Made by a program: the position numbers and the translations under genes. This document shows, piece after piece, positions 1 through 64,000 of a DNA stretch of 64,000 bases. The stretch is from an uncultured Bacteroidia bacterium. Its GTDB lineage: Bacteria > Bacteroidota > Bacteroidia > Bacteroidales > UBA932. How positions within the stretch are numbered: position 1 is the stretch's first letter; each line of letters starts with the position of its first letter. The notes below the pieces were generated by a model that saw only the letters and a program-made list of their open reading frames with translations, made no database searches and was not told the origin of the DNA. Location of the stretch: contig CADAAA010000004.1 of assembly GCA_902785785.1 (NCBI GenBank), positions 186,001-250,000 on the forward strand. Direction: 5' to 3'.

Positions 1-739
1 CGCAGCGGTACTTGCCGCTCGGAAGGGTCTGGGGGCCGATCTGTGCCACTGCGCGCTCGAGCGCTACGGCGCAGATGCGCTCTGCGCCGAGCTCGGCCAG
101 CCTTGGCGTGGAGTTCCACCAGTAGCCACTGAATTTGTTGCCTTCGGTATCCTTGACAGTCATTTCCACACCGTACTCGAAAGAAGATTCGGTATGGCGG
201 CAGCACAGACCCTGCGTGTCCATCACCAGAGTGTCGAAAACGCTGTCAGAGTACTCCGCTTCCTCTGAGACGAGCACCCAGGCTGAAGTCGCTTCCGTAG
301 TCTTGAAGATCGATGCTCCGAGGGCTATGTCGAGACGTTTTCCGGCGTCCATATCCAGACTCGCCGCGTCGAACAATCCGAGCTCGGTACCTTTCCCGGC
401 ATCCTTTGCCGTGCGCCCCGGGGCGGGAAGGTCCCTGCAAGGGTCCTCCGCCAGCAGGCGCGCCGTGTCCAAAGCCTTGTCTATGAAATCCTCCAAGGCG
501 TTGTCCTCAAGTTTGTTGATGGAGAAACTGCCATATTTGCCGTCCACGAAGAGTGCTATGCTGATGGACCTGTCGAGGCAGTGCGTCACCTTGTCGACCT
601 CGCCGTTGAGCGTGCCGATGAGATCCATGCAGCTCTTGTTGAGAGTCACGCGGGCTTTCTGCGCTCCCTTTGCGAGAGCCCTTTCCAGACACTTTCCGGC
701 CAGGGCGATCTCTTGATCGGTAAGTCTGTAGTCCATCAT
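1..739 (-). CDS. pmbA: PmbA/TldE-like peptidase subunit, 3' end cut off by the window
   Basis: The minus strand is open from an ATG at 739 to the window edge and encodes about 246 residues with no stop. The product begins MMDYRLTDQEIALAGKCLER and has the serine- and glycine-rich, alternating pattern of the PmbA/TldD superfamily (U62). In known TldD-TldE heterodimers TldE carries no metal site and supports the catalytic TldD in degrading peptides. The ATG at 739 overlaps the tldD stop as ATGA. A second ATG lies at 736, and the GGAGGAG that ends tldD is better spaced for that one. The pairing with tldD makes the assignment firm. The C-terminal part cannot be assessed. Confidence 0.85.
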   Translation of the reverse strand, partial: MMDYRLTDQEIALAGKCLERALAKGAQKARVTLNKSCMDLIGTLNGEVDKVTHCLDRSISIALFVDGKYGSFSINKLEDNALEDFIDKALDTARLLAEDPCRDLPAPGRTAKDAGKGTELGLFDAASLDMDAGKRLDIALGASIFKTTEATSAWVLVSEEAEYSDSVFDTLVMDTQGLCCRHTESSFEYGVEMTVKDTEGNKFSGYWWNSTPRLAELGAERICAVALERAVAQIGPQTLPSGKYRC

Positions 740-2175
740 TCTCCTCCCACTGTCAGGTTGTTTACAAGCACGGTAGGGATACCGCAGGAAACGGGAACGC
801 TCTGCTCCTTGCCGCATGTCCACGTGCCGTTGTCTATCTTCAGGTCATCGGCCACGGCTTCGATATCCGCAAGGGCCTGAGGGCCGTTGCCGATGATATT
901 CACGTCTTTCACGGGCATCGTCAGACGGCCGTCCTCGATGAGGAATCCGCTCTTGACATAGAAGGTGAAGTCGCCTTCGCCTATCTTGACCTGTCCGTTG
1001 GCGAACTGGTCGACGAAGATGCCCTTCTTGACCGATGCGATGATGTCAGCGGCGGTGCCTTCACCACTCTCCATGTAGGTAGCCCTCATCCTTGGGATAG
1101 GGTTGTAGCGGAATGATTCGCGCCGTCCGTTGCCGGTGGGGGCGACTCCGTAGAACTTCGCGCTGATACGGTCGTGAAGGTAGGATGTCAGCACGCCGTC
1201 CTCCACCATCACCGTATATTGACCGGGTACTCCTTCGTCATCGAAATTGACGGCGCCGCGGTTGCCGCGTATGGTGCCGTCATCGACTATGGTTATGCCC
1301 TTGCGGCAGATCCTGCTGCCCATCTTGTCGGAGAATATCGACTGTCCCTTGCGGTTGAAGTCCGCCTCGAAAGCATGTCCCATGGCTTCATGGAGCAGGA
1401 TGCCGGAGGCTCCTGCGCCCATCACCACGGGCATCTTGCCGCCTTTCGGACGGCGGGCGGCGAAGCGTTCGTCGATGCCTTCAACGGCCTGGCTGGCAAG
1501 CTCCTCCAGCAATGCGTCCGTCAGCATCTCGGCCCCCATGCGGAAACTGCGCGAGACGGATTTGGTCTCTACGGCACCCTCCTGGCTGAAAACGACGGAG
1601 GCTACGAGGCTGCCCATCGGGCGCGTGTCGTATTTCATCTCCTCGAAGGAGTTGAACATCAGGATGTCGCTTACCTGTGAGGAGAGCATGGCAATGACCT
1701 TGACAACGCGAGTATCCTTGGACCGGATAAGGCTTTCAAGCTTCTGAAGCAGAGGAAGATGAGCGGAAATGTCGGCAGTGCGCCAATCCATCTGCATGGG
1801 GTAGCGGTCCGCGGCGGGATTGGGCCGGCCGAAATGCCGGTGGTCGCTGGTGCGGCGGTCGCCACCGACGGCGCAGCCGGCGGTGATGGCCGCCGCCGCG
1901 CGGGCCGCGGCCCGCATCGAGGCCGGATCCGTACTCTCCGAGTACGCATAGCCGGTCTTCTCGCCGCAAAGCACCCGGATACCTACTCCGTAGTCGATGT
2001 GGAAGCCTCCCGATGAGACTTCTCCGTCCCTCAGCAGGATATCCCGGTATGATGTGTTCTCGAAGAACAGGTCGCAGAAGTCTCCGCCGCTCCTCAGCCC
2101 TTCTGCTGCGAGCGACCTCAAGTCGTCTTCAGTGACCCGGAATGTATCGAGATAGTATCGTTTATCGTTGATCAT
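736..2175 (-). CDS. tldD: TldD-type metalloprotease
   Basis: The 479-residue protein has the full TldD length. It carries the zinc-binding HEAMGH motif at residues 262-267, the HExxxH signature of the catalytic subunit, followed by a Glu-containing stretch. TldD acts with PmbA/TldE in the cytoplasm on unfolded or modified peptides, for example microcin B17 maturation and CcdA degradation in Escherichia coli. Its first 14 nt overlap the end of the zeta-like kinase gene, and its stop overlaps the pmbA start, so it is co-translated within a six-gene operon. Nothing in the sequence points to a specific substrate here. Confidence 0.93.
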   Translation of the reverse strand: MINDKRYYLDTFRVTEDDLRSLAAEGLRSGGDFCDLFFENTSYRDILLRDGEVSSGGFHIDYGVGIRVLCGEKTGYAYSESTDPASMRAAARAAAAITAGCAVGGDRRTSDHRHFGRPNPAADRYPMQMDWRTADISAHLPLLQKLESLIRSKDTRVVKVIAMLSSQVSDILMFNSFEEMKYDTRPMGSLVASVVFSQEGAVETKSVSRSFRMGAEMLTDALLEELASQAVEGIDERFAARRPKGGKMPVVMGAGASGILLHEAMGHAFEADFNRKGQSIFSDKMGSRICRKGITIVDDGTIRGNRGAVNFDDEGVPGQYTVMVEDGVLTSYLHDRISAKFYGVAPTGNGRRESFRYNPIPRMRATYMESGEGTAADIIASVKKGIFVDQFANGQVKIGEGDFTFYVKSGFLIEDGRLTMPVKDVNIIGNGPQALADIEAVADDLKIDNGTWTCGKEQSVPVSCGIPTVLVNNLTVGGE

Positions 2176-2776
2176 CGTCCTTGTCTTGTCCTTCCGCGGC
2201 CATTTCCGGATGGGCTATGGCCCACGTAAGTTCGTATTTCTCGCTGTCCTTGATATGGACTATGTCCTTGCTCCCTTCGGCGATGACCGTGAAGGGAGTC
2301 TTGGAATTGTCCGCCAATATCCAGCGGTCGCACTCTGGAATGTACTCGTCGAAAAAATACTTGAGCCCCATCAGGTACCTTCGGCGTATGATGGGCTCAG
2401 GTGTATTGTGCCCTCCGGCGAGGACCCTGTCGTGTACGCGCGCTATGGCGAGCTCCGGCGAGTTCAGCCACAGGTAGATGAGGGTGACAGTATAGCCGTT
2501 GGATTTGGCCTCCAGCAGCATCCTCAGCAGCGAACGCGTAGCCAGGGTGCTCTCGATACAGAAATCCTCTTTCCTGTCGAAGAGGTACTTGATCCTCATC
2601 AGCATGTAACGGCCCGCGGAGACGGAAGCCGAGTCGGGGTCGAAAGGCGCGATGCTCTTGGCGAACTCGTCGGAGTTCACGTACTGCGTACACTCGAGCA
2701 TTTCCGGCAGGACCGAGTACGAGGCAGTGGTTTTGCCGGAGCCGTTGCACCCCGCTATGATGAAGAGCCTAGGCAT
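2162..2776 (-). CDS. Zeta-toxin-like P-loop kinase
   Basis: This 204-residue protein has a Walker A motif GCNGSGKTT at residues 9-17. Downstream come a conserved NSDEFAKSIAPFDPDSA region and CIESTLATRSLL, which match the zeta toxin / AAA_33 fold (the D near residue 38 and the E-S-T block correspond to the substrate phosphoryl-acceptor region). Family members phosphorylate UDP-N-acetylglucosamine in epsilon-zeta toxin systems, but many chromosomal relatives are uncharacterised. No epsilon-like small antitoxin ORF lies beside it. It overlaps the DUF2400 gene by 8 nt upstream and tldD by 14 nt downstream, so it is embedded in a housekeeping operon. A non-toxin kinase role is equally possible. 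Confidence 0.75.
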   Translation of the reverse strand: MPRLFIIAGCNGSGKTTASYSVLPEMLECTQYVNSDEFAKSIAPFDPDSASVSAGRYMLMRIKYLFDRKEDFCIESTLATRSLLRMLLEAKSNGYTVTLIYLWLNSPELAIARVHDRVLAGGHNTPEPIIRRRYLMGLKYFFDEYIPECDRWILADNSKTPFTVIAEGSKDIVHIKDSEKYELTWAIAHPEMAAEGQDKDDDQR

Positions 2777-3479
2777 CCTTTTCCTTGTCGATATCGTATC
2801 CGAACAGGGCGAAGTCGCCGAGGCACGGATCGTCGGGGAATATCCCGCGGAACGAGTCCGTGATCTCCATGGCGGTACGGAGGTCCTTCTGCTTGCGCCT
2901 GGTCAGGCCGCATGCAACGGCCCTGGCATAGACGTGCACGTCCAGCGGAATGATGAGGTCGGTCTTGCTGGTCTTCTTCCAGAGGCCCAGGTCTACCTTT
3001 CCGTCGTCGCGGACCATCCAGCGCCGCATCATGTTGATCTTCTTGTTCGGCGCCTTCGGGTCGGACTTCTGGCGAAAGATGGTTGTGCGGAGTTCATCCT
3101 GTGTCAGAGGCTCCAGCGAACCGTGCCAGAAGTACCACTCTTTCAGTCGTTTGCATATCCTGGCGACATCGCTCCACTTGGTAGTGCGGTGGATGCTGGC
3201 ATCCTCGTCGCGCCAGTCACCGGCCTTGACGTAGTCGAAGGGGCGCCACTGCATCTCCTCGAAGAGGCGGTTGCAGTCGCGCACGATCATCTCGCGCCTG
3301 CCCCAGGCGAAATGCGCGGCGAAGAGCGCCGCGATCTCTACGTCCTGAAGCACGGCCCGGCCCTCCGCCATGTCCTGCGCGAACTTGCGCGGGAACATGA
3401 CGGGGTCCTCCTGGAAGTATACCGGATCGTTGTATTTCTCAGCCCACTCGATGAGCTGCTGCTTGACGGATTCTTTCAT
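2769..3479 (-). CDS. TIGR02757/DUF2400 family protein
   Basis: The 236-residue protein matches the conserved Bacteroidota family TIGR02757 (DUF2400). It has an N-terminal helical region with DPVMFPRKF and AALFAAHFAWGRREMI, and a middle MRRWMVRDDGKVDLGLW segment followed by PLDVHVYARAVACGL. The biochemical function of the family is not known to me. The layout of helices and the HVYARA stretch recall helix-hairpin-helix base-excision folds, but I see no clear catalytic motif. It lies 3 bp after pepD and overlaps the next gene by 8 nt. Confidence 0.8.
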   Translation of the reverse strand: MKESVKQQLIEWAEKYNDPVYFQEDPVMFPRKFAQDMAEGRAVLQDVEIAALFAAHFAWGRREMIVRDCNRLFEEMQWRPFDYVKAGDWRDEDASIHRTTKWSDVARICKRLKEWYFWHGSLEPLTQDELRTTIFRQKSDPKAPNKKINMMRRWMVRDDGKVDLGLWKKTSKTDLIIPLDVHVYARAVACGLTRRKQKDLRTAMEITDSFRGIFPDDPCLGDFALFGYDIDKEKDA

Positions 3480-3482
3480 CTT

Positions 3483-4970
3483 TTATTTTACGGGGATGTT
3501 CTCCAGGACAGCCTTGAGGAAGTCCCAGGCCTTCTGCACCGAAGGGATGTTGGCCCGCTCGTCGGGGGAGTGGGGGCTCAGAAGGGTGGGGCCGCAGGAG
3601 ACCATGTCCCAGTCGGGATATATGCCTCCGAGAATACCGCATTCGAGACCTGCGTGAATGGCCATGACCAGAGGTTCCTTGCCGTAGAGGTCCTTGTAGA
3701 CCTTCTTCATGGTATGGAGGATCGGAGAGGCGTTGTTCGGAGCCCAGCCGGAATAACCTCCCTCGAACTTGACCTTGGCGCCGGCGAGCTCGAATACGGA
3801 CTCGAGCTTGGTGGCGAGGAACTCCTTGCCGGAGTCCACGGAACTGCGCATCAGGGTGATCACGGAGAACTTGCCCTTCTCGATCCTGACCATCGCGAGG
3901 TTGTTGGATGTCTCGACGAGGCCGGGCATGGCGTCGCTCATGCGGTCCACGCCGTCAGGGCATGCGAGGACGGCGCGAATGAAGCGGAGAGCATCTGCCT
4001 CCGGCACATACTTGCAGTCGTCGCCGTGGTCGCAGCACTCGCCGTCCTTGCACTCGTAAGGCTTGAAGATGAACTCCATGCCGGGATCGGTGACGGCGTG
4101 CTCGTTCTTGACTTCGGCAGCCACCTTGTCGATGACGGCCTGGGCCTTGGCGATCCCGTCTTCGGGGACGTAGAGCGTAGCGAATGCCTCGCGGGGAATC
4201 GCGTTGCGCAGGGTGCCGCCCTCGAGGTCGATGAGTTTCACTCCGCAGTCGCGGAGGAGCGGCAGAAGCACGCGGGCCGCCACTTTGTTGGCATTGGCGC
4301 GGCAAAGGATGATGTCCATGCCGGAATGTCCGCCCTGGCAGCCCTTGACGGCCAGCTCGTAGCAGGCATAGCCCTTCTCGGGCCAGGGCTGCGGCTCGTA
4401 AGTGGCCGATGCCACTGCATCGAGGCCGCCTGCGCAGCCGACATAGAGCTCGCCCTCGGTCTCGGAGTCGAGGTTGATGAGGATGTCGCCCTTGAGGATG
4501 CCAGGCTCGAGCGCGCGTGCGCCGGTCATGCCCGTTTCCTCGTCATAGGTGACGAGCACCTCGACCGGTCCGTGCTTTACGGACGGGTCCTCGAGTACGG
4601 AGAGGCCCATTGCTACGCCGAGGCCGTTGTCCGCTCCCAGCGTGGTGCCTTTGGCGCGGAGCCACTCTCCGTCAACCCAGGTCTCGATGGGATCCTTTTC
4701 GAAATCATGTACTGTATCGGCATTCTTCTGCGGGACCATGTCCATGTGTCCCTGGAGTATGACGCCCTTGCGGTCCTCGAATCCGGGAGTGGCCGGGACG
4801 CGGATGATGACGTTGCCGGTCTTGTCGGCGAAAGTCTCGAATCCTTTGGACTTGCCCCAGTCAAGGAGGTATTTGCGGATCTTCTCTTCGTGTTTCGAAG
4901 GGCGTGGGATGCGTGTGATCTGATAGAAGTTGTTCCACACGACTTTAGGTTCCAAATCTTTGATAGTCAT
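3483..4970 (-). CDS. pepD: Aminoacyl-histidine dipeptidase (M20 family)
   Basis: This 495-residue protein is a full-length PepD-type cytosolic dipeptidase, which hydrolyses Xaa-His dipeptides and other dipeptides with two zinc or cobalt ions. Metal and catalytic positions are visible: GHMDMV (His75), GADNGLG (Asp114) and DEETG (Glu144-145). The GHSGMDI stretch in the lid domain is also typical. It is the second gene of the minus-strand operon, 21 nt after the acyltransferase gene and 3 nt before the DUF2400 gene. Together with the POT transporter just upstream and TldD downstream, it forms a neighbourhood for peptide uptake and breakdown. Confidence 0.95.
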   Translation of the reverse strand: MTIKDLEPKVVWNNFYQITRIPRPSKHEEKIRKYLLDWGKSKGFETFADKTGNVIIRVPATPGFEDRKGVILQGHMDMVPQKNADTVHDFEKDPIETWVDGEWLRAKGTTLGADNGLGVAMGLSVLEDPSVKHGPVEVLVTYDEETGMTGARALEPGILKGDILINLDSETEGELYVGCAGGLDAVASATYEPQPWPEKGYACYELAVKGCQGGHSGMDIILCRANANKVAARVLLPLLRDCGVKLIDLEGGTLRNAIPREAFATLYVPEDGIAKAQAVIDKVAAEVKNEHAVTDPGMEFIFKPYECKDGECCDHGDDCKYVPEADALRFIRAVLACPDGVDRMSDAMPGLVETSNNLAMVRIEKGKFSVITLMRSSVDSGKEFLATKLESVFELAGAKVKFEGGYSGWAPNNASPILHTMKKVYKDLYGKEPLVMAIHAGLECGILGGIYPDWDMVSCGPTLLSPHSPDERANIPSVQKAWDFLKAVLENIPVK

Positions 4971-4991
4971 TTTGTTAGTGTTTTATGTCGG

Positions 4992-5906
4992 TTATTTGTA
5001 GTCATAAAGGTCCTTCCATCTCTTGTGGCTCCAGAGGTAGTTCGAGGGCTGTGCCTCGATGTCCTCCTGAAGCATGGCGTAGTAGCGGTCCGTGATCTCG
5101 GCGGGCGTCATCTTCGACGCATCCCTTGCAATGGTCCTGAAACTCATCCGGTAGTGCCCTTTCGAGACCCTCTCGAAACGGGTGAACATGACCGCAAGAC
5201 CAAACTTGCAGGCGATGGCAGCGCCTCCTGTCATAGCCATGGTGCGCTGGTGCAGGAAGTCCTGCACCTCGTGCCCACGGGCGCCACGGTAAGGGTACTG
5301 GTCGGTGTTGAAGAGGAATACCCGCCTGTCTCCGTGCTCCAGCGTGTAGCGCAGCACGTTGCGGGATTCGACGTAACCCTCGAACCCTTCCATGGGCCAG
5401 AAACGGTTGCGGGTCATCACATCTTCCCAGACGTCGCTGCTCAGACGCTTGTACGGTACGATGACCTCGTCCTCGCGGTAGGGGAGCGAGCCCTGCGGCG
5501 CGTACTGGAACCATCCTCCGTAGAGCTCCCAGTTGCCGCAGTGCGATGTCAGGTACATCACGCCTTTCGTCCCTTCCAGTTCCTTGCGGTGCTCCTCCAG
5601 GCCGGCAAACTCGCAGAGTCCCTGCCGGCGGAGGCGCTCCTTGGAGCGTGTGCCTCCGAACCAGACAGCCTCGGCTATTATCTCCCCGAAATGCCTGTAG
5701 AAGCCCTTCAGTATCTCTTTGCGCTCCTCCGGACTCCTGTCCGGAAAGGAGTGCAGGAGATTGGTCTCAACGACCTTCCTCCTGTAGCGCACGACGCTGC
5801 GCATCAGCCACGCCAGGCATCCGCACAACGCATAATGGACCTTGAGCGGCAAAAGGGCCAGAAGCCGAATGCACCCCGTGACGATATGTGCGCATATTTT
5901 CTTCAT
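4992..5906 (-). CDS. LpxL/HtrB-like lysophospholipid acyltransferase
   Basis: The protein (304 residues from the ATG at 5906) belongs to the lipid A late-acyltransferase family. It has an N-terminal hydrophobic segment followed by the SHCGNWE active-site box (His122, Glu127 region) and the later RTMAMTGGAAIACKFG region. Family members transfer an acyl chain from acyl-ACP to a lipid A precursor at the inner membrane. An ATG at 5921 is in frame, but it sits only 5 nt after the -7 box at 5927-5934, so the ATG at 5906 is the likelier start. It heads the six-gene operon and is divergent from the peptide transporter. Confidence 0.85.
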   Translation of the reverse strand: MKKICAHIVTGCIRLLALLPLKVHYALCGCLAWLMRSVVRYRRKVVETNLLHSFPDRSPEERKEILKGFYRHFGEIIAEAVWFGGTRSKERLRRQGLCEFAGLEEHRKELEGTKGVMYLTSHCGNWELYGGWFQYAPQGSLPYREDEVIVPYKRLSSDVWEDVMTRNRFWPMEGFEGYVESRNVLRYTLEHGDRRVFLFNTDQYPYRGARGHEVQDFLHQRTMAMTGGAAIACKFGLAVMFTRFERVSKGHYRMSFRTIARDASKMTPAEITDRYYAMLQEDIEAQPSNYLWSHKRWKDLYDYK

Positions 5907-5921
5907 CACTGTCGCGTCCAT

Positions 5922-5953
5922 TTTGACAAATATACCAAAAATAATTATCTTTG
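5922..5953 (+). promoter_or_regulatory. Bacteroidota promoter of the POT transporter gene
   Basis: TTTG at 5922-5925 and TATCTTTG at 5946-5953 are separated by 20 nt, an exact match to the TTTG-N19-21-TAnnTTTG form. The expected start site leaves a leader of roughly 35-40 nt before the ATG at 5998. Confidence 0.75.
5927..5934 (-). promoter_or_regulatory. -7 box of the acyltransferase-pepD-tldD operon
   Basis: On the minus strand this reads TATATTTG, a perfect TAnnTTTG. A good -33 TTTG is not evident. Its position places the transcript start at about 5922, which argues for translation from 5906. Confidence 0.5.
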
Positions 5954-5997
5954 TCTAACTGCACATAATGATAATATCATTTAAAACTATCTAGTAT

Positions 5998-7677
5998 ATG
6001 TTCAAAGGACAACCCAAAGGTTTGTATGCCCTCGCGTTAGCCAATACCGGCGAGCGCTTCGGCTATTACACCATGCTGGCCATCTTCCTCCTGTTCCTGC
6101 AGGCGAAGTTCGGCTTTACCGCCGCTGCGGCGGGTCAGTTCTATGCCATTTTCCTGGCAGCGGTCTATTTCATGCCGGTTCTCGGCGGATGGCTCGCTGA
6201 CAAGATCGGTTTCGGCAAGTGCGTCGTCACCGGCGTTTCGGTGATGTTCCTGGGATACCTCCTGCTGGCTATCCCTACCGACGCCTTCGCCAACCGCGGC
6301 CTTGCGCTGGCGATGATGATCGGCGCCCTGCTGCTCATCGCCGTCGGTACTGGCCTTTTCAAGGGCAACCTCCAGGTGATGACCGGCAACCTCTATGACG
6401 ATCCCAAGTTCAGCGCCAAGCGCGATTCCGGCTTCAGCCTCTTCTACATGGCCATCAACGTAGGCGCCATGTTCGCCCCTACCGCCGCTACCGCGCTTAC
6501 CAACAGCCACCTTGCCAAGTCCGGCCTTATCTACAAGGCCGACATCCCCGCCCTTGCGCACCAGTGCCTCGACGGGACTCTCCAGGACCCTTCCGCACTT
6601 CAGGGCCTCCAGGCCATGATGCCAGGCTCCGATGTCGCTGCCATGAGTCTGACTGACTTCAGCCAGTATTATATCAACCATCTCTCGACTGCTTACAACC
6701 TCGGTTTCGCAGTCGCGTGCGTCTCCCTTATCTTCTCGATGGCCATTTATTTCGGCTTCCGCTCATGGTTCAAGCATACCGATGTCAATGCCAAGCAGGC
6801 TGCCGCCTCCAATGAGAATGTCGTCGAGCTTACTCCGAAGCAGACCAAGGACCGCATCGTCGCCCTCATCTTCGTGTTCGCGGTGGTTATCTTCTTCTGG
6901 ATGGCCTTCCACCAGAACGGCTCCTCGCTGACATATTTCGCGCGTGACTACACCCAGGATACCGTTTCGGGACCGCTCCGCATCGGTTTCAACATCTGGC
7001 CCCTGTTCCTGATCGCCGTTTCGGTCTATACCCTGTTCGGTGCTTTCCAGTCCGAGACGTCCAAGGGAAAATGGCTCTGCGGTTTAGTTACAGTACTGCT
7101 TTGGGGTGGCGCATTCGCTATCTACAAGGGCATGGCCCCGACCCTGCACATCCTTCCTCAGCAGTTCCAGCAGTTCAATCCTTTCTTCGTCGTAGCCCTC
7201 ACTCCTGTTTCCATGGCCCTGTTCGGAGCCCTGGCCAACAAGGGCAAGGAGCCTTCCGCTCCCAAGAAGATCGGACTCGGAATGTTCGTGGCCGCCCTCG
7301 GCTACCTCATCATGCTCGCTGCTTCCAGTGGACAGCCCGCTCCTTCGACGCTGACCGCTGTCGGCGGCGTGTCCCCTGATCCGGTCGTTCCGACCTACCT
7401 CATCAGCACGTACCTCGTCCTGACCTTCGCCGAGCTGCTGCTCAGCCCGATGGGTATTTCCTTCGTGTCCAAGGTCGCTCCTCCGAAGTACAAGGGTCTC
7501 ATGATGGGCTGCTGGTTCGCTGCCACCGCCATAGGTAACTATCTGAGCTCCATCCCTTCGATGCTCTGGAACAATGTTCCGCTCTGGGTCAACTGGACCG
7601 TCCTCATGGCCCTCTGCGTCATCTCTGGCGTAGTGATGTTCTCCTTCCTCAAGAAGCTCGAGGCCGCCACGGCATAG
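5998..7677 (+). CDS. POT-family proton-dependent peptide transporter
   Basis: This 559-residue membrane protein of the major facilitator superfamily starts with the POT/PTR signature region GLYALALANTGERFGYYTML (the ExxER-type GERFGYY motif that couples protons to peptide). Many hydrophobic helices and the FSLFYMAINVGAM motif (PTR2 signature) follow. Members import di- and tripeptides across the inner membrane. It is transcribed alone from a clear promoter and ends at a strong hairpin. The neighbouring PepD, TldD and TldE would degrade imported peptides; this link is an inference from position. Confidence 0.93.
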   Translation: MFKGQPKGLYALALANTGERFGYYTMLAIFLLFLQAKFGFTAAAAGQFYAIFLAAVYFMPVLGGWLADKIGFGKCVVTGVSVMFLGYLLLAIPTDAFANRGLALAMMIGALLLIAVGTGLFKGNLQVMTGNLYDDPKFSAKRDSGFSLFYMAINVGAMFAPTAATALTNSHLAKSGLIYKADIPALAHQCLDGTLQDPSALQGLQAMMPGSDVAAMSLTDFSQYYINHLSTAYNLGFAVACVSLIFSMAIYFGFRSWFKHTDVNAKQAAASNENVVELTPKQTKDRIVALIFVFAVVIFFWMAFHQNGSSLTYFARDYTQDTVSGPLRIGFNIWPLFLIAVSVYTLFGAFQSETSKGKWLCGLVTVLLWGGAFAIYKGMAPTLHILPQQFQQFNPFFVVALTPVSMALFGALANKGKEPSAPKKIGLGMFVAALGYLIMLAASSGQPAPSTLTAVGGVSPDPVVPTYLISTYLVLTFAELLLSPMGISFVSKVAPPKYKGLMMGCWFAATAIGNYLSSIPSMLWNNVPLWVNWTVLMALCVISGVVMFSFLKKLEAATA

Positions 7678-7692
7678 AGTTTCCCGGATATG

Positions 7693-7729
7693 AAAAAAAA
7701 TCCGGCCCCGTTTCGGGGTCGGATTTTTC
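7693..7729 (+). terminator. Bidirectional terminator between the POT gene and rplI
   Basis: An 11-bp stem ATCCGGCCCCG-TTT-CGGGGTCGGAT with one G-U pair is preceded by a run of A and followed by a run of T. It can therefore end both the plus-strand transporter transcript and the minus-strand ribosomal protein transcript. Confidence 0.85.
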
Positions 7730-7748
7730 ATTCTATGCTGGCAAGTGA

Positions 7749-8207
7749 TTACTCGGCGGCGACAGCCTCGAACTTGAGGTCGGCGAAAACGCCCTTGTAG
7801 CACTTGACCTTTGCATCGTAAACACCAAGCTCCTTGACATCTTCGGAGACGATCTCGATGTTCTTCTTGTCAACCTCGAAACCGGCGGCAACGAGAGCGT
7901 CAGCCACCTGGGCGGGAGTGACGGAACCGTAGATCTTGCCATCCTCGTTGACCTTTACAGGGATCTTGACGAGGGAAGAAGCGATCTTCTCAGCGTAGGC
8001 CTGGGCCTCGGCGATGTTCTTGGCTTCCTTGTGTGCGCGCTGGCGGATGGTCTCCTCGTGCTGCCTGATGGCGGAGGGAGTGCCGATGATGGCGAATCCC
8101 TGGGGAACGAGGTAATTGAGAGCGTAACCAGTTTTAACTTCTACGATTTCACCGGCCTCGCCGAGATTCGCAACGTCTTTCTTCAAAATGATCTTCATAA
8201 CTCTCAA
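7749..8207 (-). CDS. rplI: 50S ribosomal protein L9
   Basis: The 152-residue protein begins MRVMKIILKKDVANLGEAGE, the conserved L9 N-terminal domain that binds domain V of 23S rRNA. The long connecting helix and a C-terminal domain follow, giving full family length. The ATG pair at the start (M1 and M4) leaves a 3-residue uncertainty. It is the last gene of the rpsF-rpsR-rplI operon and starts directly after the rpsR stop. Confidence 0.97.
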   Translation of the reverse strand: MRVMKIILKKDVANLGEAGEIVEVKTGYALNYLVPQGFAIIGTPSAIRQHEETIRQRAHKEAKNIAEAQAYAEKIASSLVKIPVKVNEDGKIYGSVTPAQVADALVAAGFEVDKKNIEIVSEDVKELGVYDAKVKCYKGVFADLKFEAVAAE

Positions 8208-8483
8208 TTATTTAAGGAGGTCAGTAACATAAGGAAGCAGAGCGATCGAACGGGCGCGCTTGATGGCCTGGGCGACCTTTCTCTGGAACTTGAGGGAAGT
8301 GCCGGTGATGCGGCGGGGGAGGATCTTGCCCTGCTCGTTGAGGAACTTCTTGAGGAACTCGGCGTCCTTGTAATCGACATACTTGATGCCGGCCTTCTTG
8401 AAGCGGCAATACTTCTTCTTGCGAACCTCTACGGTAGGAGGGTTCAGATAGCGGATCTCACCATTGTTGTTGTTCTGTGCCAT
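8208..8483 (-). CDS. rpsR: 30S ribosomal protein S18
   Basis: The 91-residue basic protein has the S18 core: [19 protein letters not shown], then [20 protein letters not shown] and [11 protein letters not shown]. The N-terminal extension of about 20 residues ([16 protein letters not shown]) is longer than in E. coli. S18 forms a heterodimer with S6 on the 30S platform, and the two genes are adjacent here, as in most bacteria. Confidence 0.97.
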
Positions 8484-8498
8484 AATGATTCCTCCTGT

Positions 8499-8897
8499 TT
8501 ATTCTTCGGTTACGGTTTCTTCCTCAGCCTTGGGAGCCTCCTCCTCTACGGGAGCGGCCTTGGGGTTGAGCTTATTGTTCCTTCTCTTCTCGGCGTAAGC
8601 AGCGGCGTTCTTGTCGAGAGCCACGGTGAGGTAGCGGAGGATCCGCTCGTCACGGCGATACTGGGTCTCGAGGGTGGCCACGAACTCGGGCTCGGCCTTG
8701 AATTCGATCAGGTAGTAGAATCCTGATGTCTTGTGCTGGATGGAGTAAGCAAGCTGCTTGAGACCCCAGTCCTCTTCGTACACAACCTCACCTCCATTGG
8801 CCTTGATGAGATCGGTGTACTTGGCAACCGCATCCTTCATCTGAACATCAGACAAAACGGGAGTTGCAATGAATACGGTTTCGTACTGTTTCAACAT
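8499..8897 (-). CDS. rpsF: 30S ribosomal protein S6
   Basis: The 132-residue protein has the S6 ferredoxin-like fold sequence (YETVFIATPVLSD, then KQLAYSIQHKTSGFYYLIEF and DERILRYLTVALD). An acidic tail rich in Glu and Ala follows (PVEEEAPKAEEETVTEE), a common variable feature of S6. It is the first gene of the operon. Its leader contains a hairpin that could bind the S6:S18 complex. Confidence 0.97.
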   Translation of the reverse strand: MLKQYETVFIATPVLSDVQMKDAVAKYTDLIKANGGEVVYEEDWGLKQLAYSIQHKTSGFYYLIEFKAEPEFVATLETQYRRDERILRYLTVALDKNAAAYAEKRRNNKLNPKAAPVEEEAPKAEEETVTEE

Positions 8898-8930
8898 CTT
8901 GTTGGAAATTAATGATTTAATAAAACTTTA

Positions 8931-8966
8931 CAGCCCTTGTCGGATCGTAAAATCCGCAAAGGGCTG
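8931..8966 (-). promoter_or_regulatory. Leader hairpin of the rpsF operon, candidate S6:S18 autoregulatory site
   Basis: On the minus strand an 8-bp outer stem (CAGCCCTT with AAGGGCTG) and a 5-bp inner stem (CGGAT with ATCCG) are separated by a 2x2 internal loop. They sit at the very 5' end of the predicted transcript. The 3' side of the inner stem runs CCGAC into the internal loop. S6:S18 leaders described in other bacteria also present a CCG-containing motif, so autoregulation is plausible. The hairpin is directly visible; its function is inferred. Confidence 0.5.
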
Positions 8967-8998
8967 CAAATATAGGGTTTATTTCGGTGAAAACCAAA
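8967..8998 (-). promoter_or_regulatory. Promoter of the rpsF-rpsR-rplI operon
   Basis: On the minus strand TTTG (8998-8995) and TATATTTG (8974-8967) are 20 nt apart, a textbook Bacteroidota promoter. The predicted start falls at the base of the leader hairpin. Confidence 0.8.
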
Positions 8999-9017
8999 TC
9001 TTTTTGTCCCCGGGGCG

Positions 9018-10925
9018 TCAGATGTTGACATCCTCCAGCTCCTCCTCGGAGCGGAGGTTTTCGCGGATGAAGTTCTGGCGCTCTATCGTGTTGTCTCCCA
9101 TGTAGAAAGACATGATGTCGGAGATGGACTCCTCGTCAGAGAGCTTGACGGGATCCAGCCTCATGTTCTCGCCTATGAAATCCACGAATTCGCTGGAGGA
9201 GATCTCGCCGAGACCCTTGAAACGTGTGATCTCGACGCCGGTCTTCAGCTCCTTGACGGCGGCTTCCTTCTCGTCGATCGAATAGCAGTACTTCGTGGCC
9301 TTCTTGTTCCTGACGCGGAAGAGGGGAGTCTGAAGGATATGGACGTGTCCCCTGCGGATCAGGTCGGGATAGTACTTCATGATGAAGGTGAGCACGAGCA
9401 TGCGGATGTGCATGCCGTCGTCATCCGCATCCGTCGCAACTATGATGTTGTTGTAGCGGAGGTTCTCGAGGTCATCCTCGACACCCAGAGCCGAAATGAG
9501 GAGGTTAAGCTCTTCGTTCTCAGCCACCTTCTTGCGGCTTTCCTTGTAGCAGTTGATAGGCTTTCCGCGCAGGCTGAACACGGCCTGGTTGTTGGCGTTG
9601 CGCACCTTGGTGATGGTTCCGCTTGCGGAATCACCCTCCGTGATGAATATGCTGGACTTCTCGATATCGTCAGCGGTCTTCTCCGTCACCTTGTCATTGA
9701 AATGAAAACGGCAGTCGCGCAGCTTGCGGTTGTAGACATTGGCCCTCTTGTTGCGCTCGCGGGTCTTTTTTTGGATGCTGGATATCTCCTCACGCTCCTT
9801 CTGGGAAGCTTTGATCTTCTCTTCGATGACGGGCTGGAGCTCCTTGTGGATGGTGAGGTAGTTGTTGAGGTTCTTCGAGATGAAGTCGTTGACGAAGCTG
9901 CGGATGGTCGGGCCTATGTCGGTCGTCAGCACTCCGTCCTTGCCCTTGACCTGCTTCTCCCACATGTATGTGGAGCCGAGCTTGGTCTTGGTCTGGCCCT
10001 CGAAATTGGGCTCCTGGATCTGGATGCTGATGGCTCCGACTATGCCCTGGCGGCAATCCACCGGATCGTAGTTCTTCTTGAAGAACTCCTTGAGCGTCTT
10101 GGCGACAGCCTCGCGGTAGGCGGCGAGATGCGTGCCCCCGTCGCGGGTGTTCTGGCCGTTGACGAAGGAAGAGATGTTCTCGCCATAGGCGTTGCCGTGC
10201 GAGAGGACTATCTCTATGTCCTCGCCCTCGAGGTGGATGGGAGGGTAGAGCGGAGCCTCGGAGAGGTTCTCGTTCACAAGGTCGAGGAGTCCGTTCTCGG
10301 ACTTGTATGATTCGCCGTTGAATACGAGGGTAAGGCCTTTCTTCAGATAGGAGTAGTTCTTGACCATCGTCCGGACATAGTCCATGTTGTAGCTGAACTT
10401 GCTGAACATCATGGAATCCGGCTTGAACACGACCAGGGTGCCGTTCTTCTCCTTAGTCTCTCCGCGGCCGCTGTCCTTGAGCTCCCCGCGCTCGAAACGG
10501 GCCCAGGAAGTCTCGCCGTCGCGGAATGAGCAGACATAGAATGTCTCCGAGAGGGCGTTGACGGCCTTTGTTCCCACGCCGTTCAGACCGACGGACTTCT
10601 TGAAAGCCTTGTCGTCGAACTTGCCTCCGGTGTTGAGGATGCTTGTGGCCTTGATGACTGAGTCGAGGGGAATGCCGCGTCCGAAGTCGCGCACGGAGAC
10701 CTCGTCGTTTTCGATGTTGATCTGGACCTGCTTGCCGAAGCCCATGGCATACTCGTCTATGGAGTTGTCCACGATCTCCTTCAGGAGGACATAGATGCCG
10801 TCACCTTCCTTGCTTCCGTCACCGAGGCGGCCGATGTACATGCCCGGACGAAGCCGGATATGCTCGACGCCTTCAATGGTTTTTATGTTGTCGTCAGTGT
10901 AGTTGGTGACAGGGGTATTGGCCAT
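9018..10925 (-). CDS. parE: DNA topoisomerase IV subunit B (ParE-type)
   Basis: The protein (635 residues from the ATG at 10925) is a complete type IIA topoisomerase ATPase/TOPRIM subunit. It has the GHKL ATPase region (RPGMYIGRLG, then DNSIDEYAMGFG and GVGTKAVNALSE) and the TOPRIM residues EGDSASG and DADDDGMHIRML. The C-terminal end with YMGDNTIERQNFIRENL resembles Bacteroidota ParE rather than GyrB. An ATG 11 codons upstream is in frame but lies at the -7 box, so 10925 is chosen. No parC lies beside it in this window. Confidence 0.88.
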   Translation of the reverse strand: MANTPVTNYTDDNIKTIEGVEHIRLRPGMYIGRLGDGSKEGDGIYVLLKEIVDNSIDEYAMGFGKQVQINIENDEVSVRDFGRGIPLDSVIKATSILNTGGKFDDKAFKKSVGLNGVGTKAVNALSETFYVCSFRDGETSWARFERGELKDSGRGETKEKNGTLVVFKPDSMMFSKFSYNMDYVRTMVKNYSYLKKGLTLVFNGESYKSENGLLDLVNENLSEAPLYPPIHLEGEDIEIVLSHGNAYGENISSFVNGQNTRDGGTHLAAYREAVAKTLKEFFKKNYDPVDCRQGIVGAISIQIQEPNFEGQTKTKLGSTYMWEKQVKGKDGVLTTDIGPTIRSFVNDFISKNLNNYLTIHKELQPVIEEKIKASQKEREEISSIQKKTRERNKRANVYNRKLRDCRFHFNDKVTEKTADDIEKSSIFITEGDSASGTITKVRNANNQAVFSLRGKPINCYKESRKKVAENEELNLLISALGVEDDLENLRYNNIIVATDADDDGMHIRMLVLTFIMKYYPDLIRRGHVHILQTPLFRVRNKKATKYCYSIDEKEAAVKELKTGVEITRFKGLGEISSSEFVDFIGENMRLDPVKLSDEESISDIMSFYMGDNTIERQNFIRENLRSEEELEDVNI

Positions 10926-10947
10926 AGTGTTATCTGCGAAATTTCCG

Positions 10948-10955
10948 CAAATATA
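10948..10955 (-). promoter_or_regulatory. -7 box of parE
   Basis: The minus strand reads TATATTTG between the DUF1573 gene and parE, giving a leader of about 17-20 nt to the ATG at 10925. I could not identify a convincing -33 TTTG. Confidence 0.5.
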
Positions 10956-10961
10956 CAAAAA

Positions 10962-12128
10962 TTATTGGATCGTGCCCGCTATCTGCAAGGATATCACCGG
11001 TCTGAAAGGGGAGTTTGTGAAGAGGTTGAGGGCGATGATGTTCTCTCCCTTGGGCATGCCCTTGGTGTCGAGCTCGACAACGATCTTGCCTTTCTTGCCG
11101 GGAGCGGTCTTCTCCATTTCCTTGACCTTGACATTGCTGCAGTCGGCGTCAAGCTTGAAGAACTCCGAGTCCATCTTGCCCTTGTTGGTATATTCGAAGG
11201 TAAGGGTAGTCTTGGCTCCGGAAGCGAGCTTGCCGAAACTCACGGTGCTCTTGGTAAAAGTGGGGTTGGCCATATCGTTCTTGTAGTCGGTAGGGAGGGT
11301 GGCGAAGTTCTCCTTGGTCACTGCCCAGAAGGCTATTTCGCTCTTGCCGATGCCTACACGGGTGTTGGGCTCGGAGTAGAAATGCTCCGTGCCTTCCTCC
11401 TTCTCCTTGGCTGGCAGCTTTCCTATAGCCTTGTAATGGCGGCCGTCAATGACGGGAGTCGCATAGTACCAGTTCTTGCCCCAACGCTCCCTGCTGGCCT
11501 TGATGCTGTACGTGAGGTTTGCCACGCTCTTGGCCGGAACCGGGTTGGGGTAGACATTCAGGGTAAGGCCGTCGGAGACATCCTCGAACTCGACTTTCAT
11601 CGGGGTGATGCCGACGTTGGCGATGACGATGTTACCGCTCTTGGTCTCTCTCTGCGAGAGGTTCCCGATCTTGTTCTCAAGTGTCTTGACACCCATGTTG
11701 CCGATCTTGAGGGAATAAGTCTCCGTGAGGGGTCTGGCGTTCTCATGGGCGGACCCACGCAGGTGCAGGACGTATGGCTTCTTGATGTCGGAGACGTAGA
11801 CAGTGACGGTCTTGTCAAAGGGGTAGGGACCGTCGTTGTTGTCGAACGTTGCCTTTACGGTTCCTTTCTTCCCAGGCTGGATCGGTTCGCGGGTCCAGTC
11901 GACATCCGTACATCCGCAGGATGCTACCACGCTGAGCAGGAGGATGGGTTTCGAGCCGTTATTCGTGAACGTGAAGGTGCAGGACACAGGCCCCTGATCG
12001 GTGTAGATGTCACCAAAGTCGTGGACACTCTTGTCCAACGAGACGGAACTTTCGTCCTGGGCAAAGGCAACCGCCGTCGAGAGGAAAAAGACGGCAAATG
12101 CGGCAAGTATGGAAATAGTTCTTTTCAT
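10962..12128 (-). CDS. DUF1573 domain protein, exported
   Basis: The product (388 residues from the ATG at 12128) starts with a signal peptide, MKRTISILAAFAVFFLSTAV ending at AFAQ. An N-terminal DUF1573 domain follows with VHDFGDIYTDQGPV, FTFTNNGSKPILL and the CGCTDVDW motif. A second, similar immunoglobulin-like repeat appears near the C-terminus (STVSFGKLASGAKTTLTFEY). DUF1573 proteins are abundant in Bacteroidota and resemble ASPM/SPD-2/Hydin beta-sandwich domains. Their function is unknown. An ORF extension upstream (16 codons) is not needed, because the signal peptide starts at 12128. Confidence 0.85.
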   Translation of the reverse strand: MKRTISILAAFAVFFLSTAVAFAQDESSVSLDKSVHDFGDIYTDQGPVSCTFTFTNNGSKPILLLSVVASCGCTDVDWTREPIQPGKKGTVKATFDNNDGPYPFDKTVTVYVSDIKKPYVLHLRGSAHENARPLTETYSLKIGNMGVKTLENKIGNLSQRETKSGNIVIANVGITPMKVEFEDVSDGLTLNVYPNPVPAKSVANLTYSIKASRERWGKNWYYATPVIDGRHYKAIGKLPAKEKEEGTEHFYSEPNTRVGIGKSEIAFWAVTKENFATLPTDYKNDMANPTFTKSTVSFGKLASGAKTTLTFEYTNKGKMDSEFFKLDADCSNVKVKEMEKTAPGKKGKIVVELDTKGMPKGENIIALNLFTNSPFRPVISLQIAGTIQ

Positions 12129-12132
12129 GATG

Positions 12133-12140
12133 CAAAGGTA
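12133..12140 (-). promoter_or_regulatory. -7 box of the DUF1573 gene, almost touching the start codon
   Basis: The minus strand reads TACCTTTG with only four nucleotides between the box and the ATG at 12128. If used, the mRNA would be leaderless or nearly so. No clear -33 box is seen. Confidence 0.4.
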
Positions 12141-12161
12141 ATAACAAAAATCTTTCCAATC

Positions 12162-12194
12162 ATTTGATAAATCCAATTAAATCGCATACATTTG
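12162..12194 (+). promoter_or_regulatory. Promoter of the ferredoxin gene
   Basis: TTTG at 12162-12165 and TACATTTG at 12187-12194 are separated by 21 nt. The expected leader to the ATG at 12245 is about 45 nt. Confidence 0.7.
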
Positions 12195-12244
12195 CGGCAC
12201 TGAATTTGAATAAAGCGGAATCGTTAACTAAAATTGACAGCACT

Positions 12245-12415
12245 ATGGCACACAAAATCAATCCTGACATCTGTGTAGCTTGCGGTTCCTGCCAGTCGGA
12301 GTGCCCTCAGGGCGCCATCTCCGAGGGAGATGTCTACAGCATCAATCCGGATATGTGCATCGACTGCGGAGCTTGTGCGGATGCCTGCCCCATGGGCGCC
12401 ATCGAAGCAGAGTAG
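12245..12415 (+). CDS. 2[4Fe-4S] ferredoxin
   Basis: The 56-residue protein has two full cluster motifs, CVACGSCQSECP (Cys10, 13, 16, 20) and CIDCGACADACP (Cys38, 41, 44, 48). It is the size of clostridial-type ferredoxins, low-potential electron carriers in the cytoplasm. The ATG at 12245 is chosen over an upstream in-frame ATG at 12164 because that one lies in the promoter. It is a natural partner for the pyruvate:ferredoxin oxidoreductase encoded 6 kb away. It converges on the LysR gene with 9 nt between the stops. Confidence 0.95.
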   Translation: MAHKINPDICVACGSCQSECPQGAISEGDVYSINPDMCIDCGACADACPMGAIEAE

Positions 12416-12424
12416 CGGCAGATC

Positions 12425-12883
12425 TCAGAAAAGTACATTGGCGGAGCCTCCGGGCTCCGTCATTTTTTGTATAACCTTGACGCTCATGCCCCCTCCGTCG
12501 AGGCTTTCGATGTCGATGTCGACTTCAGGGTAGCCTTGGGGTACGAGGAAACACCGATAATCATCGCTTATGCCGATATGCAGGTCTTTCTTGTTGCGTT
12601 CACCGCGAACAACCCTGCTCACCGTTGTCTCCTTGAAGGCATCAGTCGCTGCCCCGTACCAGTAAACGATCTGTTCGGCGAACTCCTTGAATCGTTTGCC
12701 TTCTTCGGTGAGGGCCACCGCATTTCTGTCCCTGGTAAACAGCCTGACGCCTACACCCTTTTCAATCTCCGCTATGTTCTGGCTGACCGCAGGCTGGCTT
12801 ACGCCCAGCCTTTTCGCTGCCTTGGTGAAGCTGCACTCTTCACATACCGCCATGAAGATGTTGATCCTTGAGTCTTCAAACAT
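12425..12883 (-). CDS. Short LysR-type HTH regulator
   Basis: The 152-residue protein has a clear LysR N-terminal winged-helix domain (residues about 4-65: FMAVCEECSFTKAAKRLGVS, QPAVSQNIAEIEKGVGVRLF, ALTEEGKRF). A normal LysR protein is about 300 residues with a periplasmic-binding-like effector domain. Here only about 85 residues follow, containing an odd EVDIDIESLDGGGMSVKVIQKM tail. No continuation in another frame is visible before the ferredoxin gene, so it seems complete rather than frameshifted. It may regulate the convergent ferredoxin gene or the divergent M16 protease gene; this is inference. Confidence 0.75.
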   Translation of the reverse strand: MFEDSRINIFMAVCEECSFTKAAKRLGVSQPAVSQNIAEIEKGVGVRLFTRDRNAVALTEEGKRFKEFAEQIVYWYGAATDAFKETTVSRVVRGERNKKDLHIGISDDYRCFLVPQGYPEVDIDIESLDGGGMSVKVIQKMTEPGGSANVLF

Positions 12884-12906
12884 GATAAGCCTTTCTTATG
12901 GTTAAT

Positions 12907-12914
12907 CAAAGATA
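12907..12914 (-). promoter_or_regulatory. -7 box of the short LysR gene
   Basis: The minus strand reads TATCTTTG 23 nt before the ATG at 12883. It lies back to back with the M16 protease promoter, so a LysR operator could overlap both. Confidence 0.45.
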
Positions 12915-12921
12915 AGTCTGT

Positions 12922-12955
12922 TTTGCGGAATAATCGCCATTTATTGTTAAATTTG
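12922..12955 (+). promoter_or_regulatory. Promoter of the M16 protease gene
   Basis: TTTG at 12922-12925 and TAAATTTG at 12948-12955 are 22 nt apart, slightly longer than the usual spacing. The leader to the ATG at 12989 is about 30 nt. Confidence 0.6.
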
Positions 12956-12988
12956 TCAGATTTTAAATATGTATCAATTGGATTGAAC

Positions 12989-15808
12989 ATGAAAAGACTT
13001 GTTTTGTTTGCCGCCCTTCTGTTTGCGGCCATGCCTTTTGCAGCTGCGCAGCAGATGCAGGCGCTTCCCAACGATCCTGCTGTCCGTCAGGGCAAGCTAG
13101 ACAACGGACTGACTTACTATATCCGTCATAACGACAAGCCGGAGCAGCGTGCAGAGTTCTATCTCGCCACCAATGTCGGCGCTATCCAGGAGACTCCCGA
13201 CCAGGACGGTCTGGCCCATTTCCTCGAGCACATGTGCTTCAACGGCACCAAGAATTTCCCCGGCAAGGGGATCCTCAACTGGCTCGAGAGCATCGGCGCC
13301 TCCTTCGGTGGCAATGTCAATGCTTCCACCGGAGTGGAGGAGACCCAGTACATGCTGAACAACATTCCTCTTATCCGTGAGACCGTCGTCGACACCTGCC
13401 TCCTCATCCTTCACGATTATTCCCATTTCGTGACCAACGACCCGGAGGAGGTCGACAAGGAGCGCGGAGTCATCATCGAGGAGCGCCGCGCACGCCGCAA
13501 TGCCTCCTGGCGTCTGCACGAGAAGTCCCTGCCTTATTACTATGGTGACACCAAATACGGCGAGTGCACCCTCATCGGCCAGCTCGAGAGCCTGCAGAAC
13601 TTCAAGCCCGAAAGCCTGGTGAATTTCTACCAGACCTGGTACCGTCCTGACATGCAGGCCGTTATCGTGGTCGGTGATGTCGATGTCGATGCTGTCGAGC
13701 AGAAGATTAAGACTATCTTCGCCGACATTCCCGCCGCTGAGAATCCCAAGGCAAAGGATGTCATCATGATTCCCGGCAACGAGGAGCCTATTGCTGCTGT
13801 ACTCACTGATCCCGAGGTCACCAGCACCCAGCTCGAGGTCCTCTGGAAGAGCGACGGCCGTCCCGAGGAGATCAACAACACTGCCCAGGGCATGCTCCTG
13901 GACCTCGTCATCGACGTCGTCTCCCAGATCATGACCGAGCGTTTCGATGAGATCGTCTCCAAGCCCGGGGCACCGTTCTTCGCTGCCGACCTTCAGGTGG
14001 GTAATCTCTGCGAGACCTGCGAGGCGGTGATCGGCGGGGTGGCCGTAAAGGACGGCGAGGCCCTCACCGGGCTTCGCGCCTTCCTCACCGAGGTCGAGAA
14101 GATGAAGCGTTTCGGCTTCACCGACGACGAGGTCAACCGCGCCAAGACCGAGATCGAGTCGGTCTATGAGACCCGTGCCAAGAGGGCCGAGACCCGCAAG
14201 AACGCCGACTTCGTCCCTGGCCTCATCAGCAATTTCTTCGACAACTACGCCTATATGGAGCCTGCCACCGAGTATCAGTTGGTCCAGATGCTCCTTCCCC
14301 AGATCAACGCAGAGGTCCTCAACATGCTCGCCTCCCAGATGATCACCTCTGAGAATATGGTCGTGCTGTACAAGGGTCCCGAGAAGGAAGGTCTCACCCA
14401 TCCTTCCGAGTCTGAACTGCTCTCTGTCATCAAGGAAGTGGAGAACTCCGAGATCGAAGCTACGGCCGCCGAGGCCATAGCCACCGAGTTCCTCGATCCT
14501 TCCACACTGAAGGGCTCGAAGGTCAAGAAGAGCAAGAGCACCATCTATGGAGCTACCGAGTGGACGCTGAAGAATGGCGTCAAGGTCGTACTCCTGCCCA
14601 CTGACTACGAAAAGGACCGCATCAGCTTCATGCTTTACAAGATGGGTGGAACCAGCCTGATCGAGACGGCCGACCTGCCTTCGTTCGAGGACAACCTCTA
14701 CTCGATGTTCACAAGCTACAACGGTGTGTCACAGTTCCCGGCTTCCACTGTCAGCAAGATGCTCGCCGGAAAGCAGTGCTCGGTCAGTACCAATCTCACC
14801 GGGCTCAATACCGGCGTCGCCGGATCCTCTACCCGCAAAGACCTTGAGACGGCTCTCCAGCTGCTCTACCTCAATTATACCGATCCCCGTTTCGACAAGG
14901 ACGCATTTGACCAGGCTGAGCAGACCCTCCGCGCCATCCTTCCGAACTTTGTCAGCCAGCCTAACTACAAGCTCCAGAAAGAGCTTATAGGCACCGCTTA
15001 CGACAATAATCCCCGCAATGTCCTGATCAGCGAGGAAGTCCTTGACAAGGCCAGCCTCGAGACCATCGAGCGTGTCATCCGTGGATTGTACAAGGATGCC
15101 GCGGGCTCAACGATGATCATGGTCGGCGACTTCGACCTCGATGAGGTGAAGCCCTTGATCGAGAAGTATGTAGGCAGCCTGCCGAAGGGCAAGAAGGCTC
15201 CCAAGTGGATCGACAGGAACGAGGACCTTACCCGCAAGAACGTCCTCAACGATTTCGCCGTCGATATGCAGACGCCTATGACCACTGTCGCCCAGATCTA
15301 CCGTATGGATGACAAGTATTCTGTCGAGAACGACCTCACCTACCAGGCACTTGAGTATATCCTCAATATGCTCTATGTCGAGACGCTCCGCGAGGATGAG
15401 GGTGGCACCTATGGCGCCAGCGTGGCTGTCCAGCTCGCCCGTGAGCCGAAGGAGTTCGGTATGATGCAGGTGGTCTTCCAGACCAACCCGCCTTCCGCCG
15501 ACAAACTCCGTAAGCTCGCCGCCGATGGTATCCGCGGCATCGCCGAAAACGGTCCCACCGCCGAGCAGTTCGACAAGACCGTCAAGAATCTCGAAAAGAA
15601 TATCCCCGAACTGCGCATCAACAACAATTATTGGAGAATGCGTATCAAGGAATGGTATGACTACGGTATCGACTACGACAAGGACCATGAGGCCGCTCTC
15701 AAGACCCTGACTCCCGAGAAGATCAAGGCCCTGGCAGCCAAGTTCCTTGCCGATGGCAACCTCATCGAGATCGTGATGCGTCCGGACAATACCGGAGAAG
15801 CAGAATAA
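12989..15808 (+). CDS. M16 family zinc protease, exported
   Basis: The protein (939 residues from the ATG at 12989) has a signal peptide, MKRLVLFAALLFAAMPFAAA, then two M16 (pitrilysin/insulinase) halves. The inverted zinc motif HFLEH is at residues 77-81 with the downstream Glu in the ERGVIIEERR region. The second half is the non-catalytic partner domain. Such two-domain periplasmic proteases are common in Bacteroidota and degrade peptides. The in-frame ATG at 12923 lies before the -7 box, so it is not used. A strong terminator follows. Confidence 0.92.
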   Translation: MKRLVLFAALLFAAMPFAAAQQMQALPNDPAVRQGKLDNGLTYYIRHNDKPEQRAEFYLATNVGAIQETPDQDGLAHFLEHMCFNGTKNFPGKGILNWLESIGASFGGNVNASTGVEETQYMLNNIPLIRETVVDTCLLILHDYSHFVTNDPEEVDKERGVIIEERRARRNASWRLHEKSLPYYYGDTKYGECTLIGQLESLQNFKPESLVNFYQTWYRPDMQAVIVVGDVDVDAVEQKIKTIFADIPAAENPKAKDVIMIPGNEEPIAAVLTDPEVTSTQLEVLWKSDGRPEEINNTAQGMLLDLVIDVVSQIMTERFDEIVSKPGAPFFAADLQVGNLCETCEAVIGGVAVKDGEALTGLRAFLTEVEKMKRFGFTDDEVNRAKTEIESVYETRAKRAETRKNADFVPGLISNFFDNYAYMEPATEYQLVQMLLPQINAEVLNMLASQMITSENMVVLYKGPEKEGLTHPSESELLSVIKEVENSEIEATAAEAIATEFLDPSTLKGSKVKKSKSTIYGATEWTLKNGVKVVLLPTDYEKDRISFMLYKMGGTSLIETADLPSFEDNLYSMFTSYNGVSQFPASTVSKMLAGKQCSVSTNLTGLNTGVAGSSTRKDLETALQLLYLNYTDPRFDKDAFDQAEQTLRAILPNFVSQPNYKLQKELIGTAYDNNPRNVLISEEVLDKASLETIERVIRGLYKDAAGSTMIMVGDFDLDEVKPLIEKYVGSLPKGKKAPKWIDRNEDLTRKNVLNDFAVDMQTPMTTVAQIYRMDDKYSVENDLTYQALEYILNMLYVETLREDEGGTYGASVAVQLAREPKEFGMMQVVFQTNPPSADKLRKLAADGIRGIAENGPTAEQFDKTVKNLEKNIPELRINNNYWRMRIKEWYDYGIDYDKDHEAALKTLTPEKIKALAAKFLADGNLIEIVMRPDNTGEAE

Positions 15809-15818
15809 TATCCTGTGT

Positions 15819-15847
15819 CGGTGGGCCTTTGCCCACCGGCCTTGTTT
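15819..15847 (+). terminator. Terminator of the M16 protease gene
   Basis: An 8-bp perfect stem CGGTGGGC-CTTT-GCCCACCG is followed, after a few bases, by TTTTTT. It lies 10 nt after the stop codon. Confidence 0.75.
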
Positions 15848-15854
15848 TTTAATA

Positions 15855-17171
15855 ATGACCTGCAATATGGAAGAACCCAAGAAGAGAAGGCGCACGCGCA
15901 TCCATCGCAATGGCCGCAGATACCGCATGGTACGTTTCCACGGAGACCTGTGTACCTGGCTTTCCTACCGTAAGATCCAGGTCACCGGCCTGGAAAATAT
16001 TCCCAAGGACGGATCCGTCATCCTTGCCCCCAACCACAGCAATGCTTTGATGGACGCGATGCTGATCCTGCGCACACGCAAGACTCCTACCGTGTTCGGT
16101 GCCAGGGCGGATCTCTTCGAGAATCCTATCCTTGCCAAGTTGCTCACTTTCCTCAAGATCCTTCCGATGGTCCGCCGTCGTGACGGCCTCAGGAACGTGA
16201 TCAAGAACCTCGATATCCAGGAGGATATACTCGAGGTCATTGGCGACCGCGTCCCTTTCTGCATGTTCGCAGAGGGTACGCACAGGGCCAAGCATTCGTT
16301 GCTACCTGTAGGGAAGGGAGTCTTCCGTATCGCGGTGGCTGCAGCACACAATTCCAACACACCGGTATTTGTCGTCCCTGCGGGAATGGATTACAGTGAC
16401 TATTTCCGTTACGAGGGCACTTCGCTCGTACAGTTCGGAGAGCCTATAAACGTGACGGAGTTCCTTGCTTCCCATCCGGATGCCGGAGAGGCCGAGGTTT
16501 ACCGTGCATTGACCACGATGCTCAAGGAGCGTCTGTCAGGATTGTTTACCTACATCCCGGATGACGAGGATTACGATGCTGTGTGGGCTTATACAAAGCT
16601 GGCGACAGCAGGACGTCGGCGCGGGGCGCTGACGGAGCGGCTGGCGGTAAACCGCCAGGCCATAGCCTCCGTCCTGCCCGCCGACGCGCCCGGCAGGGCG
16701 GAGAAACTCTCCGCCGCCCTGGATCTCGACAGGAAGCTACACGATGCAGGCATCTCCGTCCTGTCGCTCGCGGGCGGCGGACTCGGACGTTTCCTGCTCA
16801 AGACGCTCGGACTGCTGGTATGGCTGCCTTTCCAACTGTTCTTCGGTATCTGGGCACTGCTTCAGATTGCCCCCGCCGAGTATATGATCAAGGCCGGCAT
16901 CATCAAGGACGAGGCGTTTTACAACTCGTTCCGTTATGGCCTATACTCCCTCGGTTATCCTCTTACACTCATCCTCTGGACGCTTCTTGGTACTTTCGTC
17001 TTCCACTGCGGATTCTGGCTTTCGCTGGTCGCTTCCATCGTCATTACTTATCTCGCCTTCCCTGCGTTCTATCGTGGACTTGAATGCTACAGGCTCTGGG
17101 TCTCTGACCTTAAGTTTTTGCTTCGCAAGGACTTAAGGGAAGCTTTCCGCAAGTTCAAGGAGCTTGCATAA
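15855..17171 (+). CDS. PlsC-type 1-acyl-glycerol-3-phosphate acyltransferase
   Basis: The 438-residue protein carries the acyltransferase box PNHSNALMDAM near residue 60 and the second motif FAEGTHRAKHSLLPVGKGVF near residue 137. It ends with two or three hydrophobic segments (residues about 310-410). This long form with C-terminal membrane helices is typical of Bacteroidota. The reaction is transfer of an acyl group to lysophosphatidate or glycerol phosphate at the membrane. The start may be the ATG at 15855 or the one four codons later. Its stop codon overlaps or closely abuts the symporter gene. Confidence 0.85.
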   Translation: MTCNMEEPKKRRRTRIHRNGRRYRMVRFHGDLCTWLSYRKIQVTGLENIPKDGSVILAPNHSNALMDAMLILRTRKTPTVFGARADLFENPILAKLLTFLKILPMVRRRDGLRNVIKNLDIQEDILEVIGDRVPFCMFAEGTHRAKHSLLPVGKGVFRIAVAAAHNSNTPVFVVPAGMDYSDYFRYEGTSLVQFGEPINVTEFLASHPDAGEAEVYRALTTMLKERLSGLFTYIPDDEDYDAVWAYTKLATAGRRRGALTERLAVNRQAIASVLPADAPGRAEKLSAALDLDRKLHDAGISVLSLAGGGLGRFLLKTLGLLVWLPFQLFFGIWALLQIAPAEYMIKAGIIKDEAFYNSFRYGLYSLGYPLTLILWTLLGTFVFHCGFWLSLVASIVITYLAFPAFYRGLECYRLWVSDLKFLLRKDLREAFRKFKELA

Positions 17172-17175
17172 TGAT

Positions 17176-18381
17176 ATGCTGACTATGAAAAAAGAAAACA
17201 AACAGCTGATATGGTGGCTGTCTGCTTTAGCCCTGGGCGTAGTCCTGGGGCTTCTGCATATCCCGGCAGTCAATGCCGTATGCGACTTCATCGCAACGGT
17301 TTATACCCGTCTTTTCCAGTTTCTTGCCGTTCCCACAGTGGCACTTGCCATTATGACGACGCTCATCTCGTTCGGACGGCAGAAAAGCACTAGGAGGATA
17401 TTCACGCATACGCTGACCTACACGCTGCTGACTACATTCGCCGCTGCCCTTGTAGGCCTCGGCCTGTACCTGCTCGTGTCTCCGGATCCTATTCCTCACA
17501 CAATGCTTTCCTCCTCGGCCGCCAATGTGGAAAACAGCACCACGTTCTATGACCATGTCGTATCGGTTGTACCTAACAATGTCGTCCAACCAGTACTCTC
17601 CGGTAACATCCTTTCAATATTGCTGGTAGCCATCGCATTCGGACTCGGCATCTCCGTCATGCCCGATTCTGAGCGCAAGAACGTGCTGGTAAAGGGAGTC
17701 GAGGGCATCCAGGAACTTTTCTTCATACTCATCCGCGCCTTGATCCGTACTCTCCCTCTCGGTATCGCAGCTTTCGCAGCGCAGCTTACCGCCCAGCTCA
17801 GCGGCGGTCTCATCCTCGGTTCCCTCGGCAAATGGACCGCAGTCATACTGGCGGGAAATCTATCCCAGTTCTTCATCGTTCTGCCGCTCTTCCTGCTTGT
17901 CCGAGGCATCAATCCTGTCCGGGTGTTCAAGGCTATGAGCCCTGCGGTGATGATGGCGCTTTTTACCAAGAGTTCTGCGGCTACGCTGCCTGTAACGCTC
18001 TCCTCGGCAGAGGAGAGGCTGGGAGTGAATCCCAAGGTTTCGCGCTTCGTTCTTCCTATCTGTACGACCATAAATATGAACGGATGTGCCGCCTTCATCC
18101 TCGTGACTTCGCTCTTCGTGATGAACTGTGGCGGCATGGACCTCAGCATATGGCAGATGCTGCTATGGACCCTGGTTTCCGTCATCGCCGCCGTAGGCAA
18201 TGCCGGCGTGCCGATGGGATGCTTCTTTCTGACCGTTTCCCTGCTGACAGGTGTAGGAGCTCCGGTGGAAGTCATGGGCATGATCCTTCCCATCTATACG
18301 ATAGTGGATATGGTCGAGACAGCAGAGAATGTCTGGTCCGACTCCTGCGTCTGTGCCATGACGGACAAAGACCTGAAGTAA
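17176..18381 (+). CDS. Dicarboxylate/amino acid:cation symporter (DAACS family)
   Basis: The protein (about 401 residues) has the eight-helix DAACS fold with the serine-rich re-entrant loop (MALFTKSSAATLPVTLSSAE), the NMNGCAAF signature (NMDGT-like, sodium and substrate site) and GNAGVPMGC near the second hairpin. Relatives such as GltP, SstT and GltT import glutamate, aspartate, serine or C4-dicarboxylates with Na+ or H+. The substrate here cannot be told from sequence. A TTG at 17164 and ATGs at 17176 and 17185 are possible starts; AAGGAG about 13 nt upstream favours 17176. It is co-transcribed with the acyltransferase. Confidence 0.88.
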   Translation: MLTMKKENKQLIWWLSALALGVVLGLLHIPAVNAVCDFIATVYTRLFQFLAVPTVALAIMTTLISFGRQKSTRRIFTHTLTYTLLTTFAAALVGLGLYLLVSPDPIPHTMLSSSAANVENSTTFYDHVVSVVPNNVVQPVLSGNILSILLVAIAFGLGISVMPDSERKNVLVKGVEGIQELFFILIRALIRTLPLGIAAFAAQLTAQLSGGLILGSLGKWTAVILAGNLSQFFIVLPLFLLVRGINPVRVFKAMSPAVMMALFTKSSAATLPVTLSSAEERLGVNPKVSRFVLPICTTINMNGCAAFILVTSLFVMNCGGMDLSIWQMLLWTLVSVIAAVGNAGVPMGCFFLTVSLLTGVGAPVEVMGMILPIYTIVDMVETAENVWSDSCVCAMTDKDLK

Positions 18382-18396
18382 TGGTTTATGACAATG

Positions 18397-18427
18397 AAAA
18401 AGCCCGGCTCGTAGGCCGGGCTTTTTC
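18397..18427 (+). terminator. Bidirectional terminator between the DAACS symporter gene and nifJ
   Basis: The stem AGCCCGG with CCGGGCT, flanked by A on the left and TTTTT on the right, lies between two convergent genes. Confidence 0.8.
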
Positions 18428-18445
18428 GTTTATGGGACTCAACAA

Positions 18446-21400
18446 TTACATCGCAGCGAGTCTCTTATAGGTGTTGAGGCGGATCTTCGCGAACTCCTCG
18501 GTCTTCTGCAGAAGCTCACCGGCCCTGTCAGGGAATGACTTGTAGAGGGATGCGAAGCGGACCTCACCCTTGAGGAAGTCCTGGAACTTGCTCCAATCCG
18601 GCTCCTTGGAATCGAGGATGAACGGGTTCTTGCCCTGCTCCTCGAGCACCGGGTTGTAGCGGTACAGATGCCAGTAACCGCACTCGACGGCGAGCTTCTC
18701 CTCCTTCTGGCTCAGGCCCATACCGGCCTTGAGGCCGTGGTTGATACAAGGGGCGTAAGCGATGATGAGGGAAGGTCCGTCGTATGCCTCGGCCTCCTTG
18801 ATGGCATTGAGGTACTGCACAGGGCTGGCGCCCATGGCGACCTGGGCCACATAGACATAGCCGTAGCTGATGGCCATCATGCCGAGATCCTTCTTGCGGA
18901 TCTTCTTTCCGGAAGCGGCGAACTTGGCGATGGCGCCGGCCGGGGTGGCCTTGGAGGACTGACCGCCGGTGTTGGAGTACACCTCGGTGTCGAGGACGAG
19001 GATATTGACATTCTCGCCGGAGGCAAGCACGTGGTCGAGACCGCCGTAACCGATGTCATAGCTGGCACCGTCACCACCGAAGATCCACTGGCTGCGGGCA
19101 GCGATGAAGTTCTTGAGCTCGACGAGCTTCTTGGCGCAGTCGCAAGGCTTGTTCTCGATGAGAGGGATGAGCCTGTCGGCGACGTCGCGGGTCACGGCGT
19201 AGTCATTGCGGTTCTCAAGCCACTTGGCGGCGAGGGATGCCGCCTCCTCATGCTTGCCTTCGTCCACGATATGCTGCATGCAAGCGGCCACGGTCTCGCG
19301 GATGCGGTCGGAACCGAGGTGCATGCCGAGGCCGAATTCGCAGAAGTCCTCGAAGAGGGAGTTCTGCCAGGCCGGTCCATGGCCCTGGGCGTTGGTGCAG
19401 TAAGGCGATGCCGGGAAGGATGCTCCATAGATGGAGGAGCAGCCGGTAGCGTTGGCGATCATCATGTGGTCGCCGAAGAGCTGGGTGATATTCTTGATGT
19501 AAGGGGTCTCACCGCAGCCGGCGCAGGCGCCGGAGAACTCGAAGAGAGGCTGGGCGAACTGGGAGGCCTTCATGTTGGCGGCCTTGTTCAGGACAGTGTC
19601 CTTGTATCCAACCTTGGAGTTGAACCAGTCGAACGAAGCCTGTACACCCTTGTTGTCTTGATAGGAAGCCATGGAAAGGGCTTTCTCCTTGGCGAGGCAG
19701 ACATCCACGCAGTTGCCGCAACCGGTACAGTCGTCGACCGAGATGGCGATGGCATACTTGTAATCCTTGAGGTTGGCCTTGCCCTGGGCGATCTTGGTGC
19801 CGGCCGGAGCAGCGGCGGCCTCCTCGTCGGTGAGAAGGAACGGACGGATGGCGGCGTGAGGGCAGACGAAGGCGCAGGTGTTGCACTGGATACATTTCTC
19901 GGCATCCCAAACAGGGACGTTGACGGCGACGCCGCGCTTCTCATAGGCTGCGGTGCCGGCCGGCATCGTGCCGTCCTGGTAGGGGAGGAAGGAACTGACG
20001 GGGAGGGTGTCACCGCACTGGGCGTTGACGATGTCGGCGACGTTCTTCACGAATGCCGGAGCCATGCGGTTGGCATTGGGGTTGACGAACTTCGCGGTGA
20101 TCTCGGCCCACTCGGCAGGGACCTCGACCTTGGTGTACTCACCGCCGCGGTCGATGGCTGCGTAGTTCATGTTGACGACGTTCTCGCCCTTCTTGCCGTA
20201 GCTCTTGAGGGCGGCGTCCTTCATGTACTTCACTGCATCCTCGTAAGGGATGATGCCGGAGATCTTGAAGAAGGCGGACTGGAGGATGGTGTTGGTGCGT
20301 CCTCCGAGGCCGATCTCGGCAGCGATCTTGGTGGCGTTGATGATATAGAGGCTTACGTGCTTCTTGGCGATGATGGCCTTGACATTGTCAGGGATGCGCT
20401 CGAGAGTCTCCTTCTCGTCCCAAAGGGAGTTGAGCAGGAGGCTGCCGCCGTCCTTGATACCCTTCAGGACATCGTACTTCTGCAGGTACGAAGGTACGTG
20501 GCAGGCGACGAAGTCAGGAGTGGAGACGAGGTACGGAGCCTTGATGGGCAGGTCACCGAAACGCAGGTGCGAGCAGGTGTAGCCGCCGGACTTCTTGGAA
20601 TCGTAGTCGAAGTATGCCTGGCAATACTTGTCGGTGTGTGAACCGATGATCTTGATGGTGTTCTTGTTGGCGCCGACGGTGCCGTCGGAGCCGAGTCCGT
20701 AGAACTTGCACTCGGTGGTGCCGGCCTTGACGATGGAGATCTCTTCCTTGATCGGGAGGGACTTGAAGGTGACATCGTCGACGATGCCGATGGTGAAGCC
20801 GTTCTTGGGCTCAGCCAGCTCGAGGTTGTCGAATACGGCGACGATCTGTGCGGGAGAGGTGTCCTTGGAGGAGAGGCCGTAGCGTCCGCCTACGATGAGC
20901 GGGGCCTTGTCACATCCCTGGAATACGGTCTTGATGTCCTGGTAGAGAGGCTCTCCGAGGGCACCGGGCTCCTTGGTGCGGTCGAGGACCGCGATCTTCC
21001 TGACCTTCTTGGGAAGGGCCTTGAAGAAATACTTCTCCGAGAAAGGACGGTAGAGATGCACGGTGACGAGACCGTACTTGCGGCCCTGTCCGGCGAGATA
21101 GTCGATGGTCTCCTTGATGGTCTCGGTGACGGAGCCCATGGCGACGATGATGTTCTCGGCGTCGGGATCGCCATAATACTCGAACGGACGGTACTGGCGG
21201 CCGGTGGCCTCGCTGATCTCGCCCATGTAGCGTGCTACGATGTCGGGAATGGCGTCATAGACCTGGTTGCGGGACTCGACGGCCTGGAAATAGACGTCAC
21301 CGTTCTGTGCGGTACCCCTTGTCACAGGAGCGTCGGGATTCAGGGCGCGGGCCCTGAAGGCCTCGAGGGACTTGGTGCTGATCATGGAACGGAGCAAGTC

Positions 21401-21970
21401 CTCGTCGAGAAGCTCGATCTTCTGGATCTCATGCGATGTGCGGAATCCGTCGAAGAAATGGAGGAACGGGAGGCTGCCCTTGATGGCGGCGAGATGTGCT
21501 ACGGCGGCCATGTCCTGGGCCTCCTGGACGGAGCCGGAAGCGAGCATGGCGAAGCCGGTCTGGCGGCAAGCCATGACATCCTGGTGGTCACCGAAGATGG
21601 AGAGGGCGTGCGAAGCCAGGGCACGGGCGGAAACATGGAACACTGCCGGGAGCATCTCTCCGGCGATCTTGTACATGTTCGGGATCATGAGCAGGAGGCC
21701 CTGCGAAGCGGTGTAGGTAGTAGTGAGCGCACCGGCCTGGAGCGAACCGTGCACGGCGCCGGCCGCTCCGGCCTCGCTCTGCATCTCGGTTACCTTTACG
21801 ATCTCTCCCCAGAGGTTTTTCTTGCCTCCTGCCGCCCACTCATCGATGTTCTCGGCCATGGTCGAGGACGGGGTGATAGGGTAGATAGCGGCGTGCTCAC
21901 TGAACAGGTACGCAATGTTCGACGCTGCCCAGTTGCCGTCACAAGTGACGAATTTCTTTTCTTTAGCCAT
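18446..21970 (-). CDS. nifJ: Pyruvate:ferredoxin (flavodoxin) oxidoreductase
   Basis: The single 1174-residue chain contains all PFOR domains in order. The N-terminal domain binds pyruvate and thiamine (YPITPSSTMAENIDEW), and the core has domain II (GSVTETIKETIDYL). Two 4Fe-4S motifs follow (CIQCNTCAFVCP and CTGCGNCVDVCL, residues about 690-760). The proximal cluster CAGCGETPY and the thiamine diphosphate site GDGASYDIGYGGLDH with NTGGQSSKATP come last. It oxidises pyruvate to acetyl-CoA and reduces ferredoxin, a mark of anaerobic metabolism. The small ferredoxin at 12.2 kb is a plausible acceptor. Confidence 0.97.
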   Translation of the reverse strand: MAKEKKFVTCDGNWAASNIAYLFSEHAAIYPITPSSTMAENIDEWAAGGKKNLWGEIVKVTEMQSEAGAAGAVHGSLQAGALTTTYTASQGLLLMIPNMYKIAGEMLPAVFHVSARALASHALSIFGDHQDVMACRQTGFAMLASGSVQEAQDMAAVAHLAAIKGSLPFLHFFDGFRTSHEIQKIELLDEDLLRSMISTKSLEAFRARALNPDAPVTRGTAQNGDVYFQAVESRNQVYDAIPDIVARYMGEISEATGRQYRPFEYYGDPDAENIIVAMGSVTETIKETIDYLAGQGRKYGLVTVHLYRPFSEKYFFKALPKKVRKIAVLDRTKEPGALGEPLYQDIKTVFQGCDKAPLIVGGRYGLSSKDTSPAQIVAVFDNLELAEPKNGFTIGIVDDVTFKSLPIKEEISIVKAGTTECKFYGLGSDGTVGANKNTIKIIGSHTDKYCQAYFDYDSKKSGGYTCSHLRFGDLPIKAPYLVSTPDFVACHVPSYLQKYDVLKGIKDGGSLLLNSLWDEKETLERIPDNVKAIIAKKHVSLYIINATKIAAEIGLGGRTNTILQSAFFKISGIIPYEDAVKYMKDAALKSYGKKGENVVNMNYAAIDRGGEYTKVEVPAEWAEITAKFVNPNANRMAPAFVKNVADIVNAQCGDTLPVSSFLPYQDGTMPAGTAAYEKRGVAVNVPVWDAEKCIQCNTCAFVCPHAAIRPFLLTDEEAAAAPAGTKIAQGKANLKDYKYAIAISVDDCTGCGNCVDVCLAKEKALSMASYQDNKGVQASFDWFNSKVGYKDTVLNKAANMKASQFAQPLFEFSGACAGCGETPYIKNITQLFGDHMMIANATGCSSIYGASFPASPYCTNAQGHGPAWQNSLFEDFCEFGLGMHLGSDRIRETVAACMQHIVDEGKHEEAASLAAKWLENRNDYAVTRDVADRLIPLIENKPCDCAKKLVELKNFIAARSQWIFGGDGASYDIGYGGLDHVLASGENVNILVLDTEVYSNTGGQSSKATPAGAIAKFAASGKKIRKKDLGMMAISYGYVYVAQVAMGASPVQYLNAIKEAEAYDGPSLIIAYAPCINHGLKAGMGLSQKEEKLAVECGYWHLYRYNPVLEEQGKNPFILDSKEPDWSKFQDFLKGEVRFASLYKSFPDRAGELLQKTEEFAKIRLNTYKRLAAM

Positions 21971-22021
21971 ATTTGATGTTATCGTTTAGTGTTTGTATTT
22001 AAATCCAAACGCAAATTCAAA

Positions 22022-22029
22022 CAAAGTTA
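22022..22029 (-). promoter_or_regulatory. -7 box of nifJ
   Basis: The minus strand reads TAACTTTG, giving a leader of about 45-50 nt before the ATG at 21970. The -33 region is not clear. Confidence 0.45.
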
Positions 22030-22042
22030 ACACTTTTTAACG

Positions 22043-22066
22043 AAAAATCCCCTCTTATGAGGGGAT
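22043..22066 (-). terminator. Terminator of fabD
   Basis: On the minus strand the stem TCCCCTC-ATAA-GAGGGGA is followed by TTTTT. It lies directly after the fabD stop and separates it from nifJ downstream. Confidence 0.75.
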
Positions 22067-22071
22067 AATTG

Positions 22072-22962
22072 CTATTGTTTTCCTTCGATTGTCACCTCGG
22101 CGCCCGCAGCGCCTGAAATCCGCTTCACCAGACCCTGGAGGACGGCGCCCGGACCGAGTTCGACGAAGGTGTCCGCGCCGTCGGCGATCATCGCCTTGAC
22201 GGACTGCGTCCAGCGGACGGGCGATGTCAGCTGCGCCAGGAGGTTGGCCTTGATCTTCTCAGGATCGGTCTCCGGCATAGCTGTCACGTTCTGGTAGACG
22301 GGACATACAGGCTCTACGATAGGGGTGACCTCGATGGCCTTGCCGAGTTCGAGACGGGCCGGCTCCATGAGCGGGGAGTGGAACGCCCCGCTCACTGCGA
22401 GCGGCAGCGCCCTCTTGGCGCCGGCTTCCTTCAGCCTGGCGCAAGCCTCCGCGACTGCGTCCTTCTCTCCCGAGATAACCACCTGCCCGTCACAGTTGTA
22501 GTTGGCGGCTATGACGAGGCCGTCCACCGCTGCGCAGGCTTCCTCGACCGCGGCGTCCGGCAGTCCGATAATGGCCGCCATAGTGCCGGGAACGGCCTCG
22601 CAGCATTTCTGCATCTCCGATGCGCGTATGGCAACGAGACGCAGGGCGTCGTCGAATGACATGGCCCCTGCTGCTGCCAGCGCGGAGAACTCTCCGAGCG
22701 AGTGGCCGGCCACCATGTCAGGGCGGAAATCGTCCGTGCAAGCGGCAAGGATAGTGGAATGAAGGAAGATCGCAGGCTGTGTAACCTTCGTGGCCTTGAG
22801 GTCTTCGTCTGTCCCTTCGAACATGATGCGCGTGATATCGAATCCGAGTATCTGGTCAGCGCGGTCGAACATCTCCCTTGCGCGGGCGTCCTGCCCGTAA
22901 AGTTCCTTCGCCATGCCCGGGAACTGGGCCCCCTGTCCGGGGAAAACATATGCTTTCTTCAT
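22072..22962 (-). CDS. fabD: Malonyl-CoA:ACP transacylase
   Basis: The protein (296 residues from the ATG at 22962) has the FabD hallmarks: KKAYVFPGQGAQFPGM at the start, the nucleophile motif GHSLGEFSALAAAG with Ser88, GAFHSPLM with the catalytic His near 195, and a C-terminal FVELGPGAVLQGLV. It moves malonyl from CoA to acyl carrier protein for fatty-acid synthesis. An upstream in-frame extension of 32 codons runs through the promoter region and is not used. It is transcribed alone. Confidence 0.95.
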   Translation of the reverse strand: MKKAYVFPGQGAQFPGMAKELYGQDARAREMFDRADQILGFDITRIMFEGTDEDLKATKVTQPAIFLHSTILAACTDDFRPDMVAGHSLGEFSALAAAGAMSFDDALRLVAIRASEMQKCCEAVPGTMAAIIGLPDAAVEEACAAVDGLVIAANYNCDGQVVISGEKDAVAEACARLKEAGAKRALPLAVSGAFHSPLMEPARLELGKAIEVTPIVEPVCPVYQNVTAMPETDPEKIKANLLAQLTSPVRWTQSVKAMIADGADTFVELGPGAVLQGLVKRISGAAGAEVTIEGKQ

Positions 22963-22982
22963 AACAGTCTCATTAAGTCCGA

Positions 22983-22990
22983 CAAAAGTA
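22983..22990 (-). promoter_or_regulatory. -7 box of fabD
   Basis: The minus strand reads TACTTTTG about 20 nt before the ATG at 22962. No convincing -33 box was found. Confidence 0.4.
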
Positions 22991-23006
22991 AGAAATAAGC
23001 CCGAGA

Positions 23007-23039
23007 TTGTGAAATCGTCGCCAAATATTCTTATATTTG
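23007..23039 (+). promoter_or_regulatory. Promoter of tRNA-Arg
   Basis: A TTG at 23007-23009 lies 22 nt before a perfect TATATTTG at 23032-23039. The tRNA begins 12 nt later at 23051. Confidence 0.6.
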
Positions 23040-23050
23040 CAGTCCCGTTC

Positions 23051-23122
23051 GCCCCCATAGTTTAATGGATAGAATTTAGGATTCCGGTTCCTACGATTGG
23101 CGTTCGATTCGCCATGGGGGTA
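23051..23122 (+). tRNA. tRNA-Arg (anticodon CCG)
   Basis: The 72-nt cloverleaf has a 7-bp acceptor stem GCCCCCA/TGGGGGT (first pair G-U) and a short D stem. The anticodon stem TAGGA/TCCTA encloses the loop TTCCGGT with anticodon CCG, and the T stem TGGCG/CGCCA holds the loop TTCGATT. The discriminator base is A. The 3' CCA is not encoded. A terminator follows immediately. Confidence 0.93.
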
Positions 23123-23128
23123 CGAAAG

Positions 23129-23154
23129 AGCCTGCGGTTTCCGCAGGCTTTTTC
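23129..23154 (+). terminator. Terminator after tRNA-Arg
   Basis: A 9-bp perfect stem AGCCTGCGG-TTT-CCGCAGGCT is followed by TTTT. It also lies at the end of the convergent aldo/keto reductase gene. Confidence 0.85.
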
Positions 23155-23158
23155 ATTG

Positions 23159-24346
23159 TCAGCGGGCGCGGCGGAGCATCACCTTCCTTACGATGGAGAG
23201 GCCGATCCGGATGGGCAGGGGCCGCAGGGCCTTGTCAGCCTCCTTGAGTTTCTCGCGGATGGGGATTCCCTGCGGGCAGTGCTTCTCGCATTTGCCGCAC
23301 TGGATGCACTGGGAGGCGAAGGCCGGCTCCTTGGTGAGAGCCACGGTCTGGCCGAACTGGAACCATCCCGCTTTCTTGGACTCAAGATACATGGTGTTGT
23401 AACTGAGGAAGTTACCTGGTATGTCAACACCCTTCGGACAAGGCATGCAGTAGCCGCAGCCGGTGCATCCCACCTTCTCCTTCTCACGGAACAGGCGCTT
23501 CACTTCGTCGATCAGCGCGAAATCCTCTTTACTGAAGTCGCCTATGGTGGCATCCGATGCTGTGGCGACATTCTCGCGGACCATCTCAACGGAGTTCATT
23601 CCGGACAGCACTACGGTGACCTCGGGCTGGTTGTATAGCCAACGCAGGCCCCACTGGGCCGGGGTCCAGCCCCGGGCATTGCCTGCGATGGCCTTCCTGG
23701 CGCCCTCGGGGAGGAGATTGACCAGTTTGCCGCCGCGGAGCGGTTCCATTATGACGACGGGGATGCCGCGGGCGGCGGCCGCCTTCAGGCCGGCGACGCC
23801 CGCCTGCGAAGTCTCGTCCAGATAGTTGTACTGTATCTGGCAGAAATCCCAGTCGTAGTCCTCAAGAATCTTCAGGAAATTGGCGGTGTTGCCGTGGTAG
23901 GAGAATCCTATGTTGCGGATGGCGCCGGACTCCTTCTTGGAGGCGATCCAGTCCTTGATGCCCAGTTCCTTGAGCCTTTCCCACTGGACAATGTCGGTCA
24001 GGTGGTGCATCAGATAATAGTCCACCCAGCCGGTCTTCAGCCGTGAGAGTTCCTCATTGAAATACTTGTCTATGGAGTCGAGGCTCCGCACCATGTACTG
24101 GGGCAGTTTGGTGGCGATGTTGACCTTGTCACGGATGCCGTTGCGCGCCAGTATCTCTCCCAAGGCGCTTTCGCTGCCGGGATAGATATATGCCGTGTCG
24201 TAATAGTTGACTCCGGAACGGTATGCTTCGAGTATTTCCTTCTCAGTCTTGTCGATGTCGATCCCCGCACCCTTGCGGCTGAATCGCATGCAACCGTACC
24301 CGAGTATGGACAGCCGGTTGCCGTATTTGTCAGTCCTGTATTGCAT
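23159..24346 (-). CDS. Aldo/keto reductase fused to a ferredoxin-type 2[4Fe-4S] domain
   Basis: The first about 280 residues of this 395-residue protein form an aldo/keto reductase barrel (GYGCMRFS, GVNYYDTAYIYPGSE with the catalytic Asp and Tyr, YYLMHH). The last about 110 residues hold two cluster motifs, CTGCGYCMPCP and CIQCGKCEKHCP. This fusion is common in anaerobes and is annotated as an iron-sulfur aldo/keto reductase. Physiological substrates are not established. The iron-sulfur part suggests electron exchange with ferredoxin rather than only NADPH. It is transcribed alone, convergent with tRNA-Arg. Confidence 0.9.
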   Translation of the reverse strand: MQYRTDKYGNRLSILGYGCMRFSRKGAGIDIDKTEKEILEAYRSGVNYYDTAYIYPGSESALGEILARNGIRDKVNIATKLPQYMVRSLDSIDKYFNEELSRLKTGWVDYYLMHHLTDIVQWERLKELGIKDWIASKKESGAIRNIGFSYHGNTANFLKILEDYDWDFCQIQYNYLDETSQAGVAGLKAAAARGIPVVIMEPLRGGKLVNLLPEGARKAIAGNARGWTPAQWGLRWLYNQPEVTVVLSGMNSVEMVRENVATASDATIGDFSKEDFALIDEVKRLFREKEKVGCTGCGYCMPCPKGVDIPGNFLSYNTMYLESKKAGWFQFGQTVALTKEPAFASQCIQCGKCEKHCPQGIPIREKLKEADKALRPLPIRIGLSIVRKVMLRRAR

Positions 24347-24390
24347 GTGGACAGCCGCTGCAATAACCGTTCCTCATTTGTGAGAAAACA

Positions 24391-24421
24391 TTTGGCGGTA
24401 AGCAGATTATTCGTATTTTTG
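24391..24421 (+). promoter_or_regulatory. Promoter of the bile acid:sodium symporter-family gene
   Basis: TTTG at 24391-24394 and TATTTTTG at 24414-24421 are 19 nt apart. The transcript would start near 24426, about 20 nt before the TTG start codon at 24445. Confidence 0.75.
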
Positions 24422-24444
24422 CGTGAACCTTAAACCTGAATACT

Positions 24445-25407
24445 TTGGCACCTGAAATCGCAAGCAAGATCGACAGCATCTCCGTCGCTCTGAACGCCGG
24501 TGGGATGAACACTGTCAATATTGTCCTCGCCTTCATAATGTACGGCGTTGCACTGGGTATCAAGCCCCAGACTTTCGTAGACCTCTTCAAGAGACCCAAG
24601 CCCATCTTCGCAGGCATGCTCAGCCAGGTGGTTTTCCTGCCGCTGCTGACTTTCCTGCTCACTCTGGTTTTCGGCAAGAGCATCACCTGGACTATGGCTA
24701 TCGGCATGATACTCGTGGCCTCTTGCCCGGGAGGTAACATCTCCAATTTCATGAGTTCGCTCTCCAAGGCTGACATCGAGCTGTCAGTCTCACTGACAGC
24801 CATCAGTACGGCTTTGTCTATTCTGATGACACCTTTCAACTTCTGGCTGTACGGCAACCTTTACATCAAGGCTGCCGGTCTGACGGCCGAAGTGCCTCAG
24901 CTCGTGATTCCCTTGATGGATGTTCTGAAAACGATCTTCATCCTCCTCGGCCTTCCGCTTACGCTGGGCCTTCTGACGACGACTTTCCTGCCCAAGGTCG
25001 CAAAGGTACTGAGGAAGCCCTTGCAGTACTTCAGCATAGTGTTTTTCCTCGGAATGGTAGTCATGCTTTTCGCCGGCAACTTCGAAGCGTTCATGCAGTG
25101 CATCAAGTATGTCTTCGTGGTGGTCCTCATCCACAACCTGCTCGCTTTCTCGATCGGTTTCGGAACGGCGACGGCTTTCCGCCTGTCCAATCCTGACCGC
25201 CGCACCCTCACGATCGAGACCGGCATCCAGAACAGCGGTCTCGCCCTTGTGCTCCTGCTTGGAACTCCGATCTTCGCGAGTTTCCCGGCTCACGGTGGCG
25301 CACTGGTCATCGCTGCCTGGTGGGGAGTCTGGCATATCGTCAGCGGTTTGACTATCTGTTCGATATTCAATGCTATCGACGCAAAAAAGAAAACTGCCGT
25401 AGCCTAA
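24445..25407 (+). CDS. Bile acid:sodium symporter (BASS) family transporter
   Basis: The protein of about 320 residues has roughly nine to ten hydrophobic helices and the BASS family signatures: MASCPGGNISNFMSSL-like (LVASCPGGNISNFM), and ETGIQNSGLALVLLL in the second half. Family members import organic anions, including bile acids, pantoate or keto acids, with Na+. The substrate here is unknown. The best start is TTG at 24445, placed by the promoter; the next ATG is 20 codons inside. Its stop overlaps the stop of the convergent hrpB gene. Confidence 0.88.
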   Translation: MAPEIASKIDSISVALNAGGMNTVNIVLAFIMYGVALGIKPQTFVDLFKRPKPIFAGMLSQVVFLPLLTFLLTLVFGKSITWTMAIGMILVASCPGGNISNFMSSLSKADIELSVSLTAISTALSILMTPFNFWLYGNLYIKAAGLTAEVPQLVIPLMDVLKTIFILLGLPLTLGLLTTTFLPKVAKVLRKPLQYFSIVFFLGMVVMLFAGNFEAFMQCIKYVFVVVLIHNLLAFSIGFGTATAFRLSNPDRRTLTIETGIQNSGLALVLLLGTPIFASFPAHGGALVIAAWWGVWHIVSGLTICSIFNAIDAKKKTAVA

Positions 25408-27899
25408 TTCTTTTTCCGTCCTGTACCCCGGACCGGGTCGGCTTCCAGCGGATTGTCCGGCCAGGAGTGCTTGGGGTAGCGGCGGCGGAGTTCCTTACGT
25501 ACTTCGAAATAGGTGTCCTGCCAGAAACTGTGCAGGTCCTGCGTGAGCTGCACCGGCTTGAAGCCGGGGGAGAGCAGCTCCAGCAGGACCGGGCGGCGTC
25601 CGTCATCCACGCGTGGCGTGTCGGCAAGGCCGAAACACTCCTGCAGACGGACGCGCAGGACGGGGAGTTCCGCACCCTGGCGGTATTCGACGCGGATACG
25701 GCTGCCGGTGGGGACAGTAATGTGTGTGGGCGCCAGCCGGTCGACAGCCTGCTGCTGGCCGTAGTCCAGCAGGGTCCACAAGGCTTGTGTCAGGTCTATC
25801 TTTTTCAGTTCCTGGGCAGTTGTGGCTTTCCCGATGAATGCGGGTAGCCAGTCAGCGGCGTGTGCGAGAACGCTGTCGGTGGACAGGTCCGGGAGTTCCA
25901 AATCCGGATGCCAGGCGGCGACGGCGGCCACGCGGCGCTGGAGGTTTCCGACTTCGTCGGAGAAGTCCAGCATGCTGCGGCCGTCGCGCGTTGCAGCCTC
26001 GCAGATGATGCGTGCGATTTCCTCCCGGGGAATGTCGTTAATGGGTTTTGCAGAGATGACGAGGCCGCCGATGCGGGTCTCGCGCTGCGCCGTGACTGCA
26101 CCGCGGCGGGAGTCCCAGGTGACATTGTCGCGCTCTGTGCGCATATCGCCGAGATCCTCGGGGTCGAGCGGCGCGGCGAGGAAGATGCGTCCGTCAGCGC
26201 CCTCACGCGCATTGAGGCTGGCGACCGCCAGCCAGTCGTAGGCACTCATCGGGTCCTCCCGGTCGACGAATGCGAGGCCGCCTCCTGCAAGGAGGTAGCG
26301 GCCGCAGCCGTCGTCGTGGGCTTTGGCGATCCTTTCAGGAAAGGCCGCAGCCACCAGCACTCCTGCGGCATAAGGGTCCGGATCGGAGTTGTCTTCCGCG
26401 CAGCGTGTCAGGGCGCGGTATTGCTCCGCTACACGTGCTATACGGTTCCATGTGCGGCCTTCCCGATGGTCGCGTCGGGCACGGCGCAATGCTGAGATAC
26501 GAGCGGCCAGGTCAGTCCCGTCCTGCGCCATCGGGTCCTTCTCTTCGAGGAGGGCCGCGATGTCGGCGGCCAGGGCTTTGGCCTCCGGCTTAATCGCCTC
26601 GACAAGCATGTGCGCGATGCGAGGATGGCAGGGGAGCGCAGCCATCTGGCGGCCGCAAGGCGTGATGGCGCCCGCTGCGTCGATGGCGCCGAGCGCCTGC
26701 AGCAGGCCGCGCGCCTGCCGGAGGCTGAACGCCGGAGGCGGAGTCAGCCACGGCAGCGCCTCGGCTTCACATCCGCCCCAGGAGGCGATGGAGAGCAGCA
26801 TCTGAGACAGGTCCGCTTCCAGTATCTCCGGCCGGCGGTTTTCCTCCATACGGGCTTCAGTGCCGGGACTCCATAGGCGGTAGCAAGCGCCGGGGGCTAC
26901 GCGGCCGGCGCGGCCGGCGCGCTGCCTGGCCATGTCCCGGCTGATGCGCACGGTCTCCAGCCGGCTCAGGCCGCTCTGCGGGTCGAAGACAAGTTTGCGG
27001 CAAAGCCCCGAGTCTACGACTATGCGAACATTCTCTATGGTGAGTGATGTCTCGGCAATAGGAGTAGCTAGGACTGCTTTTCTTCGGCCGTTCTCGCCAG
27101 GAGCAATGGCCTTGCGCTGTGCTTCAGGAGACAGCATCCCGTATAGGGGACAGACTTCGGTATCCCCCAGCGCTGTTCCCAGCAGTTCGGCGCAGCGCCT
27201 GATGTCGGCTTCGCCTGGAAGGAAGGCAAGTATGTCGCCTTCCTGATCCCTGTGAGCCTGGCGTACGACGTGCGCCACGGCTTCCGCCGCATTTTCCGGC
27301 ACTGCCTCTTGACCAGTCCGGAGCATTTCCACAGGAAACATCCTTCCTTTTCCCTCGATGACCGGCGCCCCAAGTTCCTTGCAAATAGCCTCAGTATCGA
27401 TGGTAGCCGACATTATGACAATCTTGAGGTCAGGTCTGACAACCCGTTGTGTCTCACGCGCTAATGCCAGTGCAAGATCACAATTCAGACTGCGTTCGTG
27501 AAATTCGTCGAATATGACGGCGGAGACTCCGTCCAGCGTAGGATCCTCCTCAAGCATCCTTGTCAGTATGCCTTCGGTAAGTACTTCTATGCGAGTGGAT
27601 GAAGATACCTTTGACTCGAAACGGACTCGATAGCCGGCCGTGCGCCCTACGGGTTCACCGAGCAGCCAGGCCATACGCTCCGCGATCTGCCTGGCCGCGA
27701 GCCGCCGCGGCTCAAGCATGAGCACGCGGCCCTCTCCGAGCCCTTCCAGGATCGTGATGGGCAGCAGGGTGGATTTGCCCGCGCCGGGCGGAGCCGTAAC
27801 GACAAGACACGCATGCTCCTTGAGCAGCGTGTCTACGTCTCCGGCTATCGCCGCGGCGGGCAGCTTACCCGCCCGCTCCATGACCCTGGATATATCCAT
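25404..27899 (-). CDS. hrpB: ATP-dependent RNA helicase HrpB
   Basis: This 831-residue protein is a DEAH-box helicase of the HrpB family. It has Walker A GAGKST near residue 40, DEFH near 131 (the DExH box) and the SAT motif MSATIDTEAI. The QRAGRAGRVAPG motif VI precedes HA2/OB-type regions and the HrpB C-terminal domain with its HSWPDNPLEADPVRG end. The cellular role of HrpB is poorly defined. It is the last gene of the recG-WYL-S9-hrpB operon and begins 4 nt after the peptidase stop. Confidence 0.94.
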   Translation of the reverse strand: MDISRVMERAGKLPAAAIAGDVDTLLKEHACLVVTAPPGAGKSTLLPITILEGLGEGRVLMLEPRRLAARQIAERMAWLLGEPVGRTAGYRVRFESKVSSSTRIEVLTEGILTRMLEEDPTLDGVSAVIFDEFHERSLNCDLALALARETQRVVRPDLKIVIMSATIDTEAICKELGAPVIEGKGRMFPVEMLRTGQEAVPENAAEAVAHVVRQAHRDQEGDILAFLPGEADIRRCAELLGTALGDTEVCPLYGMLSPEAQRKAIAPGENGRRKAVLATPIAETSLTIENVRIVVDSGLCRKLVFDPQSGLSRLETVRISRDMARQRAGRAGRVAPGACYRLWSPGTEARMEENRRPEILEADLSQMLLSIASWGGCEAEALPWLTPPPAFSLRQARGLLQALGAIDAAGAITPCGRQMAALPCHPRIAHMLVEAIKPEAKALAADIAALLEEKDPMAQDGTDLAARISALRRARRDHREGRTWNRIARVAEQYRALTRCAEDNSDPDPYAAGVLVAAAFPERIAKAHDDGCGRYLLAGGGLAFVDREDPMSAYDWLAVASLNAREGADGRIFLAAPLDPEDLGDMRTERDNVTWDSRRGAVTAQRETRIGGLVISAKPINDIPREEIARIICEAATRDGRSMLDFSDEVGNLQRRVAAVAAWHPDLELPDLSTDSVLAHAADWLPAFIGKATTAQELKKIDLTQALWTLLDYGQQQAVDRLAPTHITVPTGSRIRVEYRQGAELPVLRVRLQECFGLADTPRVDDGRRPVLLELLSPGFKPVQLTQDLHSFWQDTYFEVRKELRRRYPKHSWPDNPLEADPVRGTGRKKN

Positions 27900-27903
27900 T
27901 ACC

Positions 27904-30063
27904 CTATTTCATCCACCTTTCGAGCCAGTCGAAATAGGTCCTGTGCCAGTAGAGGGCGTTCTGCGGCTGGAGGATCCAGTGGTTTTCGTCGGGGAAAACA
28001 ACGAGCTTGGAAGGCACTCCCATCATCTGGGCGCAGTTGAAAGCGGCCATTCCCTGGGTGTACGGGATGCGGAAGTCCATTCCTCCGTGGATACAGAGGA
28101 TGGGCGTATTCCATTTCTCGACGTTCAATTTCGGGTTGTGGGCATAGTGGCGGACGGCCTCTGGATATTTGCTCCAAGGCGAGCCGCTGAGATATCCGCG
28201 GCCGAGGCCGCCGTTGTCCCAATCCGCGAACCACATTTCCTCGGTGGTATAATACAGGGCTTCCTCGTCGAAGATGCCTGCATGAGCGATGAAGCAGTCG
28301 AAGGTATTCTCGTGCATTCCTGCCAGGTAATACACGGAATAGCCGCCATAGCTGGCGCCGCACGCCGCGATCTTGTCGATGTAAGGCTCCGCCTTCATCT
28401 CGCGCGCGGCGCTCAGGTAATCCTGGATGTTCAGGCCGCTGTAATCTCCTGAGATCTGCTCGCACCATTCCTGTCCGAAGGCGGTGGTGCCACGGCGGTT
28501 AGGAAGGATCACGACATATCCCTGGGAGGCCATCAGGCGGTAGTTCCAGCGATATGACCAGCCCTGGCTGAGAGTGCCCTGTGGGCCTCCCAGGCAGATC
28601 TCGATGGCGGGATATTTCTTCGATGCGTCGAACTTAGGAGGGAAGAGCACCCATGTAAGCATATCCTTGCCGTCAATGGTCTTGACATAACGCATCTCCG
28701 TTTCGTGCGGGGCGACCTGGTCGAGTATCCTGTCGTTCTCGCGCGTGATGCGCTGCGGCTCGCTGCCGTCCAGCTTAATGGCTACGAGCTCGTTGGGGAA
28801 GTCCATCGAGCAGTAGCTCGCCAGAAGGGTGGTGACTCCGTCCTTCTCAACGATACCCCAAGGGGAATCGAAGTCAAACCAGAGATTGTCGGCGGTCAGG
28901 CGGTTGATAGTCCAAGTGTCGCCTGACTTCTCAGCCTTGTAAATGGCCTGCAGACCTTCAGCAAGGGCATTGAAGTAAAGACCCTTGCTGTCCGGGGCCC
29001 ATACCAGACCCGCTGCGTTGTACTTGAAATCCGCGGTCAGTTCGCAGCGTTTTCCGAAGTTGAATTCGTTTTCATTGATCACTATGTCCTGGACCATGAT
29101 GCGGGACTTGTCCGACTCATAGCCCTGGCGTTCCATGCTCAGCCAGGCTATCTGGCTTCCGTCGGGAGACCATACGGGATCGGTGTCGTATCCGCCGTCC
29201 ATCTCAATGCGCTTGCACTCTCCGGTGAGGATGCAATAGACATATATCTCGGTGTCGGTAGAGAAAGCATATTCCTTTCCGACAGCCTTCCTGCAGCTGT
29301 ATGCGACAAAGCGCCCGTCAGGGCTCCAGCTCAGCTGCTCCAGACCGCCGAAAGGCTCGGTAGGGAGTTCGTAAGGCTCATCGCCGAGAAGGTCGAAGGA
29401 ATTGTCCGGAGTGATCATCGCTCCGGCGAAGGGGGCGACATAGGTGCGGGGTGTCTCTGTCACCCAGTGGTCCCAATGGCGGTACATGAGATCTTCGGTT
29501 GCGTAGGCCTGAGCCTTGTCCAGCGCAGGATCACTGTCCACCGGGGTCTGGATAGCACTATGGATTGTGCTGGTATACAGGATGTTGGACTGGTTGGGAG
29601 AAAGCTTGAACTCTCCAATGCCCGCAGGAACGTCACTGATCTGGACCTTCTTGCCGAGCTTGTTGCCCTGCAGGGGAGCCTTCCATACCTGTCCTCCCTG
29701 GAGGAAATAGATTTCCTTGCCGTCGAGCGACCAGCGCGCGTTGGAGACGCTCTTGGCATACCGGGTAAGCTGGACCTTGTCGGAGCCGTCGATGTTGCTC
29801 ATGAAGAGGTTGCGGCAACTGCGGTTGTCCGCGAGGGATGTGTAGCTGACCCCGTAAAGGACCTTGGTCCCGTCAGGGGAGAGCTGGGGGTCGCTGAGCC
29901 GCCCGAGGGACAGCATCACTTCCGGGGTCATGAGACCGTCCGTCACGGTGATGTCGGAAGGTCCGATATACCCGCTTTCATTCTCTTGTTTCTGTTTGCA
30001 GCTCATTGTGCTGAAAAGGATTGCGGCAGCGCAGAATGCTGCGCCTAAAAGGTTGGTTCTCAT
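27904..30063 (-). CDS. S9 family prolyl oligopeptidase-like lipoprotein
   Basis: The 719-residue protein has a lipoprotein signal peptide ending in STMSC (Cys22) and an N-terminal beta-propeller with repeated SPDG motifs (LSPDGTKVLYG, WSPDGRFVAYS, WSPDGSQIAWLS). A C-terminal alpha/beta-hydrolase domain follows. The catalytic triad is visible as GASYGG (Ser571), GGMDFR (Asp663) and DENHW (His695). Such peptidases trim peptides in the periplasm or at the outer membrane of Bacteroidota. The gene is 4 nt after the WYL regulator gene and 4 nt before hrpB. Confidence 0.93.
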   Translation of the reverse strand: MRTNLLGAAFCAAAILFSTMSCKQKQENESGYIGPSDITVTDGLMTPEVMLSLGRLSDPQLSPDGTKVLYGVSYTSLADNRSCRNLFMSNIDGSDKVQLTRYAKSVSNARWSLDGKEIYFLQGGQVWKAPLQGNKLGKKVQISDVPAGIGEFKLSPNQSNILYTSTIHSAIQTPVDSDPALDKAQAYATEDLMYRHWDHWVTETPRTYVAPFAGAMITPDNSFDLLGDEPYELPTEPFGGLEQLSWSPDGRFVAYSCRKAVGKEYAFSTDTEIYVYCILTGECKRIEMDGGYDTDPVWSPDGSQIAWLSMERQGYESDKSRIMVQDIVINENEFNFGKRCELTADFKYNAAGLVWAPDSKGLYFNALAEGLQAIYKAEKSGDTWTINRLTADNLWFDFDSPWGIVEKDGVTTLLASYCSMDFPNELVAIKLDGSEPQRITRENDRILDQVAPHETEMRYVKTIDGKDMLTWVLFPPKFDASKKYPAIEICLGGPQGTLSQGWSYRWNYRLMASQGYVVILPNRRGTTAFGQEWCEQISGDYSGLNIQDYLSAAREMKAEPYIDKIAACGASYGGYSVYYLAGMHENTFDCFIAHAGIFDEEALYYTTEEMWFADWDNGGLGRGYLSGSPWSKYPEAVRHYAHNPKLNVEKWNTPILCIHGGMDFRIPYTQGMAAFNCAQMMGVPSKLVVFPDENHWILQPQNALYWHRTYFDWLERWMK

Positions 30064-30067
30064 ATGG

Positions 30068-30973
30068 TTATTTGTATTTGTTTGCAGCTTCTTGCAGCTC
30101 CTCCGCCATGCGCTTGCGCAGGGAGAGAGGGGAGAGTATCTCCACCTCGGAACCGAGGCGTTTCAACTCCATCAGCAGGTCTTCATTGGGGATCACGCGG
30201 ATTCGGAACTTGATATATCCTTCTCCTTCAGGCCCGATCTCGAACTGCGACGGGTGAAGTGGCAGGTCGCGGAGGAAATTGGCTTCGTGTTCCGTCACCT
30301 TCAGGTAAATGCTCTCCGGTTCAGTCTTTCCGTCCTGGTATATGCCTATGGTCTGGGAGTAGAGATCGTCAATGTCGTAATCCCTGGGCATCTTGAAGGT
30401 CCATCCCGTCGCAGTCAGGGAAGTGATGCGGTCGAGGGCGTACACACGCTCGGCTCCGCGTTCGTGACAGTATCCGAGCAGGTACCAGCGCCGCTGGTAT
30501 TCCTTGATGCCGTAAGGGTCGACATGGAACATCTCGCCTTCCTCCTCGCCGTATTTCCTGTAGAATATCTCCAGGGTGCGGTCGTCCTTCATCGCCGAGA
30601 TGATACCGGTGAGGTGGATCTGCCCCGAAGGGATGTTCTCGACCGAAACGCGGCCCGTCAGCCGTTCACGGCTGAGGGAAAGGAGATTGTTGACCGTGAA
30701 TGTGTTGATGAGCCATCCCACGGATGACTGGCGGTCGATGGCGTCCTCTCCATAGCGGATGAAATAGCAGTTCGTACTGCGGTTGCATTCGATCTCTATG
30801 CCGAAGATCTCGGCTATGGCCTCGCGGTGGTTGTTGAAGGTCCTCCGGTGATACTCGGTGCCGTAGCGCCGCTCCCAGCGGGTGGTGACCTGCTCCAGAG
30901 TGAGGCCTCTCTCTCCCGCGTCTATGAATGTCTGGATGAGCCAGATATACTTGTCGATGAGCTCGGTAATCAT
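30068..30973 (-). CDS. WYL-domain transcriptional regulator
   Basis: The 301-residue protein has an N-terminal helical DNA-binding region (TLEQVTTRWERRYG, RRTFNNHREAIAEIFGIEIE). A central WYL-type SH3-like fold follows with VDPYGIKEYQRRWYLLGYC and YALDRITSLTATG, then a WCX-like C-terminal part (PNEDLLMELKRLGSEVEILSP). WYL regulators bind nucleic acid ligands and often control DNA-damage or defence genes. The start ATG shares its first base with the recG stop, so recG and this regulator are translationally coupled. Confidence 0.9.
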   Translation of the reverse strand: MITELIDKYIWLIQTFIDAGERGLTLEQVTTRWERRYGTEYHRRTFNNHREAIAEIFGIEIECNRSTNCYFIRYGEDAIDRQSSVGWLINTFTVNNLLSLSRERLTGRVSVENIPSGQIHLTGIISAMKDDRTLEIFYRKYGEEEGEMFHVDPYGIKEYQRRWYLLGYCHERGAERVYALDRITSLTATGWTFKMPRDYDIDDLYSQTIGIYQDGKTEPESIYLKVTEHEANFLRDLPLHPSQFEIGPEGEGYIKFRIRVIPNEDLLMELKRLGSEVEILSPLSLRKRMAEELQEAANKYK

Positions 30974-33402
30974 CAGCTTATCTTGCTATAATCCTTGATG
31001 TTGTATTTATCCTTTTGAAGTTCCCGTGCAAGCGGGATATTCTTGGGTGAGGAGAGGAACGGATCCGACTCCAGTATATGCTCGGCATATACTCTCGCTT
31101 CGTTCAGGATGCGGCTGTCATGGACGAGTGATGCGATGTTCAACGCGATAGGCAGGCCGCTCTGTTGCGTACCCTCCAGGTCGCCGGGGCCGCGCATCTT
31201 CATATCCTCCTCTGCCAGTTCGAAACCGTTCTCGGTCGCGACCATAAGGTCAAGGCGGCGCTGCGACTCCTTTGACACCTTCTCGTCTTTGACGAGGATG
31301 CAGTAGGACTTCTCGCTGCCTCGCCCGACCCGGCCGCGCAGCTGATGCAGCTGGCTCAGACCGAAGCGCTGGGCGCTCTCGATGACCATGACCGATGCGT
31401 TCGGGACATCCACGCCCACCTCGATGACTGTCGTTGAGACGAGGATATCCGCACGGCCGGCTGCAAATGCGGACATGTTGAAGTTCTTGACTTCGTTGGT
31501 CTGTTGTCCGTGCACTATAGCGACCTTGTAGTCCGGCAGCGGGAAAGCCTTGACAATCTCCTCATATCCTGCCTCGAGGTTCTTCAGGTCCATCTTTTCG
31601 CTTTCGAAGATGAGCGGGAATACCACGAAGACCTGTCTGCCTTTGGCAATCTCGTCGCGCATGAACTTGTACAGTGCGCGACGCTTGCCTTGCCCTATGA
31701 GCATGGTCTGGACGGGCTTTCGGCCAGGCGGCAGTTCATCGATGACCGAAACATCCAGATCACCGTACAACGTCATCGCCAACGTCCGCGGAATCGGCGT
31801 CGCCGTCATTACCAGTACGTGTGGTGGCACACGTACCGGTCCTTCGGATGATTTCACCCCCTGCACCCCCTCGAGGGGGATTGCACGGATATCGCTGTCT
31901 CGACCGTGCGGCCCACGCACTATTTCCTGTTCAGAGGGAGTGCTGTCTTCGGAAACCGTGGCCGCCCGTGGCCTCGTGAACGGGGGGACCGCAAGCGAAG
32001 CGCTGCGGTGGGATGAGCGAAGCGAAGTTTCAGAAGGCAGCACTCCCTCCTGAGGAAGGATGACAGGGCCTTTGGCCCAGAGCTTCGAGCGCTGGTCGAC
32101 GCCGAAGCGGTGCTGCTCGTCGATGATGGCGAGGCCGAGGGCGCGGAAGCGGACGTCATCTTCGATGAGCGCGTGCGTGCCGATGAGGATGGCGATACTG
32201 CCGTCCTCGAGGCCGGCGTGTATCTCGCGGCGCTCCTTGGCGGTGCTGCTGCCCGTAAGGAGCGCGCACCGCACGCCAGTTCCTTCGAGGTACCTGCTCA
32301 CATTGGCGTAATGCTGCTGCGACAGGACTTCCGTCGGAGCCATGATGCACGACTGGAATCCGTTGCCGTAGGCAATCAGGCATGTCAGCACGGCGACCAT
32401 GGTCTTGCCGGAACCGACGTCTCCCTGCAGCAGGCGGTTCATCTGATGGCCGCTGGTCAGGTCGGCACGTATTTCCTTAATGACGCGTTTCTGGGCGCCG
32501 GTGAGGTCAAATGGCAATTTCCTGTACAGGGCATTGAATGACTCGCCGACCTTGGGCATGCGGATGCCGATTTCGCTGCGGCTGCGTATGTATTTCTGCT
32601 TCAGCAGGGAAAGCTGAAGGAAGAAAAGCTCCTCGAACTTGAGGCGGTAGGATGCCTTGAGCAGCGCATCCGCATCCTGCGGGAAATGGATGTTGCGCAT
32701 GGCGAACTTCAGCGGGACCAATTCCTTTTCGTGCAGGATGTATTCCGGAAGGGTTTCTTCGATCTCCGGGAGGCAAGCATTGAGCGCGGCGGCCTGAAGG
32801 CGGTTCATAACCTTGCCGGTTATGCCTGCGTTCTTGAGCTTCTCAGTGCTTGGATAAACTCCGGTGAGGGTGCCTATGCCGGTGTGGACCTCGCCCGGTG
32901 ACGGGGGATTGTCCACTTCCGGGTGGACGATATTCATGCGGCTGCCGAAAGTCTGCGGCTTGCCGAAGAAAACGAACACACTTCCCGGCGTAAGCCGCTC
33001 CCAGTTCCACTTGATGCCCTTGAAGAACACCATCTCCATCTCGCCGGTACTGTCCGCGACAATCACGCTCAGGCGTTTGACGGCATTGAAACGCAAGGTC
33101 TTGGCTCCGGTCTTGTCCTTCGGGCAATTGTCTATCTCGGTACCGGCCTGGCTGCGCTGTATGAATATCGAACTGCCGGGGCCATAAAGCGTGGCCCGTA
33201 TTACTCTGGCCATGACCTGGACATGAGCGACGTCAGGAGTGATTTCGGCTATCCGCTGGATGCTGCTCCTGTCGATATACCGGAACGGATACAGATGGAT
33301 GAGATCGCCGAAAGTGGCGACCTCCAACTCTGTCTTCAACAGCTGGGCCCTTTTCGGCCCCACGCCCGGCAGATACTGTATGTCCGATTTTAATTGTGTC
33401 AT
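30973..33402 (-). CDS. recG: ATP-dependent DNA helicase RecG with an in-frame palindromic insertion
   Basis: The protein (809 residues from the ATG at 33402) is a complete RecG. The wedge/OB domain (YLPGVGPKRAQLLKTELEV) precedes Walker A GDVGSGKT, DEQHRFGVDQR, TATPIPRTLAMT, ESAQRFGLSQLHQLRGRVGR and a C-terminal region with MRGPGDLEGTQQSG. RecG rescues stalled forks and branch-migrates junctions. Known RecG proteins are about 690-700 residues. The extra length is mainly a roughly 70-75-residue insertion between DEQHRFGVDQRSKLWAKG and PHVLVMTATP, encoded by palindromic DNA at 31.8-32.06 kb. A smaller insertion of about 25-30 residues lies in the OB region. The upstream ATG at 33414 is inside the -7 box and is rejected. 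Confidence 0.93.
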   Translation of the reverse strand: MTQLKSDIQYLPGVGPKRAQLLKTELEVATFGDLIHLYPFRYIDRSSIQRIAEITPDVAHVQVMARVIRATLYGPGSSIFIQRSQAGTEIDNCPKDKTGAKTLRFNAVKRLSVIVADSTGEMEMVFFKGIKWNWERLTPGSVFVFFGKPQTFGSRMNIVHPEVDNPPSPGEVHTGIGTLTGVYPSTEKLKNAGITGKVMNRLQAAALNACLPEIEETLPEYILHEKELVPLKFAMRNIHFPQDADALLKASYRLKFEELFFLQLSLLKQKYIRSRSEIGIRMPKVGESFNALYRKLPFDLTGAQKRVIKEIRADLTSGHQMNRLLQGDVGSGKTMVAVLTCLIAYGNGFQSCIMAPTEVLSQQHYANVSRYLEGTGVRCALLTGSSTAKERREIHAGLEDGSIAILIGTHALIEDDVRFRALGLAIIDEQHRFGVDQRSKLWAKGPVILPQEGVLPSETSLRSSHRSASLAVPPFTRPRAATVSEDSTPSEQEIVRGPHGRDSDIRAIPLEGVQGVKSSEGPVRVPPHVLVMTATPIPRTLAMTLYGDLDVSVIDELPPGRKPVQTMLIGQGKRRALYKFMRDEIAKGRQVFVVFPLIFESEKMDLKNLEAGYEEIVKAFPLPDYKVAIVHGQQTNEVKNFNMSAFAAGRADILVSTTVIEVGVDVPNASVMVIESAQRFGLSQLHQLRGRVGRGSEKSYCILVKDEKVSKESQRRLDLMVATENGFELAEEDMKMRGPGDLEGTQQSGLPIALNIASLVHDSRILNEARVYAEHILESDPFLSSPKNIPLARELQKDKYNIKDYSKIS
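31815..31836. repeat. 22-bp palindrome at the 3' boundary of the recG insertion
   Basis: A perfect 9-bp inverted repeat GTACGTGTG-GTGG-CACACGTAC lies exactly where the inserted residues join the conserved PHVLV of RecG. Flanking bases extend it with one mismatch. Confidence 0.6.
31931..32053. repeat. Palindromic MITE-like element inside recG (123 nt)
   Basis: Terminal inverted repeats at 31931-31956 and 32027-32053 match at about 24 of 27 positions, with core GAGGGAGTGCTG and CGGAAAC/CTGAAAC. The interior has CGGGGGGACC at about 31981-31990, followed by a hairpin ACCGCA...TGCGGT. The length is divisible by three, so recG stays open. The element has the same plan as the one in mtaB. Additional palindromes continue to 31837 on the low-coordinate side. 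Confidence 0.7.
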
Positions 33403-33411
33403 GACTTGGCA

Positions 33412-33419
33412 CAAATATA
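33412..33419 (-). promoter_or_regulatory. -7 box of the recG operon
   Basis: The minus strand reads TATATTTG ten nucleotides before the ATG at 33402. The short leader is unusual but not rare here. A -33 TTTG at normal spacing is not obvious. Confidence 0.5.
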
Positions 33420-33535
33420 CGCATTTCTGCTCAAATCCTTTCCATCTCTTCCACTCTTCTTGTCTCTTTCCCTTACTCTTTTTTATCCACTCCTTTCAAT
33501 CTTCCTTTCCACCTCATTTCAAGCTTTAATCATCC

Positions 33536-33617
33536 ATCCGTGCGGGTTTTGGCCGTTTTTCCGCACGGATGGGCCTATTTTGCCTGATCGGTGCGGGAAA
33601 AGGGCAAAATCCCGCAC
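33536..33617. repeat. 82-bp double-hairpin repeat, copy 1 (downstream of the RAYT)
   Basis: The sequence is identical to copy 2 at 34719-34800. Hairpin A has 10-bp arms ATCCGTGCGG and CCGCACGGAT with a 15-nt loop. Hairpin B has 8-bp arms GTGCGGGA and TCCCGCAC. Both hairpins share the core GTGCGG...CCGCAC, as in a REP doublet. It begins 118 bp after the recG promoter region and ends 6 bp before the RAYT stop codon. Confidence 0.88.
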
Positions 33618-33623
33618 GCCCAG

Positions 33624-34589
33624 CTACTGCTTTAAGGATTTCAAGGGGTATAAGGTATTGACGGTATGCATGTCAAGATTCAGGATGCGATGGATCTGAG
33701 AATTGCTGGAGGCATAGTCTTCATGCATGACTTTGGCTATCTCTACTTTCTCTTTGAGGCTCAATTCCGACGGTCTCCTGATGGCAAACCTTTTCTTACA
33801 CTCCAACTGCACAGCCGAATACATCTCTTCGTCAGTCAGTATGACGGAGTCTCCCAAACGTCTGGCTTCTTCGCTGTAAGCTTCGATATTCTTGGACAGC
33901 AGAGTGAAATACTGATGGGCATCCCTGAAGAATCCCTCTCCCTGGTCGATCCTGCAGAAACTTGGCGGGTAGATGAATCCGTTCCTGAATCTATATGCCT
34001 CAGGTAGGTCTATGATCCTTCCGTGGAAGACTTCGCGGCGCTTCTGATGGGTCAGCGAAGAGAATGGAACTCCTTCATCCTCGCGTGACAGGGGATTGAA
34101 GTAGTAGGCTCCTGTGCCCCAAGGATAAGAGAACGGGGTGTATCTAGGGTTGACGACGTATCCGTTCCGATGGATGTAGATGATTTCGTTCCTGAGCATA
34201 TGAAGGCTGGTAACCGGGATAGGTTCACACTTGAAAGCAGACAGGTCGACATCCCTTCCCTGCAGCCTGAGGTACCTCTTCAGTCTTTCGCGTCTCTTTG
34301 AAATGTACTGGATGCAGAGGTCCCTGCTACCTTCGGCCAGGTCATGGATATGATTTCCCATCAGCGTATGAGAGTAAATGACCACGCCTGTCTCTGCCGA
34401 ACATATAGCTGCCGAGGACATGCCGAAACGGTAGTCGTCTTCCGTAATGAATAGGTCTTCCTGTAACTGGCCTGGTGTTGTAAGGTGCCAGAACGGACCG
34501 GAGTTCCTGAACCGGTACTCACAAAGGGATTCTTTCTCAGAAAAGGACATCGGACGTTTGCCGATCTGGGTAGGATATCGGTCTTCCAT
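33624..34589 (-). CDS. REP-associated tyrosine transposase (RAYT)-like protein
   Basis: The 321-residue protein has the HUH motif of IS200/IS605-type Y1 transposases in a RAYT context: IYSHTLMGNHIHDL with the His pair at residues 80 and 82, then IIYIHRNGYVVNPRYTPFSY, where Tyr138 is the likely nucleophile. The C-terminal part adds a helical region (AIRRPSELSLKEKVEIAKVM) resembling a DNA-binding extension. RAYTs are thought to move REP sequences, and this gene is flanked by two identical 82-bp hairpin repeats. It is monocistronic, and no insertion-sequence ends are seen beyond the repeats. Confidence 0.82.
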   Translation of the reverse strand: MEDRYPTQIGKRPMSFSEKESLCEYRFRNSGPFWHLTTPGQLQEDLFITEDDYRFGMSSAAICSAETGVVIYSHTLMGNHIHDLAEGSRDLCIQYISKRRERLKRYLRLQGRDVDLSAFKCEPIPVTSLHMLRNEIIYIHRNGYVVNPRYTPFSYPWGTGAYYFNPLSREDEGVPFSSLTHQKRREVFHGRIIDLPEAYRFRNGFIYPPSFCRIDQGEGFFRDAHQYFTLLSKNIEAYSEEARRLGDSVILTDEEMYSAVQLECKKRFAIRRPSELSLKEKVEIAKVMHEDYASSNSQIHRILNLDMHTVNTLYPLKSLKQ

Positions 34590-34718
34590 AGTGTCTGTTT
34601 AAGTTTCTCCCTGCTTAACGTGTGGCAGATATGCCTGCCAGTAGCAGAGAATGGTTTCTTCAATACAATTATCGACAAACGCAATGATACTCGCAAGTAA
34701 ACAAAGGTGTTTTTGTTT

Positions 34719-34800
34719 ATCCGTGCGGGTTTTGGCCGTTTTTCCGCACGGATGGGCCTATTTTGCCTGATCGGTGCGGGAAAAGGGCAAAATCCCGCAC
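34719..34800. repeat. 82-bp double-hairpin repeat, copy 2 (upstream of the RAYT)
   Basis: This copy is identical to copy 1 and in the same orientation, 1183 bp away. Here hairpin B is extended by two further pairs (CGGTGCGGGA with TCCCGCACCG), because the next bases are CG. It lies 130 bp upstream of the RAYT start. Confidence 0.88.
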
Positions 34801-34836
34801 CGTTTGTGGAGTGGGGGTACTCTTTAGTCGAGAGGA

Positions 34837-35676
34837 CTAGCGGGAGCGGCGAAGCCAGGCGATGATGAGGAGGGCGGAGAGGAGGGAGCCGATGACGACG
34901 GCGACTATGGAGGCTTCGGCGCCGAAGGGGCCGCCGGTGATGATCTCCGGGCCGGAAATTTCGGGAATGAACAGGCTTTCCCTGGCGTTGCCTCCGGATA
35001 CTGCGAATCCGAGGATGTTGCCCTGGGTGTAGTTCCAGGCCCAGTGAATGCCTATCGGCATCCACAGAGTGCCGGAATACTTGTATGCGGCGCTGAGCAT
35101 GATGCCGGCCTCGATGGCTATCGCCAGGCCGGCCCACCATGTCGCGCCGGGATTGGCAAGGTGCGCTGCCCCGAAGACCAGTGCGGAGACGACGAATGCG
35201 GCTACTGTGTTGAACCGTTCGTCGATCATGCGGAAAAGGATACCTCGGAAAATGACTTCCTCCAGAACCGCAACCAAGAAGAAAAGGGTCAGGAAGCGCA
35301 GCTGAGCCATGAAGTCGAAATTGACTTCCTTGATCCTGTAGCATCCTGCAAGTGCTATGACTCCTGCAACAAGAGCGAAGTAGATGATCCCGGTCAGGAA
35401 TCCCTTTCCCGTCTCGGGGAGACAGCGCTCCATGGGGATGTCATTCTCTTTCCGAAGGTCTGCCAACCCGTCCCATACCCTGTTCCACAGGGAATAGAGT
35501 CCGAGCACACCTATGCCGCAGAGTAATGCGGCAGCCGAGGCCGCCCCTTGGCCGGCCCTTCCTGCCAGACCGGTAAGGCCTTGTGTCAAGGCATATATGA
35601 CGAAGAAAAACAGGAGACCGCATACAAGGCACGGAATCCAGAACAAAAGCTTCATTTTCCTTCCGGGAACTGACAT
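34837..35676 (-). CDS. CPBP family intramembrane glutamic protease
   Basis: The 279-residue protein has about seven to eight hydrophobic helices and the family motif EEVIFRG at residues 139-145. The second motif contains FGAAHLAN, and the third is HWAWN near residue 212. CPBP (Abi) proteases cleave within membranes; Bacteroidota homologues have unknown substrates. The start at 35676 follows the ThrE-like gene by 21 nt, so the two are probably co-transcribed. Between its stop and the repeat lies only a short hairpin TAGTC-GAGAG-GACTA. Confidence 0.9.
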   Translation of the reverse strand: MSVPGRKMKLLFWIPCLVCGLLFFFVIYALTQGLTGLAGRAGQGAASAAALLCGIGVLGLYSLWNRVWDGLADLRKENDIPMERCLPETGKGFLTGIIYFALVAGVIALAGCYRIKEVNFDFMAQLRFLTLFFLVAVLEEVIFRGILFRMIDERFNTVAAFVVSALVFGAAHLANPGATWWAGLAIAIEAGIMLSAAYKYSGTLWMPIGIHWAWNYTQGNILGFAVSGGNARESLFIPEISGPEIITGGPFGAEASIVAVVIGSLLSALLIIAWLRRSR

Positions 35677-35697
35677 GGTGCAGGCAAGATATAGGGA

Positions 35698-36933
35698 TCA
35701 GCGGCTGACCGAGGCAATCTTGTTCCATCGAAGTACATTGGCGGCAATGATGATGCCGAGGACGATGGCGATAGTGACCTTGACCGCGGTGAATCCCGCA
35801 TTCAGTGATGCATTCATCTGCTCTGAAACCACATAGTAGGAACTCCAGAAAACTCCTGCTCCCGGAATCAGGGGGAAATCTCCGCAGATCAGGAAGACAG
35901 TTCCGGGGCATTTCAGCCGTACGGCGAACAACCGGGACATGAATGCGACTATGGTGGAAGCGATCAGCGTACCGCCGACCACCGAAAGGGGAGTGTAACG
36001 GGATACCAGCAGATATGCCAGCCATCCGAACATCCCCACGACGCCGGCTGCGAAATAATACTTGCGCGGGACGCCGAACAGGACAGCAAATGAGGCGGTT
36101 CCAATCAGCGCGGCCATCAATTGAACAGGCAGTGCGGCAGTCACCGGATCCGTAACGGTGCCGCTGAGCTGGATCATGCTTCCGGCTATGTAACTGTGTA
36201 CCAAGAATGTGATGCACACACCAATAGCAATGGACAGGAATACCAGCAGTGCGTCAAGCATCCTGGCAACTCCGGCAAGATAGTCTTCGTTCGAGATATC
36301 CCTCAGCCCGTTGGTGAAAGCCACTCCGGGAATCAGGGGGATAAGGGTTCCGATGATCATGTTGCCCAGATTGACCCCGAAGCCCCATTTGTAAAACAGG
36401 ATGCAGAGCAAGGTACCGAACGCTCCCGAACATATGTTGCCCAAGGCTTTGGACATGTATGGTATACATGCCAGCGAAAGGAACATGAAAACTGCGGTTC
36501 CCGAAATAAACGTGGCGGCGCAGTCAAGCAGGCTGCCGCCGAAGATGGCGCAGAATGCGCCGCTTCCGAGGGCAGCGCCGAGGAACTGCTCCCATCTGGG
36601 CTTGGGAGGAGCGTTCCTGATCTCATCCAGGCGTACCCTTGCCTCTTCCAGGGTATACTTTCCCGCAGAAATCTCGCGGGATAGCTGGTTGACCTCGACG
36701 ACCTTGTCGAGGCTGGCCCCTTTGATCGGGATGAATTCGACGTTGGCGTAGGAACTGCCTGTCGTGAAAATGCCGTTGCTCAGGACGAAAAAATGCTCCT
36801 TGTCCACTCCGTATGAAGCGGCAACTATCTTCATCGTCTCCTCCACACGGGAGATTTCCGCGCCGTTTTCCAACAGCGTATGGCCGACTTCAGCCGCGAA
36901 GGCGAGGATTTCGTTTGATTGCTCTGTCGTCAT
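35698..36933 (-). CDS. Threonine/serine exporter family protein (ThrE-like)
   Basis: The 411-residue protein joins the two ThrE domains. An N-terminal ThrE (DUF1212) domain has LLENGAEISRVEETM and SNGIFTTGSSY, then membrane helices. A C-terminal ThrE_2 (DUF3815) domain contains PGTVFLICGDFPLIPGAGVF. In Corynebacterium, ThrE exports threonine and serine; in E. coli the two parts are split (YjjP/YjjB) and export succinate. The transported compound here is not known. The start codon lies only 7 nt after a -7 box. Confidence 0.87.
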   Translation of the reverse strand: MTTEQSNEILAFAAEVGHTLLENGAEISRVEETMKIVAASYGVDKEHFFVLSNGIFTTGSSYANVEFIPIKGASLDKVVEVNQLSREISAGKYTLEEARVRLDEIRNAPPKPRWEQFLGAALGSGAFCAIFGGSLLDCAATFISGTAVFMFLSLACIPYMSKALGNICSGAFGTLLCILFYKWGFGVNLGNMIIGTLIPLIPGVAFTNGLRDISNEDYLAGVARMLDALLVFLSIAIGVCITFLVHSYIAGSMIQLSGTVTDPVTAALPVQLMAALIGTASFAVLFGVPRKYYFAAGVVGMFGWLAYLLVSRYTPLSVVGGTLIASTIVAFMSRLFAVRLKCPGTVFLICGDFPLIPGAGVFWSSYYVVSEQMNASLNAGFTAVKVTIAIVLGIIIAANVLRWNKIASVSR

Positions 36934-36940
36934 GACAGTG

Positions 36941-36948
36941 CAAAAATA
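36941..36948 (-). promoter_or_regulatory. -7 box of the ThrE-CPBP operon
   Basis: The minus strand reads TATTTTTG, seven nucleotides before the ATG at 36933. The transcript should be leaderless or nearly so. Confidence 0.5.
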
Positions 36949-37003
36949 CTATTTTTTTGTTAACTTGCTGGCAATAGATCAAAACGATAACGACTGAAAC
37001 GCT

Positions 37004-37639
37004 ATGAGAAAGACTTTAATTGCCATTATGGCCCTTCTTGCCTGTGCATTGCTCTGTATTTCATGCGGAGAGCGCAAGACGATGCTTTTCAACGGAAAGA
37101 ACCTTGACGGTTGGACTTTCTTCGTCAACCCTGAAGCCGGAGTACCTGCAGCGGACGTTTTCGGTGTAAAGGACGGCGTCATCACGATCTCCGGACAGCC
37201 TTACGGTTTCATGATGACCGATGCTTCCTTCGACGATTATGAACTCCATGTGGAGTGGCGGTGGATAGGCGAGCCATCGAACAGCGGACTCTTCCAGAGG
37301 GTCGAGCCTGCCGAAAAGCTCTGGCCCCGCTGCGCGGAGGTCAACCTGAAGGCAGGGAGTGCCGGAGACATGATCTCTTTCGCGGAGATCCCTTTCGACG
37401 AGCAGAAAGAAAGCGGAAGCCGGTTCAAGACCGGCTTCGAGACTGGTGACCTGGAAGTTCAGGCGGGAGAGTGGAACAGCGCTGACATCATCTGCGAAGG
37501 GCATCTGATCCGTGTATTCATCAACGGCGTCCTTAAGAATGAGGCCCATTACGTCGGAACCGAAGGGCACATCGCCATACAGAGCGAGGGTGGTCCGCTC
37601 GAGGTCCGCAATGTCTATATCAAACCTGTAAAGGACTGA
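37004..37639 (+). CDS. DUF1080 (3-keto-disaccharide hydrolase-like) lipoprotein
   Basis: The 211-residue protein has a lipoprotein signal ending LLCISC (Cys21), then a DUF1080 beta-sandwich with FNGKNLDGWTFF, PYGFMMTDASFDDYELHVEW and GHIAIQSEGGPLEVRNVYIK. Recent work assigns part of this family to cleavage of 3-keto-glycosides; many members are uncharacterised. It should sit in the periplasm, anchored in a membrane. It converges on the next gene with 3 bp between the stops. I found no nearby keto-sugar oxidoreductase to support a pathway. Confidence 0.85.
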   Translation: MRKTLIAIMALLACALLCISCGERKTMLFNGKNLDGWTFFVNPEAGVPAADVFGVKDGVITISGQPYGFMMTDASFDDYELHVEWRWIGEPSNSGLFQRVEPAEKLWPRCAEVNLKAGSAGDMISFAEIPFDEQKESGSRFKTGFETGDLEVQAGEWNSADIICEGHLIRVFINGVLKNEAHYVGTEGHIAIQSEGGPLEVRNVYIKPVKD

Positions 37640-37642
37640 CGC

Positions 37643-38455
37643 TTACTGGGCTGCCTCAGTTTTCGGAGGTCTTGGATTGGTGGCGATTTCTTCCAACTGG
37701 ACCAGCACCTCGAGGGATGAAGCCAGCTCTTCAGGCGGGCATTCTTCCATGACTACGTCCCTGAAGGCCCTCACTTCCTGCAGGGCTGTCTCCGCCTCGC
37801 CATAGTCGCTAAGGAACTGTACCCTGTAGTACAATACTGCCAGACGGCTGGGTATGTCACCATATCCGCAGGCCATGTAACCCCTGTAAATCTCTTCACA
37901 GAACGACTCCATTACTGACCGGTCTCCGATCAGCCGGTAGATCATGCCCATGGAGCGCAGCAGGTCGGTATAGTGCGGAGGGACATAGCCGCCTTCGCCG
38001 CCCATGGCGATGACGGTCTTGACCATCGCCAGGTTGAAATTCAGCAAGTCGTCCATCTCCCGGTAGAAATCCTCCGAGGCCTTCATGTTGAAGATGACGT
38101 CCGACCAAGCGCTCGTGAAGAACACATACTGGGCGGTGGTATTGCGCAGGTAAATGACTATGTTGCTGAAATTGTTGTCCTCCTGGGCGAAGTCATATGC
38201 ACCGGCATAGTCGCCTGCGCTGAAGCGTTCTGCGAAGCCGATCCACGACCGCAGCAGCGAGTCCGGTGTGACGGTCACATCCTCAGGATACTCCGGCCCG
38301 CCGGTATTGTATCGCAGGCTGTCGATGAACTGTATCTCAGGAGAATACAGGGAAGGGTCGAACTTGAGGCCCCGCGAGCATCCTGCAAAGGCCATCAGGG
38401 CAACAATTACCGTCAGGAAGACTGCCGGCAGGGTATCATTAAGAAAGCGTTTCAT
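37643..38455 (-). CDS. Hypothetical lipoprotein
   Basis: I do not recognise the family of this 270-residue protein. It has a lipoprotein-type N-terminus with the lipobox ending MAFAGC (Cys26). The rest is acidic and mostly helical, rich in aromatic residues (YAGAYDFAQEDNNFSNIVIYL, YRGYMACGYGDIPSR, YYRVQFLSDYGEAETALQEV), and resembles a tetratricopeptide-like helical array in character. It lies 8 nt after the MBL-fold gene and is probably co-transcribed with it. The membrane localisation is an inference from the signal. Confidence 0.7.
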   Translation of the reverse strand: MKRFLNDTLPAVFLTVIVALMAFAGCSRGLKFDPSLYSPEIQFIDSLRYNTGGPEYPEDVTVTPDSLLRSWIGFAERFSAGDYAGAYDFAQEDNNFSNIVIYLRNTTAQYVFFTSAWSDVIFNMKASEDFYREMDDLLNFNLAMVKTVIAMGGEGGYVPPHYTDLLRSMGMIYRLIGDRSVMESFCEEIYRGYMACGYGDIPSRLAVLYYRVQFLSDYGEAETALQEVRAFRDVVMEECPPEELASSLEVLVQLEEIATNPRPPKTEAAQ

Positions 38456-38463
38456 CCTTGGAT

Positions 38464-39201
38464 CTATCGGAGGGATTCGTGCAGCCTGACTTCTATGCCA
38501 GAGCCCTCGAGCCCGTCCTTGATGGCTTGCATGTCAGTGTTGCCGAGGTGGTAGGGGACAAGGACTTTGGGCTTGATGACCTGGGCGGCATGGATGCACT
38601 GCTCGACAGTCATCGTATAAGGCTGGTTGGCTGAAAGGAATGCAACGTCTATGTCCTTGATGTTGGCATACTCTTCAATGTCTTCGGAGTCGCCGGAGAC
38701 GAAGACACGCAGCCCTCCGATAGTCAGAAGATAGCCGTTGCCGTTGCCCTTGGGGTGGAACTGGGTCCTGCCCTCCGTAGTGTTGTATGCGGGGGTGGCG
38801 TCGATCTTGATGCCCTTGTCGGCCTTGGTGCTCTCACCGTTGTCCATGGTCTCTCCGTAGCCGAGGAGGCCGTGTACCGTACCGTTGGTGATCACACGGG
38901 TGCCCTCCTTGGAAAGCTGCTCGATGGTCTCCTTGTTGTAGTGGTCGCCATGCTCATGGGTGATGAGTATGAGGTCGGCCTTGGGGAAGGAGTCATAGTC
39001 CAGTTCCTTTCCACCGTAGTTCTTGACCGGGTCGATCTGGATGAGATAATCCTTGTACGAGACGGCTATCGAGCCGTGGTTGATGCAGGTGATGTCCACC
39101 TTGCCGCCTTTGGCCTTGAAGGTCTCGACGTCAGGGTTTTCAACTTTCGGGGCGCATGCTATTGTCATGACGAGTGCGGTAAGAAGTGCCAAGTGTTTCA
39201 T
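38464..39201 (-). CDS. MBL-fold metal-dependent hydrolase, lipoprotein
   Basis: The 245-residue protein has a lipobox ending in MTIAC (Cys16) and the metallo-beta-lactamase motif THEHGDH (residues 81-87) with GDSEDIEEY and YHLGNTDM further on. It resembles the UPF0173/UlaG-like subset (NHGSIAVSYKDYLIQIDP), a compact MBL fold. It is probably exported and lipid-anchored, which is unusual for this subset but common in Bacteroidota. It is the first gene of a two-gene operon with the hypothetical lipoprotein. Confidence 0.88.
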   Translation of the reverse strand: MKHLALLTALVMTIACAPKVENPDVETFKAKGGKVDITCINHGSIAVSYKDYLIQIDPVKNYGGKELDYDSFPKADLILITHEHGDHYNKETIEQLSKEGTRVITNGTVHGLLGYGETMDNGESTKADKGIKIDATPAYNTTEGRTQFHPKGNGNGYLLTIGGLRVFVSGDSEDIEEYANIKDIDVAFLSANQPYTMTVEQCIHAAQVIKPKVLVPYHLGNTDMQAIKDGLEGSGIEVRLHESLR

Positions 39202-39223
39202 TGTAGTCGGTTTATATTATATA

Positions 39224-39231
39224 CAAAGTTA
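39224..39231 (-). promoter_or_regulatory. -7 box of the MBL lipoprotein gene
   Basis: The minus strand reads TAACTTTG, giving a leader of about 20 nt before the ATG at 39201. Confidence 0.45.
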
Positions 39232-39253
39232 AGACTTTTCTTTGAAAATGCAT

Positions 39254-39261
39254 TATCTTTG
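39254..39261 (+). promoter_or_regulatory. -7 box of the EamA transporter gene
   Basis: TATCTTTG lies 23 nt before the ATG at 39285. The -33 position carries no clear TTTG. Confidence 0.45.
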
Positions 39262-39284
39262 CCCACCGTATATGGAATGAACGA

Positions 39285-40226
39285 ATGAAAGTCAAGTCCC
39301 TGTTGGCATATCATCTCCTCGCCCTCCTCGTAGTGGCTGTTTGGGGCGTCACCTTCGTCTGCACGAAGATCCTGATCGCGGCCGGCCTTAAGCCGGCAGA
39401 GATATTCGCCATCCGCTTTACCCTTGCCTATGCCGGTATCTGGGCGTTCTGCCTTTATCGCGGAAGGAAAGGAGGGGATCACCAGGCTTCCAAGCTGTTC
39501 AGTTCCACAGCTTTCCATGAGGCCATATTTGTTTTCCTCGGTATAACCGGCGGATCTTTCTATTTCCTTACGGAGAACACGGCCCTGGTATATACCCAAG
39601 CCTGCAACGTGGCGTTCCTCGTGTGCAGCGCGCCCCTGTTCACGGCACTTCTGACTCTGGCCGTCAAGCGTTTCTGCCATGGCAAACTGGTGGACGGACT
39701 GGAGGACATCCATGTAGGATGGCCGCTGGTCACCGGTACGCTTTTGGCGCTTGGGGGCATGGCGATGGTTGTCTTCGAGCGGCAAACCCTGCAGCTCTCT
39801 CCCAAAGGAGACTTTTTCGCTATAGGCGCTGCCGTATGCTGGGCCCTGTACAGCATCTTCATGGCCCAGATGACATCTGAGTACGGCGCGCTTTTCGCCA
39901 CTCGCAAGGTTTTCTTCTACGGCCTTCTGACCATTATCCCGTTCCTGTTCGGAGGGGACGGAGCAGCGGTCGCTTCAGCCCTTGTGCAGCCCCGTGTTAT
40001 ACTCAATCTCCTGTTCCTCGGACTCATCGCCTCACTGGCGTGTTTCATCGTTTGGAACAAGGTGATGTCCAAGCTGGGCAGTTTCACTACTACCAACTAC
40101 GTATATCTCAATCCTTTCTTCACGCTCGTATCCTCGATGATAATCCTCGGTGAGAGGATGACCGTCATGTCCGCCGTGGGGTCGCTCGCCATCATCCTGG
40201 GCGTCATCCTTGCGGGAAAGAAATGA
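39285..40226 (+). CDS. DMT superfamily EamA-type transporter
   Basis: The 313-residue membrane protein has ten predicted helices in two EamA repeats. The first opens with WGVTFVCTKILIAAGLKPAE, and the second contains AAVCWALYSIFMAQM. The conserved PxF region appears as NPFFTLVSSMIILGERMTV. Relatives export amino acids, nucleosides or drugs; no specific substrate can be assigned. It converges with pckA across a terminator. Confidence 0.88.
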   Translation: MKVKSLLAYHLLALLVVAVWGVTFVCTKILIAAGLKPAEIFAIRFTLAYAGIWAFCLYRGRKGGDHQASKLFSSTAFHEAIFVFLGITGGSFYFLTENTALVYTQACNVAFLVCSAPLFTALLTLAVKRFCHGKLVDGLEDIHVGWPLVTGTLLALGGMAMVVFERQTLQLSPKGDFFAIGAAVCWALYSIFMAQMTSEYGALFATRKVFFYGLLTIIPFLFGGDGAAVASALVQPRVILNLLFLGLIASLACFIVWNKVMSKLGSFTTTNYVYLNPFFTLVSSMIILGERMTVMSAVGSLAIILGVILAGKK

Positions 40227-40239
40227 TCCTTGCCGGATA

Positions 40240-40281
40240 ACAAAAAAATCAGCGGGTCCCGAAGGATCCGCTGATTTCTTA
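40240..40281 (+). terminator. Bidirectional terminator between the EamA gene and pckA
   Basis: A long stem (AATCAGCGG with CCGCTGATT, plus inner GTCC with GGAT) is flanked by A7 on the left and T on the right between the two convergent stops. Confidence 0.85.
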
Positions 40282-40294
40282 TCGTACTGAAATA

Positions 40295-41911
40295 TTAGAG
40301 CTGGGGACCGGCGGCTACGAGGGCCTTGCCGGCTTCGTTGGACTCGTACTTCTTGAAGTTCTTGATGAAGCGGCCGGCCAGATCCTTTGCCTTCTCCTCC
40401 CACTCGCAGGCGCACTTGTAGGTGTCGCGAGGATCGAGGATACCGGTGTCGACGCCCTTGAGGACTGTCGGGACGGTGAAGTTGAAGTAAGGGATCTGCT
40501 TGGTCGGGGCCTCGTCGATCGAGTGGTCGAGGATGGCATCGATGATACCGCGGGTGTCGCGGATCGAGATGCGCTTGCCGGTGCCGTTCCAACCGGTGTT
40601 CACGAGGTAAGCCTTGGCGCCGCTCTTCTCCATGCGCTTGACAAGCTCCTCGGCATACTTGGTCGGGTGGAGCTCAAGGAAGGCCTGGCCGAAGCAGGCG
40701 GAGAAGGTCGGGGTGGGCTCGGTGATGCCGCGCTCAGTACCTGCGAGCTTGGCGGTGAAGCCGGAGAGGAAGTAGTACTTGGTCTGCTCGCTGTCGAGGA
40801 TGGAGACCGGAGGGAGGACACCGAAAGCGTCGGCGGACAGGAAGATCACCTGCTTGGCGGCAGGGCCGTGGCTGTCGGGACGTACGATGTTATTGATGTG
40901 ATAGATAGGATAAGAGACGCGGGTATTCTCGGTAACGCTCTTGTCGTTGAAGTCGATCTTGCCGTTCTCGTCTACGGTGACGTTCTCGAGGAGAGCGTCG
41001 CGGCGGATGGCGTTGTAGATATCGGGCTCGGACTCCTTGTCGAGCTTGATGACCTTGGCGTAGCAGCCGCCCTCGAAATTGAAGACGCCCTCGTCGTCCC
41101 AGCCGTGCTCGTCATCACCGATGAGGAGACGCTTGGGATCGGTGGAAAGGGTGGTCTTGCCGGTGCCGGACAGACCGAAGAAGATAGCGGTGTTCTCACC
41201 GTTCATGTCGGTATTGGCCGAGCAGTGCATGGCGGCGATACCCTTGAGAGGGAGGTAGTAGTTCATCATGGAGAAGAGGCCCTTCTTCATCTCGCCACCG
41301 TACCAGGTGTTGAGGATGACCTGCTCCTTGCTGGTGACGTTGAAAGCGACGCAGGTGTCGGTACGGAGGCCGAGCTCCTTGTAGTTGTCGACCTTGGCCT
41401 TGGAAGCGCAGTAGACCACGAAGTCAGGCTCCTGGTCGAACTCATCCTGGCTCTTCGGGCGGATGAACATATTGGTGACGAAGTGTGCCTGCCAGGCGAC
41501 CTCCATGATGAAACGGACCTTCATACGGGTGTCCTTGTGGGTGCCGCAGAAGCCGTCTACTACGAAGAGGCGCTTGCCGCTGAGCTGCTTGAGGGCGAGC
41601 TTCTTGACCTCGGCCCAGACATCCTCGGACATCTTGTGGTTGTCGTTGGGATAGCCTTCGGTTGTCCACCAGACCTCTCCGGGAGCTCCTTCCTTGGAGG
41701 TCTCGTCATAGACGATGTACTTGTCTTTAGGGGAGCGGCCGGTGAAAACGCCGGTCATGACGTTGACGGCGCCAAGCTCGGTCACCTGACCCTTGTCAAA
41801 GCCCTCGAGTCCGGGCTTGGTCTCCTCATTGTAGAGGACTTCATAGGTCGGGTTGTAGAGAACTTCGGTAACACCGGTGATACCGTACTTTGATAAATCC
41901 ATCTTAGGCAT
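40295..41911 (-). CDS. pckA: Phosphoenolpyruvate carboxykinase (ATP)
   Basis: The 538-residue protein is a full-length ATP-type PEPCK. It has the P-loop GLSGTGKTT at residues 246-254, [20 protein letters not shown] with metal and oxaloacetate residues, the active-site TGRSPKDKY region and [17 protein letters not shown]. It converts oxaloacetate and ATP to PEP, or works in the reverse direction for CO2 fixation in fermentative succinate producers such as Bacteroidota. A good promoter lies upstream. Confidence 0.98.
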
Positions 41912-41954
41912 AATGCAATAATTATTTTAAGTTTGACTAATTTTCTAAATCATG

Positions 41955-41985
41955 CAAATTTACTCTTTTTTTATAAGAAGTCAAA
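41955..41985 (-). promoter_or_regulatory. Promoter of pckA
   Basis: On the minus strand TTTG (41985-41982) and TAAATTTG (41962-41955) are 19 nt apart. The leader to the ATG at 41911 is about 40 nt and is AT-rich. Confidence 0.75.
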
Positions 41986-41996
41986 CAAGAAATCAT

Positions 41997-42004
41997 TACT
42001 TTTG
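41997..42004 (+). promoter_or_regulatory. -7 box of recQ
   Basis: TACTTTTG lies 45 nt before the ATG at 42050. It partly shares the intergenic region with the pckA promoter. The -33 box is not clear. Confidence 0.4.
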
Positions 42005-42049
42005 TGTCAACGCGGAAACATTTCCGCACTTTTATCGTTTTACCGTTGG

Positions 42050-43975
42050 ATGACAGCCGGGGAAGTACTCAAGGAATATTGGGGATATGACAGTTTCCGC
42101 CCGATGCAGAGTGAGATCATAGACGCCGCCCTGCAAGGGAAGGACGTGCTCGCGATACTTCCGACCGGCGGCGGCAAGTCAGTGTGTTTCCAAGTCCCGG
42201 CGTTGATGAAGGATGGGCTTGCCCTGGTCGTCACCCCTCTCATCGCCCTGATGAAGGACCAGGTCCAGGGGCTGAACGATCGCGGTATCAAAGCCATCTT
42301 CATCCATTCCGGGATGTCACGGCGCGAAGTGGACCTTGCACTTAACAATGCCGCTTACAGCGGCTGCAAATTCCTGTATGTATCCCCCGAGCGTCTGAAC
42401 ACTGCTTTGTTCCGCTCATATCTAGATGTACTGGACATCAGTTTCATCGTAGTTGACGAGGCGCATTGTATTTCCCAATGGGGCTATGATTTCCGCCCGG
42501 ATTACCTTCAGATCGGACGTTTGCGGGAGAGGGTAGATGCTCCGGTGATCGCGCTGACTGCGACTGCTACGCCGCGCGTGGCGGAGGACATACAGTGCCG
42601 CTTGGCACGGCCCGAGGCCGTCCGCGCGGCACAGGTTTCGGGGAAGCCCGTCGCACACGGCTTCACGCTCCTCAAGAGTGGCTTCGAGCGCCCCAATCTG
42701 AGTTATATAGTCCGCAATACAGACGATAAGTTAGGTCAGCTTTCGAGCGTCTGCGCCGGCGTCCTCGGCTCCGGAATAGTGTATATGCGGAACCGTCGCA
42801 AATGCGAAGAGACCGCGGCTTTCCTCAAGGCTGCCGGGCACAGCGCCGAATACTACCACGCAGGACTTGATTCCCGTACCCGTTCCGAAAGGCAGGCCGC
42901 CTGGAAGAAGGGAGATATCCGCATCATGGTCTGCACGAATGCCTTCGGCATGGGTATTGACAAACCCGACGTCAGGTTTGTCGTACACATGGGAGTCCCG
43001 GAGAGTCCGGAGGCGTATTTCCAGGAGGCCGGCCGCGCCGGCCGTGACGGTCTCCGCTCCTATGCCGTCCTTCTTTGGAACTCAGCCGACATCCGGCACC
43101 TGCACCAATTGGAGGGCGTCTCGTTCCCTTCCCTGGAGTTCATCGAGGATGTGTACCAGAAGCTGCATCTGTTCTTCGGGATACCGTATGACACCGGCAT
43201 CGGCCGGCAATTGAAGTTCGACCTCGAGGCCTTCTCGAAAGAATACGGATTCAACAGGGCCTCAGTGCATTATGCCGTCAAGTACTTGGAACGCGAGGAC
43301 CATCTGACATTCAGCGAGGACGTGGATATAGATACGCGCGTCATGATCGTCGTGGACAGGAATGCATTGTACGATATAGACCTGCCCGACCCGCACATGG
43401 CTGACCTGCTCGACGCCTTGATGCGCGGGTATCCCGGTATATTCTCTTTCCCCGTACAGGTGGACGAGGATGCCCTTTCACGTAATTGCGGAGTGTCCGT
43501 CTCCCAGTTGAGGATATTGCTCTACAATATGTCCCTTGAGCATGTCATCAAGTACATTCCAGCCGACCATTCGAGTGTCGTTTTCCTGCATCACGACCGC
43601 CTGCGCCCAGGCAATGTTGCCCTTTCTCCCGCCAAATACTCGCAGCTTAAGGATGCTTACCACGACCGTGTCGAGGCCATGCTGGAGTATGTCTCCGAGA
43701 CGGACGAATGCCGCGCGCACTTCCTGCTCCGGTATTTCGGGCAGGAGGAGAGCGCGCCCTGCGGCACCTGCGACCTTTGTCGCTCCGGTGCCGCCCGCCC
43801 CGCCTCTACTGAGGAATGGCTGTGTTCGCAGGTGAAATCCAGGGGAGGGAAGTATTCCCTGATGGACATCCGTCAGGCATACGAGTCCGCCCAACTCGGG
43901 CTCTCTCCCGACTGGACGTCCATACTCCGCGACCTCATAGAATCCGGCATCCTTCCTCCTCCTTCCTCCGTCTGA
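42050..43975 (+). CDS. recQ: RecQ family ATP-dependent DNA helicase
   Basis: The protein (641 residues from the ATG at 42050) has all RecQ helicase motifs: FRPMQSEII (motif 0), TGGGKS (Walker A), DEAHCISQWGYDFRPDY, TATATPRV and GRAGRDG. The RecQ zinc-binding CRAHFLLRYFG with CGTCDLC follows. The HRDC domain is absent, as in many Bacteroidota secondary RecQ proteins. A stretch of about 15 extra residues (RPEAVRAAQVSGKPVAHG) follows motif III. In-frame codons upstream of 42050 lie in the promoter and are excluded. Confidence 0.93.
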   Translation: MTAGEVLKEYWGYDSFRPMQSEIIDAALQGKDVLAILPTGGGKSVCFQVPALMKDGLALVVTPLIALMKDQVQGLNDRGIKAIFIHSGMSRREVDLALNNAAYSGCKFLYVSPERLNTALFRSYLDVLDISFIVVDEAHCISQWGYDFRPDYLQIGRLRERVDAPVIALTATATPRVAEDIQCRLARPEAVRAAQVSGKPVAHGFTLLKSGFERPNLSYIVRNTDDKLGQLSSVCAGVLGSGIVYMRNRRKCEETAAFLKAAGHSAEYYHAGLDSRTRSERQAAWKKGDIRIMVCTNAFGMGIDKPDVRFVVHMGVPESPEAYFQEAGRAGRDGLRSYAVLLWNSADIRHLHQLEGVSFPSLEFIEDVYQKLHLFFGIPYDTGIGRQLKFDLEAFSKEYGFNRASVHYAVKYLEREDHLTFSEDVDIDTRVMIVVDRNALYDIDLPDPHMADLLDALMRGYPGIFSFPVQVDEDALSRNCGVSVSQLRILLYNMSLEHVIKYIPADHSSVVFLHHDRLRPGNVALSPAKYSQLKDAYHDRVEAMLEYVSETDECRAHFLLRYFGQEESAPCGTCDLCRSGAARPASTEEWLCSQVKSRGGKYSLMDIRQAYESAQLGLSPDWTSILRDLIESGILPPPSSV

Positions 43976-43983
43976 TCCGTCCG

Positions 43984-44892
43984 TCAGTCGGAGATTACGA
44001 GACCGTCGTAGGCGGGGGAGATGCCGGGGGGAAGTTCGCTGTCGAACTGTGAATGCGAAGGGAAAGTGTGCGATAGGTGCGTGAGCCAGGTATGCTCCGC
44101 ACCTATCCTCTGTGCAAGCGCGACAGCTTCCGAAAGGCTGAAGTGGGAATGATGGGGATGGTAGCTCACCGTGTTGAGGGTCAGATGCTTAAGTCCGCGC
44201 AGTTTACCAAATTCGCTTTCAGGTATGCTGCTCATGTCGGTAATATATGCGATATCTCCGAAGCGGAATCCCAGTACCGGCATCTTGTCGTGATAGCCTC
44301 TGATTGGAATGATCTTCACGCCTCCCGCCGCAAGGACATCCTCCGTGGGCTTCTTCGCATCATTGACTATGTCATTGCCGCATGGAATGACCGAACCGTC
44401 CGGCATCTGCATGCAGTAACCCTTTTCGTGCATCCAGACAAGGTCTCCGCCTTCCACTGGCATGACCGCGAATGGACTGTCATCGATAAGATGGATGCGC
44501 CATTCCGGGGATCCGGGATATTTGTGTTCGGCAAAGGCGTAGCCGAACATTATCTTGAGTGTTTCCAGCACCTTCGGCTCACAGTAGATGTGTACCGCCT
44601 TGCGGTCGATATAGTTGAGCGCGCGGACATCATCAAGTCCTCCAGTGTGGTCCATGTGATTGTGTGTCAGGAGAATGGCGTCGATATGACATACATCCTC
44701 CCGGAGCATCTGTATGCGGAAATCCGGCCCGGCGTCGACGAGTATCGTCAAGCCGCCGTACTCCACCAGGGCTGCGGAACGCAGCCGCTTGTCGTGCGGG
44801 TCGGCGGAGCGGCATACGGGGCAGTGGCAGCCGATGATCGGTACGCCCTGCGATGTGCCGGTTCCGAGGAATGTCAGTTTAGCCTTTCCCAT
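43984..44892 (-). CDS. MBL-fold hydrolase (PhnP-like) with an inserted segment
   Basis: The protein (302 residues from the ATG at 44892) has GTGTSQGVP at the N-terminus, two Cys residues in the GCHCPVC motif, and the MBL metal motif THNHMDH (residues 76-82). The C-terminus has SHTFPSHSQFDSELP. Related Bacteroidota proteins of this kind are about 255 residues, as far as I recall. The extra length is a segment of about 45 residues containing GYCMQMPDGSVIPCGNDIVN, just before GYHDKMPVLGFRFG. It shows no palindrome. It is the last gene of the tamB operon. Confidence 0.85.
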   Translation of the reverse strand: MGKAKLTFLGTGTSQGVPIIGCHCPVCRSADPHDKRLRSAALVEYGGLTILVDAGPDFRIQMLREDVCHIDAILLTHNHMDHTGGLDDVRALNYIDRKAVHIYCEPKVLETLKIMFGYAFAEHKYPGSPEWRIHLIDDSPFAVMPVEGGDLVWMHEKGYCMQMPDGSVIPCGNDIVNDAKKPTEDVLAAGGVKIIPIRGYHDKMPVLGFRFGDIAYITDMSSIPESEFGKLRGLKHLTLNTVSYHPHHSHFSLSEAVALAQRIGAEHTWLTHLSHTFPSHSQFDSELPPGISPAYDGLVISD

Positions 44893-44894
44893 GG

Positions 44895-46244
44895 TCAGAT
44901 GATGATGTCTGTCAGCCGCCCGACGAGCGAAGCGTCGTAAGGCCGCACAATACGTATGTAGTTTCCGGTATATCCCGACATGTTCCCGTCCTTTTCCTTC
45001 GATTCGAAAAGCACGCGCTCGCGAATGCCGCGGTTCTCCTCGACGAATTCGTCGTGGAGGCGGGAGCACAGCTCCTCAAGGGCGAGGACGCGCTCATGCT
45101 TGACGGCTTCCGACAATTGTCCGGGCATCTTCGCCGCCGGAGTCCCTGGCCTGCGGGAATAGGGGAATACATGTATGAAAGCCGGTCTCAGCCGGGCGAT
45201 GAAATCATAAGTTTCCTTGAACAGCTCCTCAGTCTCGCCCGGAAGACCGACCATCGTGTCTATGCCGAAGAACACCTTCGGCTTGCCAGGACCTTCCATG
45301 CGGGAACGGATATAGGCTATCCGGTCCGCGAAGAATGCGGTGTCGTATTTACGACCCATGGCCTTCAGGAGCGTGTCGCTGCCAGTCTGGAGCGGTATGT
45401 GGAAATGCGGCTGGAACTTTGTCCCGGAAGCGATCCAGTCGACGATCTCCTCCGTGATGAGGTTCGGCTCAATCGATGAGATGCGGTAACGCTCTATGCC
45501 TTCGACCTTGTCCAATGCCTTAAGAAGGTCGAGGAAAGACTCGCCGGTGGTATGCCCGAAATCCCCGGTGTTGACCCCCGTCAGGACGATTTCCTTCACG
45601 CCTTCGGCTGCAATCGCCTCTGCATTCCTTACGCACTCGCAAATCGGAATGTTCCGGCTCTCACCACGGGCATATGGCACAGTGCAATACTTGCAGAAAT
45701 TGTTGCACCCGTCCTGCACCTTCAGGAACGACCTCGTCCTTTCCCCTGTGCTGTACGCCCCGAAGACGGAATTTCTTTTCTCCGGGGGTAGTGTCCCGGA
45801 AAATGCCTCACTATGTTCGGCCCCCCCCATTGCGAGCAATGGGTCCCCCCCTCTTATGTTGCCGAGGGTGGCACAATTCTCCGGGGCACTACCCTCGGAG
45901 AAAAATCCTGTCAGGGCCAGGGTTTCGGGGACTACGAGGGATTTCTCGTGGGCGCCGAAGACGCGGGTGACTCCTTCGATGGCCTCGAATTCGGCCCTGT
46001 GAAGCTCTGCGCTGCATCCGGTAACGATGATGCGCGCATCGGGGTTGATGCGATGCATCTTCCGCACGATGTTTCGGGATTTTGCGTCAGACGTACCGGT
46101 GACGGTACAGGTGTTGACCAGGTAGATGTCGGCTTTCTCCTGCCACGGGACTACCTTGAGTCCTGCGGCCTTGAACTCCCGCTCGTAAGTGGAAGTCTCC
46201 GCATAGTTGAGCTTGCAGCCCAGTGTCAGGAAAGCTATTACCAT
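44895..46244 (-). CDS. mtaB: tRNA t6A37 methylthiotransferase MtaB with an in-frame palindromic insertion
   Basis: The protein (449 residues from the ATG at 46244) has the MTTase N-terminal domain (TLGCKLNYAET, NTCTVTGTSD, TGCSAE), the radical-SAM motif CNNFCKYCTVPYARG and a C-terminal TRAM-like region. MtaB adds a methylthio group to t6A at position 37 of ANN-decoding tRNAs. Residues about 114-157, between the N-terminal and radical-SAM domains, are encoded by a palindromic element at 45776-45904. In this linker position the insertion is probably tolerated. It shares the path with tsaD, divergently encoded nearby. It overlaps folB by 7 nt. Confidence 0.93.
   Translation of the reverse strand: MVIAFLTLGCKLNYAETSTYEREFKAAGLKVVPWQEKADIYLVNTCTVTGTSDAKSRNIVRKMHRINPDARIIVTGCSAELHRAEFEAIEGVTRVFGAHEKSLVVPETLALTGFFSEGSAPENCATLGNIRGGDPLLAMGGAEHSEAFSGTLPPEKRNSVFGAYSTGERTRSFLKVQDGCNNFCKYCTVPYARGESRNIPICECVRNAEAIAAEGVKEIVLTGVNTGDFGHTTGESFLDLLKALDKVEGIERYRISSIEPNLITEEIVDWIASGTKFQPHFHIPLQTGSDTLLKAMGRKYDTAFFADRIAYIRSRMEGPGKPKVFFGIDTMVGLPGETEELFKETYDFIARLRPAFIHVFPYSRRPGTPAAKMPGQLSEAVKHERVLALEELCSRLHDEFVEENRGIRERVLFESKEKDGNMSGYTGNYIRIVRPYDASLVGRLTDIII
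45776..45904. repeat. Palindromic MITE-like element inside mtaB (129 nt)
   Basis: Terminal inverted repeats at 45776-45804 and 45876-45904 agree at 26 of 29 positions (core CTCCG[G/A]GGGTAGTG). The centre holds a perfect 8-bp hairpin CCCATTGC-GA-GCAATGGG at 45826-45843, between C8 and C7 runs. The length is 43 codons exactly, so the reading frame is kept. The design matches the recG element. Confidence 0.75.
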
Positions 46245-46621
46245 TTCCTGTCGAGGATTCTTCCGGACTTGGTCTCGTGAGGATATGACACGGTCACGCG
46301 TGACCATTGGCATGCCCCGCCGACAGGCGGAGTGCACTTGGATATCCTTATCTGGAAACGGATGAATTCCGGGAACTTCGCGGCAATGCCCTTGACTATC
46401 CTCCAGGCCACGTTTTCCATGAGGTTCGACGGTTTGTCCATCTCCTCGCGGATGACCTTGTAGACGTCGGCGTAATCGACCGTGTCATCCAGACGGTCGG
46501 ACTTGGCCGCGGTCTTGAAATGGTATTCCGCCCTGAAGTCGACCACGAAAAGGTTGCCCTCGGCCCTTTCCTTTTCGAAGCAGCCGTGGTACGCATGGAA
46601 CTCCATCCCGCTGAGTTCCAT
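46238..46621 (-). CDS. folB: Dihydroneopterin aldolase
   Basis: The protein (127 residues from the ATG at 46621, which overlaps the previous stop as TAATG) has the FolB signature GMEFHAYHGCFEKER with the conserved Tyr and His, and a C-terminal ISKCTPPVGGACQWSRVTV with the second-subunit active-site residues. It converts dihydroneopterin to 6-hydroxymethyl-dihydropterin and glycolaldehyde in folate synthesis. In-frame upstream ATGs at 46645 and 46681 are possible but lie inside the upstream gene. Confidence 0.93.
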   Translation of the reverse strand: MELSGMEFHAYHGCFEKERAEGNLFVVDFRAEYHFKTAAKSDRLDDTVDYADVYKVIREEMDKPSNLMENVAWRIVKGIAAKFPEFIRFQIRISKCTPPVGGACQWSRVTVSYPHETKSGRILDRKW

Positions 46622-47325
46622 TATGCCAACATCAGAAATACGCATGGTCTTTTTCCTATTATCGGGTTTTCTTTTTTCCATTCTGCTACGGTCTTGGTAC
46701 GTATGAACTCATCAGGCATCGTGATGTCCGCTGCAATGCAGATCCTGGTCGAAGGACGGCAGGATTGGAGCAGATCGGAGAACATCGCATCGTTGCGGTA
46801 CGGAGTCTCTATGAATATCTGCGTCTGCCGTTTGGACTGCGAAGTCTTCTCGATGCTTTTTATGGCGCTGCGCCTCTCCTCCGTCTTGGCGGGGAGGTAG
46901 CCGCAGAACGTGAATGACTGGCCGTTCAGCCCGGAGGCCATGAGAGCCATCATCAGGGATGACGGCCCGACCTGGGGCACGACTTCGATGCCGTGGCGAT
47001 GGCAGAGCGCCACCAGCGCGGACCCCGGGTCCGCCACTGCCGGCAGCCCGGCCTCGCTGATGAGGCCGACGTCCCTGCCGTCTTCGAACAGCGCTACGAG
47101 CCGTTCAACTTCCGCCGCCGAGGTGTGCTCGTTGAGTTCGTGGAATTCGAGTTCCTGGATGTGCCCCTTGAGCCCTGCGCGCGACAGATAACGCCTGGCC
47201 GTCCTGACCTCCTCGACGACATAGCAGCCTATGCGCTGCAGCAACTCGAGGGTAGGGGCGGGAATCACCACTTCAGGGTCGTAATCTCCAAGCGGAGACG
47301 GTATCAGATACAGTTTTCCTTTCAT
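46621..47325 (-). CDS. RsmI-like SAM-dependent methyltransferase
   Basis: The 234-residue protein has the tetrapyrrole-methylase fold: LYLIPSPLGDYDP at the start, LISEAGLPAVADPGSALV and VVPQVGPSSLMMALMASG. It corresponds to the RsmI family (16S rRNA C1402 2'-O-methylation), though it lacks the usual long C-terminal domain, and Bacteroidota carry a second RsmI-like paralogue. The C-terminus ends IGKRPCVFLMLA. Its start overlaps the tamB stop as ATGA, and its stop overlaps the folB start. Confidence 0.8.
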   Translation of the reverse strand: MKGKLYLIPSPLGDYDPEVVIPAPTLELLQRIGCYVVEEVRTARRYLSRAGLKGHIQELEFHELNEHTSAAEVERLVALFEDGRDVGLISEAGLPAVADPGSALVALCHRHGIEVVPQVGPSSLMMALMASGLNGQSFTFCGYLPAKTEERRSAIKSIEKTSQSKRQTQIFIETPYRNDAMFSDLLQSCRPSTRICIAADITMPDEFIRTKTVAEWKKENPIIGKRPCVFLMLA

Positions 47326-50300
47326 TCCGGCTTCTCTACTTCGATGGTCACTTTTTCCTCGTCCCTTGTCGGAACGGCATCCTGGGACTGGCGTTTGGAC
47401 TTGGGTGTAAACAGGTCGCGAAGGAACAGCTTCAGCGAGTCGAACTCTTTCTGGTAAGCGACGCCTACTCCGTTCCTCTGCAGGTTGTCGAGATAGTTGG
47501 TATATTCATCGGCAGAATGCGAGAACAGGTTCAGGCGCACCTGCCCGCTCTTGTCCATCTTGACTTCGATGTCCAGGTCTCCTACGACGTCCCCGCTCCC
47601 GGAGGACATGTATTGCCGGTTTCCGACACTGCCGTTGACGCTTACCCGGTTGTTGAACAGTTGCGTTGAAAGGGCGACGTCGAAGATGCTCCGACCGCTT
47701 CCGCTCTCTGCGTAGTTCAGGCCGAGGTCAAGCGGGATGTCCAGCTTCTGCAGGATGTTGTTCAGCTGGTTGGCCATGAGGTCGGCGACATTGGACGTCA
47801 GGAGGTTGGAATTGTTCACGATGCCGGACTGCTCGTCGGGGATGAAGTTGTTCGTCACGAGCAGGGCGATGAATTGCTTCTGGACCTTGTCGTCAGTACT
47901 GAGGGCGCTCTCGACCCTGGACTTGGTCATTGGATCGAGGTCGGGAATATCGATGGAGAAATCGAGCTTGGGATTGCGGATCTTGTCCGAGATGTTGACG
48001 CCGCAAATCACGTTCCTTCTGGAAGAGACGGAAGTAGTGTCGGCGATGAGGTTGGACAGGGAAGTCCTGAGGGCGTACTTCGCACCGATGGACAGGTCGC
48101 TGTCCATGATGTCTCCATTGAACTTGATGGAACTGCCGTCGTCCACGGTGAAATCCTTGCTGGTGATGCCCATGCCGTTGAAGTGGTAATGGCCGCTGTT
48201 GAGGGTGTAGTCTCCGTTGATGGTAAAGACATCCTTGGAGGGGCGAACTTCAAGGGCTATGGTACCGGCGCCGCGTCCTATAAAGACATTGCCCGTGGCC
48301 TTGTCCACTTCGAGATGGGCCTCCACCTGCGGCGTGGCGTTGACACGCACGCGTACGGCCAGGTCGCTCTCTTCCTTGCGCGTCTCCACGAGACGGTTCA
48401 TCATGAGCTCGTATGGATCCATGTAGACTTCGCGCACCGGCTCCTTGAATATAAGGAGGTCGCTGCCGCCCATAGCAGTCGAGCCGTTCAAAGGGATGTG
48501 GAAGTGTCCACCCTTGACCGTCGTGGCATTCACATCAAGCAAAAGGGATGAGAATGGCCCTGTAATGTTGACGCGTCCTGTACCGAATACGTTGCCATAG
48601 AATGCTTCGCCGTCGGACTCCCGGAGATCGACGACCTCCATGTTGTTGAGCCTGATACGGGTATCCATGCGAATGTTCTTGAAATGGTCGTATGAGATGC
48701 CTCCCGTGATGGTTCCGGACCCGTCGGAACGGTCCTTTATGGCGATGTCGTCAAAGAAGACTCCGCGGCTGTTGACATGCAGCCCTCCGTTCAGGTAATA
48801 GGGAACCTGGGTGAAAGCGACCTTCAGCAAGCCGTCTTCTATCTTCAGGTCATCTCCCTCCAGTTCAAGTGAACTCAGCGGGCCGTCAGCACTGACCTGG
48901 CCGGTAAGCTTGCCGCCAATATCGCTGAATACCGACTTCAGGAAAGGTGCGGCATATCCGAGATCGAAACCCTCGAGGCCGGCGAACAGGCCAAGTGACT
49001 TGTCTTTAGGTATGTAATAGCCTCGGGCGTCCATGGAGGTGTTGCCGTCGATGGAGTTGCGGAGGGCATAGTCGAGCAATCCGTTCTCAAGGTCCCATGA
49101 TCCACCGAGGGTGACTGTTCCGGCCGGCCGGCCGGCGATGGTCGTGGAATCGGTGGAGACGTTGACCATGAGCCCTAGCTTGTCCTTGACCGGAGATGTG
49201 ATCATGGCCCTGCCGTACGCGATGCCGGAGATGCCAAGATCCTCCAGGGAGAAGGTGTTGACAAGACCTAGGTCGACATTGTTTATGCTGACCATCAACG
49301 TGTCCGGCTTGTCCTGGGATACGCCGCCGTCGATGGCGAAGTTCTGCTCTCCGTTGGAGATGTTGAGCCCGTTCACTTCGACGGAACCCTCCGAGTAGTG
49401 GTACGCGGCGGGATCGAAGCGCCACTGCTGTCCCTTCAGGTAGATGTTGGAAGTGAGGCTCCTTGCGTCGAGCACCGGCTTCTTGGGCGAACTGCCCGAC
49501 AGGTCTCCGGTAAGATAAAGCTCGCCACGGTCCTCAGGATCGTTCATGTTGTTGAAATTGAATCCTAAGCCGACGTTGTTGTCATTGGCATAGAGCATCA
49601 ATGCATCGTTCCTGAGGATAAGGCTGCGGGAAAGGCTCAATTCAGACCCGGTCACTGTGCAGTTGAGGGCATCGTCGCCGTTGTCGAGGTCGAGGCTCAT
49701 GTTCCTCAAGTACTTATCCTTGAAAGCAAGGCGCGGCGACGTGATGCGCCCGGTGAGCCTTCCGCCCTCCGTGACGCGCAGCCGGAGCGCGGTGCTGTCC
49801 GCGATGTAGGCGCCCGGCGCCAGGAAGGACAGCAGGTCACGGCTGTCATGGAAATTGAGCGCTATGCGGTATGATGTGCCGTCCCAAGGCTTTGCCTCCT
49901 CCTCGTACAGTGCGGCGACTTCCTTCTTGGTGGTGATCTCCTGCAGGTCCTTGACCAGGGAAGCGATGCTCTTGGAACCGTTGTACGTGCCGTCCAGGAA
50001 TGCCGAACTGAGTTTGATGGAGTAGCCGTCGTCAGCGGAGGAAGAATCTACATGGATGTCACCGATGTCGTGCATGCCGTTCGCGCTCTCGAGCATCAGG
50101 TCTTCGGCATCGACCCTTCCGATGAGGCCGCGTTGCGGTACATTGACGAAGTCGGCATTGATGCTGCCGAGGGAAACGCGTGAGATCTCACGCTTGTCGA
50201 TGTTGAGCGCGTGAAGGTCGGCATAGCCGAGCGATGCATAGAAGCGGTAAAGGGCGTTGTCCGAATTGGGCGACAGGTTGAACAGACCCTGGAACATGAA

Positions 50301-51779
50301 GTTGATGTTGGGGTCGTTGCAGATGATGCGGCCGTCGAAAGCATTATCCTCGTATTTGCCTGTGGCATGAATGTCGGAATAGTCGTATCCGAGGAGGTTC
50401 AGACGGTCGATGCGCAACGAATCGATGCCGACGGCAGGGGCTCCCTTACCTAGCGTGGCATTTATGCCGGTGCGGAGCGAAACCGGACCGATGAAGTCCT
50501 TGCCGATAAAGCGTCCAACATCAACGTTGTCGGTAACAAGGTCGCCGTTGACCCTCATGGGGGCAGTGGATACGATGTCCCGTATATTGAGGTCAGCCCT
50601 GGCCGTGCCGGAAGGGGAGTCCATGGTGCCGTTCACCTTGAGATCGGCCAGGCTGCCTGACGTGGAGCCGTTGAAACGGAAAGTCTCGCCCTTGGCGAGG
50701 TTTCCGAGACTGATGGGCTTTCCGGGAATCCACTGGCTCAGGAAACCTCCCAGGCCGTCCGTGGTGAAGGTGAAATCCTTGAGCTCGGTGTTGAGGCCCA
50801 TGTTGGATATGTCAGTGACATTGTTCAGGGCTACATTGGCAGTCCCGCCGAATCCGGAGGTCCTGTCCTTGAAGTTGAGGTCGTATACGCGGAGGTTGTT
50901 GACCGGACCGCTTACCCTTCCGGAATTGATGTCCGCAACTATGCCGTTGTCCTTGAACGAAGGCACGAAATAGGACAAGGTCTTGAATGCAAGCGTGCTG
51001 CGGCCAAGCTCTCCGTTTATCCTTACCTTGTCCACGAAATCACTGAAGTCTTCCGTGCCGTTGTATGAGAGCGTCAGCTCGGGTACGGAGAGGTTGGACG
51101 ATGCATCGCGGAGGCGGAGACCGGTGATGGCGGTCCTGCCGTTGCCTACGCTGGCTTCACCGCTCAAGGTGGCATCAAGACCGCTTTTTTCCCGGACCCT
51201 GACCGTCTTGGCGTGGCCTGACATTACGCCACCGGACATCTTGAGATCACTGCCCTCGATGTCGGCAATGAGGTCAAGGTCGCCCCAGTCTATTCCGAAA
51301 TCGGGCTTCTCGACCGGCTTTCCGGTACGGTCGATCATCCTGAAATTGAAATCCTTGACAGATACGTTCCTTATGGAGAATACATCGCCCTCTTTCTTCT
51401 CCTTCTCTTCCTCAGGAGGTTTGAGCCTGAAGATACGGGCGATGTTGGAGGTATATTCGCCGGATTCATTTACGAGGGCGAAACGTGCGTGCTCGACTTC
51501 GACATCCCTTAGTTGGATGCCGTTTTGTGAAAGCAGACCCTGAAGGGTGAAGCGTGCGGCCACGGTCTCTGCATTGAAGAGGGTATCCACACGGGGATCT
51601 CCCTGCAAGGGGTTGTTGTCGATTATCGCTATGTTCTTGATGACCAGACCGTTGAAAGGCACGAAAGTCATGTCCGAGAACTCGATGCGCCCGTCGATGC
51701 TCTTCTCGATCGAGTGCAGGACCTTGCGGGCAAGGGCAGTCTGTGCCGCAGGGATCTGCAGCACGAGCAGGGCGGTCAA
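47322..51779 (-). CDS. tamB: TamB-like translocation and assembly module protein
   Basis: The protein has at least 1485 residues, with a long repetitive beta-rich body and a C-terminal TamB (DUF490) domain (FNNRVSVNGSVGNRQY, GLNYAESGSGRSIFDVALS). Family members bridge inner and outer membranes and help insert outer-membrane proteins or move lipids. The first recognised start codon is the TTG at 51779, but that falls in the middle of the N-terminal membrane anchor. The frame is open up to a TAG at 51854-51852, and no ATG or GTG lies in between. The true start may be a non-standard codon near 51836-51842. Confidence 0.88.
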   Translation of the reverse strand: MTALLVLQIPAAQTALARKVLHSIEKSIDGRIEFSDMTFVPFNGLVIKNIAIIDNNPLQGDPRVDTLFNAETVAARFTLQGLLSQNGIQLRDVEVEHARFALVNESGEYTSNIARIFRLKPPEEEKEKKEGDVFSIRNVSVKDFNFRMIDRTGKPVEKPDFGIDWGDLDLIADIEGSDLKMSGGVMSGHAKTVRVREKSGLDATLSGEASVGNGRTAITGLRLRDASSNLSVPELTLSYNGTEDFSDFVDKVRINGELGRSTLAFKTLSYFVPSFKDNGIVADINSGRVSGPVNNLRVYDLNFKDRTSGFGGTANVALNNVTDISNMGLNTELKDFTFTTDGLGGFLSQWIPGKPISLGNLAKGETFRFNGSTSGSLADLKVNGTMDSPSGTARADLNIRDIVSTAPMRVNGDLVTDNVDVGRFIGKDFIGPVSLRTGINATLGKGAPAVGIDSLRIDRLNLLGYDYSDIHATGKYEDNAFDGRIICNDPNINFMFQGLFNLSPNSDNALYRFYASLGYADLHALNIDKREISRVSLGSINADFVNVPQRGLIGRVDAEDLMLESANGMHDIGDIHVDSSSADDGYSIKLSSAFLDGTYNGSKSIASLVKDLQEITTKKEVAALYEEEAKPWDGTSYRIALNFHDSRDLLSFLAPGAYIADSTALRLRVTEGGRLTGRITSPRLAFKDKYLRNMSLDLDNGDDALNCTVTGSELSLSRSLILRNDALMLYANDNNVGLGFNFNNMNDPEDRGELYLTGDLSGSSPKKPVLDARSLTSNIYLKGQQWRFDPAAYHYSEGSVEVNGLNISNGEQNFAIDGGVSQDKPDTLMVSINNVDLGLVNTFSLEDLGISGIAYGRAMITSPVKDKLGLMVNVSTDSTTIAGRPAGTVTLGGSWDLENGLLDYALRNSIDGNTSMDARGYYIPKDKSLGLFAGLEGFDLGYAAPFLKSVFSDIGGKLTGQVSADGPLSSLELEGDDLKIEDGLLKVAFTQVPYYLNGGLHVNSRGVFFDDIAIKDRSDGSGTITGGISYDHFKNIRMDTRIRLNNMEVVDLRESDGEAFYGNVFGTGRVNITGPFSSLLLDVNATTVKGGHFHIPLNGSTAMGGSDLLIFKEPVREVYMDPYELMMNRLVETRKEESDLAVRVRVNATPQVEAHLEVDKATGNVFIGRGAGTIALEVRPSKDVFTINGDYTLNSGHYHFNGMGITSKDFTVDDGSSIKFNGDIMDSDLSIGAKYALRTSLSNLIADTTSVSSRRNVICGVNISDKIRNPKLDFSIDIPDLDPMTKSRVESALSTDDKVQKQFIALLVTNNFIPDEQSGIVNNSNLLTSNVADLMANQLNNILQKLDIPLDLGLNYAESGSGRSIFDVALSTQLFNNRVSVNGSVGNRQYMSSGSGDVVGDLDIEVKMDKSGQVRLNLFSHSADEYTNYLDNLQRNGVGVAYQKEFDSLKLFLRDLFTPKSKRQSQDAVPTRDEEKVTIEVEKPE

Positions 51780-51859
51780 CAGGAGGGTGACCAGAAGGAC
51801 CAGGACCCTGGCGATTATTTTTAATGCCTTTCTGATACGGATACAGTTTTTCTAACCTA

Positions 51860-51867
51860 CAAATTTA
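51860..51867 (-). promoter_or_regulatory. -7 box of the tamB operon
   Basis: The minus strand reads TAAATTTG. A transcript would start at about 51855, so any start codon must lie within the following 20-75 nt. This supports translation from upstream of the TTG at 51779. Confidence 0.5.
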
Positions 51868-51891
51868 ATAAATAAATCGCGTATTTATTGC

Positions 51892-51899
51892 TAACTTTG
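51892..51899 (+). promoter_or_regulatory. -7 box of tsaD
   Basis: TAACTTTG lies 26 nt before the ATG at 51926, back to back with the tamB promoter. The -33 match is poor. Confidence 0.45.
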
Positions 51900-51925
51900 C
51901 CGCTGCATTTGGAGAAAAAACGATT

Positions 51926-52948
51926 ATGTCTGATATCATACTCGGCATCGAGTCGTCATGCGACGATACTTCGGCGGCTGTCATCAAGGACGGATACCTG
52001 CTGTCCAACGTCATAGCCAGCCAGGCGGTGCACGAGTCCTTCGGAGGAGTGGTGCCGGAACTGGCTTCAAGGGCCCACGAGCTTAACATCGTTCCTGTCG
52101 TAAGCGAGGCGCTCTCGCGGGCCGGGGTTAAGGCTTCGGACCTGACGGCGATCGCCTTCACGCGCGGCCCGGGCCTGCTCGGTTCCCTTCTGGTCGGTAC
52201 ATCCTTCGCCAAGGCAATGGCGGTGTCGCTCGACATCCCCCTGGTGATGGTAAACCATCTCCAAGGCCACATCCTGGCAAACTTCGTCAAGCAGTACGAC
52301 AAGGAGAACCGCCAGCCGTCCTTCCCTTACCTCTGCCTGCTGGTCTCCGGAGGCAACTCCCAGATAGTCAGGGTGAACAGCCCTTTGGACTTCGAGATCC
52401 TCGGCCAGACCATCGACGATGCCGTAGGGGAGGCTTTCGACAAATGCTCCAAGATGATGGGACTCGGCTATCCCGGAGGCCCCATCATAGACAGGCTTGC
52501 AGCCCAGGGCGATCCGGATCGCTTCAAGTTTGCCAAACCTCACATCCCAGGGCTCGACTACAGCTTCAGCGGCATCAAGACTTCGCTGCTGTACTTCGTC
52601 CGTGACGAGATGGCCAAGGACCCGGAGTTCATGGAGAAAAACAAGGAGGACATCTGCGCATCGTTCCAGAAGACGCTGATAGACATCTTGATGGACAAAC
52701 TCATCAAGGCTGCCAAGCAGACGGGTATCAAGGAGATCACGATTGGCGGTGGAGTCTCTGCCAACAGCGGCCTCCGCCGCCGTATCGAGGAGGAAGGCCG
52801 CAAGCGCCGCTGGAACACTTATCTCCCTGAATTCAAGTTCACTACGGACAACGCTGCGATGATTGCGATAGCCGGCTATTTCCACTATCTAGCCGGCGAG
52901 CGCTGCCCCCTCGACGTCGCTCCCGTCTCCCGCATCGCAGATTTCTAG
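51926..52948 (+). CDS. tsaD: tRNA N6-adenosine threonylcarbamoyltransferase
   Basis: The 340-residue protein is a full TsaD (Gcp/Kae1). It has GIESSCDDTSAAVI at the N-terminus, the metal-binding HLQGH (His111 and His115) and PGLDYSFSGIKTSLL. A C-terminal TIGGGVSANSGLRRR and FTTDNAAMIA region follows. With TsaB, TsaC and TsaE it makes t6A37 in tRNA. This is the substrate for MtaB, encoded in the divergent operon. It is followed by the FAD oxidoreductase 46 nt downstream. Confidence 0.97.
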   Translation: MSDIILGIESSCDDTSAAVIKDGYLLSNVIASQAVHESFGGVVPELASRAHELNIVPVVSEALSRAGVKASDLTAIAFTRGPGLLGSLLVGTSFAKAMAVSLDIPLVMVNHLQGHILANFVKQYDKENRQPSFPYLCLLVSGGNSQIVRVNSPLDFEILGQTIDDAVGEAFDKCSKMMGLGYPGGPIIDRLAAQGDPDRFKFAKPHIPGLDYSFSGIKTSLLYFVRDEMAKDPEFMEKNKEDICASFQKTLIDILMDKLIKAAKQTGIKEITIGGGVSANSGLRRRIEEEGRKRRWNTYLPEFKFTTDNAAMIAIAGYFHYLAGERCPLDVAPVSRIADF

Positions 52949-52994
52949 CAGGTCAACCGCATAATAGCTACCTTTACGGAGGAATTCCATTTCA

Positions 52995-54629
52995 TTGATG
53001 AGAGAAATCGAGATAGCAGTCCCGCTGGGGAAAATCCTTAGGGCTGACGAGGTCAAACGGACCGTGGCGAAGATGTTCCGCCTGAGCCGGAATGCCGTCA
53101 TACGGGTCGTGGACCCGACGCGCCCGGCTGCGGATGCCAAGTCTGCAGACGCGGCGCCACGGGCGTCGGCGACCTGCGTGATAACGCGCAGGAGCATCGA
53201 CGCGCGCGGCAAGGCCGTATGGCGCTACCGCGTCGAGGTCTATGGCGCGGATGAAGTCTACGAGCCGTACAGGTTGCCGGAGCTGCGCGATGCGCACGGA
53301 GCACAGACAGTGATAGTCGTAGGCGCAGGTCCGGCGGGCATGTTTGCCGCACTGAAGCTCCTGAGCCTCGGGCTGAGGCCCGTCGTGCTGGAGCGCGGCA
53401 AGGACGTGCACGCCCGCAAGGCGGACATGGCACGCCTCTCGCGCGACGGCGCGCTCGATCCCGACTCCAATTATTGTTTCGGTGAAGGTGGAGCCGGGGC
53501 TTTTTCCGATGGAAAACTCTATACCCGCTCCTCCAAGCGCGGTGACAACCGCGAAGTCCTGTACAGGCTTGTCGAGATGGGAGCCTCTCCTGAAATACTC
53601 ATAGATGCCCATCCCCATATCGGGACTGACAGGCTTCCTCTTGTGGTTGAGAATATCCGTCACCGTATCGAGGATCTCGGAGGGGAGTATCATTTCGGAG
53701 CTAAGGTCAGCGACATCTCAGTCGAGGACGGCGGTGTGCGCGTAAATACGGCCGACGGCCGGGATTTCCGCGCCGGGGCCGTCATACTTGCCACGGGTCA
53801 CTCCGCCCGTGATATATATGAGATGCTTGATTCAAAGGGAGTTGGCCTGGAAGCAAAGGGCTTTGCCCTGGGAGTCCGGGTTGAGCATCCACAATCACTT
53901 GTCAATGATTCCAGGTATCATGGCTCATATACTTCCGGGATGCCTGCCGCCGAGTATTCTTTCGTAGAGCAGGTTGACGGTAGGGGAGTGTTCTCTTTCT
54001 GCATGTGCCCGGGAGGCATTCTGGTCCCTTCTTCAACTGAGGAAGAAACTGTCGTACTGAACGGCATGTCCAACTCCGCCCGCAATTCCAGATGGGCGAA
54101 TGCCGGCGTCGTGGTTCAGATCGAGCCGGAAGATACGCCGGAACGGTATGCCGGAGACGGGCCGTTCGCCCTGCTGAACTTCCAGCGTGACGTGGAACGG
54201 AGCATGTATGCCGCGGTGCGAGAGATTGCCCCTGATGCGCACCCGTTTGCTGCACCGGCCCAGCGCATGACTGATTTCTGCAAGGGCAGGAAATCCAAGG
54301 ATCTCCCGGAGACTTCCTACCATCCAGGGGCGGTGTCTGTGCCTCTCCATGAAGTCTTGCCCCCTATGGTGGCAGGTCGTTTGCAGAAAGCTTTCCCTTT
54401 GGTAGACAAGAAGATACGCGGGTACTATACCTCCGATGCCCTGCTGCTGGGCACAGAGTCGCGGACTTCCTCTCCGGTGCGGATCATCCGTGACCCGGAG
54501 ACGATGCAGTGCCCTGCAGCCCCGCGCGTGTTCCCCTGTGGGGAAGGCGCGGGCTATTCCGGCGGCATCGTCTCCTCGGCCATTGACGGTATACGCTGCG
54601 CCGTCGCCGTCGCAACACTTTTCTTCTGA
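52995..54629 (+). CDS. FAD-dependent dehydrogenase (COG2509 family)
   Basis: The 544-residue protein has an N-terminal region of about 95 residues unique to COG2509, then a Rossmann dinucleotide motif GAGPAGMFAALKLL. YCFGEGGAGAFSDGKLYTR and ILATGHSARDIYEML follow, and FPCGEGAGYSGGIVSSAIDG comes at the C-terminus. The N-terminal region is RNA-binding-like in other members. No substrate is known. The start is MM; either ATG (52995 or 52998) is possible. It is likely co-transcribed with tsaD. Confidence 0.9.
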   Translation: MMREIEIAVPLGKILRADEVKRTVAKMFRLSRNAVIRVVDPTRPAADAKSADAAPRASATCVITRRSIDARGKAVWRYRVEVYGADEVYEPYRLPELRDAHGAQTVIVVGAGPAGMFAALKLLSLGLRPVVLERGKDVHARKADMARLSRDGALDPDSNYCFGEGGAGAFSDGKLYTRSSKRGDNREVLYRLVEMGASPEILIDAHPHIGTDRLPLVVENIRHRIEDLGGEYHFGAKVSDISVEDGGVRVNTADGRDFRAGAVILATGHSARDIYEMLDSKGVGLEAKGFALGVRVEHPQSLVNDSRYHGSYTSGMPAAEYSFVEQVDGRGVFSFCMCPGGILVPSSTEEETVVLNGMSNSARNSRWANAGVVVQIEPEDTPERYAGDGPFALLNFQRDVERSMYAAVREIAPDAHPFAAPAQRMTDFCKGRKSKDLPETSYHPGAVSVPLHEVLPPMVAGRLQKAFPLVDKKIRGYYTSDALLLGTESRTSSPVRIIRDPETMQCPAAPRVFPCGEGAGYSGGIVSSAIDGIRCAVAVATLFF

Positions 54630-54647
54630 GTGTCCGGACGTCTGTCA

Positions 54648-54758
54648 CCGTGATTTGTAAGTTCTTGTGGATTACGAATTTAGCCGAAATCTCCCTTGTC
54701 AATTATGCAAGGGAGAAAACATAGATTTCCCTCTAAATCAACATATTACAAATCACGG
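54648..54758. repeat. Palindromic element of about 111 bp upstream of tRNA-Thr
   Basis: Perfect 13-bp outer arms CCGTGATTTGTAA (54648-54660) and TTACAAATCACGG (54746-54758) enclose an inner 9-bp hairpin TCTCCCTTG/CAAGGGAGA at 54690-54716. Intermediate arm segments match partially. It is AT-richer than its surroundings and noncoding. It does not resemble the recG and mtaB elements. Confidence 0.7.
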
Positions 54759-54908
54759 CCTTTTTTGGGGGGGGAATGCGGTTATTGCGTCAGCGCCGGG
54801 GGCGAAGGAGGTGGAGTCCATCACCTCGATGACAGGCGTGTCGATATGGGCCATAAGGATTATCTCGCGGTCAGCTTTTGTTCCCGGGAGGGGAGAAAGC
54901 GTTTTCAT
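54753..54908 (-). pseudogene. Possible remnant of an M20/M28-type peptidase
   Basis: A 51-codon reading frame from the ATG at 54908 contains REIILMAHIDTP and SFAPGADA, which recall the metal-binding and PGADDN regions of M28 peptidases. The codons resemble those of real genes here. No further domain follows, and the sequence runs into a G8 run and the palindromic element. It may be a decayed gene end; the evidence is weak. Confidence 0.3.
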
Positions 54909-54921
54909 GGAGAGAAGGGAA

Positions 54922-54949
54922 TTAAAAAAGGGGATTCCGGAGAGTCCCC
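54922..54949 (-). terminator. Terminator after tRNA-Thr
   Basis: On the minus strand the stem AGGGGA...TCCCCT is followed by TTTTTT, directly after the CCA of tRNA-Thr. Confidence 0.7.
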
Positions 54950-55025
54950 TGGAGCCACTTGACAGACTTGAACTGACGACCTGCGCGTTACGAATGCGCT
55001 GCTCTACCGACTGAGCTAAAGTGGC
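54950..55025 (-). tRNA. tRNA-Thr (anticodon CGT)
   Basis: On the minus strand the cloverleaf has acceptor stem GCCACTT/AAGTGGC, a D arm AGCTCAGTCGGTAGAGC, an anticodon loop TTCGTAA (anticodon CGT) and a T arm with GTTCAAG. The 3' CCA is encoded at 54952-54950. The antisense ORF across it is not a gene. Confidence 0.95.
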
Positions 55026-55034
55026 ATTGGACTG

Positions 55035-55042
55035 CAAATATA
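55035..55042 (-). promoter_or_regulatory. -7 box of tRNA-Thr
   Basis: The minus strand reads TATATTTG, ending ten nucleotides before the tRNA 5' end at 55025. Confidence 0.6.
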
Positions 55043-55054
55043 AGCAATTTTTAG

Positions 55055-55062
55055 TATTTTTG
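55055..55062 (+). promoter_or_regulatory. -7 box of the BaiN-like flavoprotein gene
   Basis: TATTTTTG lies 17 nt before the ATG at 55080. A TTG at 55027-55029 is 25 nt upstream, longer than the usual spacing. Confidence 0.45.
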
Positions 55063-55079
55063 TAAAAAAACTGAAGAAT

Positions 55080-56483
55080 ATGAAATCGGAGATCATGGTC
55101 ATCGGAGGTGGCGCTTCAGGGCTTATGGCCGCCTATGGAGCGGCAAGTTTCCTGGTGAAGGGAGGGTCCGATGCGCAGGTGACTGTGCTTGAGAAAATGC
55201 CGCGTCCCGCCCGCAAAGTCATGATCACCGGCAAAGGCCGTTGCAATTTCACCAATGTCAAGGATTGGAATGCTTTTTCACAGCATATCCGCTCCAAATC
55301 CAATTTCGTCAAGCCGTCGTTCTATAACCTTGACAGTGAGGCTGTCCTGGATTTCTTCGAGTCCTATGGCATGAAGACGGTGGTCGAAAGGGGAGACCGC
55401 GCTTTTCCCGCATCCTATCATGCTTCGGATGTCGTGGACACACTGATGCGTGCCTGTACCGGGTACGGGGTGAAGGTCGTGACCGACTGCCCCGTGACCG
55501 GCATCGTGCGCATGCCTGACGGCTTCAAGGTCAATACTGCCGATGGCCTTGAGCATCGCTGCCGCAAGCTCATCATCGCCACCGGAGGCCTGTCCTATCC
55601 CGGTACGGGATCGACAGGCGACGGGCTTGCCTGGGCAGAGTCCCTCGGCCACGGCGTCAAGCCCTGCTTCCCGTCCCTGACCGCGCTGGTGCCGAAGGGC
55701 TACAAGACAGAGGAAGTCATCTCCCGGGGAAAGGGTCATATAGACCGCAGTACACCGCTTTCTGAATTCGGCAAGTCCCTGGCAGGCATACAGTTGAAGA
55801 ATATCTCCCTCGCTGCGGTCATCGACGGTACGGTGGTGGAGAGCGAGTTCGGTGACATCGACTTTACCGACGGCGGCATCGAAGGCCCCGTAGGATTCCA
55901 GCTCAGCCGCCGCTGTGTCAAGGCCATCATAAACGGTTCCAAGGTCACTCTCCGTCTGGACCTCAAGCCGGGTATCGAGGTCGGCGAGATCTCTTCAAGG
56001 GTAAAATCCCTTTGGGATGAGATCACCCGTGACCCCCGCAGCCGCGGGAAAGGTGACAAAGAGAAATGCCGTATCCTGCTTGGCAAGCTCATGCCATGGG
56101 ACCTGATCCCTGCTTTCCTGGCTTCCCATCCAGACATCGTCACTCTCAAACGCAAGGCCGGGACCAGGGAAAGCGGCGGACGTTACAGCATCGGTGCCCA
56201 GCAGGCTTTCATCAACCTCTCCGGCATTTCCAAAGCGCTGAAAGAGTGGGACTTCCCCATAGACGGTTTTGTCGGCTACGAGCGATGCGTAGTCACTGCC
56301 GGAGGTGTCGATACTGATGAATTGCTGCCCAAAACCATGGAGTCCAGGATCGTCCCCGGAATATATTTCTGCGGGGAGGTCATGGACATGGATTCCGATA
56401 CAGGAGGATACAATCTCCAGACGGCCTTCTGCACGGGATTCCTCGCCGGCCAGTCTGCCGCCAAGGCTCTGCTCGCTCAATAA
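55080..56483 (+). CDS. BaiN/HI0933-family NAD(P)/FAD-dependent oxidoreductase
   Basis: The 467-residue protein has the Rossmann motif GGGASGLMAAYGA, the family motif GKGRCNFTNV near residue 57 and GGLSYPGTGSTGDGLAWAE. A C-terminal VTAGGVDTDEL and FCGEVMDMDSDTGGYNLQTA follow. Members are annotated as BaiN or aminoacetone oxidase; their true substrate is mostly unknown. The ATG at 55080 is well placed behind a -7 box. It is followed by the SRP RNA. Confidence 0.9.
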   Translation: MKSEIMVIGGGASGLMAAYGAASFLVKGGSDAQVTVLEKMPRPARKVMITGKGRCNFTNVKDWNAFSQHIRSKSNFVKPSFYNLDSEAVLDFFESYGMKTVVERGDRAFPASYHASDVVDTLMRACTGYGVKVVTDCPVTGIVRMPDGFKVNTADGLEHRCRKLIIATGGLSYPGTGSTGDGLAWAESLGHGVKPCFPSLTALVPKGYKTEEVISRGKGHIDRSTPLSEFGKSLAGIQLKNISLAAVIDGTVVESEFGDIDFTDGGIEGPVGFQLSRRCVKAIINGSKVTLRLDLKPGIEVGEISSRVKSLWDEITRDPRSRGKGDKEKCRILLGKLMPWDLIPAFLASHPDIVTLKRKAGTRESGGRYSIGAQQAFINLSGISKALKEWDFPIDGFVGYERCVVTAGGVDTDELLPKTMESRIVPGIYFCGEVMDMDSDTGGYNLQTAFCTGFLAGQSAAKALLAQ

Positions 56484-56493
56484 TCGGGCTTTT

Positions 56494-56524
56494 TTTGACG
56501 TATTCCGAAAAAACACTATATTTG
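56494..56524 (+). promoter_or_regulatory. Promoter of the SRP RNA gene
   Basis: TTTG at 56494-56497 and TATATTTG at 56517-56524 are separated by 19 nt, an excellent Bacteroidota promoter placed five nucleotides before the RNA. Confidence 0.85.
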
Positions 56525-56528
56525 CATC

Positions 56529-56625
56529 GGGAAAGTCGTACACGACCAGCTCCCTCTGAACTCCCCCAGGGTAGGAATGCAGCAAGGGTAGGAGGTCGTA
56601 GCGGTGCGATGTACTAAGCTTTCCC
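56529..56625 (+). ncRNA. ffs: Signal recognition particle RNA, small bacterial type
   Basis: A 97-nt sequence is closed by GGGAAAG and CTTTCCC and has the conserved apical SRP features: CCCCCAGG, then GGAATGCAGCAAGGG, corresponding to the SRP54-binding internal loops and GNAR-type tip. A T run follows as a terminator. Together with Ffh it targets membrane proteins. No protein is encoded here. Confidence 0.9.
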
Positions 56626-56653
56626 TTTTTTCGTTTTCCAGCCGATTGCCACT

Positions 56654-58069
56654 ATGAATTCCCATTTATTCTTTATCGCAGCCGCTTTCGCCGCGCTTTC
56701 CACCGTCGTTTCATGCAATACCGTGTCCAGTACCCCCGATGTGCTGAAACCCCGTATTGTCGTTTGCACTGACATCGGTCCGGCGGAGGTTGAGCCTGAC
56801 GACAACGAGTCGGCTGTCCGCCTGCTGTCCTATGCGGACCGATTCGAGATAGAAGCCATCATCACCACCATCGGATGGAACTGTGATCCGTATCCGGAGG
56901 AATGGGCGGAGTATCTCTACCGTGTGATTGACGGCTACTCCGTGGACGTCGCCAATCTGATGAAGAGGTCGGGGCAGGAAGGATTCCTCTCCCGCGAGGA
57001 GGAAGAGGGTACGCAGTCGCTCGGATACTGGCCAAGTGCGGAATATATACGCGGCCGTTCGGTCATGGGCAGTACTAGGGCCGGTATCGGGGTTATCGGC
57101 GAGGGAAATGATTCGCCTGGCAGCGACCTTCTCATCAAGCTGGCTGACGAGGACGACCCGCGTCCCATCTGGGTGTGTTCCTGGGGTGGCGCGAATACCC
57201 TTTCCCAGGCCATCTGGCGCGTTCAACAGGAGCGCTCTCCGGAAGAGCTGAAGGCTTTCGTCAGGAAATTCAGGCTCTATACTATCACCGACCAGGACAT
57301 GGTGTATGCGATGCGCATGAACCGCGCGTACAGTTCGCACCAGTGGCTCCGCAGGGACTTCTCCGATGACTTGATGCTCGTATGGGACGAGAGTGCATGG
57401 CTGAACCAGAATACTTTGGGCGTCAGGAATTGGGACAAATATGCCGAACTTATCCAGAACCACGGTGCCATGGGCAAGGTATATCCCCATTATCTGTGGG
57501 GAGTGGAAGGAGACACCCCCAGTTTCCTTAATGTTATGCCCAACGGTCTCAACGATCCGGAGCATCCGGAGCAGGTAGGCTGGGGCGGCTGCCACCAGTT
57601 CGGCATCTCTCCCGACAGGGAGACCTATGCCTGGACCAACTGGCAGAAGCCGCTGAAGGATATTTCGAACGAATACGAGCACAAGTTCTATCCGGATGAG
57701 TTCAATGATTTCGCGGCCCGCATGCAATGGGCTGAGGAAGGACAGGGGAACAGGAACCCTGTTGTGGTTGTAAATGGTGATAACGGTCTGAAACCTCTGG
57801 AAATCAAGACCAAAGCCGGAAAAAAGATCAGTATCGACGCTTCGAAGTCATCCGATCCTGACGGTGACGCCCTTAGCTTCAACTGGTGGTTCCAGGTGTT
57901 CCCGGACGACGGCCCGCTTCCCGGGATAACGGATGCTTCGGCTTCAAAAGTTGTTTTCACTGTTCCTTCCGATGCTTCGGGACGTACGTTCCATCTTGTG
58001 TGCGAAGTACATGACGACGGTACTTTCAACCTCGCTTCTTATAGGCGCATTATCATCACGGTAGACTGA
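56654..58069 (+). CDS. DUF1593 (nucleoside hydrolase-like) lipoprotein
   Basis: The 471-residue protein has a lipoprotein signal ending STVVSC (Cys21). A DUF1593 domain follows with the acidic VVCTDIGPAEVEPDDNESAVR motif (nucleoside hydrolase-like Asp cluster) and WVCSWGGANTLSQAIW. A C-terminal beta-sandwich comes last (SIDASKSSDPDGDALSFNWW). It resembles Sde182-type glycan-associated proteins. It is likely exported and acts on a glycan or nucleoside; the substrate is unknown. It lies 28 bp after the SRP RNA, and no independent promoter was seen. Confidence 0.85.
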   Translation: MNSHLFFIAAAFAALSTVVSCNTVSSTPDVLKPRIVVCTDIGPAEVEPDDNESAVRLLSYADRFEIEAIITTIGWNCDPYPEEWAEYLYRVIDGYSVDVANLMKRSGQEGFLSREEEEGTQSLGYWPSAEYIRGRSVMGSTRAGIGVIGEGNDSPGSDLLIKLADEDDPRPIWVCSWGGANTLSQAIWRVQQERSPEELKAFVRKFRLYTITDQDMVYAMRMNRAYSSHQWLRRDFSDDLMLVWDESAWLNQNTLGVRNWDKYAELIQNHGAMGKVYPHYLWGVEGDTPSFLNVMPNGLNDPEHPEQVGWGGCHQFGISPDRETYAWTNWQKPLKDISNEYEHKFYPDEFNDFAARMQWAEEGQGNRNPVVVVNGDNGLKPLEIKTKAGKKISIDASKSSDPDGDALSFNWWFQVFPDDGPLPGITDASASKVVFTVPSDASGRTFHLVCEVHDDGTFNLASYRRIIITVD

Positions 58070-58089
58070 TCCTCTTCCCCCTTCACGTC

Positions 58090-59133
58090 ATGAATCCTGT
58101 CTCGGCCAGACTTTTGAGCCAGCAGCTCATCTGTCCTCAATTCACTTCGCCGCACGACGTGGTGGAGTGGATGGGTGCGATGCAGGCTCAGGATTACAGG
58201 ATGATGCGATGGGCGGTTGCTATGAGGACGGTAAAGCCCTCGGCAAGGGCTTTTGAAAAGGATTTCAACGAAGGCCGTATCATCCGTACGCACCTGTTCC
58301 GCACTACCTGGCATCTCGTGGCGGGTGAAGATCTGGGTTGGATGCTGGAGCTCTGCCGGGAACCGGCCATGCGGGGGCTCCGCGGCTGGATGAATACCAA
58401 TGGAGTATTCATCCCCGAGGCGGAGCAAGCCGCTGTCCAGCAGGTCTTTTCCGATGTCCTTTCCGTAAGGCGGACAGCGATGAAAAGCGACCTTGCCGCT
58501 GCATTGGAAGACCGCGGGATGTCTATGCCTGACCAGAGGCTTTCATACCATATCCGTCTGGCGGAGTATGCCGGCCTTTTGTGCAGCGGAGACCTCCTCC
58601 CGCTCAAGAAAAGCTATTCACTGGTTTCTGAGAAGCTGCCGTCGGCGGTGCACATGCCACGGGAAGAAGCCCTGGCCCTGCTGGCCAGGAAGTACTTCCG
58701 TAGCCATGGCCCCGCCACTCTCGAAGACTTCGTCTGGTGGAGCGGCCTCGGGATAAACGACTGCCGTTCAGGTATTTCTTTGCTCGGAAATGAATTGATT
58801 CATGAGCGTTGGAAAGGCTTAGACTTCATTTCGCACTGCGACTCCCGCACCCGCGGTTTCCGCAGCGGCTGCGTGCACCTTCTTCCGCCCTACGACGAAT
58901 ACCTGATCGGCTACAAAAGCCGCCAAATAGTCCTTCACCCTGACCATAGCCACAAGGCCCATAACAACAGGGGCATCTTCTGGCCTGTCATCCTTCTGGA
59001 CGGCGAAGTTGTCGGCAACTGGAGTGCCGCGGCCGGAAAGGTTTCCACAACCCCTTTCCATCCTGACACTCATCTCGACTCCGATGTTCTCCAGCATCAG
59101 ATCGTCCGCTTCATCCGCTTCATCGGCAAATAG
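58090..59133 (+). CDS. AlkZ-like winged-helix DNA glycosylase (HTH_42 family)
   Basis: The 347-residue protein matches the winged-helix HTH_42 family (COG3214). It has the QxQ motif MQAQDY (Gln32 and Gln34) in the N-terminal part and the characteristic TWHLVAGEDLGWML, DLLPLKKSYSLVSEKLP and LLPPYDEYLIGYKSR. In AlkZ the two Gln residues act in excising bulky alkylated or crosslinked bases. A DNA-repair function is therefore plausible. It follows the DUF1593 gene by 20 nt and converges on hutI. Confidence 0.8.
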   Translation: MNPVSARLLSQQLICPQFTSPHDVVEWMGAMQAQDYRMMRWAVAMRTVKPSARAFEKDFNEGRIIRTHLFRTTWHLVAGEDLGWMLELCREPAMRGLRGWMNTNGVFIPEAEQAAVQQVFSDVLSVRRTAMKSDLAAALEDRGMSMPDQRLSYHIRLAEYAGLLCSGDLLPLKKSYSLVSEKLPSAVHMPREEALALLARKYFRSHGPATLEDFVWWSGLGINDCRSGISLLGNELIHERWKGLDFISHCDSRTRGFRSGCVHLLPPYDEYLIGYKSRQIVLHPDHSHKAHNNRGIFWPVILLDGEVVGNWSAAAGKVSTTPFHPDTHLDSDVLQHQIVRFIRFIGK

Positions 59134-59165
59134 AACCGCGTTAACCTTCTACCGCTAGGCGAAAG

Positions 59166-60389
59166 CTAAGCGTGGATTGGGAGTCCGCGGAGGAGGACGG
59201 TGCGGATGTACGGGGTGCGGTAGTGGTAGGCGAGACGGGTGAGGTTCCAACCAGGCTGAGTGACGGTCAGATTGGCAATCTTGCCGGGGGTAATGGAGCC
59301 GGCGAGATGCGCGACCCCCATGGCATAGGCGCTGTTGAGCGTGACCGCATTGAAGGCCTGGACGGGAGTAAGGCGCATCCGGATGCAGCCGAGTGCCATT
59401 ACGAAACGCATGTCTCCAGAAGGGGAGGATCCGGGGTTGTAGTCCGAGGCGAGGGCGATGCCCAGGCCGGCATGGATGTAATCCTTTGCCGGGGCATAGG
59501 GGATGCCGAGGAAGAAAGACGAACCGGGGAGCATCGTCGGCATGGTCGGCGTGCCTTTGAGCGCTTCTATCTGCGCGGGCCCGCTGCGCTCGAGGTGATC
59601 CACCGAAAGGGCGCCATACCGCACGCCGACTTCCACTCCGCCGCTCTCGGCGAGCTCGTTGGCATGGATCTTTGCCGGAAGCCCGAAGGCTGCTCCGGCC
59701 TTCAAAATGCGTCCGGTATCCTCTGGCGTAAAGAATCCTTCATCGCAGAAAACATCCACGAAATCAGCCAGTTCCGCTGCCTGTGGCATCATTCCGGCAA
59801 TAGTGTCGACATACCCGTCGTGCGTGTAGCCCCGGCCTACTGCGTGCGCGCCGAGGAACGTCGCGCGCACCACGGCCGGGACGCTCTGCCGTATACGGCG
59901 TATTACCCGAAGCATCTTCATTTCATCTTCGGGATTGAGACCGTATCCGCTCTTGATCTCGATGGCTCCCGTACCGGCCGCCATTACCTCCCGTACGCGT
60001 TCCATTGACTGGCTGAAAAGATCATCTTCGGAAGTACGGTGGAGCAGATCGGAAGAGTTCAGGATGCCGCCGCCGCGGGCTGCGATCTCCTCATAGGATA
60101 GTCCGTTGATCTTGTCGAGGAACTCTCCTTCGCGGCTGCCAGCGTACACGACGTGCGTATGGCTGTCGCAGAAAGCCGGCATGACCATGCCGCCATCTGC
60201 ATCAAGCACGTCGGAGTCGGTTTCCGGACACTCGGACATGGGACCGAAATCCTTGATGAGTCCGTCCTCGATGCGGATCCACGCGTCCTTGAGGATACCG
60301 GTCTCCGACATCTCCGCGCCCTGCTTGCGCAGCACGCCTTCCGGCACTATGCCGACGAGTTCTCCTATGTTGACTATCAACAGTTTCAC
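59166..60389 (-). CDS. hutI: Imidazolonepropionase
   Basis: The 407-residue protein has the amidohydrolase motif DSHTHVVYAG (His77 and His79), later metal residues in GAHAVGRGY and HANELAESGG, and LASDYNPGSSP at the C-terminal metal site. It opens the imidazolone ring of 4-imidazolone-5-propanoate in histidine degradation. The start is GTG at 60389, overlapping the hutH stop as TAGTG. It is the last gene of the hut operon in this window. Confidence 0.96.
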   Translation of the reverse strand: MKLLIVNIGELVGIVPEGVLRKQGAEMSETGILKDAWIRIEDGLIKDFGPMSECPETDSDVLDADGGMVMPAFCDSHTHVVYAGSREGEFLDKINGLSYEEIAARGGGILNSSDLLHRTSEDDLFSQSMERVREVMAAGTGAIEIKSGYGLNPEDEMKMLRVIRRIRQSVPAVVRATFLGAHAVGRGYTHDGYVDTIAGMMPQAAELADFVDVFCDEGFFTPEDTGRILKAGAAFGLPAKIHANELAESGGVEVGVRYGALSVDHLERSGPAQIEALKGTPTMPTMLPGSSFFLGIPYAPAKDYIHAGLGIALASDYNPGSSPSGDMRFVMALGCIRMRLTPVQAFNAVTLNSAYAMGVAHLAGSITPGKIANLTVTQPGWNLTRLAYHYRTPYIRTVLLRGLPIHA

Positions 60390-61876
60390 TATAAATACTG
60401 TTCCTGGCGGATGAATTGGACTGACTTGGCGATCAGAGGCTGCATGACAGTGTCGTTGTCGATGAACGGCACGACCTTGCGGTAGTCTTTGAAGATCCTC
60501 TCTATGACGGGCGACGACTTGGCCGGACGGCGGAATTCCAGTGCCTGGGCGGCGTTGAAAAGCTCGATGGCCAGTACGGTCTCGACGTTGTCGACAATGC
60601 GGACCAGTTTGGTAGCTGAGTTGGAGCCCATGCTGACATGGTCTTCCTGACCCTGAGAGGAAGGGATGGAGTCGCAGGAGGCGGGCCAGCAGAGGCCCTT
60701 GTTCTGGCTGACGATGGAGGCTGCGGTATATTGCGGAATCATGAAGCCGCTGTTAAGTCCCGGGTTGGCTACCAAGTACTTGGGCAGTCCGCGCAACCCA
60801 TGGATGAGCTGGTATGTACGCCTCTCGGAGATACTCGCCAGCTCCGACATCGCGATGCTCAGGGCATCCATAGGGATGGCGATCGGTTCGCCGTGGAAAT
60901 TGCCGGCGGAGATGACCATATCCTCGTCAGGGAAGATATTGGGGTTGTCAGTCGCCGAATTGATCTCGTTCTCAATGACTGACTCGACATACATGATATT
61001 GTCCTTGACAGCTCCGTGGACCTGGGGTATGCAGCGGAAGCTGTATGGGTCCTGCACATGCTCCTTCGGACGGTTGATAAGTTCGCTGCCTTCGAGGATC
61101 TCCAAGAACCGCTTCCCGGTGCTGATCTGTCCGCGGTGCGGACGAAGCTGGTGGGTGAGGGGAAGGAAGGGCTCGATGCGTCCGTCATATGCATCGAGGG
61201 ACATTGCGCCGATGCGGTCGGCCCACTTGGACAGGCGTATGCTCTTGAGCAGGGCCCAGACCGCATGCGCGCTCATGAACTGGGTGCCGTTCAGCAGGGC
61301 AAGGCCTTCCTTGGACTGGAGCCGGATGGGCTGCCATCCCAGTTCCTTCCAGACTTCGGCCGAAGGCCGTACCTGTCCCTTGTACAGCACTTCACCGAGG
61401 CCGATCAGCGGCAGGCTCAGATGTGCGAGGGGAGCAAGGTCACCGGAAGCCCCGAGCGACCCTTGCTGGTATACGACTGGCAGGACATCGTTGTTGAACA
61501 TGTCGATGAGCCTCTGGACCGTGACCAGCTGGGCTCCGGAGTGACCGTATGCGAGGCTCTGCGCCTTGAGGAACAGCATAAGCTTGACGATCTCCGGACG
61601 CACGGTCTCGCCGGAGCCGCAGGCATGCGACATGACAAGGTTGTGCTGGAGCTGCGACAGGTCTTCGACGGGGATGGTGACATTGTATAACGATCCGAAT
61701 CCCGTGGTGATGCCGTAGAGCGGCCTGTCAATGTCTTCCATCTTGCTGTCCAGGTACTTGCGGCATTTTATGACGTTGTCTGTGGACTCGTGGGACAGGG
61801 CGATCTTTTCTTTGTTGTCAAGTATTTCCTTCATCCTCTCAAGGGAGAGGCGTGTCGATGAGATATAATGTGTCAT
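60389..61876 (-). CDS. hutH: Histidine ammonia-lyase
   Basis: The protein (495 residues from the ATG at 61876) has the MIO-forming triad ASG at residues 143-145 in GSLGASGDLAPLAH, and the catalytic Tyr region RPLYGITTGFG. It deaminates histidine to urocanate. The ATG overlaps the hutU stop as ATGA; the longer frame further upstream is inside hutU. It is co-translated with hutU and hutI. Confidence 0.97.
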   Translation of the reverse strand: MTHYISSTRLSLERMKEILDNKEKIALSHESTDNVIKCRKYLDSKMEDIDRPLYGITTGFGSLYNVTIPVEDLSQLQHNLVMSHACGSGETVRPEIVKLMLFLKAQSLAYGHSGAQLVTVQRLIDMFNNDVLPVVYQQGSLGASGDLAPLAHLSLPLIGLGEVLYKGQVRPSAEVWKELGWQPIRLQSKEGLALLNGTQFMSAHAVWALLKSIRLSKWADRIGAMSLDAYDGRIEPFLPLTHQLRPHRGQISTGKRFLEILEGSELINRPKEHVQDPYSFRCIPQVHGAVKDNIMYVESVIENEINSATDNPNIFPDEDMVISAGNFHGEPIAIPMDALSIAMSELASISERRTYQLIHGLRGLPKYLVANPGLNSGFMIPQYTAASIVSQNKGLCWPASCDSIPSSQGQEDHVSMGSNSATKLVRIVDNVETVLAIELFNAAQALEFRRPAKSSPVIERIFKDYRKVVPFIDNDTVMQPLIAKSVQFIRQEQYL

Positions 61877-63891
61877 TTGGTCAAGGCTTTCTTTATCAAG
61901 AGTTCGTCTGCAGGGTTGGGAAGGGTGATGCGCAGGCCTGGGGTGCGCGCCATCTCGCGCTCCGCTGCGAAGCGGGCGCCGTCGTTGCGCGCCCATGAGC
62001 GGCGCGCGATGCCGTTGTTGACATCCCAGAACAGCATCTCACGGATGTGGCGGGCCGAGTCTTCAGAGCCGTCAATGACCATTCCGAAACCTCCGTTTAT
62101 GACTTCGCCCCAGCCGACTCCGCCGCCGTTGTGGATGGATACCCAGGTGGCTCCGCGAAAAGCGTCACCGATGACATTCTGGATGGCCATGTCGGCGGTA
62201 AACTGTGAACCGTCATATATGTTGGATGTCTCGCGGAATGGCGAGTCGGTACCGGATACATCGTGGTGGTCGCGGCCGAGCACTATCGGCGCGGTGATCT
62301 CGCCGCTGCGGATGGCATCGTTGAAAGCGAGGGCGATCTTGGTGCGGCCTTCGCAATCGGCGTAGAGGATGCGGGCCTGGGAACCCACCACGAGGTGGTT
62401 CCGCCCCGCTTCCTCGATCCAGCGGATGTTGTCGCGCATCTGTCCGGCAATCTCTTCCGGTGCCGTGGCGGCCATGTCCGTCAGGACCTTAACCGCCAGG
62501 GCATCTGTCCTGGCAAGATCCTCCGGATCCTCGCTCATGCACACCCAGCGGAAAGGACCGAATCCGTAGTCGAAGTAGAGAGGCCCCATGATGTCCTGCA
62601 CGTACGAAGGATATCGGAAGGAACCGTCAGCTTTGAGCACGTCTGCTCCGGCGCGGGAGCTTTCCAGCAGGAAGGCATTGCCGTAGTCGAAGAAATACAT
62701 CCCCTTGTCAGACAGGCGGTTGATGGCGGCGACATGACGGCGCAGAGAGGCCTGGACGGCCTCCTTGAAGCGCGCCGGTTCCTCCGCCATCATGCGCTTG
62801 GACTCGTCCAGCGAATACCCGACGGGGTAATACCCGCCCGCCCACGGATTGTGAAGCGAGGTCTGGTCCGACCCCAGGTCTACGTGGACATCCTCGTCCG
62901 CCAGGCGCTCCCATAGATCGACTACATTGCCTACGAAAGCCAAGGATACGGTCTCCTTGGCGTATACCGCCTTGCGGATACGTGCTATCAGTTCGTCTAG
63001 GTCTTCGTGCAGTTCGTCCACCCAGCCTTGTTCATAGCGCTTGCGCGCGGCCAGTGGATTGATTTCAGCAGTGACGCTTACTACTCCGGCTATGTTGCCG
63101 GCCTTGGGCTGGGCTCCGGACATGCCGCCGAGTCCGGCAGTTACGAAGAGCATACCGCTCCTGTCGTCTCCGCTCAATCCTTTCTTCTTCAGTTGTTTCC
63201 GAGCCGCATTCATCACGGTTATGGTAGTCCCGTGCACTATGCCTTGAGGCCCGATGTACATGTAGGATCCGGCTGTCATCTGGCCGTATTGAGAGACTCC
63301 GAGAGCGTTGAAGCGCTCCCAGTCATCCGGTTTCGAATAGTTGGGAATCACCATTCCGTTGGTCACGATGACGCGCGGAGCATCCTTATGTGAAGGGAAT
63401 AGTCCCATAGGATGGCCGGAGTACATAGCAAGCGTTTGCTCATCAGTCATCGTGGCCAGGTACTGCATAGTGAGACGGTATTGGGCCCAGTTCTGGAAGA
63501 TCGCCCCGTTGCCTCCGTATATGATGAGTTCGTGCGGATGCTGGGCCACCCTCGGATCCAGATTGTTCTGTATCATGGCCATGATGGCTGCCGCCTGGCG
63601 GCTTCGCGCAGGGTATTCATCGATAGGCCGGGCGTACATTTCGTATGAGGGACGGAACCGGTACATGTAGATGCGGCCGTACAGTCGCAGTTCTTCGGCA
63701 AACTCCTTTGCCAGGACTGCGTGGTGCCGCTCCGGGAAATACCTGAGGGCATTCTTTACGGCGAGCACTTTCTGCTCGTATGTCAGGATATCTTTCCGCT
63801 TCGGGGCGTGGTTTACGCCGGTTTCATATGGCCTGGCCTCTGGCAGTTCCTCGGGAATGCCGGCCAGGATTTCTTCCTGGAATGGGTTCAT
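61873..63891 (-). CDS. hutU: Urocanate hydratase, long form
   Basis: The 672-residue protein has the urocanase core: YGGNGAIFQNWAQYRLTM, MTAGSYMYIGPQGIVHGTT, GLGGMSGAQPKAG and DLGSDQTSLHNPWAGGYYP. It is about 110 residues longer than the 555-residue E. coli-type enzyme, as is usual for Bacteroidota. It binds NAD+ and hydrates urocanate to imidazolonepropionate. Its ATG overlaps the previous stop codon as TAATG. Confidence 0.96.
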   Translation of the reverse strand: MNPFQEEILAGIPEELPEARPYETGVNHAPKRKDILTYEQKVLAVKNALRYFPERHHAVLAKEFAEELRLYGRIYMYRFRPSYEMYARPIDEYPARSRQAAAIMAMIQNNLDPRVAQHPHELIIYGGNGAIFQNWAQYRLTMQYLATMTDEQTLAMYSGHPMGLFPSHKDAPRVIVTNGMVIPNYSKPDDWERFNALGVSQYGQMTAGSYMYIGPQGIVHGTTITVMNAARKQLKKKGLSGDDRSGMLFVTAGLGGMSGAQPKAGNIAGVVSVTAEINPLAARKRYEQGWVDELHEDLDELIARIRKAVYAKETVSLAFVGNVVDLWERLADEDVHVDLGSDQTSLHNPWAGGYYPVGYSLDESKRMMAEEPARFKEAVQASLRRHVAAINRLSDKGMYFFDYGNAFLLESSRAGADVLKADGSFRYPSYVQDIMGPLYFDYGFGPFRWVCMSEDPEDLARTDALAVKVLTDMAATAPEEIAGQMRDNIRWIEEAGRNHLVVGSQARILYADCEGRTKIALAFNDAIRSGEITAPIVLGRDHHDVSGTDSPFRETSNIYDGSQFTADMAIQNVIGDAFRGATWVSIHNGGGVGWGEVINGGFGMVIDGSEDSARHIREMLFWDVNNGIARRSWARNDGARFAAEREMARTPGLRITLPNPADELLIKKALTK

Positions 63892-64000
63892 TATATGTCG
63901 ATGTTGTCGTTGACGGCCTTGAGGACCTGCTCCTGTAGGGAAGTCGCTTCGGAAACAATCTCCGCGGCGCGGGTGAGCAGCGGGGCGGCAGCGGACTTGT
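63891..64000 (-). CDS. C-terminal fragment of an upstream hut-operon gene
   Basis: The window cuts this gene off; only its last 35 codons plus stop are visible. They end LLTRAAEIVSEATSLQEQV then LKAVNDNIDI. The helical character and position suggest the end of a formimidoyltransferase or cyclodeaminase gene, usual partners of hutU, but 35 residues do not prove it. Its stop overlaps the hutU start codon. Confidence 0.5.
   Translation of the reverse strand, partial: KSAAAPLLTRAAEIVSEATSLQEQVLKAVNDNIDI

Follow-up and report, generated by a model that had tools for sequence, protein, structure and literature searches.

A dispersed structured palindromic element with locus-private arms resides in frame in genes of uncultured Bacteroidales

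Conserved genes that carry palindromic repeats in frame are best known from Rickettsia. Inverted repeats also bound invertons, in which the flanked segment switches orientation within one population through a dedicated invertase. The Rickettsia palindromic elements (RPEs) measure 105-146 bp and occupy 19 protein reading frames, with a translated gmk product that has enzyme activity (PMC2229807). The same source presents MITEs as short, non-autonomous and dispersed units with terminal inverted repeats, and tabulates target duplication for several families (PMC2229807). For REPs, a further source gives lengths of 20-40 bp, describes intragenic copies with uvrA among the hosts, equates RPE-4 and RPE-6 with CGTC REPs and names Bacteroidetes among the phyla with CGTC REPs (PMC3733652).

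The element described here resembles RPEs in its size, its inverted repeats and the presence of copies both between genes and in frame within conserved genes (PMC2229807). It differs in its Bacteroidales host, its four-helix core, its locus-private arms and the finding of either core orientation at a single site. With the GTAG and CGTC families of REP/RAYT systems it shares hairpin units, some of them in frame in genes, and a correlated RAYT-like gene, but it is a single four-helix unit of about 120 bp whose conserved part is the core. Like invertons it has inverted repeats around a segment found in two orientations, but here orientation differs between species. The kind of element is already known from RPEs. 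New within the open-access literature searched appear to be the family, its occurrence in this phylum, the private arms matched within each copy and the core inversion; no title or abstract start there gave a matching description, and no paper on intragenic invertons came up.

An earlier note on the 64,000-nt stretch of DNA analysed here (the window) had described near-perfect 29-bp inverted repeats inside mtaB. These arms are confirmed: each is 29 nt long, they are complementary at 26 of 29 positions (90%) with 71 nt between them, and each contains the outer motif CACTACCCTCGGAGAAAA (≤3 mismatches); these are its two occurrences in the window, against 0.08 expected. Together with 10 nt on each side, the segment has a fold that none of 200 shuffles equalled, whether computed as DNA (z = −5.3) or as RNA (z = −5.5). 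The surrounding ORF of 480 aa is MtaB by TIGR01579 (386.9 bits against a cut-off of 357.05) and runs without a stop across the element (Table 1). The note had further stressed that 129 nt is exactly 43 codons and that the frame is carried through. The stop-free passage stands, but the codon count is incidental: among the 14 copies with measurable arms in the genome of the window, arm-core-arm lengths span 113-139 nt and include every remainder modulo 3; the reading frame is kept by the whole insertion together with its flanks. The insert had also been placed in the linker between the MTTase N-terminal and radical-SAM domains. In agreement with this, an alignment of 15 MtaB proteins puts the insert residues between the conserved ETL and F.AYS blocks, that is, between the N-terminal and radical-SAM blocks, and in the AlphaFold model of MtaB residues 146-188 have pLDDT <50 against a whole-model mean of 75.6.

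Table 1. Features of the element, its host gene and a second copy, in window coordinates
Feature	Position	Strand	Evidence
Whole palindromic element in mtaB	45776..45904	+ (core orientation +, hence antisense to mtaB)	inverted-repeat scan; genome search; covariance model R1, 117.7 bits
Left arm, helix P1 5' side, private sequence	45776..45804	+	first 24-25 nt matched nowhere else in genome arm search
Hairpin 1, GCC...GGC type (GTCC...GGAC in other copies)	45805..45821	+	alignment A1; pair counts
First C-run (other copies have CCCCTCCC); its three final C take part in hairpin 2 as well	45822..45828	+	alignment A1
Hairpin 2 (CCCATTGC..GCAATGGG), stem changes compensated	45826..45843	+	alignment A1; pair counts
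Second C-run and conserved TCTTA	45845..45856	+	alignment A1
Hairpin P4, GCC-GAGGGT-GGC invariant in A1; pairs outside it vary with compensation	45857..45875	+	alignment A1; pair counts
Right arm, helix P1 3' side	45876..45904	+	inverted-repeat scan; arm measurement
mtaB host reading frame, ORF and start codon as listed	44895..46337	-	ORF list; TIGR01579
Second, divergent copy, in frame inside recG	31931..32053	-	R1, 54.1 bits, E 7.5e-12; host is RecG

The element belongs to a multi-copy family. An initial nucleotide search of the genome of the window (G000; 2.36 Mb in 12 contigs) returned 20 matches, 14 at E<1e-9 and 6 at E>0.001 (L017-L020 were left aside). With the covariance model at E≤0.01 we found 19 copies in G000, two of them in the window, together with 14, 18 and 9 in the related genomes G169, G190 and G116, respectively. 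With 60 copies in four genomes, this is a short repeat in many dispersed copies, as are the protein-coding palindromic elements. The copy in recG has a core of the form CCCGTTCACGAGGCCACGGGCGGCCACGG, and like cores occur elsewhere in all four genomes. Family-wide, a match at E≤1e-6 under stricter filters was present in 59 of 199 genomes and in 11 of 25 genera; genus-wide, 58 of 101 genomes had a core match at E≤0.001. The host genus is probably Cryptobacteroides; the MtaB search kept 80 named relatives, all uncultured Bacteroidales or Bacteroidia, of which many come from rumen or faeces and two are assigned to Candidatus Cryptobacteroides. Carriage by viruses was considered and rejected, as the exact core pattern had no match in viral contigs.

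These further copies also bear on whether the 43 residues are simply an old, lineage-specific MtaB linker whose DNA is palindromic by chance. Linker length does vary in MtaB, from 10 to 90 aa among the 80 relatives, as such a history might produce. However, the inverted-repeat score of the linker DNA exceeds 10.0 (the highest value of 180 random sequences, which were scanned in coarser steps) in 14 of 16 linkers of ≥45 aa and in 1 of 64 shorter ones, and the same core recurs in unrelated genes; the other copies refute the old-linker reading, to which we give next to no chance. A segment conserved in MtaB as protein and lacking the palindrome was not encountered either.

Alignment A1, built from 46 of 54 listed copies from G000 and the related genomes, has a four-helix anatomy. 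Long arms (P1) enclose hairpin 1, then CCCCTCCC or a C-run, then hairpin 2, a second C-run with TCTTA and finally the GCC-GAGGGT-GGC hairpin. Across the 46 copies, 86.2% of the cells in 48 proposed pairs do pair, against 64.5% after shuffling, a percentage biased in favour of the structure because the structure was drawn from the same sequences. Cells changed on both sides numbered 481 against 158 ± 10 in shuffles, 39 of the 48 pairs changed on both sides against 31.7 ± 1.3, and sliding the partners by one column lowered the pairing to about 48-50%.

Strong compensation in the four helices, alongside invariant residues in single strands, is a pattern typical of functional RNAs, and copies in other genomes lie outside long ORFs, both of which would suit a cis-regulatory or catalytic RNA whose helices are kept by selection on transcript folding. 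On the other hand, copies lie in both orientations relative to genes, and the covariation comes without the G-U preference that marks structured RNAs. The gapless pair count over 46 copies gave 49 G-U against 53 A-C, and the arm pairs of 37 copies read in gene sense comprised 882 Watson-Crick, 11 G-U, 23 A-C, 35 other and 22 gapped cells. An Rfam scan gave no family at its cut-off, so that a known RNA family was rejected. We therefore consider a structured RNA improbable. If mRNA folding were under selection, G-U should outnumber A-C; as no such excess is seen, upkeep at the DNA level is favoured, and the pairing of the arms looks to be maintained there, either by hairpin-templated repair or by a need for a single-stranded DNA hairpin.

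In G000 the element resides in frame in 14 genes by model matches and in ispE by BLAST, the full set of hosts being mtaB, truB, tilS, recR, hemW, uvrA, rsmE, a PcrA/UvrD helicase gene, atpG, aroK, rlmB, ribF, ispE, dnaX and recG. The products of hemW, rsmE, the helicase gene, aroK and rlmB score below the cut-off of their best family model, which interrupted alignments can bring about. Since several family models matched hosts in pieces or below cut-off, such inserts may hamper annotation. Host names outside G000, along with the fmt, M16-peptidase and manA hosts, were assigned by eye. Across the four genomes, 42 of the 60 model matches could be assigned to genes, and the gene frame is open through all 42, in both orientations; the other 18 were counted as non-genic, including 3 for which no sequence was fetched. 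Residence both in frame in conserved genes and between genes is the habit of protein-coding palindromic elements. Intergenic copies lie, for example, between the convergent genes mltG/relA and ffh/nucleotidase; these two belong to three copies at gene ends (L003, L013 and L208) that could act as terminators.

The 42 genic copies use frame Sa 12 times, Sb 12 times, Aa 14 times and Ab 4 times, with orthologous copies not independent. Frame Sc, which carries Cys and Trp residues, is never used though it is open in 24 of 41 copies, and frame Ac is open in 1 of 42. This usage, with Sc avoided despite being open, points to selection on the translated peptide, and we infer that the inserts are translated as short, probably disordered peptides. 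The same data weigh on a segment that is removed before it could matter, whether as an intron that splices itself, by intein-like excision or through ribosomal bypassing. Introns and bypassed segments also interrupt conserved enzymes, but 42 open frames out of 42 and an unused Sc would be unexpected of untranslated copies, and both orientations occur; a removed segment is very improbable indeed. Individual copies show further peculiarities. The ispE copy (L015; C11:74323 in G000), which is not a model match, is split by about 90 nt of other repeat-like sequence with the frame still kept. The ribF locus (L014) and MtaB of genome G005 (L074) contain an in-frame motif reading HSERSEES or HAERSEAS, apparently another short palindromic repeat, which we take to occur widely. 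By eye, the recR copy of G116 (L226) is a remnant without the left arm and the first hairpin, its frame kept.

Residence in genes is not uniform across the family. We scored a copy as spanned by an ORF when a stop-free frame reached 60 aa beyond both of its ends. In the four genomes this test took 54 of the 60 copies (3 were unfetched and 3 lay too near a contig end), and 41 of them were spanned, compared with 203 of 324 random positions. For other genomes we took 40 copies among the best-scoring matches of ten family genomes and dropped 3 without the motif; here 4 of 37 copies were spanned, compared with 140 of 240 random positions (Fisher p = 5e-10 for the four against the ten genomes, copies not independent). 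Copies thus avoid genes in the ten other genomes and do not in the clade of the window. Open frames out of six averaged 2.97 in 36 copies from the other genomes and 3.29 in 14 copies from G000, similar values that leave openness no explanation for the gene habit, and the idea that the elements are specially open-frame sequences was rejected. Genomes that hold copies in genes and genomes that keep their genes free of them amount to a natural experiment.

Taken together, the most probable account is a non-autonomous and dispersed palindrome with internal structure and a length of about 113-139 bp. Its copies occupy intergenic DNA and, in the clade of the window, also permissive linkers in housekeeping proteins, and the copies in linkers would yield short peptides that are probably disordered. 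The earlier note's view of a mobile, protein-coding palindromic insert, similar in concept to RPEs, gains support from the 19 genome copies, genic and intergenic, and from relatives that lack the element; movement itself is what these patterns would imply.

The arms set the element apart from MITEs, whose ends are typically shared sequences, whereas here the ends differ from copy to copy. Among the 46 copies, left arms share 37% identity over their outer 18 nt, against 28% when shuffled and 79% in the core; conserved terminal inverted repeats common to the family are therefore absent, and the small excess over shuffling suggests a faint common ancestry of the arms. A search of 14 arms against the whole genome of G000 recovered the loci of origin, a single match linking hemW with dnaX and otherwise weak matches, and borrowing of arms from elsewhere in the genome was rejected. 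A second source, inverted copies of the target site, was rejected because the empty sites at C4:51570 (G169 and G116) and aroK (G169) carry no arm sequence. The uvrA and recR sites of G169 do retain arm-like sequence. As G190 has a copy with similar arms at uvrA, we read the sequence there in G169 as the probable remnant of a lost copy, with a native arm as the alternative. In a separate observation, the right arm and the GAGGGCGGCACGTCC stretch after it are common to the hemW copy (L006) and the dnaX copies (L016/L207), which looks like copying from one locus to the other.

Within a locus, compensated arm change does occur, and one-sided change is common too, being no less frequent than compensated change in several ortholog pairs. 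In same-orientation orthologs, compensated against one-sided positions numbered 6 and 5 for mtaB, 7 and 1 for dnaX, 1 and 2 for rsmE, 2 and 3 for truB of G000/G190, 0 and 3 for truB of G000/G169, 0 and 0 for hemW, and, with counts blurred by differences in arm length, 0 and 0 for ribF, 1 and 4 for uvrA and 7 and 8 for atpG.

The same linkers were found occupied, empty, reversed or refilled in relatives. The mtaB element is absent in G169, present in the same direction in G190 and reversed in G116; the tilS element is reversed in G190, and the atpG element in G169. Comparison of MtaB proteins, which the earlier note had proposed along with searches for further copies and for unoccupied sites, gave relatives without the 43 residues or with other palindromes in their place. 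Unoccupied sites exist as well: the intergenic site C4:51570, occupied in G000, is empty in G169 and G116, and in G190 its flanks are 3.7 kb apart, so there is no clean empty site there. By eye, no target-site duplication was seen at the empty sites compared, where the divergence of the flanks may hide one. In rlmB of G169, G190 and G116 (L147, L162 and L163), a palindrome with another core stands at the site of the G000 element, and its arms covary by eye across the three species.

Another core type (ACTCCG..CACTCCGG..CCTCCCATCG..CCGGGGGTGGACACG) occupies five mtaB linkers (L232, L235, L247, L268 and L284), in both directions. Between L232 and L235 the flanks are 79-80% identical and the arms match in the same direction at 26/27 and 24/27 positions (96% and 89%), while the cores match at 68/77 positions (88%) only after one is reverse complemented. 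Like arms around a reversed core make inversion in place the simplest reading of this pair. More generally, the arms of opposite-orientation copies at one locus have an identity of 0.675 (12 pairs) against 0.584 between loci (574 pairs; p = 6e-4, pairs not independent). The likeness is strongest at tilS, dnaX, uvrA and mtaB; three of the 8 loci with two orientations, atpG, ribF and the M16 peptidase, do not show it. For same-direction pairs at one locus the mean is 0.723 (9 pairs); ispE and a single aroK pair stay at background level. Copies in the same linker of different species could instead have been inserted independently into a small number of permissive sites, the cores never flipping there. 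The unlike arms of the opposite-orientation copies at atpG, ribF and M16, together with the ispE pair, leave room for separate insertions, and relatives carry differing palindromes in the same linker of rlmB, tilS and mtaB. Against this, L232/L235 and the pairs at tilS, dnaX, uvrA and mtaB are unusually alike in their arms around reversed cores, and we regard independent insertion throughout as possible but rather unlikely. The genus has at least 400 searchable genomes, in which one and the same linker can be compared when filled, vacant, reversed or exchanged. This opens to testing the way in which such elements move, the reason for their tolerance by core genes, and whether it is DNA repair or selection that keeps their palindromes.

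Inversion in place and matched arms can be brought under one scheme. The element would move through a single-stranded, hairpin-forming DNA intermediate handled by an enzyme acting in trans, for which the RAYT-like HUH (Y1) transposases encoded in these genomes are candidates. A hairpin or cruciform formed during replication would let one arm template the repair of the other, and the same state could let the core flip in place. Arm-templated repair and core flipping together would leave each locus with private, matched arms around a shared core. A bolder version, which we advance tentatively and hold to be doubtful, is a class of mobile elements whose ends are rewritten from each other: hairpin-templated repair would match the drifting arms, the core would flip or be replaced, the arms would serve as private docking sites in essential genes, linkers would pass between families and orientations, and HUH transposases of the RAYT kind would act on structure and not on sequence.

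A RAYT-like Y1 transposase of about 310 aa has 3 matches in G000, and 4 RAYT-like proteins scored above the cut-off of Pfam Y1_Tnp and below that of NCBIfam REP_Tyr_transpos. In the genus, 42 of 58 genomes with the core have a RAYT-like protein (E≤1e-40), compared with 15 of 43 without it (odds ratio 4.9, p = 2e-4, shared ancestry ignored). The remaining 16 core-bearing genomes have no RAYT-like match at this threshold and include G014, G064 and G088, with at least 8-9 scored core matches; G449 has 18 scored element matches and no RAYT-like match. The association is weaker in this genus sample than in 18 hand-picked genomes, where 8 of the 9 with many copies and 2 of the 9 without had Y1_Tnp. 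Setting aside the matches of three genomes that by eye look like another type leaves 7 of 9 and 0 of 9, respectively. Unlike the repeats of REP/RAYT systems, the element was not seen to flank the transposase: 15 fetched loci, spanning 2-3 kb around transposase matches, contained no R1 match at E≤5. A RAYT-like transposase, correlated with the element, is a candidate for its mobiliser. In G116, a hairpin follows the transposase gene and the same sequence lies in the tilS linker of that genome, which suggests, as a lead, that RAYT-linked hairpins may enter these linkers.
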